Assembly (NCBI GenBank): GCA_018524725.1
Contig: JAEUWP010000145.1
Coordinates: 278,741-342,740 of the forward strand
Direction of reading: 5' to 3'
Length of the DNA: 64,000 nucleotides
Origin: Podaxis mareebaensis
Taxonomy: Eukaryota > Basidiomycota > Agaricomycetes > Agaricales > Agaricaceae
Below, one piece after another: positions 1-64,000 of this stretch. Within the stretch, counting starts at the first letter, position 1, and every line of letters starts with the position of its first letter. The notes under the pieces were generated by a model. It searched no databases, was not told the DNA's origin, and was given only the letters and a program-made list of their open reading frames with translations. Both the position numbers and the translations under genes were made by a program.

Positions 1-533
1 CACATTGCCACCAACTCCCCTACATTAGGCACTAATAGTAGTAATCATCAAGAACAGACTTCATTCATGTACCATATAAACACTTGACGTATCCCCGGAT
101 TTCAGTATAGAGGTGGGTACAATTGGGAGGAACGTGAAACTGAAACCAGCAGGCTTGAAGGGACGGCAGAATTCATTTCTTTAATGGGCTATGCACCTTC
201 AGGCGTCATACCCTCACATGACTCTACGAGCAATTTCCTCACATTTGGTTGGGGTTACTGGACTAGGTTAACCTTCCTACAGTGGACCCGTCGCAGAAAG
301 ATTCTGTGTTGAACGTTGAATCTTGAAGCTTGAATACTGATGGAGAGTCCCCTGGGTTATCCACGTGACCAGAGGACCGGCGGACAGATTCTCCGAGAAA
401 AGATAGATATCGTTCTCAAAATAATCTGCAAGGTCCGCTGTAACCTGGTCCGATTATAGCCTCCTCGCACGGAACTCAAATCTACGACTTTAGACGGTAT
501 AAACGACTACAGGCTACTCAATATCAGCGCATA
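1..533. other. gene-free stretch upstream of pyridoxal kinase
   Basis: I see no coding exon with family motifs on either strand. The 3' part should hold the promoter and leader of the pyridoxal kinase gene. The first bases may be the 3' flank of a gene outside the window. Confidence 0.5.
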
Positions 534-2003
534 ATGATCCACGAACGCATCCTCAGCATCCAGTCTCACGTTGTCTTTGGATATGTCGGAGGAAAGGCTG
601 CAGTGTTCCCTCTCCAGTGCTTAGGATACGACGTAGATGTAGGTTCACCTTGACCGGGTGGGGGCGGAACGCGTACCCTATAGTGCTAACGTTTGCCGCA
701 GGTCGTCAATACAGTCAACTTTTCCAACCACGCAGGTACTCCAGTTCTTGCGTACATGAGTCATAGGTCTGTGTTCACACATTAACGAACTACCGCGCAA
801 ACCCACAGGCTACGGACGCTCAGGCGGTACCAAAACCACTGCTGCAGAGCTTGATGCCATGTTCGAAGCGTTGGACCAGAACGAACTGCTTCTGTCCACT
901 CGACTCTTGACGGGCTATATACCTGGGGCTGAAGCTCTTTCGGCCGTCGAGAGAATCGTGAAGAAGTTGAAGCAGGAAAAGCCGGACCTTATCTATCTCC
1001 TCGATCGTTCGTACGCTCAACATCATTACGATCGAATCAATCTGACTACCATCCATTGTAGCTGTAATGGGTGACGCAGGAAGACTATACGTCGCAGCCG
1101 ACGTGATACCCGTCTATAGGCAAATGTTACCTCTCGCCACAATCATAACCCCCAACTGGTTTGAAGTCGAGTTCGTGGTATCTTCTCACCTATCTTTCTC
1201 CTTTTTTCAGCTAATTTCGCGGAAATGCCAGGGTTTTAACAGAAATATCCATCAGGGACATAGCTTCTCTCCAACAAGCCCTCCAAACCCTGCACGAAAA
1301 GTACCATGTCCCCAATGTCGTTATCAGCTCTATCCCTCTCAAGCCCTGGCTCCTCGCCGCCCTACCCCCATCCGTATCCCCACCAGCATCTGACGAAGAG
1401 TCTGATTACCTCTTCTGCCTCACTTCCTCTACTTGTCTCCCTCACCCCACCACCAACGGGAAATCAGAAGCACATATCAACGGCAACACGACCAACGGAA
1501 CAAACGACGCGCCGTCATCCAGATGCCCTTATCCCTCAATGGTCCACGCAGCTTGCGTCCCCTTAATCCCAGGATACTTCTCTGGCGTCGGGGACCTTTT
1601 CTCCGCTCTTCTTCTCGCACACTTCCACCCTCATACTATGCCATGCCCCTCATCTTCGTCAACACCAACACCCGCTGAGCCGACAGAACAACGCTCACGG
1701 TCACCACAACCACCTCCTGAACTTGGAAAATCGTTAACCCCTCTTTCTTACGCCTCCTCCCTCGCCATAACTAAAACCCATGCCATTCTTTCAATTACAC
1801 ACGAACGCGCCCTTTCACTTCCTGTAGATGAACGTCAGCCTTCCGACGACGAATTAGATGCGAAGAACCCGATGCGTAAAGTCAAGAGAATGCGCGGTCG
1901 GGAGCTCGCCCTTGTGCAGGGGCAGGATATTATTCGGGGTGTTGGATTGAATACGGAGAATACGAGGTGGATGAAGGAGTGGGACGCTTTCTGGGAGAGT
2001 TGA
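534..2003 (+). CDS. BUD16: pyridoxal kinase (PfkB/ribokinase-like fold)
   Basis: This enzyme phosphorylates pyridoxal, pyridoxine and pyridoxamine with ATP in the cytosolic vitamin B6 salvage pathway. The protein starts [20 protein letters not shown], which is the family's N-terminal substrate-site motif. After a short intron near 638-700 it continues with [13 protein letters not shown], the family's NFSNHxGYG signature, and later [15 protein letters not shown] and ITPNWFEVE. Near the C-terminus [14 protein letters not shown] holds the catalytic Asp and anion-hole glycines of the GxGD motif. A Ser/Thr/Asn-rich insert at about 1390-1530 lengthens the protein compared with bacterial PdxY. Several introns interrupt the gene. 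The start is the ATG that opens the conserved N-terminus, and the stop is TGA at 2001-2003. The gene converges on ARP2 with about 260 bases between the two stops. Confidence 0.9.
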
Positions 2004-2260
2004 GAATTGCACTTGAGTTTAGATGTTCGACGTGATACATATCTGGAGCTTGAACTTCGGTCTAATAGATGCTAGAGTTTTGGAGATCATCATACGTATC
2101 TAATGGTATATTATTCCTTGGTTCGTGATTTCATGCGCTTTTTATGAGAAATGTATTGGATAATGATTGCGCATCTCACTACTCCTACACATGAAGCTGA
2201 ATCATCCCATTCGGCCCTACCTGCTGGTCTATTTCACAAGCGCGAGCGGCCACCTTTCCT

Positions 2261-3852
2261 TTACTCTCCCCTGTTGAGCTTATCTAGAGCCTTCACACCC
2301 TGTTCAAACCATTCCTCCCTCGATATCCAGAATTCCTCGCGATTCTTCATGATATCAGCTAATACAGCACCTCCCAGGAACACCATATGTTTCCTCCGAG
2401 GCGGATCCTCGATCTTAATCTTGAATTTCTGTGAACCAAGCGGTAGTATAAGTAAAGAGAAACTGCGCGCGTGACAATAGTACCCACGTTCAAACGCGAA
2501 GGGTCACCGTTCAGAACGCGCATCAAATATAGCTGCTTCATTTCTTTCTCCAGGCGGCTAGGAAGACCCGGATACATGCTTGACCCCCCTGAGAGGACGA
2601 TATGCTTATACAATTCGGGGCGGACATCGACAGCTGCTGACTGAATTGTTTGGAACAGCATTTCTATGCGGAGTTGTTTCGGTCGTTAGGCCATGTTTAA
2701 AGAGGGACTAAGGTACAGATCACGCGTACCTGCAACACCTGGTTGTTCTATATCAACCAGATGGGGTTGGAACATGCATTCCGGAGCCTCAAAGCGTTCT
2801 GAGCCGACTTTGATCGTCCGACCGTCGGGAAGCTGGTCAGTAGGACGTCAGGTGGTGTGTTCTGTTGGAAAGTAAGGACTTATGGGACTTGCCGTGTAGC
2901 TCTCGACGAGGACGGTCGTCTCTTCTGCGAGTTTTGTGTCTTGATCAAGATCGTAACTAACACGCCACCTTGTCAATAACTGACATGTGGCTGCGAGCGG
3001 GTGCCACACACCTCACATAACACAATTTCTCCTTGATCTCACGCACCGTCTCGAAGTCGGCCGTCCGATTGAACGCATATCCCCTCATAAGCAACAGCTT
3101 AATCAAGTATCGTGTCACATCACGACCCGCAATGTCTAATCGGCGCGTCAGGTGTGGCATGGCAAAGCCATCATATACAGGCACGATGTGTGTAACGCCA
3201 TCTCCGGAATCGACGACCACGCCAGTAGTCAAACCTACAAAGATGTCCTATCAGTTGGGAATATAGTCGCAATGTCACTGTATCAAGCACGTACCTTGTG
3301 CGTAGAGCGTCAGTACAGCCTGAATAGCGACGTATACGCCACCAAAGCCGTACTCTTCAAACATAACCTGACACATCCTCTGCCTGTTCACCCTTGGATT
3401 CATCGGCGGCTCCGTCAACAACACTTTGCGTCCCCTTGGGTCCACTTTCAACTTCTCATCAAAGGTGTAGTCCCAAAGATGTTTCATATCTTCCCAGTTC
3501 TTCACGATGCCGTGTTCCATGGGCTGCGTTACCTGAAGGTAATTGCGGTTCTGTGCAGCTTCGTCGCCGACCATGATATCCTTGATTACTGCTGACCCGA
3601 CACGCTCCTCGGCACGGAGGATGGGTCGACCGACTATAGATGGAAACACTGTTTTGCAAAGGCGTTGCGCATTAGTGAGGAAATGACAGGGGCGGTAGAA
3701 TCGTTGAGCAAACCATGTTCAGGGAAGTTTGAACCTGCGTATCCAACTTTCACGAACTAATTGCGGGCTAAATTAACGGGGAAGTCACACATGAGCTGTG
3801 TCGAGCTTACACCTGTGCCATTGTCGACAACGAGAGGTATTTCTGGGTCCAT
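2261..3852 (-). CDS. ARP2: actin-related protein 2 (Arp2/3 complex)
   Basis: Arp2 is the actin-like ATP-binding subunit of the Arp2/3 complex, which nucleates branched actin filaments in cortical patches and endocytosis. Read on the minus strand, the N-terminus [14 protein letters not shown] is the actin phosphate-1 loop. It is followed by [54 protein letters not shown] and [18 protein letters not shown] (phosphate-2 loop). Next come the ARP2-typical [27 protein letters not shown] and [15 protein letters not shown]. The protein ends [10 protein letters not shown] and then TAA (2261-2263). All nucleotide-binding elements look intact. The gene has at least five introns; the first falls just after the NGTG codons, so the first coding exon is only about 46 bases. 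Its promoter is shared with the divergent GMC gene region. Confidence 0.95.
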
Positions 3853-4595
3853 GTGATGAGCGCGATGTGGTTGCAGTGATTATGGCCGTATGTCATTGCG
3901 ATATCATGTTTGTGCTGCTTTGGTCAAGAGCCCGATTAGGTACTTCTGTCACCACTTAGATTCGTTCTAGCCCGTACGCCTGCCAGCCTCTGCCAGTGCC
4001 CGGCAACCGGCAGTGAACTTGTCATTATTTGTACCTCCTCTTATTCCACGCCAGATGCACCTTCCATATCGGCTTGGGCCTTGTGGAATGCGGCATCTAG
4101 GGTGTGGGGCCCCGGATGAATTCTCAACGGTGGGGAAAGGTATTCTGGCCCTGGGTTGTACCTATTCTTCAACTCTGCTACTGCTGATCTTCCCTCTCAT
4201 AGCTCAAAAGAACGCAAAAGTCAGGTGCTATGTTACGGTATCAACGGCTTCTCGCCTAAAAATACAAACGGCATGTATGTTGTGTATCTTGACACTCTCA
4301 CCGCCCTCTTCCGAGTTCTCAAATCTGGACTTTGACAGGTAAACATCTGGAACGTGAACATCCCGAAGTCTTGGTTACTCCACGAATGCAGGAAACGCTG
4401 TCCAAGTTTGAGCCATCAGTCAATCATCGCGTGCCTTCAGAAGAAGTTTCTCAACGCACTTTGCTCTTATTATAGGGCAAATGTCAGTCCGAACACCGTT
4501 TCCTACACGGGACGTCACGGCAGAGAATTTGTGCTATGTATACTTCTGTTTATAAGGGGTAATAATCCCAGGTTTTGCCCTTGTGGGCTTCCAGG
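3853..4595. other. divergent intergenic region ARP2 / GMC oxidase
   Basis: This roughly 740-base region lies between the divergent starts of ARP2 (-) and the GMC oxidase (+). Open frames here are short and show no family motifs. A TATA box sits close to the GMC end and is listed separately. Confidence 0.6.
4551..4556 (+). promoter_or_regulatory. TATA box of the GMC oxidoreductase gene
   Basis: TATAAG lies 40 bases before the ATG at 4596. This matches the position of TATA elements in strongly regulated fungal secreted-enzyme genes. Position and sequence are the only evidence. Confidence 0.45.
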
Positions 4596-6900
4596 ATGTA
4601 CTTTTCCCTCCTCGTTGCCACTACGCTCGCGGCCATTCGGGCATGCAATGCAGAGATTGTGGAGTCGTTCCGCGACATCCATGCAACAGAGTTTGACTTT
4701 GTCATAATCGGAGGTAGGCGTCTACTCTATCACGTCATCCTTTGTCCGTTAACTAGCCGTGGTACAGGTGGTACCGCTGGAAATGTAGTCGCAAATCGGC
4801 TTACGGAACACCCTGGCACAAAGGTATTAGTCCTGGAAGCAGGTGGCTCGTGAGTATTATGATGGATACTGTTCCCAAGTGACTACTTGCTGAGTCTGAG
4901 TCCTAGTCCCGCTGGCGCCTTGAACATCTCTATTCCACTCTTTTGTACTCGAGCCACGCCACGAACATCAAGTGATTGGAACTTTACGACTACACCGCAG
5001 CCCGGACTCAATGGTAGATCCATTCCCTACCCACGAGGACACGTCCTTGGTGGAAGTAGCTCCGTTAGTGAGTACCACTATTGCATAAACCCTCTCGAGG
5101 ATGCAAACCCGTAACGTTCTAGACTTTATGGCCTACACGAGGGGCACCTCCGAAGACTGGGACCGATATGCACGCACCGCAGGAGACCACAGTTGGTCGT
5201 GGAATAATATGCAAAAGTACTTCCGTCGGGTTCGTCTTCTCTTACCAACCGCCGATCAGTATTTCAAGCTCCAGCTAACCATGGGTTAACTAATTAGAGT
5301 GAGAGATGGACAGCTCCAGCTGATCGCCACAATACGGCTGGCGAATTCAACCCTGCGGTCCATAGCTTCAACGGCGTTAACTCTGTTAGCCTTGCCGGGT
5401 TTCCTTGGCCTCTCGATGACAAGGTCATCAAAGCCTCGCATCAATCCCCCGACGACGAGTTCTTTTTCAACTTGGATTATAATTCTGGAAGAAACCTAGG
5501 CGTCGGTGAGTCCAGAGACAGTACTTCCATTTCCCCTGTTTAGCTTCGTCCCTAGGATACGTACAATCCACGATCAAAAACGGTGAAAGAAGTAGCTCCG
5601 CAACGTCCTACTTGGGGCCTCAATTCATCCACCGGAAGAATCTACACGTCTTACTCCACGCACAAGTAGCAAGGGTCCTTGGCACGAAGAAAGGCAAAGG
5701 ACAGCCTTCATTCGACACGGTTGAGTTCACTGATGGTGTTGGAGGTGAGACGATCATACTTGATGTGATTGAGCCATCTCAAGTCAGGAGTCAGGACCTA
5801 CGATACGCGTCCGGGCCAAGAGGGAAATCATCCTATCGGCAGGCACTGTCAACAGTCCTCACATCCTCATGAACTCTGGGGTCGGGGATACAAACGCTCT
5901 CAAGGAATTTGGCATAAAAACCGTACGCCATCTGCCGTCTGTCGGTCAGAACTTGACAGACCACAGTATCATTACGAATTTCTGGCAAGTGAACGCGAAG
6001 GACTCGGAGACGTATGACTTGATGGAACGTAATGCTACCGTTGCAAGTGATTTCCTCGACCAATGGCAGACGAAACGCTCCGGCCCTCTTGTGGATGGGA
6101 TATTCAATACCGTCGCCTTTGTCCGTCTTCCTCCGGACGCACAGATATTCAAACAATTCCCAAATCAAGACCCATCTCCCGGTCCAAACACTGCACATGT
6201 CGAGCTTATTCCAATGGTAAGTTGTTGACCTCTGGCACGCTTTTGTAATAATGAACTGACTGTCCCGTATAGAACGGTATTTTGAGGCCACCTTTCCCGG
6301 CTTCAGGTCAGTTCTTGACCGTCAGTGTTGCCCTTTTGCAACCAACAGCACGTACGTAATAAGTATTTCCGACCTGGAAGCACCTCTCCAACGCGACTAC
6401 TTTATACAGGTGGTACCATCACACTGGGATCCAATAATCCCTTCGACCCCCCTATTATCAATCCCAACTACTTCGGCAACGACTTTGACATTGCTTTGCT
6501 CAGGGAGGGTGTCAAGATGGCCCGTAAATTTGTCACTCTTCCGGCGTTCAAAGATTACATTATTGCACCTTTTAACAATAACGCGACGACGGACGATGAG
6601 ATCGAGCAGTTTATAAGAAATGGTGTCGCGACGTTTTCGCACCCGGTTTCTACTTGTGCCATGTCTCCTCGAGGAGCGAATCATGGAGTTGTGGACCCAG
6701 ACTTTCGCGTGAAAGGTGTGGATGGTATACGTATCGTGGACGCTTCAGTACTGGTAGGTGTTTATATCCAGCTGGCGTCGGTTTCAGTAGCTTATGTTGG
6801 TCCTTGCTAGCCTTTTACTCCTTCGGGCCACACGCAGGCTGCGGTGTACGCACTTGCGGAGAAAGCATCAGATATGATCAAATCTCAGTGGAAGATTTAA
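4596..6900 (+). CDS. secreted GMC oxidoreductase, aryl-alcohol-oxidase-like
   Basis: This is an FAD flavoenzyme of the glucose-methanol-choline family. Relatives (aryl-alcohol oxidases and similar) oxidise alcohols outside the cell and release H2O2 that feeds ligninolytic peroxidases. A signal peptide is visible ([19 protein letters not shown]). The FAD-binding Rossmann motif reads [19 protein letters not shown] and then VLVLEAGGS. The GMC signature follows: [18 protein letters not shown], and after an intron [17 protein letters not shown]. The C-terminal half has [16 protein letters not shown], and the catalytic pair lies in [11 protein letters not shown] and [17 protein letters not shown] (first His of the active site, second His in the HTQ motif). 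The stop is TAA at 6898-6900. At least eight introns are needed. Both active-site His residues are present, so it is likely active. The exact substrate (aryl alcohol, glucose or other) cannot be told from the sequence. Confidence 0.88.
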
Positions 6901-7253
6901 TGTTTATTGTGTGTGTCGGGGAAGGGGGGGTTAATGTTAACGGATATCCTCTGCTCAGGTTATATCGCGAAATATGAACATTTATGTAGTCTCTCGTCTA
7001 ACCTCAGTAGTATGTACATAACCATCAATTCATCAAAAAGTCTTGACGCGCCTTGTCACGCTGCCCGTGACGATGAGCTTGTTACTAGTCACCAGATGTC
7101 TTGTACTCAACCACCACCACGACGATTGTAGAGTATTGCGACTGCTCCTTGCCTGCGAGGCTCTGTGGCTGCTTTCCCTTCAAGCTACGATTTCAAACTC
7201 CTGAATTCCTCGCAAACCACGCCACACATTCCCCGTGACGTATCCAAATCCTA
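6901..7253. other. intergenic, 3' region of GMC oxidase and promoter of next gene
   Basis: I see nothing coding here. The stretch has a G-rich run shortly after the GMC stop and CCACCACC-type repeats near 7110-7120. Confidence 0.5.
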
Positions 7254-8106
7254 ATGGCGTCGAACTTGTGTTCACTTTACGCTCAACTCGCAAACCATCT
7301 CAAACCACACCGGACTGAAGCTCTTCACCGCATACGGGTTAACGGAGTTTGTCTAGTGACAGGGGTTATTGTGTCGTATCTTCTACCCGTTCCATCACTC
7401 CACAAGGCCATCCACGTTGTTCGTAGCTCCCCCGAATATGAATTTGGGTCAGGGGAATGGCTCTATCGGTGGTTCTGTATTCTCGGTATGTTTTATCTCT
7501 TTTTGTTGTTGACACTCACTTAAGCTCTCCAACAGAAGTTGCAACCTTCTCCCTCTTCTTATTTAATGTTCTTCATGGCATATATGCTGTGAGATACCCC
7601 CGCGCTTCTTTTCCTCCCCTTACATCACCCGGCAAGCCTAAGGTAGTCAAAAAGGCTCCTACTACTCCCCAACGACCGTTCAAAGCTCTCTCACCACAAG
7701 TAAGTTCTGTTCCTCACTCCCTGCGGTTGACTTTCTGATCCCTTCTAGTCGAGTCCGCAGCCACAAAAACCTTTCTCGTTTTCACCGTCCTCTTCCTTCG
7801 GGTTCTCTGTGACAACAAACTATCCTACGTCCCCTGTCTCAACCCCTTCGAGAGTAGTCCATTATCCCGCACCACCAAATTCCTCAACAAATACACAAAT
7901 GTCGACCTCGTCAAGCATAAATATACTTTCAACACCGAGCCCTGTCATCTCAGCATACCGGGGCAAGCACTTGAGTAACAGCGTCGGCCGTGAGTTGTTT
8001 GCTTATATCAATTGGATCAAAGAAGTTAACGCGGCAAATAGGGGCGCTGGATGGATCATATCTTGGCCATTTCTCCCAAGAAAAATCTGATGATGAAGAT
8101 GACTAG
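7254..8106 (+). CDS. POM34: nuclear pore membrane protein, Pom34-like (NPCC family)
   Basis: Pom34-type proteins are small two-pass proteins that anchor the nuclear pore complex in the nuclear envelope. The N-terminal half has two hydrophobic stretches, GVCLVTGVIVSYLLPVPSL (about residues 30-50) and, after an intron, EVATFSLFLFNVLHGIYAV. A Pro/Ser-rich tail follows with the fungal NPCC-type pattern: YPRASFPPL, FKALSPQSSPQPQKPFSFSP, STPSRVVHY. The last exon, reached by splicing after HLSNSVGR, encodes GALDGSYLGHFSQEKSDDEDD and then TAG (8104-8106). I assign the family from topology and tail motifs remembered from basidiomycete NPCC proteins, so the call is moderate. A Nup53-type partner nucleoporin lies about 30 kb downstream. 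Confidence 0.6.
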
Positions 8107-8360
8107 TTTAAGTACATAATACCCGCATCTCTATATCAATATATTGGTCACTGCACTTTGTTCATTCATAACATTGGGAGATCAGTGAGCACTGAGGGAA
8201 ATACAAAACCCAATGGCGAAAACGAGCGCGTTATTTGGCGGTGTTTGAGTAGCGATCAAAAATTTCGAGTTGTTCCCGATTTCTTGCGCGTGTACCGGTC
8301 CAGCAGCCCAACAGCCCTCTTCCACAGCATTTCCTCTTTCCTCCATCCTATATCTTCCCC

Positions 8361-9550
8361 ATGTCTCCTCCAGTCGGTAGCAGCAAAGACTCTGGTGCAG
8401 CCCGTATCTTGGGCTCAGGTACCTCTGGTATGCTACAGTGACCACCTTGAATTTCGTGCATGACCCAACCTCGCTGTCCAGGTATTGCGGAACTTCTGAT
8501 CTTCCATCCGGTCGACACAGTCGCAAAACGACTCATGAGCAACAAGAACAAGGTGTGGTTCCCGACTCGTGTCGTCGTTCGTCCGTCTAAACAATTTCGT
8601 TTCGCAGGTTTCGTTCCGGACGCTCTCGCCTATCATTTTCCGCGACGCGGCCAGTGCACCGCTGACTACCAAGCTTCTCTCGCTCTTCCCTGGTCTGGGA
8701 TACGCTGCGGGCTACAAGGTTGCACAGCGGATATACAAGTTCGGTGGTCAACCGTACTTCAATGACCTCATTTCCAAGCATTACAAGACACAGTTCACGA
8801 ATACCTTTGGAGAGAGGAAGGGCAAGATGATGATGCAGGCTACCGCTGGAAGGTGCGCATTCCTTCCCCCCGCTTCTTCTGTGTGAGGTTGCTCGTGCTG
8901 ACATGGGTTCTTACCATGCAGCCTGACTGGTATTGGAGAAGTTGTTCTTCTCCCACTTGATGCTCTCAAAATTAAGCGTCAAGTCAACCCCGAAGCATTC
9001 CGTGGTCGGGGTGTTGTCCGTATCTTTATGGAGGAAGGTACAACGCTATACCGTGGTTGGGGCTGGACCATGGCCAGGAACGCTCCTGGAAGTTTTGCTG
9101 TAGGTGTCTCTTTGCTCTCCGCGAAGCGGTTTCTGATCTAGCTTTCCCCCTTTTCACTAGCTCTTTGGTGCCTCGGCAGTGACCAAGGAATACGTCCTCA
9201 ATGTACAAGACTACTCTAAGGCAACCTGGACGCAAAACTTTATCGCATCCATTGCTGGTGCTGTCGCTTCAATCACCGTCGCCGCACCTCTTGACACGGT
9301 CAAGACGCGTATACAAAACGCCAACTTTGAGCATAAGGTTTCTGGCGTCACAGTTGTGAAGGATATGCTCAAGAATGAAGGTCCTACTGCGTTCTTCAAG
9401 GGTCTTACGCCTAAGGTCTGTTCTACTATGACTTATTGCCGAGTGTCAGTGCTGACTTGAGTTGGTTAGATTCTCGTTGTTGGACCTAAGCTCGTGTTCA
9501 GTTATACCGTTGCTCAATCATTGATACCCTTGTTCTCGAAATATGTCTAA
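8361..9550 (+). CDS. GGC1: mitochondrial GTP/GDP carrier (mitochondrial carrier family)
   Basis: Ggc1 exchanges GTP for GDP across the inner mitochondrial membrane and is needed for mitochondrial nucleic acid synthesis and iron balance. Joined exons give about 300 residues beginning MSPPVGSSKDSGAARILGSG. Distinctive Ggc1 stretches are present: IAELLIFHPVDTVAKRLMSN (first PxD signature), LFPGLGYAAGYKVAQRIYKF, KHYKTQFTNTFGE, GEVVLLPLDALKIKRQ (second signature), LYRGWGWTMARNAPGSFA, TWTQNFIASIAGAVAS and APLDTVKTRIQN (third signature). The C-terminus is GPKLVFSYTVAQSLIPLF. All three P-x-[DE]-x-x-[KR] motifs are intact. The stop is TAA at 9548-9550. There are about six short introns, and one of them splits the HPVD motif from the N-terminal exon. 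Confidence 0.92.
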
Positions 9551-10402
9551 ACGACTGAGGGGATATAGAATGGACGGATGGATGGCGCGATACCCCAACT
9601 CCTTATCCCTGTCCAAAGACTATGTATAGGCTCGGGCGCCAGGCTGTGTTTCGCTGGCCTTTCTATGATATACATACTTGTATGCGCATGATATTCGCTG
9701 GAGGTGGTTGGTGGTTAGTGGTGGTATTGTTTTCGGCTTCGGTTAGTATAATCACACGCATTAGAATTTTTTTAGAGATGTAATGTCGCACGTAGGTACA
9801 CCAGACGCATACATATTTATCAACCCCGCTCAGATTAAATTTGAATGATCCGTTGGATTTGAAGTGTGTGATCGACAGCCGGGACGTGACGCAACAATGG
9901 AGACTTGGAGACTTGGAGCTAAACACATCAAATTATTGATGAACAAAACATTCACGGAACAGAACAGGACTTAGTCCAAACGAGACGTGTATTGGATACT
10001 CATGTTGGCAAGCTCTGTGAATGTCATATATGTGGACCTCCATGATAAAACTGAGTCCAATCGCGCCTCCGGGGATGTTGGATGGCCTTTTAGGGGATGC
10101 GAGTGGTTTTAACAAACCTATAAACTTTCTACGAAAGGTTAAGCTCGACAAAGCCAAGGAAAGGGCGGCTAATATGTAGAGAAAGCTGAGCAGGGCCTGA
10201 GCCCTGTAGAGAGACAACTTTCACTGGAGACAGATCCAGATGAAAGAACATATATTTTAGATAGATGATAATTGTATTGTAAGGGTACTCGGCGAATTCG
10301 TCGCTGGTGTTTCTATCATAGATTAACGACAGCATGTGACAACCTCAACCCGGTGTAACACGCTGTCACAAGAACAAGCGTGACACACCTTTCACGAAAA
10401 CT
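9551..10402. other. intergenic region between GGC1 and RSM7
   Basis: This 850-base region is moderately AT-rich and has only short open frames without recognisable motifs. It probably holds the GGC1 3' UTR and the RSM7 promoter. Confidence 0.5.
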
Positions 10403-11078
10403 ATGTTGTCGTCGCTGCGCCCGACGGTACTTCGTTCACTCTCCCTGCACTCTCGTTCAATTGCCTCTACACAACTAGGCGCTAACCAGGCTGTTATTGA
10501 TGAGGTATTAAATACGTTCGGTTCCCCCGCCGCAACACCAGAACAGCCTACACCCACGCCAACAACAGAATCCCGCCTATCCAACCCCACGGAATTACCG
10601 CCTACCAAGGATCCTCTTCTCGAATTCCTTGCCTCCCTGTTTATGGAACGCGGACACCGTGCACGTGCCGAGAAGAGTGCCTCGGAGGTGTTATTGCATA
10701 TTAATGCCTTGACCAAAGCGCCCCCTTTGCCTATATTACGACAGGCAGTGGAACTCGCTGCGCCTGCTGTGCGAGTTATGCGACACAAGACGGGAGGAAA
10801 GGTTGTGGTGAAACCTGTTGCGTTGAATGAGAGGCAGAGGACGAAGAAGGCTATCGATTGGATTATAGAAGCGAGCAAGTCAAGGGTTGGGTATACGCGT
10901 GGAGAACGTGTTGCCAGGGAGTGCATCCGTATTATCCAGGGCACGAGCTCTGTGCTTGAGAAGAAGGAAGGAGAGCATAAGCTTGCGATGGTCAACAGGT
11001 GGGTGGTCGTCTACGTCACATGTGTCCCAAGTTCGTTGAATGTGGTTCTCCAGAGGAAATCTACCGCGGGTGAGATAA
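10403..11078 (+). CDS. RSM7: mitochondrial small-subunit ribosomal protein uS7m
   Basis: uS7m binds the 3' major domain of the mitochondrial 12S/15S rRNA and nucleates assembly of the small subunit head. The protein is about 206 residues. It starts with an Arg/Ser-rich presequence (MLSSLRPTVLRSLSLHSRSI) typical of matrix import. The S7 domain shows KDPLLEFLASLFMERGHRAR, ASEVLLHINAL, LRQAVELAAPAVRVMRHKTGGK, ERQRTKKAIDWIIEAS, ERVARECIRIIQG and KKEGEHKLAMVNR. One intron (about 10999-11052) separates the body from a tiny last exon encoding NRGNLPRVR and the stop TAA at 11076-11078. The classic C-terminal xxANR motif of the family is therefore completed only after splicing. A long frame on the opposite strand is a shadow. 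Confidence 0.9.
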
Positions 11079-11541
11079 CCGGTAGACGGAGTATCCTTAT
11101 TCTAATGTTCTCACTCTTTAATGCCCGCTGTCAACTTATCTTTCTTGCAATGAATCTTGTGACACTCAATGACACGAGTCCTTTACGTCGGTGCTTTGTT
11201 TGCCACTCGTAATGGTGTCAACGAGTCCTGCCTTCAACTATCCGAAAATAACCTAGGGGCCAATCATAACGCCGGTTTCGTTACTGGATCAATGATAACT
11301 CAGACCGCTGACAATTCATGGAGATATCAGCATTGTCCCCATCGTATGCATCATATAAGCCCTTGGTGTTCTGCCACGGAACTTGGGATGCCGTTCCTCC
11401 ATACTAAGGCCCTGGATCAGAACCTGGACAGCAATAATGGTGTATATCAATCGCGTAACTATATACCAAGCGCTCACCAGAAACAACAGCATGATTCAAA
11501 TTGCATTCCTGGGACTGGACTTTTTCTTGTAACGTATCCAG

Positions 11542-11565
11542 ATTCCATGCTCGCTGTCAGCCGTC
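11542..11565 (+). promoter_or_regulatory. conserved promoter block of laccase 1
   Basis: This 24-base block (core CTGTCAGC) matches the block at 15412-15435 before laccase 2 at 21 of 24 positions, while the sequence around it is much less alike. It lies about 23 bases before the TATA box. It is a candidate shared cis-element, or simply leftover identity from the gene duplication. Confidence 0.4.
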
Positions 11566-11588
11566 CTGGCGAGGGGGACCATGTCATT

Positions 11589-11594
11589 TATAAA
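11589..11594 (+). promoter_or_regulatory. TATA box of laccase 1
   Basis: TATAAA lies 31 bases before the proposed ATG at 11626. The second laccase has the same element at nearly the same spacing. Confidence 0.5.
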
Positions 11595-11625
11595 GCATCT
11601 CAACACACTCACTAAAGTCCAGACG

Positions 11626-14378
11626 ATGTATTTCCCATCTTTCAGCTTTTGGCGCACTGCGCCGGTCATTGCATCTACCTTCAAGGATATCACCACCTCT
11701 GGTAGTCCTTACACCGTCAGTGGAGATACCTGCTACACCAATCCCAACATTAAGAACATCACCACCTCCGGTGACCTCTACATCGTCAACGGAGATACTT
11801 GCTATGCCAACTCCGGTAAGGAGGTTCGTCGTCCCGCCGTCCTGGCCGGCCTTGAGCCAGATAAAGGGACCTTCCCTGGACCAATTATTAACGGATGGAA
11901 GGTAATTGCTCGTCATTTTCTCCCTTTTCCCTCACTGTTGAACATGATTCTTCTGGACAGGGTTCTACTTTCAAAATCAACGTGCACAATAAGCTCAAAA
12001 ACGATGACATGTTGAGAGAAACGACCATCGCAAGTTTATTTGCTGAAATGTTTGACGCCATTAACTCTAAGCGCTTTCGTAGCATTGGCACGGTATTGAA
12101 CAGAAAGTAGGAACCAACTGGGCAGATGGTGTTGCATTTGTAACTCAATGCCCCATCATCCCGGACGACCATTTCCCATACAATTTCCCTGTTCCGGACC
12201 AAGCAGGCACTTTCTGGTACCATTCTCATTATTGTATGTCATTCATCGCTTTCTATGCACTCTATCTGATGCCCGCCACTAGCTACCCAATATTGCGATG
12301 GCCTCCGAGGTCCTCTCATTATCAGAGACAAAGAGGATCCCTACCTGAATGACTACGATGTCGACGACGGTAAGAGCGAGTCTTCGGAGATTCTTGACTC
12401 GACCTCTCATGTGTCCTATCAGATTCTACGGTCATTACACTGTCGGACTGGTGAGTTGGCTGGATTTATACAGAGCCAAATCTGACGGTCTGAGATTTTA
12501 TAGGTATCGTATGTATCCCTGAAATACTCCCTTGGGTTCACTTAACAACTGGATAATCACATAGAAAAACTGGCTACTGGAGGACAAAGGTAGCATTTTT
12601 CGTCTTTGGCTGTGCGATTTGATTGTTTATACCTATGATAGTGGATGGGACCTCACCCTTATCAACGGTGCTGTCACACCGGAAATCGTCGTCAAGCAAG
12701 GAACAAGGTGAGGTGTTGAGTCTTGTCTTTGAGTATGGACTAACGGAAAGAAGGTATCGATTCCGCCTGATCAATATGTCTTGCGACGCCCCATACATGT
12801 TCTCTATCGATGGCCACAATTTAACTGTCATCGAGGTCGATGGTGTCCTGACAGAGAAATACACGGTTACTCATATCCCAATACTCGCAGGTGAGTATCA
12901 AGTATCCTGCAGGTAATTATTGGAGAATTGAACATGCCCCAGCCCAACGATATTCCTTCATTGTGAGTGTCGGCCTCATATTTTCTCTTATGCATAGCGT
13001 TCGAACTCGATTTCGTCAGCTGGATACTCACAACCATCATCCGGGCAAATATTGTAAGTGATTACCTACCCCGAGCAACCTCGACTCTGATACATCTTAC
13101 CTAAAGGGATTCATGCCGACGTTCCCAATGAGAAGGGTCCCGGAGGAACGGGTATCTTACATTACGAAGGAGCCCCGGATTATCCACCAGTTAAGCCATC
13201 CCCTGTTACGCCCGTTACGCTCGATGAAGCCCTCTTAGTGGTGAGACATCTTGTTGCTGAAAATTCAATAATTGTGTGTAACTGAAGGAATGACTTCTCG
13301 ATTAGCCCTACTACCCTGCCCCGGCGGTATGTCATTCAGCCTGAGCCATCTCTCGGTATCATTCCTAAAGTCTTTCGGATAGCCTGGCGGACACACGATA
13401 GATGCGAAGGACGTGGAGAACCATGATATAGAAATGAAAGTAACAGTAAGCTGCGGTGCATTTATCGTTGTCCGTCAAAACTCACCTGCCCACCAGCAAG
13501 AGGGTTTCTTTATCAACAACGCTCATTTCCGCCCACCTTCCGTAGACGTGTTGCTCCAAATCCTCAGTGGCGCCAAGAGTCCGCGTCGGTGATGTTACTT
13601 CGATGTTCAAGGCAGATGAATCTCACAACATTTGACAGATGATATCCTGCCACCAGGATCTGTTATCTCCCTTCCACGCGATGCAAATATTCAGCTCAAG
13701 TTCAAGAACGCTGGCGCAACCGGTGGTGCTCCCGTGAGTGCGCGATAGTGCGAACTTGCATAGCATTTCTGATCCCAGTCTTGATGTAGCATCCGTTCCA
13801 CCTTCATGGCGTAAGTCGCACCTCGATTAATGGGATGCCGTGTTAACACGATCGGTTCAGCATACTTTCTCGGTGATTCGCTCTATCGAACATGACAATT
13901 ACACCTGGGATAATCCACCTAGGAGGGACACGGTCTCTACATCACGCTTCCACAACAATAATCAGAACCTGGATGAGGTCACTATTCGTTTCAGGACTGA
14001 CAATCCCGGCCCCTGGATCTTGCACTGGTGCGCTCTATTTCGGATTTTTCTTCTTAGGATAGCTGACCTGCTCCCACTTCTCCAAAGTCACATTGATTGG
14101 CATCTTGAAAGGTCTGCTTTTATTATCACAAATCTCATGATAATGCATAGTCTGACTAATGATTTTCCTTCCAGAGGTCTTGCTGTTGTATTCGCTGAAG
14201 ACATTAACGGTACCGCTGACTGGCAGAAGGGTCGCCCTGGTGAGTCTTTGCTTCAATCGTGATAGTCTTATTCAATTCACTTAAAATTTTTTTTACTTGT
14301 GCAGAAAAATGGAGCGGTCTCTGTGATAAGTACTGGAAGTGGATGGGTCAGCCAAGGCAAACGAACAAGCACGGTTGA
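11626..14378 (+). CDS. laccase-like multicopper oxidase, copy 1
   Basis: This protein couples one-electron oxidation of phenols to four-electron reduction of O2 through one type-1 copper and a trinuclear cluster. Joined exons show all four copper motifs: [36 protein letters not shown] and [12 protein letters not shown]. The residue ten after the Cys is Leu, the usual non-coordinating axial position in basidiomycete laccases. [10 protein letters not shown] and [13 protein letters not shown] are also typical, and the end is [13 protein letters not shown] with TGA at 14376-14378. More than 15 introns cut the gene. The intron just before HWHG needs a GC donor. Exon 1 holds a 69-base tandem duplication (see 11686-11823). 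The start is chosen because [13 protein letters not shown] matches copy 2 ([13 protein letters not shown]); an upstream in-frame ATG at 11581 is not conserved there. The N-terminus is a poor signal peptide, so secretion is uncertain or an upstream exon is missing. Confidence 0.85.
11686..11823 (+). repeat. 69-base in-frame tandem duplication in laccase 1 exon 1
   Basis: Two adjacent 69-base units (11686-11754 and 11755-11823) encode [19 protein letters not shown]... and [19 protein letters not shown]..., 23 residues each. By my count about two thirds of the bases agree. Laccase 2 has only one such unit ([17 protein letters not shown]), which matches the second unit best. Confidence 0.8.
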
Positions 14379-15411
14379 ACTTTCCTGCTTCTCCCTCGCT
14401 GATGACCTTGTTACGATTTGAATTTTTGTCTCTTGTCGCCTCGTCCTATGTCTCCGCAGGTCTCGAATTTGTACAACTTTTCCCCATATGTGAAGGATGT
14501 TATACTATAGGTCGATATCCACCGGGCCGAAAGCACATCTGAGGGCGCGACCTGATGCGCCCAATACCGACTCCCGACTTTTCATTGATGTCTTGACCAA
14601 AAGATTGGCCGAGGTCGGCTTACCTCAGGGTCAAGACCACCCCCTCGTTCGGATTCCTTGCTTCCGAACTTTCCTTTGTTTCTGATCCACCTTGCTTCGT
14701 ATGTAGACTCTGTTATTGCCAGCAACCATAAGTGACAGGACACTTGTGGAAATGTCACAAGTTAATGTATTAAACAGACCGGAATTACGACTTGCGTCGA
14801 TCTTCGCCAACAGTACAATTGAGGGCAGTTCATATCATAGACCAGAGAACCCAGGAAACCCAGGGTGCCAACCGACTGCCAGAGGAGGCAACGGCCACCA
14901 CCATGTTTTCGATCGCCATACCTTCCATATCTTGTTCGGGTCCCTTCGCTTCCGAAATTTGCTTTCTTTCTGGTTCGCCCCGGCGAGCGAGCTGGACTTT
15001 TAAATATGTAATCACTGGTGGATTGAGTTGGCCTTTACGTTCTTCGCCTACCCATCATTCATCCATTCTCGAAACTTAGAATAAATGACTCACGGGACAG
15101 TTGTAGCACCGGTTCTATCAGCGCCGGACGGTCATGCATGCTGTCGAAAGTCAACGGCATCACGCATTTTATTCATTGCTCAGCGCTCAGCGTCTAACCT
15201 TTGCTTGTTAATCGCATAACCATGTCACCAATCAATTCTGACAGCTCCTAGAGAACGTTCGCAAGTTCTGGTTTAGCTGTTCAGGTTTAAGTCGAAGTCT
15301 TGGAGAAAGACTTAACATCTGTTCATCGATTGCAGTCCCGGACAAGTTCAACGATAACGCGAGCATTTCATTTCAGGTACAAGTCTATTAGGTACCCCGC
15401 ATTCTAGCCAC

Positions 15412-15435
15412 ATTCCATGCTTCCTGTCAGCTGTC
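15412..15435 (+). promoter_or_regulatory. conserved promoter block of laccase 2
   Basis: This is the counterpart of 11542-11565, with 21 of 24 bases identical. It lies about 31 bases before the TATA box. Confidence 0.4.
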
Positions 15436-15466
15436 TGGGATGTCGTTAACCTCAAGAACAGCGTAC

Positions 15467-15472
15467 TATAAA
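15467..15472 (+). promoter_or_regulatory. TATA box of laccase 2
   Basis: TATAAA lies 32 bases before the ATG at 15505, almost the same spacing as in laccase 1. Confidence 0.5.
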
Positions 15473-15504
15473 TCAAATCAACGGCCTCGACGGATTGCCA
15501 GGCC

Positions 15505-18234
15505 ATGTATTTCCCGTCCTTTAATTTTTGGCGCACTGCGCCATTGCTTGCCACCTCTTCTTACAGGAATATCACTGTATCTGGGGACCTCTACATCGTT
15601 AATGGTGATACGAGTTACACGACCTCTACCGGCAATGTCATTGCCCGCAGTGCTGTCCTCGCTGGACTTGGGGAGAACGCTGGGACTTTTCCTGGACCGA
15701 TCATCAATGGATACAAGGTAGCCACGCGTCGTCGACCTTGTTATTCGCTATCATATTGAACGTTGGTTCTCTCAGGGTGATACATTTTCAATCAATGTAT
15801 ACAACAAGCTCAGTGACGACACCATGTTGCGAGAGACGACTATCGTAAGCTGTGCCAGTTGAATTAGTTGACATCGCCAGGCTGAAATACCTTCGTAGCA
15901 TTGGCATGGTATTGAACAGAGAGCAGGAACCAATTGGGCTGATGGTGTAGCCTTTGTGACTCAGTGCCCCATCATCCCCAACGATTGGTTCCCTTACAAG
16001 TTCCCCGTGCCTGACCAGGCAGGCACTTTCTGGTACCACTCCCACTACTGTGTGTGGTCTCGAATCCGTTTTCTAGTTCCCTATCTCATGCTTTCGTCCA
16101 GCTACGCAATATTGCGATGGTCTCCGAGGACCTCTTATTATCAGAGACCATAAAGATCCTTATTTGAGTGAATATGATGTCGACGACGGTAAGGACCATA
16201 GGCTCGGAACACCCGATCTTTTCTCATGTGATCCGCGTCCCGTCCAGACTCCACGGTCATTACATTGTCAGACTGGTAAGTTCTCTAAGTTTGTATTGAC
16301 CCAGTTCCTGACGATCTGCATCTGTTAGGTATCGTACGTGTGTTTCAACCAATAACTTCACGTTCTCCTAATCATGGAATAATTACCCAGAAAAAAAGGC
16401 CACCTCAGGTCGAAGGTAAATATCCATCTCATCGACCGTGACGGCGATCCATTGCTTACGTCTGATAAAGCAAATGGGATATCACTTTGATCAACGGTGC
16501 CGTTAAGCCGACAGTCTCTGTAGTAAAGGGGAAGAGGTAGCTGCAAGTCGATTGCTGTCCATCATATTCACTGAATCAGGAAAGATACCGGTTCCGCTTG
16601 ATCAATACGTCTTGCGATGCTCCGTACCTCTTTTCTATCGATGGTCATAACCTGACGGTCATCGAGGTCGATGGCGTCCTTACCGAGAAATACACAGTCA
16701 ACCAGGTTCCCATCCTCGCAGGTAAGTCTTGGGTGGGCGTTCCTTCACACTAGAATATTGAATATGCACTAGCACAACGTTTCTCTGTTATCGTAAGCAC
16801 CAGCCGTATGTGTAGGTATGTCAAATCCAACGCACCTGTTTATTCTACCAGTTGGACACAAGGGGCCACGATGATACCAAGAACTACTGTGAGTTTGCAA
16901 ACTTGTTACCTCAGAACGATTTGGGATCTGATCTCGTGCATTCTCATTAAAGGGATTCGTGCTGATGTTCCCGGTGGTAAGGGCCCGGGAGGCACAGGTA
17001 TCTTGCATTACTCCAGGGCTGGAAGTGGGGACCCGAATACACAACCTCCTAATCCCTACCAAACCCTCAACGAAACCTTCATTGTGGTAAGCTTCATTAC
17101 CACTACCCCGCGGGAGTTTCTGTAACTGAGCGACATGTTGTTCAGCCTTACTACCACGCTCCAGCGGTGCGTGACGGGAATAGTTCATATTCCTCGACAA
17201 AGAGAGCTCATGCTTTGTGTAGCCTGGTGGACCTTCGCCTAATGCTTCGGATGTCGTCAACCACGACTTGTTATTGGGCCTAGGGGTAGGTGGCCCCATA
17301 TTGCCTATCTTCGGTGCCATGCACTAAGATGTTCTCAACGACTAGGACGAAGGATTCACTATCAATGGTTTTCGTTTCCGCCCACCTTCCGTCGACGTTC
17401 TTCTGCAGATTTTGAGTGGCGTTGCGAACCCCTGTGTGTATCACTCTCCTTCAAAAACCGTGTTATAAATCTCAACGTGGAGCATGACAGTCGACATTTT
17501 ACCCAAAGGCTCTGTTATCCCTGTTGGGCGAGACGAGAACATCCAGCTGACGTTCTTGAGCGCCGATCCGACACCCGGAGGTCCCGTAAGTTGGTAGAAC
17601 GCGTTTGTCGCAGGAGTTGTGCCTGATATAATCTGCTTTCACAGCACCCATTCCACCTGCACGGTGTAGGTCCAAACCATTCAAAAGATAACGCATTGTG
17701 CTGACGGGTTCTTCCAGCATACATTCTCGGTCGTCCGTTCCATTGGTGCTTACTCTTATAACTGGGAAAATCCACCTAGGAGAGACACAGTCAGCACGTC
17801 GCTGTTCGATGTCCCCTCGGGCCAAAACCTCGATCAGGTCACGATCCGCTTCAAGACTGACAATCCCGGACCTTGGATTTTGCACTGGTACGCCCCCATG
17901 CCTTTCTTGCCAACGATGAAACAACTCAACGGTCTCGTTATAAGTCACATCGATTGGCATCTTGAGGAGTATGTTCCCCTTTTAAATTTCAAAAAGGTAA
18001 AAAGGTGTGATATCTGATTGCTCATTCTCCTTGTAGAGGTCTCGCCCTTGTATTCGCCGAGGATGTTAATGGCACCGCCGGTGCGCAGAAGAACCGCCCT
18101 AGTACGTTCCGATCTTTTTGCGAGTGTTGTTGGGTTTCCTAATTGAAAATCCCTTCCCTATTACAGCGGAATGGAATGATCTCTGCCCCAAATACTGGAA
18201 GTATATGTCTAGCATGACTAAGAGGAGCAATTAA
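15505..18234 (+). CDS. laccase-like multicopper oxidase, copy 2
   Basis: This is a tandem paralogue of the preceding laccase in the same orientation, with introns at corresponding places. Copper motifs after splicing are [50 protein letters not shown] and [19 protein letters not shown]. Leu again occupies the axial type-1 position. [41 protein letters not shown] and [15 protein letters not shown] align with [12 protein letters not shown] and its neighbours in copy 1. The intron before HWHG here has an ordinary GT donor. Exon 1 lacks the 69-base duplication of copy 1. The end is [14 protein letters not shown] with TAA at 18232-18234. All ligands are intact, so it is likely active. As in copy 1, the N-terminus has no convincing signal peptide. 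Confidence 0.87.
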
Positions 18235-18875
18235 TATCTTACTGAAGTTGTATGATGCGAAATCGGTATTGCCACCGCTGTCTCATCTAGCATTTGCTGT
18301 ACAGAGTGTTTGCTTTAATTGAATGATCTTCATCTGCATCCAAATAGGTTTGAAGCCTTTGTCAGTGAATGCATCTTAGCCACGCAACAGGCGCTGTCCC
18401 CATCCGTTCAACTCTATCATAACCCATACCAGCCATAACCCACACTCTTGACTCAACCCATAGTGCTCCCAGGGGATAAACTGGCGTTTTTGTGCTTTAG
18501 TCCTCTCCCGTAATCCATATTGCCATACCCCATAGCCTGGATACAGGACAAAGTGCTATGGGTTATGGCAGTCGACTGTGATCCTTGAGTACCCCTTACC
18601 TGAAGTCTGCCATGAATATACGTTATACAGGCAGCCCGTGACGGTGGTACTTTTGGGTTTTCATCCACAGTGCACCTGCTGACCCTTGACAGAGATCTTG
18701 AGCATTGCCCGTGATTTTCATTCTGGTAAGATTAGTGGACTGAAGGGGTATGGATTGGTATGGGGATTAATGTATCACATATACTGACAAAATGGAACAA
18801 CTATCCAGCTAGCAGCGTATGCAGTTGTAAAATTTAGGTATCGTGTGCGTGGTGTAGGTGGTCAGGTATGGTGTC
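18235..18875. other. intergenic region with an imperfect inverted repeat
   Basis: No gene is recognised between the converging ends of laccase 2 and the dienelactone hydrolase. An 11-base inverted repeat, GCCATAACCCA at 18432-18442 and its complement at 18559-18569, is surrounded by further AACCCATA-type variants. Confidence 0.5.
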
Positions 18876-19897
18876 CTAAATGTGTTTCTTAAACCAAGTT
18901 ACAGTTTGTTCCAGTGATTTCTCGAATGCCTCTTTGATCTCGGGGAGCTGAGTGTTTGGACGGGAGGCAAATCCATGAACGGTACCTTAAGAGAACGATA
19001 AGTGTGAAATTGAGTACAATAGTCAAATATACACGCACCTTTGTAATCCTGGAACTCATAGTCGAGAGCACGTTTGTCATCCTTGGGACGTCGTGCGAGG
19101 ATCTCTTCCGCCTTCTTTCGCTTGGCAGTGGAGAAGGTGAAATCGTCTGTAACGGTACCTGAGTGCATATAATGGGGATACAGAGCAACACCAACCTTCA
19201 GCGCAGACCCATGCCACAGGAACAACCAATCGGTCAAGAAGTTTCAGCGAGAAGTTGCCGGGATGACAGACAACGACGGTATCGACAATATCGGTCACCG
19301 CCAGTCGTACACAAGCAGCGCCGCCAAAACAGTAGCCAACAGCACCGATGTTGTCATATTTCTTTTCAGCCTTGATTTTGTGTATGAACTGAAAGATTAT
19401 ATTGAGTGACGGAAAGCTCATGCATGATCTATGATCATTGGACGAACCTCTTTTATCCGTTTATCTGCAACAGATGGGCGGTTGGAGATGATTACGGGCA
19501 GATTCCCAAGTACAGTGAGGTAGAATTTGGCCCAGCCCAGTGCGCCAATCTTTTCTCCCGCTCTTTCCGGCATCTTGAGTTTGTTTTCTCGTATCAAGGG
19601 CTTTCCTGGACGACGGAGTTCATCGGACTGGGTAAATAATAAAGTGAGAAGCGGACAAGGAGACTTACCTTTGAAAATGTCCGGCACCCATACATCGCAT
19701 TGTAGTTGTTCCGAGAAATAATCAGCCATGATCTTGGGGTTGTCCAGCGCAAGGCCAAACGCGTCTGTTAGTAGCACCACTGCCCGTTTCGAGTCAGAGC
19801 CCTCAGGTGCCGCTGCAAGATACGAGCCATCGTCTCTGGTGACTCCTTTGGGAGCACCCGCTAGTTTAGCACCTGTTGTGCAATCCGGACACGACAT
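18876..19897 (-). CDS. dienelactone hydrolase family protein
   Basis: This is an alpha/beta-hydrolase of the dienelactone hydrolase family. Bacterial members open dienelactones in chlorocatechol breakdown; fungal members are mostly uncharacterised. Minus-strand exons give about 245 residues starting MSCPDCTTGAKLAGAPKG. The protein has AVVLLTDAFGL, DVWVPDIFKG, the nucleophile elbow GAVGYCFGGAA (Cys nucleophile), then AEDDFTFS with the acid and VHGFASRPN with the catalytic His, so the Cys-Asp-His triad is complete. It ends EQTVTWFKKHI with TAG at 18876-18878. The start is the ATG at 19895-19897 opening the conserved MSCPDCxxG, which is common in the fungal branch. At least four introns are present. 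Lying next to the laccases, it could act on ring-cleavage lactones, but that link is inference. Confidence 0.88.
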
Positions 19898-20375
19898 AGT
19901 AAAAGCTTAAGGAGAGTGGAGGATTACAGGCGCCCGGACGCTCGAACAAGAAGAATACAAAGCAAGAGAGGTGTACGGAATGGCATCTGGTATGATTGGC
20001 AACTGGATTCCCAGGCGGCGGGTCCGAAAAGCGTGGAACTTGAGTTGTGCAAGTTGTCAGTGGTCCACTTCTGTCACAATGCTCCGGTGCAAAACGCAGG
20101 TTAGATGCTTCCGGATTCTATCCGAAACCAGGATCAAGATGGTCGCCACGTTCAGGGGGGATTTGTTAGATATTGGGCCGACCCAGTCTTCCATCAACGG
20201 GAAGCTACGGCCCGGCCCTGTTCCGACATTCGGTTCGATTCTCAGCGTTCATAGCTCACGCAAGATACCGTAGCAGTTGTGTGGCGACTCATGATATTGC
20301 GACCCTATTTCTCCTCTGTCTTGGAACAGGAGAACAGTATCTCCTGAATAATTGCTGAAACGCACTTGCTCTGCT
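19898..20375. other. divergent intergenic region
   Basis: This region lies between the divergent starts of the dienelactone hydrolase and the AT-hook protein gene. I see nothing coding or structured beyond a probable shared promoter. Confidence 0.5.
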
Positions 20376-23300
20376 ATGTTGTCGTTGCAGGACTTTGCAC
20401 CAGAATTGGAACGGGTCAAGGTGCGAGGTTTCTATTCAACTAGTCATACCAAAGGTCCCTAACAGTTCTCTTTATAGCACAGTCAGGATGAATCTGGCCC
20501 CCAGAGGAAGAGGCGCTTGCAGTCGGGCGAAGAAGCTGAACCGCCTTCCGCCAAACGGCTGAGGGCGGCGGAAAACCCAAGGACAGCAAAAGTATCCCGT
20601 GGACCAGGCAGAACACGAATCTCGGCGGTGAAAGCGAAAGAAGGTAATTGTATATAACCTTTGCTGCTACTGTAGTGCTTCATAATATTTTTCGCTCTCC
20701 TCCTTTAGACGATCCCGGGAAGTCCGGAAAACCCGTATGGTCGGTGGTTGCATGTTCGAATTTGCCTATGGTATCCAACCTGGAGTGCGTAGATATCAGA
20801 CCCCGATTATGGGCCAGTGTCAGTCCGAGGTTTTATCTTTTTTGGACTTTGCTGATTGTCACTCAGACTCGAGAAGAACTGGTATCTACTTTTGTAGAGA
20901 TATCCGGATCCAAATGCGTCAATAACATTTCATGGACTTCGACGGACATGCCCATCTTATTACTCGAGGGTGAGTCTGTGTTGGTGGAAAGACCAGAGAA
21001 CGTAGGTGATGGACTTTACATGGACCTCACTCTGTATGTTCGACATTCGGCATCACATACTTTTTTTTTCGCTCACCATTGCACTTAGTATCCGTGAATT
21101 CGTTTGCGCGGCTGAACGTGTGATTCCTCAGAGAGACGATATTCCTTCAATCTCGGCGCCAGCTGTGCATGTAGGGCGTGAAGATGTACCTGATGATTCC
21201 ATCTCCCTTCACCCCCCTGTCGCATCAGTGGAACCGGCACTTGCTATTGAATCTAAGTCTCAAGAACAACAAACGATGGCTACGACATCTACCGATGCCG
21301 CGGGCATTCCTGTTTCTGTGGCGAGGGCGTCAGCGTCTGAACCTTCCACTTGCGCGATCGTCCAGATACCGAAACCCAACCCAAAGAAGCCTAGGCTAAA
21401 GCAGCCGAAACCACCTGAACCTCTCCCGCAGAAAAATCATTCTGCTCCCACCTCACAGCCTTCAAAAAAGACGACAGCAAAGACGACATCTAGTGTTCTC
21501 TCTTCCCTCCGTTTCAAGAAGTTCAAGAACTCCCTTTCTGATGCGCTTCCTGGCAAAGAAACATCCCAAGTCCCCTCCTCGGAAGCCTTGCCGCCCCTCT
21601 CCACTCCCTCCCCAACATCCGGTCTCCCTCACTCCACAACTACAGATACAATCGGACCTCCGGAACCAGCCGTGGTCCAAACTCTGGCACCGAGTGCACC
21701 TGTAGCAAGCCCATCCCAGGTGCAAGCAGGTCGCCCATCCCAACCTGTTGAGCCTACTGCCTTTGACTATCCCCTGCATTCATCGCAACAACCTATACCG
21801 GAACCCCCTCGAGCTCCTTTCCTTGATTCGTCAAAGCCTTACAAACGACTCACCCCTGATACGCCCATGTCTGAATTAGAAACCATCATCAACAACCAGA
21901 CCGACTTTAAACCCACCTTTGATCACTACCCCGACAACCGCTTTCTACCTAGATTTAACAACCTTCCTCAGGCTTTCGCTGAGAAACATGGTGTGTCAAT
22001 GCCAACTCCGGTTGCGTGCCACCCGGTGGAAGTGTTCAAGATTAACCTTGGGGAACTTGGAGAAATTAGGAATGTGGAGGTTGGGTCTGGCAATGTGGTC
22101 GCGGTTGAAGATGTCGCTAGGCCTAGACGTGTCCCTAATGGTGTCCAAATCAGCCAACCTCCTTTGCGTTCGGAATGTCGTTGCTCGAAATTCAGATACG
22201 ATCACCAATGCCGGGTCTGTGGCTTGAACTCGCCTGTTACGGAGTTTTCCGCGCCTTTCGGCGACTATAGTGCTCAGAATTCGGATGGAATCGTCATGGA
22301 GGTTGATGTAGAGCGACCGGCGCCCTGCACACCTCGAGGGCCTCGTGTAAGACCCACGTATCCGAACGCCATACCTCTGGCCCAAAGGAAGCCATGGGGT
22401 AGGGGAGCGGTTCTGCAATCAACACATTCATCAAGTACTAACAAGCAAACAACACGCGCAGGACATCACTACCCGGGACCCCCGCCTCCCTCCGTAACTA
22501 GCGAAGAGCCGACCATGATGCACATCCCCAAGCCGAGTAATGGTGGCGCTTCAGGGCCAGGAATACTCTCTACCCCGACTCTGGGACCTCCTCCAAAACC
22601 AGCGCCAGTCGCGATCGGGAACACTGTTCACCAAGCTCTGGGCAGAAAGGGTGTTGGAATGCCGGTTTCAAGCCCTCCAGATTTGCCAAGCGCGGATCGT
22701 GCAGCTCTCCGTGCGCCCGCTTCTACTGGCAAATTCCACCTGCCATCTTACCACGTACCACACCCTGAAGCACCAGTCCTCCCCCCAGTTACTTCTGCCA
22801 CAAACGAGGCTACCCAAGGACTGATGACGAACGAAGTTGTGATGCCCGCTCTTCCTTTGTCTGAACAAATAATTGCCAAAAGTAGTGCCGTGACTTCACC
22901 TTCGCTCAAACGGAAGGGCAAGGAGAAAGCCCAGGCTCCAGAAAGCTCCGACGATGACGAGCCGCTTAGTCTGAGCATTAAACGCCGGCGGGCGGCCAAG
23001 AAACCTAAACTCGATCGTGGGCCTGGCGAGGATAAGTGCCGAGGCCTCCCTACGTACCCTAACGGCTCGATGATGCCGATTCCTTGTTCATCCAAGACTA
23101 AGCTCGAGGACCTCCCAGTCCTGGTACCGACCGCACAAGCACCGGAGAACGGGGTTAGGGTTGTAGGTGCGGGGAGGAAGGACGTCGATCAAGTACTGCC
23201 GGATTCTATTTCTGCTGTTGCTAAACCTGTCAAACGGCGCGGACGACCACCGAACAGCAAGAAGCCTGCTTTGGATGCTTCCCAGTCCGTCTCACAACCC

Positions 23301-25259
23301 GTATCGGTGCCATCTCCATCCCTGTCCGCCCTGAAGCCTGATTCTCAACAGAAATTGGAGTCTCAAACCAAGTTGATACCCCCGCATAACGTCTCTGTCC
23401 GTAGAGGTGAAAACGGCGTGCCATTACCTATTCCAGATGAAATACGGGCCCTGGTCGATGCGTACATCAATTGCATGCCTGTTGGCGTCTTCGCAGGGAA
23501 GAAATATCTACAAGGATTCTGGGGATTGAAGTTGATGCGGGAGGAGGAGTTCGGATATGCTTTTATGGGATTTTATCGTGTTTCGAGGGTTTGGGAGTGT
23601 CTGTCAGGGGGTGATGGTGACGCTGCGAAGGACGCTTCCAAAGCCCGGGTTCGGTGGAGGTTTAGAATGAAATGGGAACCGGGTGGTGAAGATTGGCAGG
23701 TCCGCGAACGTGACAAGCTCTCCTCGCCTTGGTGGAATCCGACTTTGAAAGCCCAAGGACTTTCTATATTCCCACAACCTGACTCGGAGGACTCGGACGA
23801 TGAGTCGACGCTGGAGTATCGTCTCGCGAGGAAGAGAAATCCTAACTTCGAGAGAAGGCGATGTTTCTTCAACCAAGCTTTCTATAGTGTGTTGCCATTA
23901 CATCTTCTTGCGCCTGTTGATGCCGAGATACCTGACTCGGCGTTACCCCGAGGCTGGCATTGCGAGGGTTGTGGGAAGCTGAACTTCAGGTCTTATCTCC
24001 GGCATCGAAGATGCAGTAGCTCTTATTGCGAGGTGTGTGCACTTTGTTCAGGGACAGATATCAAAGCCTGACAAGACGCTAAATCGTCGCTGAGCAGAGT
24101 AAACCTGGGGACCAAGGTTATGCTATCGACATCGATAGATTGCGCGACCCTCAGGATGCGCTACCCTTGTCGCTGCCTCTGAATGAGTTGCCTAGCCACG
24201 TTCGCATTGATGCCAGAGTGCAGGCTTGGGGTGACCGCATGAAGACACTGGTGTATAGATTGAGCGCTGGCGGAGGACCGGTGGTTGTACAGCATATTTT
24301 CACCAGCAACCTGAAGGAGCTGCAGAGGGACGCGTCGCAACTGTTGAACGTGATCCAGATCCACGTGCCCCTCCAAAGGTTGGCTGGAGGTGCTGCTTCA
24401 AGTTGTGTCATTTCCCTTAATTGAATCTTCGGCATCGCTGACGTTACCTCTCTTCAAAGATCCATACTTCACGTATCTTGTGGGTGATGACGATGGAAGA
24501 AAAGGGAAGTTTGTGCCCTGGGGAACCGCGCCCGAATGTCTCCAACGTGCGAAGGACTTGATGAACAATCAAGGGAGGAAATACGGCAAGAGGACTGCGA
24601 TAGAATTGGACATCAGAAGACTCGAGGTTCGTGCATGGGTGACGGCCGGTAGTAAACGAGTGAGTCTTTCATTGATGATCGAGATCATTTTTAAGCTACA
24701 TACATATCTGAATGAATAGGGCTCGGATCTGTTATGCACCAAGCAACGTTGTATGGTTATCATGTGCCTAGGGTGCGAGGCAATTTTGAGTATCAGCCCA
24801 AAGTCAACAATAGCATCGAACGACGATCAGACGCGCGTGCCCGATCTTGATAAATTGATTCCGATGGAGAGTTTCGATCCGCAAGAAAGTCAACCGGAAG
24901 TGGCCACTCAGCCTGGAGAAGGTGTCAAAATGGAGGCAAGACCGGCGCTAGGAGAAACTCAGGACCAGGTTCACTCAACAGCGGCGGCTTCAACACAGGC
25001 TGGGGCAGTGGCAAAGAAACAGAAAGGGGACAAGACGGTGTTTTCCGTAAGCCTTGTTCATGGTGATATTCTGGTGCTGGAGGGAGATGACTTCGAGGTA
25101 TGTCTTCGGGGTGGTTCCCGCGACTCGGTCCGTGTTCTGACTGCGAGGGTTCGTGATTAGTATTCGATCAAGCGGACTGGAACGAGCATCCGTGAGTAGG
25201 CTCTGCCTCATTATTTATCCCTCTCATCCAAACTTCTTACAGTATTGTTTGGGTGGTGA
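20376..25259 (+). CDS. large AT-hook protein with Cys-rich motifs and a degenerate AlkB-like C-terminal domain
   Basis: I do not recognise a named gene. The proposed start is MLSLQDFAPELERVK at 20376; the exons between 20640 and 21085 are uncertain. The bulk is one long exon (about 21085-24030) that is Pro/Ser/Lys-rich. It has a Cys cluster (CRCSKFRYDHQCRVCGLNSP, about 22170-22230), a Lys/Arg-rich nuclear-type stretch (IKRRRAAKKPK), an AT-hook (KRRGRPPNSKKP, about 23232) and a second Cys cluster (WHCEGCGKLNFRSYLRHRRC and then SSSYCE, about 23956-24030). Later exons encode DPYFTYLVG, VPWGTAPECLQRAKDLMNNQG, RAWVTAGSKRGSDLL, MVIMCLGCEAILSISPK, LVHGDILVLEGDDFE-YSIKRTGTSILLFGW and TGA at 25257-25259. 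The order of elements recalls an AlkB-type double-stranded beta helix, but the metal-binding HxD and distal His are not seen. It is probably a nuclear DNA-binding protein; the AlkB link is inference. Confidence 0.55.
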
Positions 25260-25502
25260 ACATAATGTGCGACACGTCATGGGAAGCGCCCTTGGCGACG
25301 TCGAGCACCTTCTAGGGGGTCTTATGTAGCAGTAGAGACAGTATTCGAGACAAAGAAGGGTACGAGAGATACAGGGGAGGGTAGGAGGTATTGTCTAGTG
25401 TACAGGATTGTAAATCTGAACATGCCTAAACGGCAGCCTTTTGGAGAAATAGAGTAGAGTTGACCCGAAGCGAGCGTTTGCCACTTGACAACCTCCAACA
25501 TC
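25260..25502. other. intergenic region before the RCC1-PHD gene
   Basis: Nothing coding is seen. The stretch includes GGGAGGGTAGGAGG-type purine runs on the plus strand near 25375. Confidence 0.4.
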
Positions 25503-28024
25503 ATGAGTACAAACAATACCGACGTTGCTGTCGACGGACCCGCTTCCAACCCTCCTCAGTGGGGCAGAGGTATGTATAAGCCCTATGATCATCATCCCTT
25601 CTATAGCTCACCGTCATATACGCATGTAGTCTTGATATGTGGTGGAACAGACTGGTGCGTTCGGCCTTTTCTCACAGTCGCCGAGTCCAAACCAACATGC
25701 CTCCTGCGCCTTTCTTTGAAACCACAGGCCTCGACTAGGACGAAAAGACCGTGCTGGATCCATAAATCCGGAAACGGGAGAGCCATTGTGAGTATTCCCG
25801 CCGCCTTCGGCGTTTCAACATCAATTTCAATTCTGTTCAACGTGGACTTACAACATCACTTTCCCTTCCGCGACAGAAACCCGGACCTACTTGAACCCCA
25901 TATCCTCCGCTCACTTGCGAATGTTAAAATTACTTCGGTGCACACGTCGTGTGCTGGCTGTCACTTTGTCGCCATCGATATTGACGGATACGCGTGGTTA
26001 TTTGGGAGGAATGGATTCTCTTGTCTCGGCGTCTCAGGCGAGGAATACATCTCGGAGAACGCGCCGAGGATGGTGAAAGCGAGTGATTTGGGCGCACCGA
26101 AGGGAACAAAGTTTGTGCATGCCGCCTGTGGCAGAAACCACACGCTTTTGGTGGGAAGTGACGGGAGTGTTTGGTCTGCCGGTGTCAATAACCTGGGTCA
26201 GGTGTGTGGCATTCCCTCACTAGAGAAGCACTTCTGGACGTTCTGAACGACATACGATAGTGTGGCCATTCAACGTGTCCCGAAGTCTCAACTTTCAAGG
26301 TTGTGAATGTCACACATGGCGGTAACAAGGAGCATGTCGTACAAGCCTCCGCGGGTATTACATTCTCGCTCGTATTGACAGACACTGGCAAAGGTACGTG
26401 TTGCACAAGAACTTCCTTTGCCATTCCACTCATATGCTATCAGTCTTCTCCTTTGGAAGTGCAGAAAAGGGACAACTCGGAAATGGAACTACCGGTGAAC
26501 GCATCACCACTGGAAACAAGACAGCCTTCGACATCGAAGACAGACCTAGTTGAGTGGTTGATTGGGTCTCTTATTGGACTTCTCATTGATGGTCCCGGAT
26601 AGTATATGTCAAAGAACTCGATGGGAAGAAGATCGTACAGATTGCGTCAGGACAACAACACAGCTTGGCGCTTGATGATACAGGGTTCGTGGATTTCATT
26701 TAACTGCCTGCCTTACCTATCTTCCGACACTCCTTCGTTCGGGTGCTCATTCCATGCCCTCACAGTGTCGTATATGTTTGGGGGTACAACGGTTATTGCC
26801 GACTCGGACTCGGTAACCAAGTTGACATCCTCAAACCCAAGCCAGTGCCACAGGTACGCTCATGCATTGCATTGTTACCTCGTGAAGGGTACGGAATAAT
26901 TGGGCATTGTTAGTTTGCCGGGCAGAACGAGGCGGCGCTTGCCTCTGCTGTTGTTGCGGGACCCACGAACAGTGTGGTGATCGACAAACAAGGAATGTAC
27001 TGGATGGCAGGGAAGGTACGTTTTCCTCCATATGTTGTTGTTCTGCCTAGTTGACCCCGTATCAATACCAGTGGAAGAATAGTGGAGAGGGTGGGTAAAG
27101 ACGACCTAAAATAGGCTTCATTAAACCCGACTGCTAACGTTACGACTCAGGATCATCTGGTTCCCCTTATTCAACGTTCCGCTTTTTGCAGGATATCATG
27201 TGAGTTGCTGCTTAACAACTATGAACATTCTAATCGAATTTATTCCTTTCCTTTCAGGGGTTGCAAGATCCTCTTTGCGCGTTCCGGTGGAGTGACGCAT
27301 TGGCTTATTACACCTGACGACGATGGCACCCCTATGGCTGTATGTTGGGGACAAAATGCGGCAAATGGAGAGCTCGGGCTAGGGGTTGATGAGCCGAAGA
27401 GCTCGACTAAGCCAACAAAGAATAATCCGTTGTTGGGCATCGAGATAATTGAGTAAGTCCGTGGTTCTGGCTGGTAGTTTCAGAAGAATGGTCACTGACA
27501 ATTTGGTTCACAGTATCGCCGCTGGACAGAATACAACGATACTATTAGCGAAACCAAACGACAAATTCTCTGATCTACCTAGACATCCTATTGATGTTCA
27601 GCCCCCCCAAGAATGCGTTGGGTGCAAGAGGGATGATGGTGATCCATTGGAATGTGACAAAGTATGACGGTTGCCTCCCTTCACCTATAGTACATAACTG
27701 ACACCGGTACCGGTACTAGTGTGATGCGCCTTGGCACTTGGAATGCTTGAATCCGCCGCTCAGTGCTGTCCCAGATGGTGAATGGTTCTGCCCTCAATGT
27801 CTTGAGGATCCAGGTGCACCAGTCGGCCTTTGGAAAGACACTAAGGCGAGCCGTAAACGGCAACGAGCCGAATCTCTTGTTGATGAGGTCGCGGAGACGA
27901 AGCCCAAAGGTGGTATGTGCATTTCCTCTTTATCACGAGCATTGCGTGTAGAGGTTAATTGGCATTCGTTCCCGTTCGTGATCCGTGACTGTTAATTATA
28001 GGCTCGAAGAAAAAGAAGCAATAG
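25503..28024 (+). CDS. RCC1-repeat (beta-propeller) protein with C-terminal PHD finger
   Basis: The N-terminal part carries several RCC1 propeller blades: GYAWLFGRNGFSCLG, FVHAACGRNHTLLVGSDGSVWSAGVNNLGQ, IVQIASGQQHSLALDDT, VYVWGYNGYCRLGLGNQVD, MAVCWGQNAANGELGLGV and DIAAGQNTTILLAK. After splicing, a canonical C4HC3 PHD finger follows (CVGCKRDDGDPLECDKC, then WHLECLNPPLSAVPDGEWFCPQC). The tail is short and basic, with KASRKRQRAES, and ends GSKKKKQ with TAG at 28022-28024. RCC1 propellers often act as Ran exchange factors or chromatin adaptors, and PHD fingers of this type read the histone H3 tail. A chromatin-bound nuclear role is therefore a fair inference. The start ATG at 25503 opens MSTNNTDVAVDGP; an in-frame TTG further upstream is not a start. 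There are about nine introns, one of them between the first two Cys pairs of the PHD finger. Confidence 0.82.
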
Positions 28025-30413
28025 TTTCTTTCACTTGAGGGAACGATCTTGTGCCCCAGTGGTTCTTTCTGTATAATGATCGATAAGAAAAGAAGGAAGG
28101 AAGATGAAGGAAGATCTCTATGTGAAATTGGGGCTTGATAACGATCTGTCCAGATGTTTGCGATGTAATGTTACGTGTGGCGTGGCTGTTTGGTTTATTC
28201 TTGCATCTAGTTTTCTCTGCGTTTCCGCTTTCGATTTTTGATCTGAACTGAATTCAAGTACGCTATGTACGATCTTTTCCACTTTGATTAGTCTTTGTAA
28301 CAAGTGCCGATGCACTACATATATATCCATACACCTCTCTGAGGCTGCCTTGGCCTTTACCCCCACTCATTTTTCGACCCTGTTGCATCAATTCGTTTAC
28401 TGGATTGCCGCTGCCAACCTCCGCTTTTCGGACTGCATTAGACTTCAACGCGCGTCGTTAACGTTATATTATGTTCCACAGGAACGGATATTCTAGCCAA
28501 CTTTATCGGTATGCCAACCCGGAATATCGTGAGGCTTTCGTAGTGGCACATACGGTATTCCTTAGTTCGCTCAGCACAGCATGTCGTAGAATTCAAAGCG
28601 CACATTTTGCGCTACTATGAAGGGGGTGAGGTATCAGAGAACTATTTATGGACCCACGTCTGCGCCGCCAACTCACTAACGGCCTTACCGACACGGCGAA
28701 GTTGTGATACCATGTATAACGGATTGCTGGGATCCATCAATCATCCCGATTCGGACTCCTCTATCGGACCCGGGACGGAGACGGAACCGGAGAAAACGGA
28801 AGAAGAGCAGAAGGATAGTGATGCGTGTCGGAACGCGTATATATTATTGGAATGCTTGGAAGAGACGGGGATCGTTGGGAGACATTAGTGTTCTGAGGCA
28901 CTCAATGTGCCAGTTGAAAGTCACGATCAATAACATATGATCGCAGCGACTATGCTCACTACGAAAAACTGGAAATCAAGCTAATCAGAGCTGGGGTCGG
29001 TAACTACCACAAGAAATCACGAATCTCGGATATTCGTTTATTTCTGCGCACCCCTTGCTCTCGCTTATGGCCAGACGAAGGAAGCAAGATAGGATCGACA
29101 TCAGAAATGCGATGTTACCAACCGGGGCTCCGGAGAGCTATGAATAGTACGACCGCGCAATCGACAAGGGATAGGGCATTTTTCCTTGAGGAGAAATCTG
29201 TTATTCTGTTCACGCCGTCTCGGAACAATTCGAGAAAGAGGGCAAATGTCCGTTGTGCCCACGGGCACTGGGCGAAGCTTCCATCAATTAGTGATCAACG
29301 AGCATCGGCAGTGGTATCTAGGGCATCCTGTTTCCGTCGCTCGCGGTTACTTCGGCTTATATCCGATATGTCGCGATTCTCGATTCGGAAGCGCTGGCTA
29401 TTGTTTACGACCGGAACGGGGTGCAACAGGAGGCTGTAAGTCCGCACCGACCGCTACTCTCCGCTACTGTATGTGGGCTGAAATGGATACGCGAGTGCGT
29501 CCATCAGCGAATTCCGCGGAGCTCTGATGGTAAGTTGGCGGTAGAACTCGTATTTGCCCCCAAGCAGGGGATTTACTTGTCAGATCGAAGGATTTGGCAG
29601 TATCCCCGAGGAGGTGCATCATTGAGGGGTTCATAAATCGGTAATCAACTGTGGAGGGAGTATGTGGAGGTGCCCATGATGCAAACGAGGAGGTCGTTGG
29701 GGCGTTGCTGTGGGGCGGGATTGAAGCTCTACACCTCGGTCCACCAAAATCCACTGACGTCGTTGGTAATGGCGGAGGTGTGGTGATGAAAGTCAAACTT
29801 GAAGACTCCGGATTGTCGGTAAAACGGCCATGAGGAGTCCGCGGAATGCTAAGAGCAAGACAACATCTTTACTGGATATGTTAGCGTGGCGTGTTATGGC
29901 TGGAGCGCTGGTTCCATCTATTGTTGGTCTCGCGCCAAGAACTCAACAGAGGAGCCCGGGATAGCCAACCCTATGACAGAACCTGAAGACTTTTGTGATT
30001 ATGCTACCCGCAAATTATGGGCAATGAATTGATGAGCAAAACTCGCAAAGCCCTGCAGGCGTTTGGGAGCTGGGTAACTTATCGGAGATATAAGTAAACT
30101 ATTTGGCTAGACCCCCTGGAGCAAACAGAGTAATTCCTGCTGACTGCGACGCGTGATTGCCGCGCGTGTACCCTAGAAGCTGGACCGGCAGAGTGCACCG
30201 GGCTTTGGCATTGGGCCTCGACGTCGCGTTCGCAGCACATTCATTCACTAACACGTCTTCAGCAGCAGCACACCACCCAAACGACTCTCTTTCAGAAATC
30301 ACGCGGTTGGTTAGACGGATCTACCTTTTCCTAAATTAGCGAACCTCGAGGAACCTCTGTTAAAGCAGCGCCACCTGCTCGCTCGATACTTTCTTCCTTT
30401 CTCCTGCTCTACT
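28025..30413. other. 2.4 kb stretch without an intact gene
   Basis: This stretch lies between the RCC1-PHD gene and the M28 protease. It holds frame fragments that look partly coding (see the relic at 28471-29833). The rest, about 29840-30413, shows no coding signal and ends in the promoter of the M28 protease gene. Confidence 0.4.
28471..29833 (+). pseudogene. possible decayed gene or poorly resolved multi-exon gene
   Basis: I do not recognise the product. Several stretches read like protein but in shifting frames. One is MFHRNGYSSQLYRYANPEYR and on through a further 20 residues (from 28471). Another is HVVEFKAHILRYYEGGEVSE followed by an acidic tail and a stop at about 28886. In the 29110-29290 frame, MLPTGAPESYE, YDRAIDKG and KCPLCPRALGEAS are separated by stop codons with no splice sites at hand. 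ILDSEALAIVYDRNGVQQEA lies at about 29377-29435, followed by GKLAVELVFAPKQGIYLSD near 29530-29590. Either introns I have not placed rescue it, or it is a relic. A CPLC-type zinc motif is the only hint of function. Confidence 0.25.
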
Positions 30414-33400
30414 ATGGCGGTTCGCTGGAGATGGGGGCCTCTACGCTCGATCCTCGCTCTTTCACCGGTGCTCATAGGGGTGCCATTCATTTCCCTCAAG
30501 CAGCATTACAGTAGGTGCCGTCCTGGTGCCCTTCCAACCTCCCGTGACTAAAGTTCCTCGTAGCACTGCCCGAACCGGTTGTCGATCTGTGCGTAGTCGA
30601 TGATGTACTCTATTACGACCTACTAACGCGTTGCGCGCAGCGTTAATCCGTCCACTCAGTTGCCGCAAATCTCAGAAGCGAACATTCTTGGCATTGCCAA
30701 ATACCTGTCGGAAGACATTGGTTATCGAACAGTTGGGACCTTTGAACATGCCCTTGCGGACACCTGGATGGTCCAACAGGCCGAGGGGGTGCGAAGGGAG
30801 TGTGAAAGAATTGTGGCTGAAACGGGACGGAAATTGGAGTGCGAAGTATGGCACCAACAAGGCAGTGGCAGTCATCGGTAAGTGCCAGCATCTTCTGCGC
30901 CGATAGGGCCTCGTAATGGACCGCTTACTCTGTTGCAAAGGTTTGATATGATGGGCAAACGAGTATACAAGACTTACGTGAATTTGACCAACATCGTAGT
31001 TCGCATCTCAGATGGTACGCCAGCAGGCAAAGAACATGCCCTCTTGGTCAACTCCCATTTGGATAGCACGTTGCCTAGCCCAGGGGCTGCCGATGACGGA
31101 CTTGCTGTTGGGGTCATGCTCGACTGTATGCGTGTCTTGATCAATATGCCAGACTGGACACCTAAACACGCCATTGTCTTCCGTGAGTCAAGAGTCTGCC
31201 CGTCGTATTTCCGAGGTTTCATAAGTGTCGTTAGTATTCAACCACGCGGAGGAGTCGCTCCAGGATGGCTCTCATTTGTTCTCAACACAACATCCCGTCG
31301 CGCCGACGTGAGTCTTAATCCTGGCCATTTTCGTTCGTCATATGCCTAACCAAATACAGTGTCCGAGCAGCAATTAACCTTGAAGGTGATATTCTGCACT
31401 TTCCTTTTCAATCTCGTATTGTCAGGCACTGATTTCGTTTCCGAAGCCGCCGGGACAACAGGTCGTGAATTACTTTTCCAAGCAACATCTGAGCAGATGA
31501 TCCACGCATATTCTCATGTCCCAAGGTACCTAGCTAGCTTATTTTGTAGACTTCCCCATTTTGATCCACCTACCCTTCGTTTAACAGACCATTTGGTACA
31601 GTTCTTGCTAATGACGTTTTCAGCTCGGGCATACTACTGTCAGAGTGAGTGGCATGATCAAGGGCAGCTGGTCAGTCCTGGCTGAAATAATGCAGTACAG
31701 ACTTCCGTCAATTTGAGTATTATCTCAATATCACAGGTCTTGATGTCAGTATCTCCATTTCTCCTTTGCTGTATGTTGCTAATCTTCTCTATTCCCTACA
31801 GATGGCGGTCGTTGGAAACAGCTACCTCTACCATATGCGGAAGGTACGTTCATCGAGTGTATGGACCTCCCGTCCTGCTCCTAATATGGCATGCCGGCTT
31901 CCGCCTTAGGATCTCGTTGAGAATATCGAACCTGGTGTGGCTCAGGTAAGACTTCTATTCAATCTAACGGTACCCATGAAACTCATCATCAACTAGCATA
32001 TGGCAGAAAATACCTTGGCTCTTCTCCGTTTCCTATCCTCTGACGACTCGCCCCTACCCAACCTAACTGCAGGGTACACACCGCCAACAACCGTTTATTT
32101 CACACTCTTTGGCAAATTTTACATGTATTCTTTCAAAACCGCGAGAATCATGTATGCAGCATTATTTGTCGCTTCCCTTCTCTTCGTACGGCTCTCCTCA
32201 GTTTCGAAGATGAATAGAGAAAGGGCTGGTTGGACCAGTGGTTTGGTAGCAGTTATGGCGGCAGTTGCCGGCATTCTCATCGTGCCCAATGCGGTTGCTC
32301 TTTTCATGAGCAAGGGGCTGAATAAGGGGATGAGCTGGTTCTCAAACCCCTTTGCCCCGATCGTTCTCTATGCACCACCCACACTCCTAGGCGCACTACT
32401 ATCGCAATACCTTGTTGGGCCTGTACCGGAACAAGATGTGTTGAACATCCTCCTCCTTTTGCAATCGGGGCTGGCGTATGGCATACAGATGGCGGGAATC
32501 GGATCGGCAGGACTATTCTTCTTGTTTAGCTTGCCACTCTTCGTCGCTCTCCTAATCAACCCTCTAATCACGGGAAGTGCCACGGAGATCTCGTTATTGA
32601 CATACGCTTTCGCACAAGTGGAGCCCCTACTCATCGGCACGCTTATGCTAGCTACCGTTGCTGAAGTGTTCGTCCCACTGGTGAGTCTACTTCTTCCTGT
32701 AAAATAAGCTACTGCCAATCCGCTTATCTCCATGGCGTTTAGACTGGCCGTATCGGAGCGCAAGCGCCTGCGGACAATATAATTGCTACCATTGTAGCGG
32801 TTCTAGGTGCCCAGACCCTCCCGGTTCTCGTGCCTTTCGCGCATAGATTTGGACACCGGAAGTTATGGAATGGCGTTGTCCTTTCCAGCATCACGACTGT
32901 GATTGCCATGGCTGTCTTCTCGGCAAGGCCACCTTTTGATGAACTGCACCAGAAACGGCTCTTTGTTCTCCACTCGGAAAATGTTGGTCTTCTGTTCTCC
33001 TATTATCCCAAAAAAGCTGCTAAAATCGGTAATCAGATCACTTCTGGGGAACAGCATTTGCATATTGCTGGGGCGGATGGTGCGCCTGGGTTTGACCTTC
33101 TCGTGACGAAAATCGTCCAAGAATTCTCCACAACGGATGTCATACCCAAGCCATCGGTGGTGAATGATTATAACTCAGACTGGGACGCGTTATATCCGTT
33201 TTCCGCCTTTTTGAGCCCGTATAAGGTTCCATTGGCAATTGATGAAGACTATGCTTCACCGTGGGCAAACGATGAGAGGTTCTCAGTTTCAGCCATCAAC
33301 GATTTCCACGATAAAGAAGCAGGAACGCGAAGTCTGACACTTGAGGTCAAACATCCTGGAATTATTTGGTCTGGTAAGTCCATCTGTGTACTCCTAGCAT

Positions 33401-33781
33401 GAAACGCGTTCCGAGTTGATGAAAAAATGCGCCGCAGTGATCGCGTTTGACGCCCACGTTCTGAGGTGGACACTCGACGACAACCCTCCGAACGAGCATG
33501 TCCGACACTTCATCAGGGAAGGATCCTTTTACGGGACTGACACGTGGAGTGTTGACCTTGCCATCGAGTGGCCTCCGAACTCGACCGATAATGAGACGCT
33601 TATGATAAACTTCATCGGAATAGCGGAGAAAGGGATGTGGCCCGGGAAGAAGGCTGTTAAGGCTGAAGGCGGGCCTGCAATGCGGCTCTTTGAGCAGCTC
33701 GATGGCTGGTTAGAAGAGGAGACGGCCGGAACTGTTGATGCACTTCTTATGAGCTGCGTTGGGGGTGTTACGCGGGTGTAA
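30414..33781 (+). CDS. PFF1: vacuolar membrane metalloprotease, M28 family (Pff1-like)
   Basis: Pff1-type proteins are multi-pass vacuolar membrane proteins with a lumenal M28 zinc aminopeptidase domain. Joined exons give about 890 residues. The N-terminus has a hydrophobic anchor (LRSILALSPVLIGVPFISL). The M28 domain holds the zinc and catalytic residues: NSHLDST (His and the Asp after it), SPGAADDGLAVGV (bridging Asp), FNHAEESLQDGSH (Glu pair), DTDFRQF (Asp) and NSYLYHMRKDLVENIEPGVAQH (last His). About nine membrane segments follow, from roughly 32120 to 32930 (for example IMYAALFVASLLFVRL and GLVAVMAAVAGILIV). A C-terminal lumenal beta-rich domain ends CVGGVTRV, TAA at 33779-33781. All five metal ligands are present. 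HAEE replaces the more usual NGAEE or NNAEE. At least twelve introns are needed. Confidence 0.9.
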
Positions 33782-34069
33782 GTCGCATTGCTTAATTTAT
33801 GGACTCAGTAATCAGTTGATTGGATGCCTACATGTATTACCTCCGCCTTGGCTTTGACAACCCTTTTTCCGCTAAGGATCTCTATACTGTTCGCATCGTA
33901 TCACAAGTTGAAACTACACGCTATGAGAAGGGTCGTGGCGACTTGTGGCTTTAGTGTTGGGACTGTTTTGCAAACCGCGGACGTTAGCTCGCCTGTCAGC
34001 CTTCGGGTGAGACAGAGGTGTTCTTTCGAACATCTAACCCGCGCTTCGGATGAGCTCGTTTCTAACCAG
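33782..34069. other. intergenic region after the M28 protease
   Basis: No supported exon is seen in this stretch of nearly 290 bases. Confidence 0.4.
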
Positions 34070-34489
34070 ATGGCTCCTAACAGCTCCAGTGATTTGCAGA
34101 AGCTCCCGGTGAGATACGCGTGCTATTTTGACCTTGGTACCACGGACATACGATCAGCTGGATCAACCGGCGAGGGAGAAAGAGGGTCTTGGAAGTGTCT
34201 TATTCGCCCGCCTGAACTTCCAGAACAGGAAACACCACGAACACGATTTACCCATGACGCACCAAGATGTCTGCTATTCATACAATAGAAGCATGTCTTC
34301 GCTCAGGATCACACACGACCCTACCCGTGTTCCTTGTAGGGAGAAATGCTGTCAGCAAACCCCAAGCAGGTGGGAGCGGTTTTGTTTGATGCCCATCGTG
34401 TATCCCCAGGTTCGAAGCGCCAGATCTCCGAGTCGGATTTCGATCTGCGGGACGAACACCGGAAGAGGATACCGGCATATTTACTGTGA
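34070..34489 (+). CDS. small hypothetical protein, exon structure uncertain
   Basis: I do not recognise this gene. A plausible first exon is MAPNSSSDLQKLP (34070-34108), then an intron of about 49 bases with GTGAGA...CAG ends. The second exon encodes LDQPAREKEGLGSVLFARLN and on to HDLPMTHQDVCYSYN. A further stretch, QVGAVLFDAHRVSPGSKRQI and then ESDFDLRDEHRKRIPAYLL with TGA at 34487-34489, reads well but lies in a different frame. The intron joining it to exon 2 could not be settled. The 54 bases between this stop and the P450 ATG leave no room for a separate promoter. It may be a very small gene or a decayed one. Confidence 0.3.
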
Positions 34490-34542
34490 TTGATGGGCCG
34501 CGGCCCTCAAGAAAGTATATGTACCCGACTAAATTTCGATGA

Positions 34543-37032
34543 ATGAGCTCTTACTTAGTGTCTTGGAACTTTTTGAACCTTTTCACGATTCTTCTCTCCT
34601 CTTTTTTCGTCTTTCCTATCATGGTTTCGTCGATTTCTCTTATATCATGCAGCGCGTTGTGTCTGGTGGTTATCGCGGTGCAGTTGAGGCGCAAGACAAA
34701 GTGGAGGATGCCTCCAGGACCTCCGCCTGGTATTTTGGGAGATAATCGATGGAACGTTCCTTTTTATCAGCCATGGAAGAGATATACGGAGTGGCATAAA
34801 ATATTTGGTGCGTATGGATTCATTTCTTGACGCGTCAAAGATAGTGCTGAATAGTACTTTGTTCTTTTCTAGGGGACGTTATTTCATTCTGGTTGGGTGG
34901 TACGCCCATCATCGGTAGGATCCCGTTGTTCATCGATGCTAGGCACGGGACGTCCTCACTCATGCTGTTGATAGTTCTTGGGAGCTTGAGGGCTGCCACC
35001 GACATCTTGGAGAAACGTGGAAACATCTATTCCAGTCGCCCAAGAAATATCATGGGGTCAGTAACTAACTTAACAAACACCGTGCATTAGGCCCTGAATG
35101 GTAGTAATGACCCGTGTTCTGACAGAGGAGAGCTTCTTTCTGGTGGAATGAGAGGCGTTGGAATGCCATACGGGCCGCGATGGAGGAGCTGGCGAGCTGT
35201 GAGTGTTTGGTTATTTACCCTTCTGCCGATGGACTGATTCTAGCCTCGACTGATGGCTATGAATAGTTGATGCATGCTGGGCTATCGATAGAAGCATCAC
35301 AAGACTACAAAACGCTGCAGTCATTGGAGTCCAAAATTCTACTGAATGATCTGTTAGATGCGAAGAAGTCGGAGCAGTATGCGTTGCATGTGCGAAGGTG
35401 GGTTGTTCTCCCCGCAGATACTGATTTTTACTCATGTGTCCCAATGCAGATATGCCATCTCTATCGTGTCGAGTGTGGCGTATGGTCGACGAGTAAAGGA
35501 CATGGGCGATCGGATGGTGAAAGAGAATCAAGAAATTGACCTTTGTGAGTGACCAACCTCTTTTTGACCATCTAACGTCCATTTATTAATTACAACCCTG
35601 ATTATCTCCTTGAAGACTTGTCCAAGTTAGTTTGGCCTTATGATGTCATGGACTATGACGCTGACTATCTTCAAATAGAGCCATGTGCGTAGTGCTATCA
35701 AGGGACTGAAGCTCAAGATTTGACAGAGCATGGCAGGGACCTGAGCCACTCATGGGTTGACACAGTATGTGATGGTTTGTTCTCTCCTCTTGGATTTACT
35801 CACGCATGAGTTCAGTGGCCATTCCTGCTTCACCTCCCAGTAAGCTGGACTTGCTTGCTCGGGTGGTCTGTGCTGACTAGAGCAGAAATGCCTTCAATGG
35901 TTCCGGCGCGAACCGGAGCGAATGCGCGAAAGAGACACCAAGGTCTACCTCAGCCTATTGAACGACGTTCGGGAACGCATAGCAAACGGGACAGCCATGC
36001 CTTCCATCGCTAGTAGGGCGCTTGAACAAACAAATTGGGGTCTCAATGACGTTGAGATCGCCTACGCCCTCAGCGCTCCTTGGCAGGCGGGAGTCACGAC
36101 GGTATATCCCTCATTGCTTGGGTACTAGTGAACCTATTAATATTCGCCATCACAGACCGTCAGCATCTACCAGATTTTCATCAGTCAGTCTTCCCTTCTG
36201 GGCCCTTCTGGCCATTCCATAGTTCTTACGCCCCGTGTTCGCAGTGGCGATGTTGTGTAATCCAGATGTTATGCGAAAGGCTCAAGAGGAACTCGACCGT
36301 GTGGTTGGCGCTGATCGACAACCAGAATTCAATGACATGCACCTCTTGCTTTATACCCAGGCAGTTATGAAGGAAACCCTTCGATGGCGGCCCGTTCATC
36401 CCCTTGGTGTGGCACACAGCAACATCCGCGATGATGTATACAACGGGATGTTCATTCCCAGAGGTAGTCGGATACATGCGAACGTCTAGTAAGCCATCGT
36501 CCATCAAAGTCTGAATACGGTTATAACCTTCACGCCAGTGCAATGGCTCAAGATCCCGAGGTCAGTTGCCAGTAATTAGACTGCCAAGACTGCCGCTCGT
36601 GACTGACCTGCTGATCTTTTCATCATAGATGTTCCCTGAAGCTGACTCGTTCCGACCTGAACGATTTCTAGATGGAAAGCTCCCCGCCTTCACTGCTGGG
36701 TTCGGGTTTGGCCGCAGAATATGCCCTGGAATGTATATTGCCATGAATTCCTTCTTGATTATCTTTGCTCGGTTAGTGGTCATAGCGCGGCCTTTTCTGC
36801 TTCATTTCTCATGCGATTGATGCTGTTTAGAACCCTATGGGCGTTCGACATCCTGCCACCGCTCAACGAGTTTGGGAAGCCTATCCTGCCAGATATCGAA
36901 ACAATGGATGGCCATCTGTCTGTCCAACCTCGGGAATTTGCTTATAGGCTTGTTCCTCGCAGAGCCAACACTGCGTCTGTGATTGTAGCCGAAGCTGCAA
37001 GAGCCGAGGAGGAACTTGTGTCTTGGACATGA
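34543..37032 (+). CDS. cytochrome P450 monooxygenase
   Basis: This is a membrane-anchored, heme-thiolate monooxygenase of the microsomal type, using NADPH-P450 reductase. The N-terminus has a hydrophobic anchor (residues about 5-50) followed by the Pro-rich hinge MPPGPPPGILGDNRW. The helix C motif WRSWRALMH is present. Helix K has KETLRWRP (ExxR), the PERF-type motif is FRPERFLDG, and the heme loop is GFGFGRRICPG with the Cys ligand. Helix I reads WQAGVTT-TVSIYQIFI-MAMLCNP only if a 28-base micro-exon at 36156-36183 is used. The usual acidic residue before the conserved Thr is then replaced by Thr. Two ATGs lie close together (34543 and 34621); I chose the first because it gives the longer anchor. 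The stop is TGA at 37030-37032. The substrate is unknown; agaricomycete P450s of this kind often act on aromatics or terpenoids. Confidence 0.88.
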
Positions 37033-37862
37033 CGAAATTTGGAATTTGATTTATAATATCACCACATTATCCTGTTGAATGCGATCTTAACATGTTATCT
37101 TATATACACATCTATCATTACTATGGGCTTTATATATTTACTATTCCCTCGTAGCCCTAATATTATGTTTCGCGCAGCACTCACTGTGTATACCTGAGCA
37201 CGAGACGAACCTGGGGATTGAACCCTGCACAGCTGAAGACAATCAATTGATACCCTCCTCCCTGTCGCTGGGATTGACTGATCACGACATCATGCTATGC
37301 CTGTGCTCAGATGTGGGTCTCTCTGATCTAGATTCTAGATAAGCATGGGGCAACGTATCCCGAGTACAGTCCAAATAGACGTCTTCTTGCAGTAAGGCAT
37401 CTCCTTTGGTTGCCGTGGCTTGACTGTTGTTCGATAAGGTTCTTCTAGAGCCACAAGCGTATAGATTTGCGTTGTGCGTAGTAGCCGGTCTACTTAGGCG
37501 AGCTGTGCTTACGAGTACCCCATTCGTTGAGTTTATCCTTAGTCCCGGCGACGAGATGCCGTGCGAAGTAACAACCATGTTCGGATGATATCTATTAAAT
37601 GTTCAAGTCAGAGAAACTATTTCTTATCTGACATTCAGCACCGGATGCGCCAAATATTATAGTAGAGAAGTAACAAGAATGCACCCACCTTTGTCTACAT
37701 CTACCCAATTGCGCCAAGTCCCACTGCCAGGCGCTTATCCAATTGACGTTTATGTAGTTGGGCAGAATCACGTGACGATTGATCCAGAAGCTGCAGCCAA
37801 ACATCACCGTTACCCCAAACAGTTGCTGTTCTTAACTGAAGGATCCAGTCTGACCTTCTGCC
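37033..37862. other. intergenic region between P450 and NUP53
   Basis: No supported gene is seen. It contains the P450 3' flank (AT-rich, about 37033-37160) and the promoter and leader of NUP53. Confidence 0.5.
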
Positions 37863-39176
37863 ATGTCCAACATGTATAGCTCGTCCTTTAGCGTTGCAGG
37901 CATGTCTTCGTCGACGAGCACACATAATCCAAGTCTCAACGCGTGGGGAAGCTCAAGTACAAGTGGTCAACTCGGTTCATCGTTTAGTGATAGTTTGTCG
38001 CAGTCGCGGAGCCATTACCAACCAGGATACTTGTTGGTCAGTTATTCAAGCTCACTCTGTCTCTGTTCGTAACTAACTGCTATTTCAAACAGTCGACATC
38101 CCAAAACACGGTATGGATCAAGTCCTGGAGCTGCCAAGAGCAAATGTTGACACTTTACTAGAATGCACCGCAAAACAGTCAGCGCGTCGACGACATTCCT
38201 ATCGTGCAGACCAAAGCGAAGTTGAATAATGTACTCACGAGGGCATCGGCATCCGAATTTGGGATGGAATCTATGTTCCAAAGCACGCGGTATGGGCCCT
38301 GGATCTTATTCTCGGTTCGGCACTAACGATACGCCACACAAAGACAGCGACAGACATTTGCGGATGAAGACGCACCGCCAAGAAGCTCAATACATGATAT
38401 ACCCAATGAAGTTCATGCAGACTCATCACCTCATGGCCTGCCAACGAAAGTCAGTAACTTGTCTTGGCGAAAACTTAGTTCTAGCTGACAAGAAAAATCA
38501 GAAATCGACCCTCGAATCTTCGCACCTCGGTCGCCGTCATACACGCCCACCTCCTGTTACCCAGTCATCACAACCAGTCTACGTGATTGTGTTCGGCTAC
38601 CCTCCAGAAAAATATCCTTCTATCGTGGAATATTTCAAATCACTCGGAAGTGCGACGGAACCGGAGCCCAATACAGAGATTCTTAATTGCTTCAGAATAG
38701 GGTATCATGATGCTGCGGATGCGTTACGAGCTGTCAGAAAGAACGGTGAGGTTTTTGCCGGAAGTTGGATGATTGGAGCCAAATGGGCGGTGAGCAATCG
38801 TCATTTCATTTTCCGTTGCCGTTCCGCCTTACCATATTGCGGCGATCTACAGGAGCCAGCACAAGTTGAAGCTCTGCTCGGTCAACCGCTTCTCCGGTCG
38901 AGCATTTCAGGACCGTCAATGGAAAATAACTCGCCGGGTGGTGCTATGAATGTCGACGAACCGATGCAATCGCCCTTTTCCTCAAATACGCCAAGCGTTG
39001 GCACACCAATTCGGCTTGCTCCATCAACATCTGCATTTAGGAAGGCTGGCGCTCCCTCCAAGCCCACAACGCCACTGCCAGTTAAACCCATGGGGGTCCC
39101 AGCCACTCCTACTACAACGCCAACCAGTAACAGAGGTGTGCTGGGTCAAGTATCCGACCTAATTTTTGGCTGGTGA
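37863..39176 (+). CDS. NUP53: nucleoporin Nup53/Nup35 (MPPN/RRM-like domain)
   Basis: Nup53 is an inner-ring nucleoporin that links scaffold Nups to the pore membrane. The N-terminal region is Ser-rich (MSNMYSSSFSVAGMSSSTST...NAWGSSST). The atypical RRM-type MPPN domain is clear: PVYVIVFGYPPEKYPSIVEY, FKSLGSATEPEPN, NCFRIGYHDAADALRAVRKN and GSWMIGAKWA. After one intron the C-terminal part is Pro/Thr-rich (TPIRLAPSTSAFRKAGAP). It ends with RGVLGQVSDLIFGW, which fits the amphipathic membrane-binding helix of the family. The stop is TGA at 39174-39176. The ATG at 37863 is the first one that keeps this frame open. Exons between 38070 and 38500 were joined by eye and are less certain. Confidence 0.88.
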
Positions 39177-39827
39177 AACCACAGCGACATGCGCGTTCCT
39201 CCCAAGTATTCACGACATCTTCTCCCTTCACATGTATTTTTTTATAGTGATGATATATAGAAAACGCGCACACGAGCACATGAAACAGGTCATTTGCTCA
39301 CTCGGGTTTATCCGGTCGTCGCTTCGGGATGTCTTTGTAGACCATGGGTGTTATTTGTTGCTTGCAGGTGTTGGTTCGTGATTGACTCGGAATTATATAC
39401 TCAATACGCACTGGCGAGAGTGATGAGTTCAGTCTAATTAACCCACGATCAAAGCGGCTTCTTCAGTGAAATGGGTTCGGGAGAGGTTCCACCTGACCTG
39501 GAAGACGACCATATTGCAGCATATCAAGAGTAGATCGTCCCTCAAGGACTTGGAGTCCTCGTGGTATGTCAAACACCTGAAATAACAAATAACCCGGTCA
39601 TTGCTGTGGGCGTTCTTGCTTCTAATGGATTCGGGTTTCCTCATAAGATGAGCCGAATTACTTGGCAACAGTGCTTCGGCTCGACGCTCGCGCTCTCATG
39701 TTGTAATAAGTAGCGCATTTAGGATATACTTCGTTCGGGGACTGCAAGGTCATTCCATACTCATTGGAAACGCCAACACTGAAATGGAATTAACAAGAGA
39801 ATCTTTGACAGCAATAATAATAGAATA

Positions 39828-39923
39828 GTGTATTCGCAAACCGTTTTCAGCGAGATTCTGGGTGGGACGATTCAGTTTTAATTTAGTTCTCGCAGAAAGT
39901 TCACTGGAAACGAACACGCTTAC
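39828..39923. mobile_element. diverged MITE-like element, copy A
   Basis: This stretch of about 96 bases aligns along its whole length with copy B (shared TTCAGCG, GGGTG and TCACTG blocks in the same order). It is bordered by TA on both sides (39826-39827 and 39924-39925). Its ends are only loosely complementary (GTGTATTCGC against AACGAACACGC), which suggests an older, decayed copy. Confidence 0.45.
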
Positions 39924-39925
39924 TA

Positions 39926-40030
39926 GAGCATATTTACAAACCCTGTTCAGCGGGATTTTGGGTGTGGAACAATTAATCTCAGTTCAGTTTTCACTGAAAA
40001 TTCATTGAAATCGGAGTTGCAAATATGCTC
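39926..40030. mobile_element. MITE-like element, copy B (TA target, 14-base inverted ends)
   Basis: The element is 105 bases, too short to code. Its ends are inverted repeats: GAGCATATTTACAA at the left and the complement of GAGCATATTTGCAA at the right, 13 of 14 identical. A TA dinucleotide flanks each end (39924-39925 and 40031-40032), as expected for Tc1/mariner-type insertion. It directly abuts copy A and shares the TA between them. No transposase is in the window, so it would have to be moved in trans. Confidence 0.65.
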
Positions 40031-41860
40031 TAATGTGGTAAAATTAACCGCCACAACTTGTTGTAAGGCGACGGCTCGGTGCAACGCAGCGAAGATCTCT
40101 ATATTATGCTTTATAATGCGGAAGGGTAATAGAACAAACTCGACTGATAGAGATTGTAGGTAACAAATGTGATCTGAGATGTGTCCTCGTCAAACATGTG
40201 CCGCTTTCATCTGTGAAGAGTACATGAGTAAAAGCTTATAAATTTCTTAAAGGGTGATTGATGTCCTTGATGGCCTGTAGACCATTGTATCCCGCCATCT
40301 GGTTTTACGGGTACGGCCATTGACGAGACAAGGGGACGGAGATAGAAAGCGATCAGCTTGCTCCCCTAGCTGTAATGGAGTAAGAAAAAGGATCAATATA
40401 ATTGAACCATGTCTGAACTAGTCGGACTGGGAGCCTGGTAACTCCATGGGTGGACAAAAAAAGTCAACTGGCAGGCCGCTGGAGCCAGGTTTCCGTTCAA
40501 GGGGTATGGCCCGAAGCGCGTGGAGTGTCTAATCAAGGACGAGTGCCAGCCTGCTGGGTCTATTAATTTAGGCCTGGTGCTTGTGCCTTTGCTTGTGGCT
40601 CATGATTGGAATATTATCGGCTTCTGGGTGGCATGAGTCAACATGGTGGCACAGGACCCAGTAAATGACTTAAGATGCTTTCGGCGGGGTAGCAAGGATA
40701 TTATCCATTACTTGCGACAAAAGGGAGTGAGATAATTCGGAAATATTCGCCCGCGTGGTTTCGTAGCTGCACGTCCAAGAAGTAAGAAGCCAGGAGAAGA
40801 GAAGACTTTCTAAATATGGATTATGTATGCTTCTTGTTATTTTCTGGAGTACCGAAACTCGTCCGCTCAGAAACTCACGCATATCCGCCGAAGGACCTTT
40901 CTTCCGTCAATCTCCACATGTTCGGTCACCTGCAGGCCTAATTTTGTTCTAACACGTACAGAGAACTTCATATGTGACGACACTCTCGTCCGTTCATCAT
41001 CGGCCAAGTCCAGCCCACGAAACCATGACGGAAACCTGTGGTCGAAGATAGGGCTGGGGCATTTGGAGCGCGCAAAAATGTAAGTTACACAATCTAGTAT
41101 CACCGATGAGCATGCGTGCGTCAGAGTCTGATCAAGAGGAACGATCATCTGGACTCTTCGTACCGGATCCAGCCTCACTCGCTCCGGCAACAGGGAACTA
41201 CAATGCTCCTTCCGAGATTGACGTTGAAGCGGGGGCTCGGAAGCATTCTGCATCCTCGTCAATCACAGAGGAAGTGCACCATTCCATGGTGTCCATTCTC
41301 ATCCTCGTATGAAACACTACTAATTGAGACACCCCGATCTCTTAATATTCACGACCGTCAAGTCAGCGCGTTTTCTTTGCGGCATGAGACTGGGGGAAAC
41401 ACTTACTCGGCCATTTTCTTAGTCTCGTCCTACTGGTTTGGTATGAAAACCGCATTTATGCAGAATTATTATCGTCACGGACCATGATTGGCAAAAGGAT
41501 TATTTTTCCAATTCAGGATACCCAAAAACGGGATGTATGGATGTAAGAAAGATGAGTAAAGTGAATTCATGATCGAATCAGACTCGCAAGGTTTCTATAT
41601 CATGAAAGAGCGACCAAATCGTGGGACAAACTGGCCCCTTATCTGGCAAAGATCTCCGTTATTTGGATCTGGAATGTCAAAGGTTCTTGGGAGGTTGTTC
41701 TTACTGTTACCAGAACACAAGGCCGGTCCAACCGTGTAATTTGGTCGGGACAAGAACGCATAAAGTATGGGCGTATGCTCTGATACCCTGGCCTTACCAC
41801 AGTCCAATCCTTGCCCCACCGTGTTTCGTATTCATACTCTGCTCTTACACCCAGAACGAT

Positions 41861-43809
41861 ATGGGGAACTCCAAGTTCGCTACGACGACTAGATTACGAG
41901 TGGGCATTTGGTATGTGAAGGTATGATGTGCTGTTGGCGTTGCTCTCATAGGTGAAATAGCGGAGGTGGCGTTGGGGGGCTAGTACTTGCAGGTGAGGGA
42001 TACTCTGTGTATCTTGGTGACTACTCTAGTGAGCAATGGCACTGATTCATGCTGGTCAGTCGCATTGTCGAAGTACCCGGACATCGAGGTCACAATATAC
42101 GAAGCCGCATCGAAGCTTACAGAAGTTGGTGCAGGTGTTGGGATCTTCCCGCGTATGTCATCTCCGCCACTACATGCTACAGCGACTAATTGTTGCTATG
42201 GTATACTTCCGTAGGCCCATGGGAAATTATCCGGAGGCTTGATCTTGAAGAAGAACTTTTGAGGGTGACCGAAGTAAAGCGCCAAGAAGGGCCAGGTGGG
42301 TTTGTTACGTTCGGAAGACAATTAGTAAAGTCTGACGTTTTCAATTCAGTTAGTACCTTTGCCTACCGCAAAAGTGACCGTCCTGAAGGAATTGAATTCT
42401 ATACTCTCGTTACAGAAGGTGTGTCAAACCCCGCAGCAATCCGTGTTCATCGCTAGAGATTCTTGTTATTTTCACTTGTTATCAGGAAGTCTCGTAACGT
42501 TCCACCGTGCGGATTTCCAGCAAGTGCTTCTGAGACGCCTTACTTCCTCTTGCAAGACACAATGTGGAAAGCGCCTTCTGACATACACCCAGCGACCTTC
42601 CGAACCTATTAAACTCTTGTTTGAAGATGGATCAACGGCGACATGCGACGTACTTATTGGGGCAGACGGACTCAAATCCGCCGTTCGGAAAACCCTCATG
42701 ACTGAAAAGGCACACCTCGCTCAAGTAGATGGACGAAGAGCCCAAGCAGCTGACTGTTTGGCTTCCATTGACCCATTATGGAGCGGTACTAACTCATATC
42801 GAGCGCTGATTCCTGCCGAATTGCTGAAAACTCGGTATCCCGGTCATCGCGTCTTTAACCAGCCTATGCAGGTTCGTTCTGCAGCACCTCCACCTGTCAC
42901 GACGTAGGTTTGCTAATTTAGCGACCCAGTACCTTGGGAAGAATGCTGTGAGTGTAAAAGTTCTTGGTGGATGGCCATGCGTTAATTCTGTTTGCAGCAC
43001 ATCATCGCTTACCCAATTTCGAGAGGAACACTGATAAACTTTGTCGCCTTTATCTCGCGGCATGACCAAGAAAACACCAAATTCAACGGACCCTGGGTCA
43101 CACCAACTGAGAGGGAGGAAGTGGCGAGTCAATTCAGGACATGGGAACCCGAAGTACAGGCCCTCATTGATGCAAGTTCCTAACGGGTTCTGCGTTCGTG
43201 GAATGCTTTCTGATATCATGAATTCTGTCAAGTAGTGCGTTGATCGACCATTGCGGTGGGCGATTCACACCGTCAGGCCGCTATCCACTTTCGTCCACGG
43301 ACGTGTCGCACTCATGGGAGACGCCGTATGGCCGGATTCTTTTTCCTTCGACGAAGTGCTAATTCATATACCTCAGGCACACGCATCGGCGCCAACCCAG
43401 GGTTCGGGTGCAGGACAAGCAATCGAGGTGAGTAAAGTCAACGGAACTTGAGTCTCTTGGTCATTTCGATATCTAACCTTCCCTAAAATAACCGCAGGAT
43501 GCATACATCTTGGCCACAGTCCTCGGACATCCCAAAACTGACGGAAGCAGCGCTTCAATACAACGTGCCTTGAAGATATTTGACCTGGTCCGCCGTCCCC
43601 GTGCACTTGAGGTCCACCAGCGTGCGAGGTTGAATGGACAGTACTTTTCACTGATGTATCGCAATGTTGATTTCTCGTCACTACAAGGAGAGGAGCTACG
43701 TGCGAAGCTTGTAGAACTCTTGGAGACAGTTAAGCAGAACTGGGCTTGGGCTTGGTCGACATCACCGAGGGATTCTTACGAGGAGGCCATCCATTTGATG
43801 GAGTCTTGA
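41861..43809 (+). CDS. FAD-dependent monooxygenase, salicylate-hydroxylase-like
   Basis: This is a class A flavoprotein monooxygenase of the kind that hydroxylates aromatic acids using NAD(P)H and O2. Splicing the first exon (MGNSKFATTTRLRVGI) to the next gives CGGGVGGLVLA, the FAD-binding GxGxxG motif. IEVTIYEAASKLTEVGAGVGI follows. The middle has FHRADFQQVLLRRL and CDVLIGADGLKSAVRKTL (the DG motif). After introns comes [34 protein letters not shown], the GD motif that contacts the FAD ribityl chain. Then RPRALEVHQRARLNGQYFS follows, with a tail ending EEAIHLMES and TGA at 43807-43809. All three flavin motifs are intact. About eight introns are present. The substrate is inferred only at family level. 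The P450 about 5 kb upstream and the laccases suggest aromatic metabolism. Confidence 0.87.
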
Positions 43810-44180
43810 CGGCCATGGGTTAGTGCTAACCATGCCCTGTTTGTATGTGACTTCAATGGTGGCAAGACAATGTACTATAGCTTTTCTGTATCTTTACCTT
43901 TTCTCCCGCTTCTTTGATTCACTTTTCCCTGCCGGCTGTCCCCAGTAGCAACGCTTTACTGCAATAGGAGGTTGTGACCTTACTACCGTCGCAACATCCT
44001 TATAACATTGTATGTAATACCTCGAACAAAGCTCAAGCAGAGTTTTGGGTACATATGGACTGGCATGTATTCAGACTGTGGGAATTCTACGTCGTAGGTC
44101 TGATTGACTTTCAAATTCGACGTTCGAATGTCCAATTTGCTAGCGGTTATCCCTTTCGTTCGAAGGGTCTTCAACGCAAC
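43810..44180. other. intergenic region before TGS1
   Basis: No separate gene is supported. A frame open from 43974 runs into TGS1, but its extra N-terminus is not family-like and I treat it as leader. Confidence 0.5.
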
Positions 44181-45389
<1,209 letters not shown>

Positions 45390-46817
45390 AAATATTGCGA
45401 ATGCAAACATAAGTGGCGCGATGAACCCTTTCATTTTGCCTACTCATCAATCCAGCCACTATCTGCTAGAAGCTACTTGTGGTGCGCAGGTCAAACAAAC
45501 ACTTTTCATGATATCGTTAACGCCGTTTCGACGCTACCAGGGCCAAATTTGAACCGGAGAGCCGATCCCAAAAGAGGGTTACAAGGGCGATAACAGATGT
45601 GTTTTCTGGCCGAAATGTGATTTACTAGTCGCCAGTGCGGTCCCCTTCGGTGTTCGCCGTTTGAGGTGGTCTAACGGACGGATCGTAACTGTGATGCTTG
45701 GGTCCTGGTTGTCTTTTGCTATCACTATCAATTGCTGCCCTTGTGTCGGCCTCCAACGACAGACTGTTCGTTACAAGCAACTGCCTTAACCCCGCGTAAT
45801 GCGGCCGGTTATGGGCTGCGAGGTCACATAATAACATGTGTACTTGAAACTTTGGGCTGCCCCCGTTCCTGTGACTCTCGGAGTGGATGTATCTACAGTT
45901 TTCGAGGAAGGTTTTGTCGGTTAGTCGAGACATCAATGTCTGTAGATGAAGATAAATATCAGGAGGATGTTTGCAAGCAGTTTTCGGGTAGTAACAAGGC
46001 AGCAGAGCCACAGATTACTATAACAAGAACACCTAAGGGGACCCCCTTTAAGCTGTCTTATGTTCTACAAGACTCATCCACCTCTCTAAAAGTATTGACT
46101 ATCACGCTGTCACTTCAAGCCAATGTCCTCTATGTTGGTTGCTGAATAGGCCTTCTAGATTTATAAATACTACATGCGAATATTAATGAGCAGGGTGCAC
46201 TTTCGGGGCACGAGAATAATGTGTAGAATGGTGATCACTCCATGCCTTGTATTCGGACAATTAGGCTGTGTTTACATAGGATAATTTTACCTGGACAAAG
46301 TCATAATATTGATACATCATATCATAAAAGCACCCAGATAGCACTGCCAGGTACCAGAATATCATGGCTTGCATGCAAACCTTGCATAAACTGTAATGGA
46401 GCTCCATGCTTTACAAATCATGTTTTGGAACTATGTTGTGAAGAGTACTGTATAAGGTCAACTTGCTTGAGCGTTTATTTTATTATGATAGACGGCGTTT
46501 TGTGCAAGCAAGCTTGAGGCTGGGGTGAAGGCTGCTTCAGAGGTGCTTGACCCAATCAGAAATTTAGGATTTCCCTTATGTAATTATACTAATACCCATC
46601 GATATCCTAGCACTTACACAGACACCAAGGCAACGTGCCAGAACCCGATTCTCGTTCTTTCCCTCGGTTTGTCGCAATTTCATAAGCCAAGAATGACAAT
46701 GAACCTTTGGGTGCTTAGATCTGATGACACTGAGTCTGGGCTGCACGTGAATCAGCCAAAACAAGAATCGAAGACCGCCCGTTAGCCTCACCTGCTCCTT
46801 TCCTTCATTCCATCACC
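45390..46817. other. 1.4 kb gene-free region
   Basis: No coding exon with motifs is seen on either strand. The part from about 46140 to 46600 is clearly more AT-rich than its surroundings and has short A/T runs. The last 200 bases should hold the MYND gene promoter. Confidence 0.5.
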
Positions 46818-48373
46818 ATGAGTACTCGTAAGAATGCTGTTTCGCAACGCAATGGACCTCATACTCACAGGGCTTGCAGATGGGGAACCTAGCATTACTA
46901 GAACAGTCTGGGGGGTCTTTGCAGGCGGAATTCCCATCCGGGAGTATCCAACTCGGACTGGCCCAAATGATCAAAGGACCATATCTGTTCCTTTGCGCGC
47001 TATCGATAAATGCCATGTATGCGGGCGTACAACGGGATTGCGGGTGTGTAACAGTTGTGCATCGGTGATTCATTCCTTTGGATCAACTTTATCGTACGTC
47101 TGACTCGATCGTTCTACCAGAGAATCTACTGCTCTCGAGAGTGCCAGAAGAAAGATTGGAAGGAACATAAACCTTGGTGCTGTACGTTCTTCTTGCTTCG
47201 AACTAACAGCATGGAAGCTCACATCCAGCAGCTTCCACAATCCAGATCAACCTCAAAGTCTTCTATCCACTGATAGCATACATGATGGAGTACATGCGGA
47301 ATATCACACCCCATGCCCATAGCATGCTCCCACACTCGCACCCTGCCATGAACCATAAAATTGTCAAGGCGCCCCTCCCAGGTGTACGAAAGGGCACCCC
47401 TTTAGATAAGCCGCTCCATCACACAGTCATCCTCGGTGGACCACACGACATCAAGTTTTCCGCTTTTTTTGGGACCTGGTGGAAATCTGGGTTGAGAGCG
47501 CATGGAATGTCCGGCTGCCTTAAATTCCTTTTTCACTGTGCCCGTGAGCGCAATGTTTGTCAATTAGTCATCGCAACCTGTCTGGCGCTCCTCGCGGAGA
47601 TATACTCCACGTACCACGTCCTGATACCTGGTACACCAGGCCTTTTTACTCAAAGTGGACGGCCATGCTTTCGTCTCGAGTACGGCAGGAGTCCAATCGC
47701 AGACTTTGGTATCTGTAAAGGGAAGGTCAAGGGGAGGACAAACCGCTTGCAGACATGGACATACTACGACCCCAGCACAGATACTCGGACCATGCCCCTG
47801 GATCCCGACAATTACTACTGGATTTATTTCAGGACTGTCAACGGGGAGGAGCTTATTCTGGATTGCTGCGGATATTCGCTCGGCATGGAGGGTTGTGTTG
47901 ATGCTTCAGCATGTCTGACGAATTTGCCGCCGACGATGTGTGTACCTGGAAGCACTCAAGTTCCAGCATACTTCCGGTCCGACCGCGATGCGGCCAATAA
48001 ATTCCCTCATACTCTGATCGAAGAAAAGCGGTTCCCTGTCATGCAGAATACGACGCTCCATAAGGCTATCGCTACCGATATGAACCCAGAGCAATTTCAG
48101 AAGGACTCCGATGAGGTGAAGATCGTTCGTGCTTTTATGGAGCAGGTAGCTGAGCGGGAGTGTACGGATATTGAGATTGAAGTGCTACTTTGGTGGCGTG
48201 GCAATGGGAGTGGGATACTTCGCGAGATCTTGCGGGGGAGACATTGGCAGGAATGGGAGAAGCCGGTTCTTCATCAGAAGAGCTTGTACGATAATAGGGC
48301 CGTGATCACCAAAGGCGTCAAGGATCCCACTGTGTATGATCATAATCTTGAACCACCGCCTGGGTCCCACTGA
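46818..48373 (+). CDS. MYND-type zinc finger protein
   Basis: MYND fingers bind proline-rich peptides, and agaricomycete genomes carry many orphan MYND proteins of unknown role. The gene starts with a very short exon, ATGAGTACTC (MSTR), spliced to LADGEPSITRTVWGVFAGGI. The finger reads CHVCGRTTGLRVCNSC-AS and, after an intron, RIYCSRECQKKDWKEHKPWC, with all seven Cys and the His in place. One more intron leads into STIQINLKVFYPLIAYMMEY. The long C-terminal region (to GVKDPTVYDHNLEPPPGSH, TGA at 48371-48373) contains WTYYDPSTDTRTMPLDPDNY and LDCCGYSLGMEGCVD. I do not recognise a second named domain there. Total length is about 440 residues. Confidence 0.78.
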
Positions 48374-48778
48374 AGTTTGGGTTTGCACTGGCGGCCGAAG
48401 GCGGGGTTTCTGGGATGGTACGTTGCGGGCGCACGAGCCTTTCGTTCTCGTGATCGTGTCTTCGGAGAGATTCTTCCAGTCGGACGTCAGAGTATCCTGG
48501 TTTTTTTGGTCGACATGTACCTCGCATGGGAGCGCCCGGGGCTGTGGCGGGCTCTTATCTCATTTTCCTGAATACTCGTTCCAGGTTGCTGTGAAGAATA
48601 GACTTGTAGCTAGCTACATTATGTTACGATTTTGGCCCTACACTGAATATCCCCTTATCCATAGGGTCTCAGGTAGTTTATGTGCTGTACTGTCTCAACT
48701 GGATATCGAAAAGTGTTCTTCATAGTTAAATGTACAATATCTTCTACTCGGACTACAACGCACATATGTAAGCACCCC
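48374..48778. other. intergenic region between converging MYND and M36-propeptide genes
   Basis: No exon is recognised on either strand. In particular no M36 catalytic motif (HEXXH) occurs in this space, which is where the missing protease domain of the neighbouring minus-strand gene would lie. Confidence 0.6.
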
Positions 48779-49619
48779 TTAATTAGCAACATAATTAATG
48801 GCAGCGACAACTGCTCCCTCATGTGCGTCTACATAAGCCTGGTAGTACGTCCCCTCGGAATCGTTGCGTACAGGGATAGAATAGACAAGTGTGGCAGAAC
48901 CGTCTTGGTTGGCCAAGTACGCCAGGGACTGTTTATCGTCCGTGGAGGAGCTTGAGGGAGTGGACGGAGGGACGTAGGTTCCATGGAACTTGTCTTCGGC
49001 GCTCTTGATTGCTGTTTGGAGAGGGATCGTGGGCGTTGAAGATGCTATTGGCGTCGTTGCTATATAGAGCGGGCATTTAGAGCGGGGGAAGTGAAATGAA
49101 AGAGTTAGACGCACTGATTGTGACAAAGGAAGCGCTGACGGAAACTACTTTGTTGTGTCTGTTGAATGTGACGTGTGCTTCGACGTTTGCGAATGGGATT
49201 CCATCCTAGAGAAGAGGTTGTAGATGAAGTTTGGGGTTAATGGGAGCAACGCACGTAGGCTTGGAGGGCAAAGGCGTGTTTGGTGATATCGTCTTCATAA
49301 CCATCGCGGTAAATTAATGAATCTGGGTTGATGGAGAAGTGTTGTGCGAGGAAGGCGATGGAGACTTTTTGGATGTTGAATTGTTCGCCTGGGGGTGTTA
49401 GGCTTGAGACGTCGAGACCGGATCCGAAGGTCTGTTGGTTGATGTTAATGTGGTGTCAGTATTGTGTGGGAATGGGAGATGTACCTCGAATTTGGACTCA
49501 GGGTGCCATGGCTGGAGTTGTGGTCCGAGGGGAGTGGTAGAAGATGTGGGTGGAGCAAAGAAGTTGGCCATGGTAAGTGAAAGGAAGGTTAGGAAAGATG
49601 TTATTAGCAAGAGGTGCAT
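48779..49619 (-). CDS. secreted, stand-alone M36 (fungalysin) propeptide protein
   Basis: The protein resembles the N-terminal propeptide of fungalysin metalloproteases but stops where the protease would begin. On the minus strand it starts MHLLLITSFLTFLSLTMANF, a clear signal peptide. The FTP-type part follows: EQFNIQKVSIAFLAQHFSIN, RDGYEDDITKHAFALQAY, and after an intron DGIPFANVEAHVTFNRHNKV and SVSASFVTIS. A last exon of PepSY type has PLQTAIKSAEDKFHGTY and VYSIPVRNDSEGTYYQAYVD, ending GAVVAAINYVAN with TAA at 48779-48781. In full fungalysins the segment after xxxxYVA leads into the mature enzyme. Length is about 230 residues after removal of three or four introns. There are no broken frames, so it looks like a real short gene. 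It could be an inhibitor or folding chaperone of M36 proteases, by analogy with stand-alone subtilisin propeptides; the role is inference. Confidence 0.75.
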
Positions 49620-49848
49620 TTATATCGGGATTTGGGGGTATAATCAGATGCTGGTTTACTCAGCAGTCAGGAGGGCGGTAGCAATGCCGACGGGGAAATG
49701 CTGAGGGCGATGGTTAAGTATGGATTCTGAGTTCCGCAGGGGTCTAACGAGCGTGAAGCGTGATGGTGGCAGTGCTCGCGCTGACCCCTATGTTTGGCCA
49801 GCCCTGGATTTCATCATCCTTCGGCGCAGTCGACCATCATCACCACCT

Positions 49849-50663
49849 ATGGCGAGCATCAACCTCGACGAAGAAGTCCGGCTTTATACCAATAACACAG
49901 AAAGGGAGAAATACAATCTTCTCGCTACGCTTTTCGGAATCATAGTGGCGCTGGAGTACCTCGAAAGGGCCTATGTCCGGGACTCGATCACCGCAGCCGA
50001 GTGTGCACCATCCTCCCCTTGATCGTGTAATGGAGATAATGTGCTAAGAACGCTCGCATAGAGATATTCGCCGGCTTGTACGCGGTTGCTGTCCCAGTAC
50101 AAGACGATGCTCAAGTTAGTGGGCGATGAGGTACCGTCTATCGAGCAGTTTATGACTCGGTATCGGGTGAGTGTTTGTTTCGGTTGGCTTGATATATGAA
50201 AGTGGCTGATGTTGGGTATTGGGTAGATGGATAACCCTGCTGCGCTGCATCGTATCAAGGTCGGTGTGCCAGCGACGGTTGAGCATTCGAGCGAGGCAGG
50301 TCCAGAGACAGCTAAACAGGTCGCAGAGACGACTCAGGTGCGTATCAGGCAGTCGTGTTTGGTGGTAAAATATTGTCTCATTGGATTCTACAGAGCTTTA
50401 TCACATTTATGGACGCGCTGCGGCTCAACCTGCGGACAAAAGAAGAACTGCACCCATTGCTCCGCGATCTTGTTACGAGCTGCTCCAATTTCAAAGGACA
50501 CAAGGACTCGGAAGGGCGTAGTCGGATGGTGTCTTGGCTTATCACACTGAACGGGATGCAAATCTCTGAAAGGCTGAGTGACGAACAAGCTCGCCAGCTG
50601 CTATTCGACATTGAACACGCCTATAACGAGTTTTTCCAGAGTCTTAGTACGAAACCTAGCTAG
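49849..50663 (+). CDS. VPS28: ESCRT-I subunit Vps28
   Basis: Vps28 is part of ESCRT-I, which sorts ubiquitinated cargo into multivesicular bodies; its C-terminal helical bundle binds ESCRT-II and ESCRT-III. The protein is about 225 residues. The N-terminal core domain has INLDEEVRLYTNNTEREKYN, LATLFGIIVALEYLERAYVR, LLSQYKTMLKLVGDEVPSIE and YRMDNPAALHRIKVGVPATVEH. The C-terminal domain has FITFMDALRLNLRTKEELHP and GMQISERLSDEQARQLLFD, ending NEFFQSLSTKPS with TAG at 50661-50663. Four introns split the N-terminal part. The gene is divergent from the M36 propeptide gene with about 230 bases between the two ATGs, so the promoter is probably shared. Confidence 0.93.
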
Positions 50664-50745
50664 AGGGTTATATCAACTTTATTTGGCGCGAGCTTCTGAT
50701 CTAAACACGTGTACGAAAATCTTGTCAAATAATAGTCTCTTGATC

Positions 50746-52788
50746 ATGGAACCTACAGTCACGAAACGACTACACATCTCTGGGCTTACACCGTCAATAT
50801 CCCAGCAGGATTTATCTCAGCGATTATCGACTTTTGGAAATGTCAAATCTCTTGATGGAGTAGGACTTCTCGATGGGACTGGTCAACCAAGAAAGTTTGC
50901 ATATGCGACACTCGAAGCTACACCCGCCAAACTCTCAAAATGTTCGTCTCTAAAACCCACCGTTTGACTCTGGTGTAGCCTAATGCATTCCCAGGCCTAA
51001 ACACACTAAGCGGTGCGACATGGAAAGGCACGAAGCTGCGTATAGGAGAAGCCAAACCAGATTTTCGAGAGCGGTGCGCACACACAACCTGTTTCTCCCA
51101 GCTCACCCGTCCTTACACTCAACCAGAATAAAAGCGGAAAACGAAAAATTCGCTGCGGAACCTCCCCTACCTCGTAAAAAGTCTCGTATTTCCAAATACG
51201 CTCCGTATCGAGCTACACATGCAAAAGACATGACGCCAGTCACACTTGAGGGCGCGAAACTCAAGGGTGGGTGGGTTGTTACGCCGCTCGGGAGGGTTTA
51301 CCGACCGTTGAGGATGAAGCCTTTGAGGCCTTTGCCTCCTCTCCCTTCGAGTGTTTCCGCTGCTGCTGCTGCGGTGAAAGGGAAGGGGAAGGGAAAGGAT
51401 GGGACTGTGAAGGTGAGGAAGCGGGTTAAGAAGCCGGACGTTAGAGCGCGGAGGCGGAAGATTGATATGGTGAAGTATGGGAGTGTGTATCTCAAGGGAC
51501 GGTTTTTGGATGTGGATGTTCCGGAGGGAGTGGGTGGGCAGGGTGTGGAAGAGGTTCGGATGCAGCTTGATGAGGGTGGTAGTAGCGAGGAGGAAGACGA
51601 AGAAGTGGAGAGGGAGGAAGACGAACGTATGGACGAAGAGGATGAGGACGTTGAAGGTGGAGGTGAAGAAAGTGAGGCCGAGGAAGATGAAGTTATGCCC
51701 GTGCATCGATCAACCACAACGAAAACCCCTGTCATTGTCCCACCACAACCAATCTCACAACCCCAGCCACAAATACCTGCCACTTCACAATCGTCATCGT
51801 CCGGTGTCAACCTTGATCTTGAAAAACAACAATCCCTCAACCTCCTTGCGTCCCTTTTCGGTGCCTCTGCAAGTAATGATGAAGACGATTGGATAGGGAA
51901 GGAATCCCCAGGTTCTGACGTTGACGAAGCTGACCTGGCACGGAGTCGCGTTCAGGCGCAGAGTGGTCAGACTGAGGAAGTCGAGTTTGAGGTTGTCCCA
52001 CGAGAGAGAGGGTTAACAAAAAGTTTGACGCGGACGGATGTTGATGAAAAAGTTGAGGGGATGGATGCGGATATGGACGTTGACGAGGAAGTAGAAACAG
52101 AGGAGCAGGGTGCGGAAGAGCCGGAGGTTTCAAAGGTACCTTCGAAAGAGGCACAGAAACAAGCGTCCACCAAGGCTACTACGCAACTCAAGGACCTCTT
52201 CGCGCCTAGCGAAGCTGAAGGTTCGTACCATTCCTGACTTACAATAACAATCCAAGTCTCTTATATTCTACCCTAGGAGGATTCTCATTACTCGGACACC
52301 TAAACCTCGATGTAGACCTCGAACTCGACGAGGACGTCCCATTTCCAACGACGAACGACGACGCTCACCCCACCGATGAACTCGCCGATGACCAAAGCGT
52401 TCCCATCGCCGTCCCTACAACTACAGCTACGACAAAACCCGACCAAAAACGGAGTACATCCCAAGTCACGCTTGACCCTTCAAAACCACTCTTCTTCCCC
52501 CTCCCGCTCCTCGCTTCCCACCCCTCCCGCTCCACCTCTTCGACTTTCTTCTCCCTTGCGACGAACCCGAACGCGAAGAATCGACCAAAGGATTTGTATG
52601 ATACACTTAGGGAGAAAGGTTGGGATTGGCGTTCTGTAGGGTTTTATAGGACGGAGAGTGAGGATGAGATACGGAAGAGGTGGGAGGAGGAGAGGGGGGA
52701 GTTGACGAAGGGTTGGAAGAAGAGGTGGAGGGAGGCTGGAAGGATTGGGAAAAGGAGGGGAAGGGGAGTGGATGGTGAAGATGGGTGA
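50746..52788 (+). CDS. NOP8: RRM nucleolar protein, Nop8/NOL8-like
   Basis: Nop8-type proteins act in 60S ribosome assembly in the nucleolus. The N-terminal RRM reads KRLHISGLTPSISQQDLSQR, FGNVKSLDGVGLLD, RKFAYATLEATPAKLSKC and, after a short intron, LNTLSGATWKGTKLRIGEAK. KYAPYRATHAKDMTPVT and GGWVVTPLGRVYRPLRMK follow. The middle has Ala and Lys/Arg-rich runs, then a strongly acidic stretch at about 51585-51690 made mostly of Glu and Asp. The C-terminal exon encodes KDLYDTLREKGWDWRSVGFY, RKRWEEERGELTKGWKKRWR and GRGVDGEDG, with TGA at 52786-52788; this Trp/Arg-rich end is typical of the family. The ATG at 50746 opens the RRM. Only 82 bases separate it from the VPS28 stop. Long antisense frames over the acidic part are shadows of GAN-rich codons. 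Confidence 0.75.
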
Positions 52789-53237
52789 ATGTGGTGCTTG
52801 GGTGGTTTTGGGTTGGAAGTGGTGGTTTTGTTTGTGTATCTGGATTCTGCGCCTTGTTACTATCCCGGAGCCGTAAAGTAGGAATGTTATCCGACGCACG
52901 CGGGGAGTTCTTTAATAAATCAAGTTTTCACTGAAGAAAATGCACTATCCCCTTTGCTTAGGACGGAGCAACGGAAAGACCGGCCAATCGGAAAGTGTCA
53001 AATAGAACGTTCGGATCCACGTGACGTGGGGCGGCGCCGACGTGCTTATCTTGTCTGGATGACTCGGATTTGTTGACTTATTCTGCGTCCAACACTTCAT
53101 ATCTGCTTTTTCTATAACAAGACCGCCTCAGGCTTTGTTTGTGCGTCCCCCAGTACAGGCACAACACACCCAGACTGCTCGACCAGACGAGGTTATCAAG
53201 TACCTCCACCAGGTCGCGCATCTGCTAACCTCCTTGC
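52789..53237. other. intergenic region before the IBtk-like gene
   Basis: Nothing coding is seen. The stretch is a probable terminator and promoter region. Confidence 0.5.
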
Positions 53238-56200
53238 ATGAGTTTGCTCCATGACTACTTCAACACACGCAATCTCCAGCTCTTCCAGCGTCTGCTGGAG
53301 AACGCCGGCCCAGATAGGGCGCAGAATGCAGGTTCGAGCACCAGCGGTGGCAGGTCTTGGAAGAAACATGGAGTACTTGGTCATATCAATGTAGACGTCA
53401 ATTGCCGGGACTGGCTTGGACGGACTGTCTTACATCTCGCCTCGGCTTCTATCGAGCATCTGGAATATGTTCGAGCGCTGCTCAAGCATCCTGCGATTAA
53501 TGTCAACTTGCCGGACACCGAAAGCCATTGGACTCCACTTCATCGTTCGTTGTATAATGCGAATCTACCTGCGGCGTACGTTCTGCCATACTCTTGCGTT
53601 TTAACGTAGCTCTTTAGCTTGTTTGTAGGCGACTACTCTTGCAAAGACCAGATATTGATGTCACTGTGAAGGACAACGAAGGTTACACGGCCTTTGATCT
53701 CTACAACTCTACGCTTATCGGAACCAAGCCGTCGCCGGAAGAAGGGGATGCGTACGCGGATCTATTCACCTGGGGAGCAAATGTGTATGTGTCTAGTGCT
53801 CACCATCCTCTCCTTTCCTCTAATCCCCGATCCTCCCAGAAACGCCGCGTTGGGACTCGGAGACAGTAATGATAGAGTGCACCCCGAACAGGTGACGTTC
53901 CCACCCAAGGACGATACGGTCGAGCTTGAAAAGCAAAATCTCTCGACACGATTCCTGCCTGTGCGGGTAAAACACACTGAGATGTCGAAACTTCATACTG
54001 GTTTGCATTCTTTTCCTTGGGATGTTGTGATAAAATTGAGCGGATTTGCTTAGCTGTCATCACTTCCGAGAGTGGGGGGAATTTGCGTGTGTGTGGGTTT
54101 GGTAGTGGTGGCCGGTGGGTTCTTGTTGATTGCGTCGTTTCTGTTTGTGACTTAGTTTCTTCTGGGTAGCCTTGGTCCGAGTTCACATACACAATATAAC
54201 CTCAAACCCTTAGCCCAATTCTCTCAAACCATCGTCTCGATTGCCCTTGGACAAGACCACACCCTTGCCCTCACAAAAAATGGAGAGGTTCTAAGTTGGG
54301 GCCTGAACCGTTTCTCGCAACTAGGTTATCCCGTCGATCCTCCGACCGGCGGGCGTACCGAAGAACCTATACAGTATGCGCCGCGGAAGGTCCAAGGCGT
54401 ATTGAGGAAGGAATTTGTCAAAGGTGTCGCTGCGAGTAAATGTGCTTCAGCATGCTGGACTGAGGACAGTGTTTATACCTGGGGAACCAATAATGGCCAA
54501 TTAGGTGCGTGGCGCCATACTAATGATTTAAGTACTTTCAGTTGTCGCTGACATGATTTGCGATCATTAGGATATGATAAAGCTGCTCAGCCGGTGCAGG
54601 TTCTGCCACGTAAGGTGTCGCGATTGGTATTGCCTGTTATCTCTGTTGCTATGACTGTATGTGCTCCGCCTCATGAAGTTCGAGGCTGGTTCTGATTCTT
54701 TGATTTCACAAGGAAAATGCCATGGCGTGTCTTATGCAAAACCACCAAGTTGAGTGCTTCTACAACGACGGACACCACCGCATCAAGTGAGTTGATCCCT
54801 TTCCTATACATAACCATATCGCTAACGGGAACCCAGCTTCCCAACCCACACCTTCCCATCCCCAATCTGTCCCTACCGCCCACCCCAAGCCGCCAAAGAC
54901 TCACGTATGGCCAAAATCACAAGCTGCGGCGACGTCTTCGCCTCACTATCCTACCACGGGGAAGTGTACATCTTCTCCCCAACCAATTCCGCATCATCTT
55001 CGGCGACTGCAACTTCGTCCACCAGCACCTCAAACGCAAACGACCCAGAAGGCTCTACACGCACGGGCGGCCCCTTCAAATGCCAACGCGTCTGGGCCCT
55101 CCGCAAAAAGTCCAGCGCGGTGAGAGACGTCGCACTTGGCGTTGATGGGTCTATCATCATCTGCACCGAATCGGGGCATGTCTTCGTCCGCACTCGTAAC
55201 GTCAAGTCATCGTCAGCGACTATGAGCCAAGGCGGCGGAGCAAAGGCATTCAAGTTCGTGCGTGTGCCGATGTTGCAGAGGGTTACGAGGGTGTGTGCGA
55301 ATGCGAGTGGGGCATTTGGAGCGTTGAGGGTTGATTTTCGGCCGAAGTGTATAGACGTAAAGGGGAATCTTGTGAGCCAGGATTTGGTTAAGGTGCAACC
55401 TTGGGTTGGCGGAAGTGAGGAGGACGCGAGGTTTGCGTGGATGAAGCGGAATGGCGGAGAGGTGGAGGAGTCATGGACGGCGGATGCGATGAATGGATAT
55501 TCGCGCTCGCATTCGCACACCCCTGGGCAGGACTCGGATAATGAGGATTTGGAAGGCGAGACGGAGGATGATGCGGTTGAGAATGACATTCGCGTGCTTA
55601 AGGAGATGTGTGACACAGTCAAGAGGGAGGAGAGGAGGAGGAAGGAAGGTGTGAAGGTTGAAGATATGAAATTGCTGCATGGTGCTGATACACTTGTCAT
55701 CCTGGATTCGGGGGCGGTGTTCCCTGTGCATCGGGTCATGCTCGCTGCAAGGTCGGAGGTGTTGTGCGGACTTTTGTCAGCGGAGGCGAAGAAAAATTCT
55801 TCCGTGAGGGACGAGCAACGTAACGTCAAAATCAGCCTCCTTCCACCCCTCTATCGTCCAAACTACCCTGGTGTTGGACCCGGAACGAAAAAAGTAACTC
55901 GATTATCAATAACAGGCGCGCATGCACTCTCGGTACTGGTACTCCTGCATTATCTCTACTCGGACAACGTTGTCGCGATCTGGGACCGGCGCGTATCACT
56001 TCCCGTCGAGTTGTATGCGAAGAACCTGAAAGTCAAATTGGATCCGGCACAGATCAAGAATGAAGTGCAAGTACTGGCGAGGATGCTCGGTTTTAGACAA
56101 GTATTGAGGGCGTTGGAGAGACCTGTGAAGTGTGCGGTAGTTGGAACGATGGTGCGGGATTTGACGAGGTTATTTAAAACGGTGAATCGCCTAGTGCTGG

Positions 56201-58571
56201 GTACGGCGTCGGAAGCGGAGGAGGGGGATGGGGAGTTTAAGGCGGAGGAGTGGGAGGGGGGATCCAACGCGGAGGAATGGGAAGGAGATTTCAAGGTGGA
56301 GGAAACAAATGTGGAGCTGCAGACTAAACTGGGGGATATACCGAAGGCGCTTACTCCGGACGTGGTTCTGGAGTTGGGGGACAGGGAAATCCGCACGCAT
56401 TCGGCCATTTTACGTTCGAGGTCCGAGTTCTTCCAGAGTTTCTTTGACGAACCGGATTGGACGAGGAAACGGTGGGACAGTAATGCGGATGACGATGTGG
56501 TCGTGAGGATCAACTTGAAACACTTGAAGTGGCAGGTAATGGAGTATGTGCTGAAGTTCGTATGCTGCGGGTGTGATAGAGAGTTGTTCGAGAGGCTAGA
56601 ATTTGTTAAGATCGTGGATGATTTGGTGGAGTTCATGTTTGAGGTTATGGGCGCCGCAGTAAGTCCTTGTATCTTCTTGAAACTTCTCGAGCTAATGTAT
56701 TTGCCTACATAGAACGAACTCCTTCTCGATCGACTCGTGCTGTTGTGCTCCGACGTAATTCTGACATACTCGAACATCCACAACGCGTGCTACATCCTTG
56801 CAGACGCGACGTACTTCTCCGCCACCCAGCTTGTCGACAGAATCCAATCATACATCGCGGCTAACATGGAACTCTTCCTCGAGTCACACATGTTGGACGA
56901 TATCCCTCCAGACCTTGTACTTCAACTCGCACGCTTCGCCCAAGATAAGCAGAAACAGAAGGCGCCATTCGTGCGTGGGGGCCAGCTTGTCGATATGGCG
57001 ATGGAGAGATGGAAAGATTGGTTGGAGATGCAGGATGTGCCCACGCCGTTTGTGAGAAGTAATAAGCCGTGGCAGGAAAAGAAGAATGCGTTGCCGATAC
57101 CCAAGTTTGAGAAACCGGTTGAAGGTCTTGATGGTGGGAACAAGTTAAGGAGGCCACCCTCGGCTGACGATATTTTCGTTATGGATGATCCGGATAGGCC
57201 TGCGCCTGCGCCTTTGTTCCCTTTGACGGGTATACCTCAGCAACCTTTTGGAGGATCGAATGCAGGTGGGCCTGCATGGAAAATTTATGTGGCGCCAAAG
57301 CGAGTATATTCGCTAGTTACTGCCCTTGCTTGGTTGCTCATCTTGTTCCTAGGGTCGATATGAAAGCTGTGATGGCAGAAGCGGCCGCCAGCCAGGTGAA
57401 ACCTGCCATGGCTTCCGGGCGGCCAAGTGAGGCACCGTCAAAACTACAATGGGCACCTCTTTCTTCTGCGACTGCATCACCACAGGCAAGAGGCTCGTCG
57501 CAGTTAGGCTGGCCGAGGAAGGCCCAATCGCCTTCACAAGAGCAGCAAGGTGATGAGACACCCTGGGGGTCTCCTCCTGGTCCTACGTCTTCACAACCTT
57601 CGACGTCGCAGAAGCAGAAAACACCTGTAAGGCCTTCTGCATCTCAGGGAAAGACGCCGAGCTCAAACCAGTTGCCGAACACGACACCCACGAAACTGTC
57701 GCAGGGTTCGTCATCAATGCCATCTGGACCGGTTATGGGACCTACGATTACACCTACGAGGATGCCTGCGAGTAGTCCGAAGAGTAACGTAGGGCAACGA
57801 AATGCTTCGTATGTGCTTGTGTTATGGATGAAACGATATCATGTTGATGGAATTTTGTGTAGTGGCTCGAACAAGGCATGGGCATACACCCGTCCCGTCG
57901 ACAACCTTACGCCTGCCATGCTGGCAGCTCAAAGCACGAGCAAGGCGACTGCTAACGGGTCCAATATAACCAATACGGCCTCTGCGACTGCGTCCACCTC
58001 CAAGTCGGTGTCGTTTGTTGCAATCCAACACTCACAACAAGAAGAGCAGTCCGGAGATCCTAGCAAGGACCAGAAGAGGTCGTTGTTGGAGATCCAGGAG
58101 GAAGAGAAGGCGAGGAGGCAGGAGGAAGAGTTCTTGAGGTGGTGGGAGGAGGAAGAGATGAGGGTGAAATTAGAGATGGAGGCGTTGGAGGCGTTTGGCG
58201 TTGAACAGAGCCAGGGACAGGGACAGAGTAGTGGTGGTGGAGGCAGGGGTGGAGGCGGGAGGCATAGGAAAGGCGGTGGAAAGAGCAGAGGCGGTGGTGT
58301 GAAAGGAGGAAATGAGAGGGGCAACCGTGGTGAGAGAAGTGAGAGGGTTGAGAAACGCGGAGGTACTGGAGGTGGTAAGGGTGCACCAAAAGGCGGAAAG
58401 GAAAGAAAAAGTACTGTTCTGAATGAAGAGGCACATGGCGCAGACGTTCCGTCTGAGAATGACGCTGCCGGTGCCGCCCCTTCTTCTACTCGTCTCACGC
58501 AGGATTATCCATCTCGTCGGCATCGGAAGCCGAGCCAGAAAAAATCCTTACCAGCAGCCGCAACAGGTTGA
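53238..58571 (+). CDS. ankyrin-RCC1-BTB protein, IBtk/Btb3-like
   Basis: The domain order matches inhibitor of Bruton tyrosine kinase and fission yeast Btb3, which are cullin-3 substrate adaptors. Two or three ankyrin repeats come first (VNCRDWLGRTVLHLASASIE, SHWTPLHRSLYNANLPAA, KDNEGYTAFDLYNSTLIG). RCC1 blades follow: LFTWGANRNAALGLGDSND, CGFGSGGRLG, SIALGQDHTLALTKNGEVLS, WGLNRFSQLGYPVDP and SVYTWGTNNGQLGYDK. The long exon 54907-56659 contains BTB 1 (DTLVILDSGAVFPVHRVMLA) and BTB 2 (DVVLELGDREIRTHSAILRS), followed by a BACK-like helical part with YSNIHNACYILADATYFSA. The tail is Ser/Pro/Gln-rich and has SVSFVAIQ, a Glu/Arg-rich coiled coil (EIQEEEKARRQEEEFLRWWE) and a Gly/Arg-rich stretch at about 58230-58400. 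It ends KKSLPAAATG with TGA at 58569-58571. It is the longest gene in the window after the AT-hook protein gene region and has about ten introns. Confidence 0.85.
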
Positions 58572-58915
58572 TCCGACTTCTAGACCACAGACGTTCCACA
58601 CGGCGCGTGCATATATTTCGGATTTCGTTCGTTTGTTTTGACTCTGCCTTTCTCTGTTCCCTTACATTGATATCTGTGTTGTGTGCAGTCTCTTAGGAGA
58701 CCCTTGACGCAATTTACGGCCAGTTTGTTCTTTAGATATTCGGTAATATCATATAGCTAAGTATACCTAAGATGTCAATATCATAAGACTTTTACTGATA
58801 TCAACAATGGAGTGGGGGTATATTCTGGAGCATATGAGTTGTACATACATGTAGCGGGGAGGAGTCTAAAAATATTGTAAGGGAATTGGCTCTGGTCCTC
58901 AATGCATCGCTTTTG

Positions 58916-59278
58916 TCAGCACTGGCATGGCGTTTTGGGTGCCGTTTCGTGGGCACGGGTTGCGAAGTTTCGAAGTGTATACGGGTGGTATCGAAAGTCG
59001 CTGAGTTGTAGGTTGCCTAGCGGACGAACGATCAGCAGTTGGGTTTGAGGGAAATAATGTGGCGATGAAACAGGCGTACCCAAGGTTGTCCCCTGACATA
59101 GGCCCAGTCCTTGGTCCCATTCCCTAGGAATGACGATTAGTTCGGTCTCATCCCCATCACGTCTAAGTTCGGTTTCGTATAAAGCCACCACCGAATCATT
59201 AGGAGGGGCATGGTGTCTGTTAAGTATCTCAACTAGACAAGAGCAGACGGAACGGGCGAATTCCCGTTGGAACGTCAT
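58916..59278 (-). CDS. small hypothetical protein
   Basis: I do not recognise this protein. The minus-strand frame MTFQREFARSVCSCLVEILN, then HHAPPNDSVVALYETELRRD and ETELIVIPREWDQGLGLCQG, looks coding in residue mix. It either runs on to a TGA at 58916-58918, or is spliced by an intron with GTACGC...CTAG ends so that TTLG joins NLQLSDFRYHPYTLRNFA. No domain is visible. It could equally be an exon of a larger gene whose first exon is upstream of 59300. Confidence 0.25.
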   Translation of the reverse strand: MTFQREFARSVCSCLVEILNRHHAPPNDSVVALYETELRRDGDETELIVIPREWDQGLGLCQGTTLGTPVSSPHYFPQTQLLIVRPLGNLQLSDFRYHPYTLRNFATRAHETAPKTPCQC

Positions 59279-60140
59279 GTCGGAAGATGCACTGGGGATG
59301 CTTTAAGAAATCATCAGTGAATTGAAGCACAGAAGGCCGAGAGCAACCCATACACAAATGGACCCTCCATCCAAGGCTCCATCCTCACGCGACGACCCGT
59401 CGGGTTAAAATCCATCGCACACGAGACTTGTGCACACGAATATAGTGTCCGCTAGGTACACGGAGTGCAGGACTCGTCAACAAGTGTAGACGAGGGGAAA
59501 GAATGTTGATGCGTACCGTTCTATTCTGCATGAAGTGGCGGAAGGCGATTCATTCTTATCTGACCACTCCAGGGCGTCTTCGTTGGAAGCCCCAGCTAAT
59601 GAAGAGGAACGTAAGAATCAAGCTCTTCGCTGTCTTGCAACACGCATATTGTTCAAGAAGAGGCAGGTACGTTGAAGTGCAGGGAAAGGATACGGTTTTG
59701 AGCATCACAGTAGCGACCGAAGCAGAGTACACTGTCCGTGCGCCCAGAACGGGTGGCTGGATACGTATGAGGAATGTTGCACCCTAGGTGACATAAGAAA
59801 TTGGATTTCGGCAGAAGGAGAATTCACGATCGGTGTCGTCGCGGTGTAGCACAGGATCTGTGGCTGTGTGATTTAGCCCTCGCTCGGAACAGACTTTGGG
59901 TAGCCTCAGTCATATAAATCGTGACGGTGTGTCAACACGCCAATCCTTGATTCCCTGGCGCCCACCAAAACAGACTTTGCATGCGATGCAAATGACGAAC
60001 TACGTCCGCAATCCCATCTGACTACATGCACCCTCATACACCTCGTTGCGTACGGAAAGCTTTTCAAACTGGTTAACAGGGTAAAGCTTAAAAGCGGCAC
60101 GTTGTGTCTGCCTTCTGCTTGTCACGTTCATAATAAGCTC

Positions 60141-60490
60141 CGCCACCATCCGAGACTGGCTCATTAGTGGCTGTGGCGCCGAGCCTAATATTCGAGGACC
60201 TGTTCCAGCCTGTTCCGAGCCTATGGATAGCTCGCCTTCTTGCTGCGCACTGCATCGCAATAGTTTGTTTTGGCCCTTTCCCTCACAAGGCCAGGCCTAA
60301 TGTCGCAGGAGAGAATGGGCTAATCGAGGTCGGCTTCGCGAGGAAAGCAGGGCTTTAGACAGAGCCAGGTAGGCGACTCACTAAGGTCACAACCATGGAT
60401 CCGGGCTTCCTAGAGCGTGTCAAAAGCCTCGTGAGCGTCTTCGTCTGCTGTCTCAAATCCAGTGCATGTGACAGTTTAATATCAGCTCCA
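60141..60490. repeat. upstream copy of a duplicated 5' flank
   Basis: The order of short identical blocks is the same as in 60710-61045: CGCCA-x-CA-CCGAGACT, TTCCGAGCC, ACTGCAT-x-GCA-TAG, GGCCAGG, GGCTAATCGAGGT, GCCAGGTAG, CTGTCTGCT-like, ACAG-TT-ATATCAG. Spacing differs by small indels. It ends with no gene behind it. Confidence 0.7.
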
Positions 60491-60709
60491 TAATATGCAC
60501 CCTCAGGCCTCAGCTATACGAATGACCAACTACAGTTTGCAATCCCCTCCGGTTGCGCCTCATTACCTCCGCACAACTAATGTGGTTAGCACGATTTGAC
60601 GGGGGACGCTCATACCATAACGTGACTATACAATGTGGCTTTGCACTGCCATGAGTCAAGGGCGTTGTGGCTACAAATGAAGCCTGGCCGTGTTCTTGGG
60701 GTTCGAAAT

Positions 60710-61045
60710 CGCCATCACCCGAGACTCTATTGGTGGCTGGACGTGTAAAGCTACTACTCAAGGTCAGTAAGGTTCCGAGCCCCGGCTACAACTTCTTTCT
60801 ATACACTGCATTGCAGTAGTGCGCTGTAGCCCCTTCCTTCACTAGGCCAGGTCCAACACCGTATAGACTGGCTAATCGAGGTTGTCTTTCTGAAGAACGC
60901 GAATTTTACAGTGCCAGGTAGATGGCCCATTAAAGGCATCCAATATAACTATGAATCGGAAGTCCCCGCGGGCGCGTATAGAAGCATGCAATGACCATCT
61001 TCTGTCTGCTACCTCGCGTCCTGTGCACGCCACAGATTGATATCA
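60710..61045. repeat. downstream copy of the duplicated 5' flank, promoter-proximal
   Basis: This is the counterpart of 60141-60490, offset by about 550-570 bases. It ends at the GATATCAG block some 60 bases before the ATG of the membrane-ankyrin gene, so it probably contains that gene's promoter. Confidence 0.7.
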
Positions 61046-61108
61046 GTGATAAGAAAGGCGTTCTCATGTACGTTTCCCTTGCTTCCCTTGCTCCCTACAA
61101 CGTCCATC

Positions 61109-64000
61109 ATGTCTGACCCAGGCAGCTACTGTATCCCTTCGAACCCAGACATCTCTGGTATTGGCGTTCGAACGGCGATCTACGCTCAAAATCTGCTTAG
61201 TTTCGGCCCAGCTATCCATGCTCTCCATGACGGGTGGGTCACATTAGCTGAGCTGGACTCCTTGGAGACTCAGTCAACGACCATCCTCTTCACCGCCTTC
61301 GCAATCTTGATTTCCGCCATCATACAAGCCGCTACATCCGGATTGACCAACTTCCACGCCACAATCATTCTTAACCTCAGCTGGATGAACAACACGAACA
61401 CGTTCATCTATTTCTTGCTTTACGTTCACCACAAGGCAATGGGCGCTAGACAGGATGGGTTGATTGGCACTGCTGGATGGAATGAATACTGGGAATGGAA
61501 TACACGGGCCTTGTCACGTTGGATTAATCATGGGAAGAAGGCTCTGTGTCATCCAGTCCTCATCTTTGGCTCCCTTCATCTATCCCTCATGGCTGCAGTC
61601 GGCCTTTGGCTCTGGAGTCAGCCTGGAGCGTTTGGGATCTCTTCACCATGCTCCCTTTCGGCATCTGTTGTGGTCTTGGGTCGGCGGGTACCACTTGCAT
61701 CTGAAGGATTGCGAGGCTGGTCCATCTTCATTTATGCTCTCCTCCTTGTTCCTGGCTTCAATCTCATCATTCCCATTGGTTTCTTCACCATTCCATACCT
61801 GGTATACCGTCATGCTGCTCGTAAAAGCACGCGCTCCAGTCCAAGCATTACTCCCATTGCTCTAGGATTGCTTGTCCTGGCTGCCATTGATATTATCTTC
61901 CTTGTGGATACAGAGGTTGCGATCCGAAACAACAAGCCGATACAGCAAGAAGGTGACTCTAAATGGACATTCGGGCAGACTCTCGCCTTGTTATTGCTTC
62001 TTGTTCCACTACGTGACCTAAGTGAAACCTTCCTTCAGCGACATCGAAAGAAGCTTCCTGATCTTTTGGGGGGTGAAGTTACTCTTCGCCTGAAAGATCT
62101 CCTACGTCACCCACAAATAGATTTTGACTTGGTTAGACGTTACATTGAGCAGGGCGCTGATGTCAATATCAAAGGTGTGAAATGTTCTATTTCACTGAAG
62201 ACATACTAAGGTGAATATCCTAGGTCATTGGTATGGCAGTGCACTCCAAGCTGCATCATATCAGGGACACTTGGAGATTGTGAAGACTCTGGTTGAGCAT
62301 GGTGCTGATGTCAATATTGAAGGTGTGAAGTGTTTCATTTCATTGAATATGTACTAAGGTGAATATCCTAGGTGGTTGGTATGGCACTGCACTCCAAGTT
62401 GCATTATCTCAGGGACACTTGGAGATTGTGAAGACTCTAGTTGAGCATGGTGCTGATGTCAATATCAAAGGTGTGAAGTGTTCCATTTCATTGAATATGT
62501 ACTAAGGTGAATATCCTAGGTGGTCTGTATGGCACTGCACTCCAAACTGCATCATATCAGGGACACTTGGAGATTGTGAAGACTCTGGTTGAGCATGGTG
62601 CTGATGTCAATATCAAAGGTGTGAGGTGTTTTATCTCATTGAATATGTACTAAGGTGAATATCCTAGGTGATCAGTATGGCACTGCACTCCAAGCTGCAT
62701 CATATCAGGGACACTTGGAGATTGTGAAGACTTTGGTTGAGCATGGTGCTGATGTCAATATCAAAGGTGTGAGGTGTTTTATTTCATTGAATATGTACTA
62801 AGGTGAATATCCTAGGTGGTCAGTATGGCACTGCACTCCAAGCTGCATCATTTCAGGGATGCTTGGAGATTGTGAAGACTCTAGTTGAGCATGGTGCTGA
62901 TGTCAATATCAAAGGTGTGAGGTGTTTTATTTCATTGAATATGTACTAAGGTGAATATCCTAGGTGGTCAGTATGGCACTGCACTCCAAGCTGCATCATA
63001 TCAGGGACACTTGGAGATTGTGAAGACTTTAGTTGAGCATGGTGCTGATGTCAATATCAAAGGTGTGAGGTGTTTTATTTCATTGAATATGTACTAAGGT
63101 GAATATCCTAGATGGTCAGTATGGCAGTGCACTCCAAGCTGCATCATTTCAGGGATGCTTGGAGATTGTGAAGACTCTGGTTGAGCATGGTGCTGATGTC
63201 AATATCAAAGGTGTGAAGTGTTTCATTTCATTGAATATGTACTAAGGTGAATATCCTAGGTGGTCTGTATGGCACTGCACTCCAAGCTGCATCATGTCAG
63301 GGACACTTGGAGATTGTGAAGACTCTGGTTGAGCATGGTGCTGATGTCAATATTGAAGGTGTGAAGTGTTTTATTTCATTGAATATGTACTAAGGTGAAT
63401 ATCCCAGGTGGTCAGTATGGCACTGCACTCCAAGCTGCATTATCTCAGGGACACTTGGAGATTGTGAAGACTCTGGTTGAGCATGGTGCTGATGTCAATA
63501 CCAAAGGTGTGAAGTGTTTTATTTCACTGAATATGGACTAAGGTGAATATCCTAGGTGGTTGGTATGGCACTGCACTCCAAGCTGCATCATTTCAGGGAC
63601 ACTTGGAGATTGTGAAAACTCTGGTTGAGCATGGTGCTGATGTCAATATCAAAGGTGTGAAGTATTTCATTTCATTGAATATGTACTAAGGTGAATATCC
63701 TAGGCAGTCTGTATGGCACTGCACTCCAAGCTGCATCATTTCGGGGATGCTTGGAGATTGTGAAGACTCTGGTTGAGCATGGTGCTAATGTCAATATCAA
63801 AGGTGTGAAGTGTTTCATTTCATTGAATATGTACTAAGGTGAATACCCTAGGTGGTCAGTATGGCACTGCACTCCAAACTGCATCATATCGGGGATGCTT
63901 GGAGATTGTGAAGACTCTGGTTAAGCATGGTGCTGATGTCAATATCAAAGGTGTGAAGTGTTTCATTTCATTGAATATGTACTAAGGTGAATATCCTAGG
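61109..64000 (+). CDS. multi-pass membrane protein with a tandem ankyrin-exon array (3' end outside window)
   Basis: I do not recognise a named gene. The first exon (61109-62174, start MSDPGSYCIPSNPDISGIGV) encodes about 356 residues. These include some six hydrophobic segments, at about residues 58-77, 88-108, 149-169, 205-233, 247-267 and 289-303, and the motif NLSWMNNTNTFIYF. A short soluble part follows (RHRKKLPDLLGGEVTLRLKD) and the first ankyrin tail (RRYIEQGADVNIKG). From 62224 every exon is 99 bases and encodes one 33-residue ankyrin repeat of the type GQYGTALQAAS-x-QGHLEIV ... GADVNIKG, separated by 49-base introns. Twelve such exons lie in the window and a thirteenth begins at base 64000. 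All introns are phase 1. Upstream in-frame codons before the ATG lack another ATG. The protein is probably a membrane-anchored ankyrin scaffold or receptor; the ligand is unknown. Confidence 0.8.
62175..64000 (+). repeat. 148-base exon-plus-intron tandem array
   Basis: The unit is a 99-base ankyrin exon plus a 49-base intron. Exons start at 62224, 62372, 62520, 62668, 62816, 62964, 63112, 63260, 63408, 63556, 63704 and 63852, exactly 148 bases apart, with no indel. Introns begin GTGTGA, contain a TACTAAG-type branch site (GACTAAG in the one starting at 63507) and end CCTAG (CCCAG in the one starting at 63359). Introns starting at 62767, 62915 and 63063 are identical to each other, as are those at 62323, 63211 and 63951. 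The array continues past the window edge. Confidence 0.95.

Follow-up and report, generated by a model that had tools for sequence, protein, structure and literature searches.

A fungal gene that probably encodes a membrane-anchored ankyrin protein with its repeats carried by tandem exon-intron units

Introduction

How would a gene come to carry each of its ankyrin repeats on an exon of its own, with a nearly identical intron beside every one of them, and what could such a gene do? Copy-number arrays of exon-intron units are known in animals, as in LPA kringle IV type 2, nebulin and ankyrin genes with one-repeat exons, and animal introns are mostly far longer than 49 bases. Here we analyze an array with introns of that length at the end of a 64,000-nucleotide stretch of DNA from the fungus Podaxis mareebaensis (the window), whose last base is also the last base of its contig, C120.

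Results

An array in perfect 148-base register

Between positions 62175 and 64000, thirteen 49-base introns alternate with twelve 99-base exons in perfect 148-base register. TRF returned an array at 62145-64000 with a period of 148, 12.5 copies, 93% matches and 0% indels. Phase-1 introns flank every exon, and all 12 exons are 99 bases long, open and readable as one 33-residue ankyrin repeat (phase 1-1). A typical reading of the array exons, one ankyrin repeat apiece, is GGQYGTALQAASYQGHLEIVKTLVEHGADVNIK, and a single exon (62966-63061) scored 35.0 bits with Pfam Ank (cut-off 21.1). The TRF result, the splice signals and the open frames bear out the regularity claimed in an initial annotation of the window, both for the lengths without indels and for the single repeat per exon between phase-1 introns, and the 148-base register supports its claim that the intron was copied together with the repeat, as a whole exon-intron unit. 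The features of the gene, including its continuation on a second contig, are as follows.

61109..62174, plus strand: exon 1, with a multipass membrane domain (approximately residues 1-320) and an N-terminal capping ankyrin repeat (open frame, homologs, AlphaFold model)
62175..62223, plus strand: intron 1, 49 bases, by eye the most diverged among the 13 introns of the window
62224..63950, plus strand: twelve 99-base ankyrin exons, phase 1-1, with starts at 62224 + 148n (n = 0-11), that is 62224, 62372, 62520, 62668, 62816, 62964, 63112, 63260, 63408, 63556, 63704 and 63852 (splice signals, frame, ankyrin scores)
62323..63999, plus strand: introns 2-13, 49 bases each, with starts at 62323 + 148n (n = 0-11) (sequence, splice signals)
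62303..62342, plus strand: example of the 40-base exon-to-intron junction stretch, at the first junction after a full exon, echoed 49 bases on (unit consensus)
64000..64000, plus strand: first base of the next exon, the last base of contig C120 (contig end)
C297:1-320 (L004:1-320): last 25 bases of an exon, intron 26-74, regular exon 75-173, intron 174-222 and terminal exon from 223 (in-frame TAA)

Exon 1 is open over 355 whole codons and ends in phase 1 (AAAG/GTGTGA). All 13 introns of the window start with GTGTGA and contain an internal ACTAAG, which reads TACTAAG in 12 and GACTAAG in one; 12 end in CCTAG and one in CCCAG. If retained, each of the 15 introns (13 in the window and two on C297) would present an in-frame TAA within the (T/G)ACTAAG motif.

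GTGTGA is a weak donor for a fungal intron, and this counts against the gene model. We enumerated 23 conserved periodic GT-AG pairs, 11 of which keep the frame length and seven of which are open. Two of these seven combine a 49-base intron with a full 33-residue ankyrin repeat: the model of the initial annotation and one placed 13 bases upstream (GAT/GTCAAT ... TACTAAG/G), where VNILG replaces VNIKG. The 148-base register and the array are identical under both. As a matter of judgement we prefer the former, since TACTAAG then remains as a branch site before the YAG acceptor.

A similar array was absent from the other ankyrin loci scanned with the repeat profile (L018-L040, L045 and L046, which partly overlap, L040 being C297). 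Ankyrin hits spaced by 148 bases also occur at C330:35465, but this locus was discarded as an ordinary ankyrin gene with introns that are, by eye, unrelated. The previous statement that ankyrin arrays usually lie inside long exons agrees with the few other ankyrin genes of this genome with at least two placed repeats, but one-repeat exons alone are not the novelty, since ankyrin genes with such exons are known in animals. Within the window, an Ank_2 match of 33.6 bits lies at 53388-53582, about 7.5 kb upstream of the array gene, and short minisatellites occupy 51586-51642, 56215-56303 and 58095-58163; two or more of these would be rich in acidic codons when read in frame.

The array resumes on a second contig

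The array does not stop at the edge of the window: C120 ends at 64000 and the array resumes on contig C297. A DNA search of the assembly located the array at two places only, the end of C120 and the first 324 bases of C297. The second half of the terminal exon on C297 has diverged into a capping repeat, followed by a TAA. In addition, a 35-base piece of the intron, searched genome-wide with up to three mismatches, was found at 14 places, 12 on C120 and two on C297, and a backward control gave none. With the array at two places and the intron piece confined to them, the broken ends of C120 and C297 are therefore most simply read as one gene.

The same search bears on introner-like elements, which are listed among the routes of intron gain in the sections consulted of PMC4974935. 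Under this explanation the near-identical introns, found here in a fungus, would be copies of a mobile intron inserted into each repeat. However, the exons were copied along with the introns in the 148-base register, and all 14 genome matches are confined to the array, so we reject an origin that we find hardly credible.

The regular exon on C297 is unlike any of the 12 in the window, and all 13 regular exons are distinct. Pairwise differences among the 12 units of the window range from 2 to 14 bases. The count of 14 units is a minimum, made of these 12, one distinct regular unit on C297 and the terminal one. The gene likely consists of the multipass membrane exon, at least 14 distinct ankyrin exons and a stop.

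The breaks of C120 and C297 fall in exact repeats of 77 and 74 bases, and the longest exact repeat inside the array measures 116 bases. Unit number and order are unsafe, because both contig ends lie in these exact 74-77-base repeats. Hence, the assembler might have inflated or scrambled a short array, and for repeats of this kind in Podospora short-read assemblies are reported to omit or create units (PMC12222747, in part). Against this, all 12 units differ from one another and C297 supplies a further distinct unit together with an end exon; we therefore reject a pure assembly artefact, which we consider very improbable. Beside the array end, C297 (L004) carries by eye an AAA+ disaggregase-like gene on the minus strand from about 670, followed by an aldolase-like gene at about 4.05 kb.

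A predicted multipass membrane domain

In the Pfam scan, exon 1 gave no family above cut-off (HupE_UreJ only, below its own cut-off), and the NCBIfam scan gave no match at E ≤ 0.01. AlphaFold modelled exon 1 with a mean pLDDT of 89.6 and long helices, and a structure search with the membrane-domain model retrieved no convincing resemblance to solved structures. Counting the helices of the model, there are about seven membrane helices with the C-terminus inside, and most loop charges fit this arrangement. Hydropathy alone gives six membrane segments, not seven, and the charge of loop 192-205 contradicts the proposed topology. On the model, we infer a cytosolic ankyrin stack. Neither a NACHT nor an NB-ARC domain was found by the Pfam scan of exon 1 in the readable part of the array gene. 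The earlier proposal of symmetric units (phase 1-1) and of a membrane protein with a modular ankyrin array is supported.

Relatives in other Agaricales

Searching for homologs of the membrane domain, we obtained 348 proteins at E ≤ 0.001 among 7997 scored, the best one other than the protein itself with 58% identity over 98%. The domain was carried by 146 of the 240 fetched proteins, that of the window included as one; several of the 146 have long ankyrin arrays, and the 45 longest relatives shown have 36-61% local identity in the membrane domain. Both parts, membrane domain and ankyrin repeats, occur together in Mycena, Tetrapyrgos and Moniliophthora and also, by Pfam annotation, in Leucocoprinus; examples are P0123 (Mycena venus), P0163 (Moniliophthora roreri) and P0142 (Tetrapyrgos nigripes). 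In four checks of taxonomic order, Mycena, Tetrapyrgos and Moniliophthora all proved to be Agaricales. In the model of P0163 (mean pLDDT 91.3), the membrane helices lead by way of a long helix to an ankyrin stack.

These proteins share with ours the membrane domain and the ankyrin repeats of the GGxYGTALQAAS type that follow it, but they are known as predicted proteins, without readable exon structure. Mean internal repeat identity was 0.62-0.86 in eight relatives versus 0.854 in the array gene. P0124 (Mycena leptocephala) combines ankyrin repeats of 33 residues with a longer version of about 50 (17 extra) that itself recurs several times, a two-unit higher-order repeat. Relatives of the membrane domain were found neither in viral contigs nor in bacterial or archaeal genomes. 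We know of no described function for this large Agaricales membrane-ankyrin family.

In the same genome, the membrane-domain paralogs on C4, C423 and C330 have by eye no ankyrin repeats, and none of the five fetched paralog stretches gave two or more ankyrin hits in the repeat-profile scan. Three tandem paralogs lie at C330:237745-243322 (L015 and L016), with no visible ankyrin repeats and, in one of them, an in-frame TAG within the match. At C78:16689-17070 (L017) there is an incomplete copy of the C423 gene, internally deleted and probably a pseudogene.

Origin of the intron

The array had also been taken as intron gain by segmental duplication. Duplication did multiply an existing intron; the birth of that intron, however, may be an earlier and smaller tandem duplication. 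Forty bases spanning the exon-to-intron junction and forty spanning the intron-to-exon junction agree at 26 positions when offset by 49, which is the intron length. Over all 147 offsets of the unit consensus the mean is 10.5 and the next best value 17. The intron start matches the start of the following exon at 12/20 positions, and the intron end that of the preceding exon at 14/20. With the splice signals kept, 10 of 20000 shuffles reached 26/40 (otherwise 0 or 1), and the halves taken apart gave P values of 0.06 for the 3' half and 0.009 for the 5' half. Local alignment of intron and exon was not significant when unanchored (100/1000 shuffles), and 0/1000 shuffles equalled it when it was 3'-anchored.

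Intron gain by tandem duplication of an AGGT-containing segment has been modelled (PMC3443670 and PMC4974935, in the sections consulted). The array resembles the outcome of such an event in that a direct repeat, spaced by precisely the length of the intron, surrounds both splice junctions, and the copying of an existing intron-exon piece is also on record in these sources, for a potato RdRp. It differs in that the resulting unit has been amplified at least a dozen times in register. Judging from the sequence, the intron may have been born by a 49-base tandem duplication around AGGT.

The relatives add information on age. Forty-one relatives, picked for having no NCBI source, were taken as ORFs called without introns; 10 of them lack the anchor motif, and the tails of the other 31 were examined. 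In 24 of the 31 tails a glycine occupies the place of the junction glycine of the array gene, and most of these ORFs end soon after. The next residue is, by eye, K, E or M in 16 of the 24, as read-through of GTAAG, GTGAG or GTATG would give, and in at least P0045, P0103, P0108 and P0109 the glycine looks like chance. Because of these glycines, the intron at the first junction is probably older than the array. If it is old in the family, its persisting similarity to the exons is surprising, and this weighs against the proposed history of intron birth. In two short ORFs, P0243 and P0244, the ankyrin repeat is directly followed by a terminal GEKCLISN and GAKCLISN, respectively, compared with GVKCFISLN when the array is read into its intron. 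Since they leave the repeat through text like that of the array intron, other genomes probably contain related exon-intron units. The third of the three matches, P0242 (annotated, Pholiota), has two repeats side by side and is uninformative on introns.

Changes among units cluster on the binding face

Mean pairwise identity among repeats is 0.854, and identity to the consensus over 13 repeats is 0.909. These values fall within what PMC4986451, in the sections consulted, defines as high internal conservation (over 85% identity over at least 100 residues), our measure differing from the T-reks of that paper. All four combinations were present in 34 of 91 pairs of informative sites, a pattern given by exchange between units or by recurrent change. 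Units near the array ends tend to be more distinct, and neighbouring units show no clear excess of similarity over other pairs (P 0.07).

Among the 27 distinct base changes in the 13 regular exons, 22 alter the protein, with no significant excess (P 0.08-0.29); mean NG86 dN is 0.084 and dS 0.068, with an intron difference of 0.054. We defined as binding positions those varied in designed ankyrin binders, position 33 included. Positions 2, 3, 5, 13 and 14 were derived from the residue numbers of PMC3602593 (in part), mapped with repeat starts that we inferred. Twelve of the 22 amino-acid changes fall on positions 2, 3, 5, 13, 14 and 33, against 17.5% expected (P 9e-5), none of them on position 5. 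Per site, changes in binding codons are about 3-fold those of the whole intron (P 0.003) and about 2-fold those of the intron core (P 0.08; 0.04 without intron 1).

In eight relatives, the variable sites are partly the same (rank correlation 0.49), and variability at the binding positions does not significantly exceed that at the other free positions (P 0.22). Sites that vary in the relatives too, with binding positions not outstanding there, make relaxed constraint a possible explanation. Strong positive selection is weakened as a candidate by the overall share of amino-acid changes, which is not significant, and by the less clear contrast with the intron core. The binding face appears to be where the protein is allowed or driven to change, and the signs of selection are only suggestive.

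It could be argued that the array is a passive minisatellite, sitting in a gene that was formerly functional, which grew by slippage or unequal exchange, is not kept by selection and is still open in frame as its copies are young. The introns are also free of indels, as young copies would be, the proportion of changes that alter an amino acid shows no significant departure from random, and the framework does not change significantly less often than the whole intron (P 0.11). Yet framework changes are rarer than those of the intron core (P 0.01), the 13 regular exons contain no stops, the frame of the membrane exon is open and each of the two caps can be read, and so we regard this as improbable.

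The gene might also encode, rather than a recognition receptor, a membrane protein of ordinary kind, an ankyrin scaffold or a channel-like protein, with a long array whose unit number drifts without function. It would agree with the many relatives listed without a described function, with a membrane part lacking a known family or a convincing fold match, and with variable sites partly common to the relatives. It agrees less well with the clustering of changes on the binding positions and with a strong conservation among the repeats, such as is enriched in fungal NLRs (PMC4986451, in part). We consider it quite possible, albeit short of an even chance.

Discussion

According to these results, we think it probable that the locus is a gene for a membrane-anchored ankyrin protein whose binding domain is made of tandem whole exon-intron units, with its introns spliced and C120 joined to C297, serving as a variable-length sensor or scaffold. 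The intron would have come from a tandem duplication of 49 bases around an AGGT where two repeats meet, and later 148-base duplications would have copied repeat and intron together. Unequal crossing-over or conversion between units would gain or lose repeats, and exchange in register would keep the frame wherever it falls, because what is repeated is an exon together with its intron. At the RNA level, skipping any number of exons would likewise keep the frame and give similar changes in length, while a retained intron would stop translation at the branch-site TAA; splicing errors or regulation could then yield a ladder of receptors with differing repeat numbers. Each added unit would lengthen the protein-binding surface, and changes at the fingertip and inner-helix positions would alter the binding partner. 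A cytosolic ankyrin surface of variable length at the membrane suggests a sensor or scaffold there as the most likely role.

Arrays with homogenised introns are known already. In the MaSp2 dragline silk genes of Argiope, nearly identical small introns separate exons of similar size that mark the repeat units, the intron lies in a glycine codon in most MaSp2.2 paralogs, and homogenised introns are proposed to help homogenise the coding repeats (PMC9779670, in the sections consulted). The repetitive exon-intron pattern is alike, but that is an animal silk, whereas here a fungal membrane protein is predicted, with one folded 33-residue repeat per exon and a 148-base unit. Dscam, with its exon arrays (PMC1397879, in part), also shows whole exons with flanking introns duplicated in tandem; its exons are mutually exclusive, while the simplest reading of the array gene puts all units in one protein. 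In the open literature, searched through titles and abstract openings, no fungal ankyrin gene made of exon-intron units was found, and a fungal ankyrin gene would, from its sequence, be the new setting for such an array.

Fungal recognition genes shuffle near-identical repeats (PMC4986451, in part), and repeat-number polymorphism is described in fungal NLR genes with conserved WD, TPR and ANK repeats (PMC4986451 and PMC12222747, in the sections consulted). The array resembles the ankyrin-bearing genes among them in its near-identical tandem repeats, its variation on the concave face and its trouble with short-read assembly. It differs by a multipass membrane domain, by the lack of NACHT or NB-ARC in its readable part and by having each repeat on its own exon; the main texts of both papers contain no word beginning with 'intron'. 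By analogy, the gene might encode an allorecognition (heterokaryon incompatibility) or immune receptor that shuffles its sensor through the units, as Podospora NLRs do with their WD, TPR and ankyrin repeats. The changes on the binding face, and repeat behaviour like that of fungal NLR repeats under diversifying selection (PMC4986451 and PMC12222747, in part), would agree with this; the missing nucleotide-binding domain and the membrane-domain paralogs of the genome, which are without ankyrin repeats, would not. We hold this role to be unlikely, although some recognition function of the putative receptor is plausible.

Returning to the variable-length sensor or scaffold, a bolder form of it would have binding length set at two levels by one 148-base module, itself born by AGGT duplication: units would be gained or lost in the DNA, and exons skipped or introns retained in the RNA. 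We put this forward as a rather doubtful idea.

The near-identical intron next to every repeat offers a built-in, nearly neutral yardstick for selection on that repeat. The locus is also a compact one where the birth of an intron and its multiplication, two successive tandem duplications, might both be read. Finally, the array gene draws attention to the large family of membrane-ankyrin proteins of the Agaricales.
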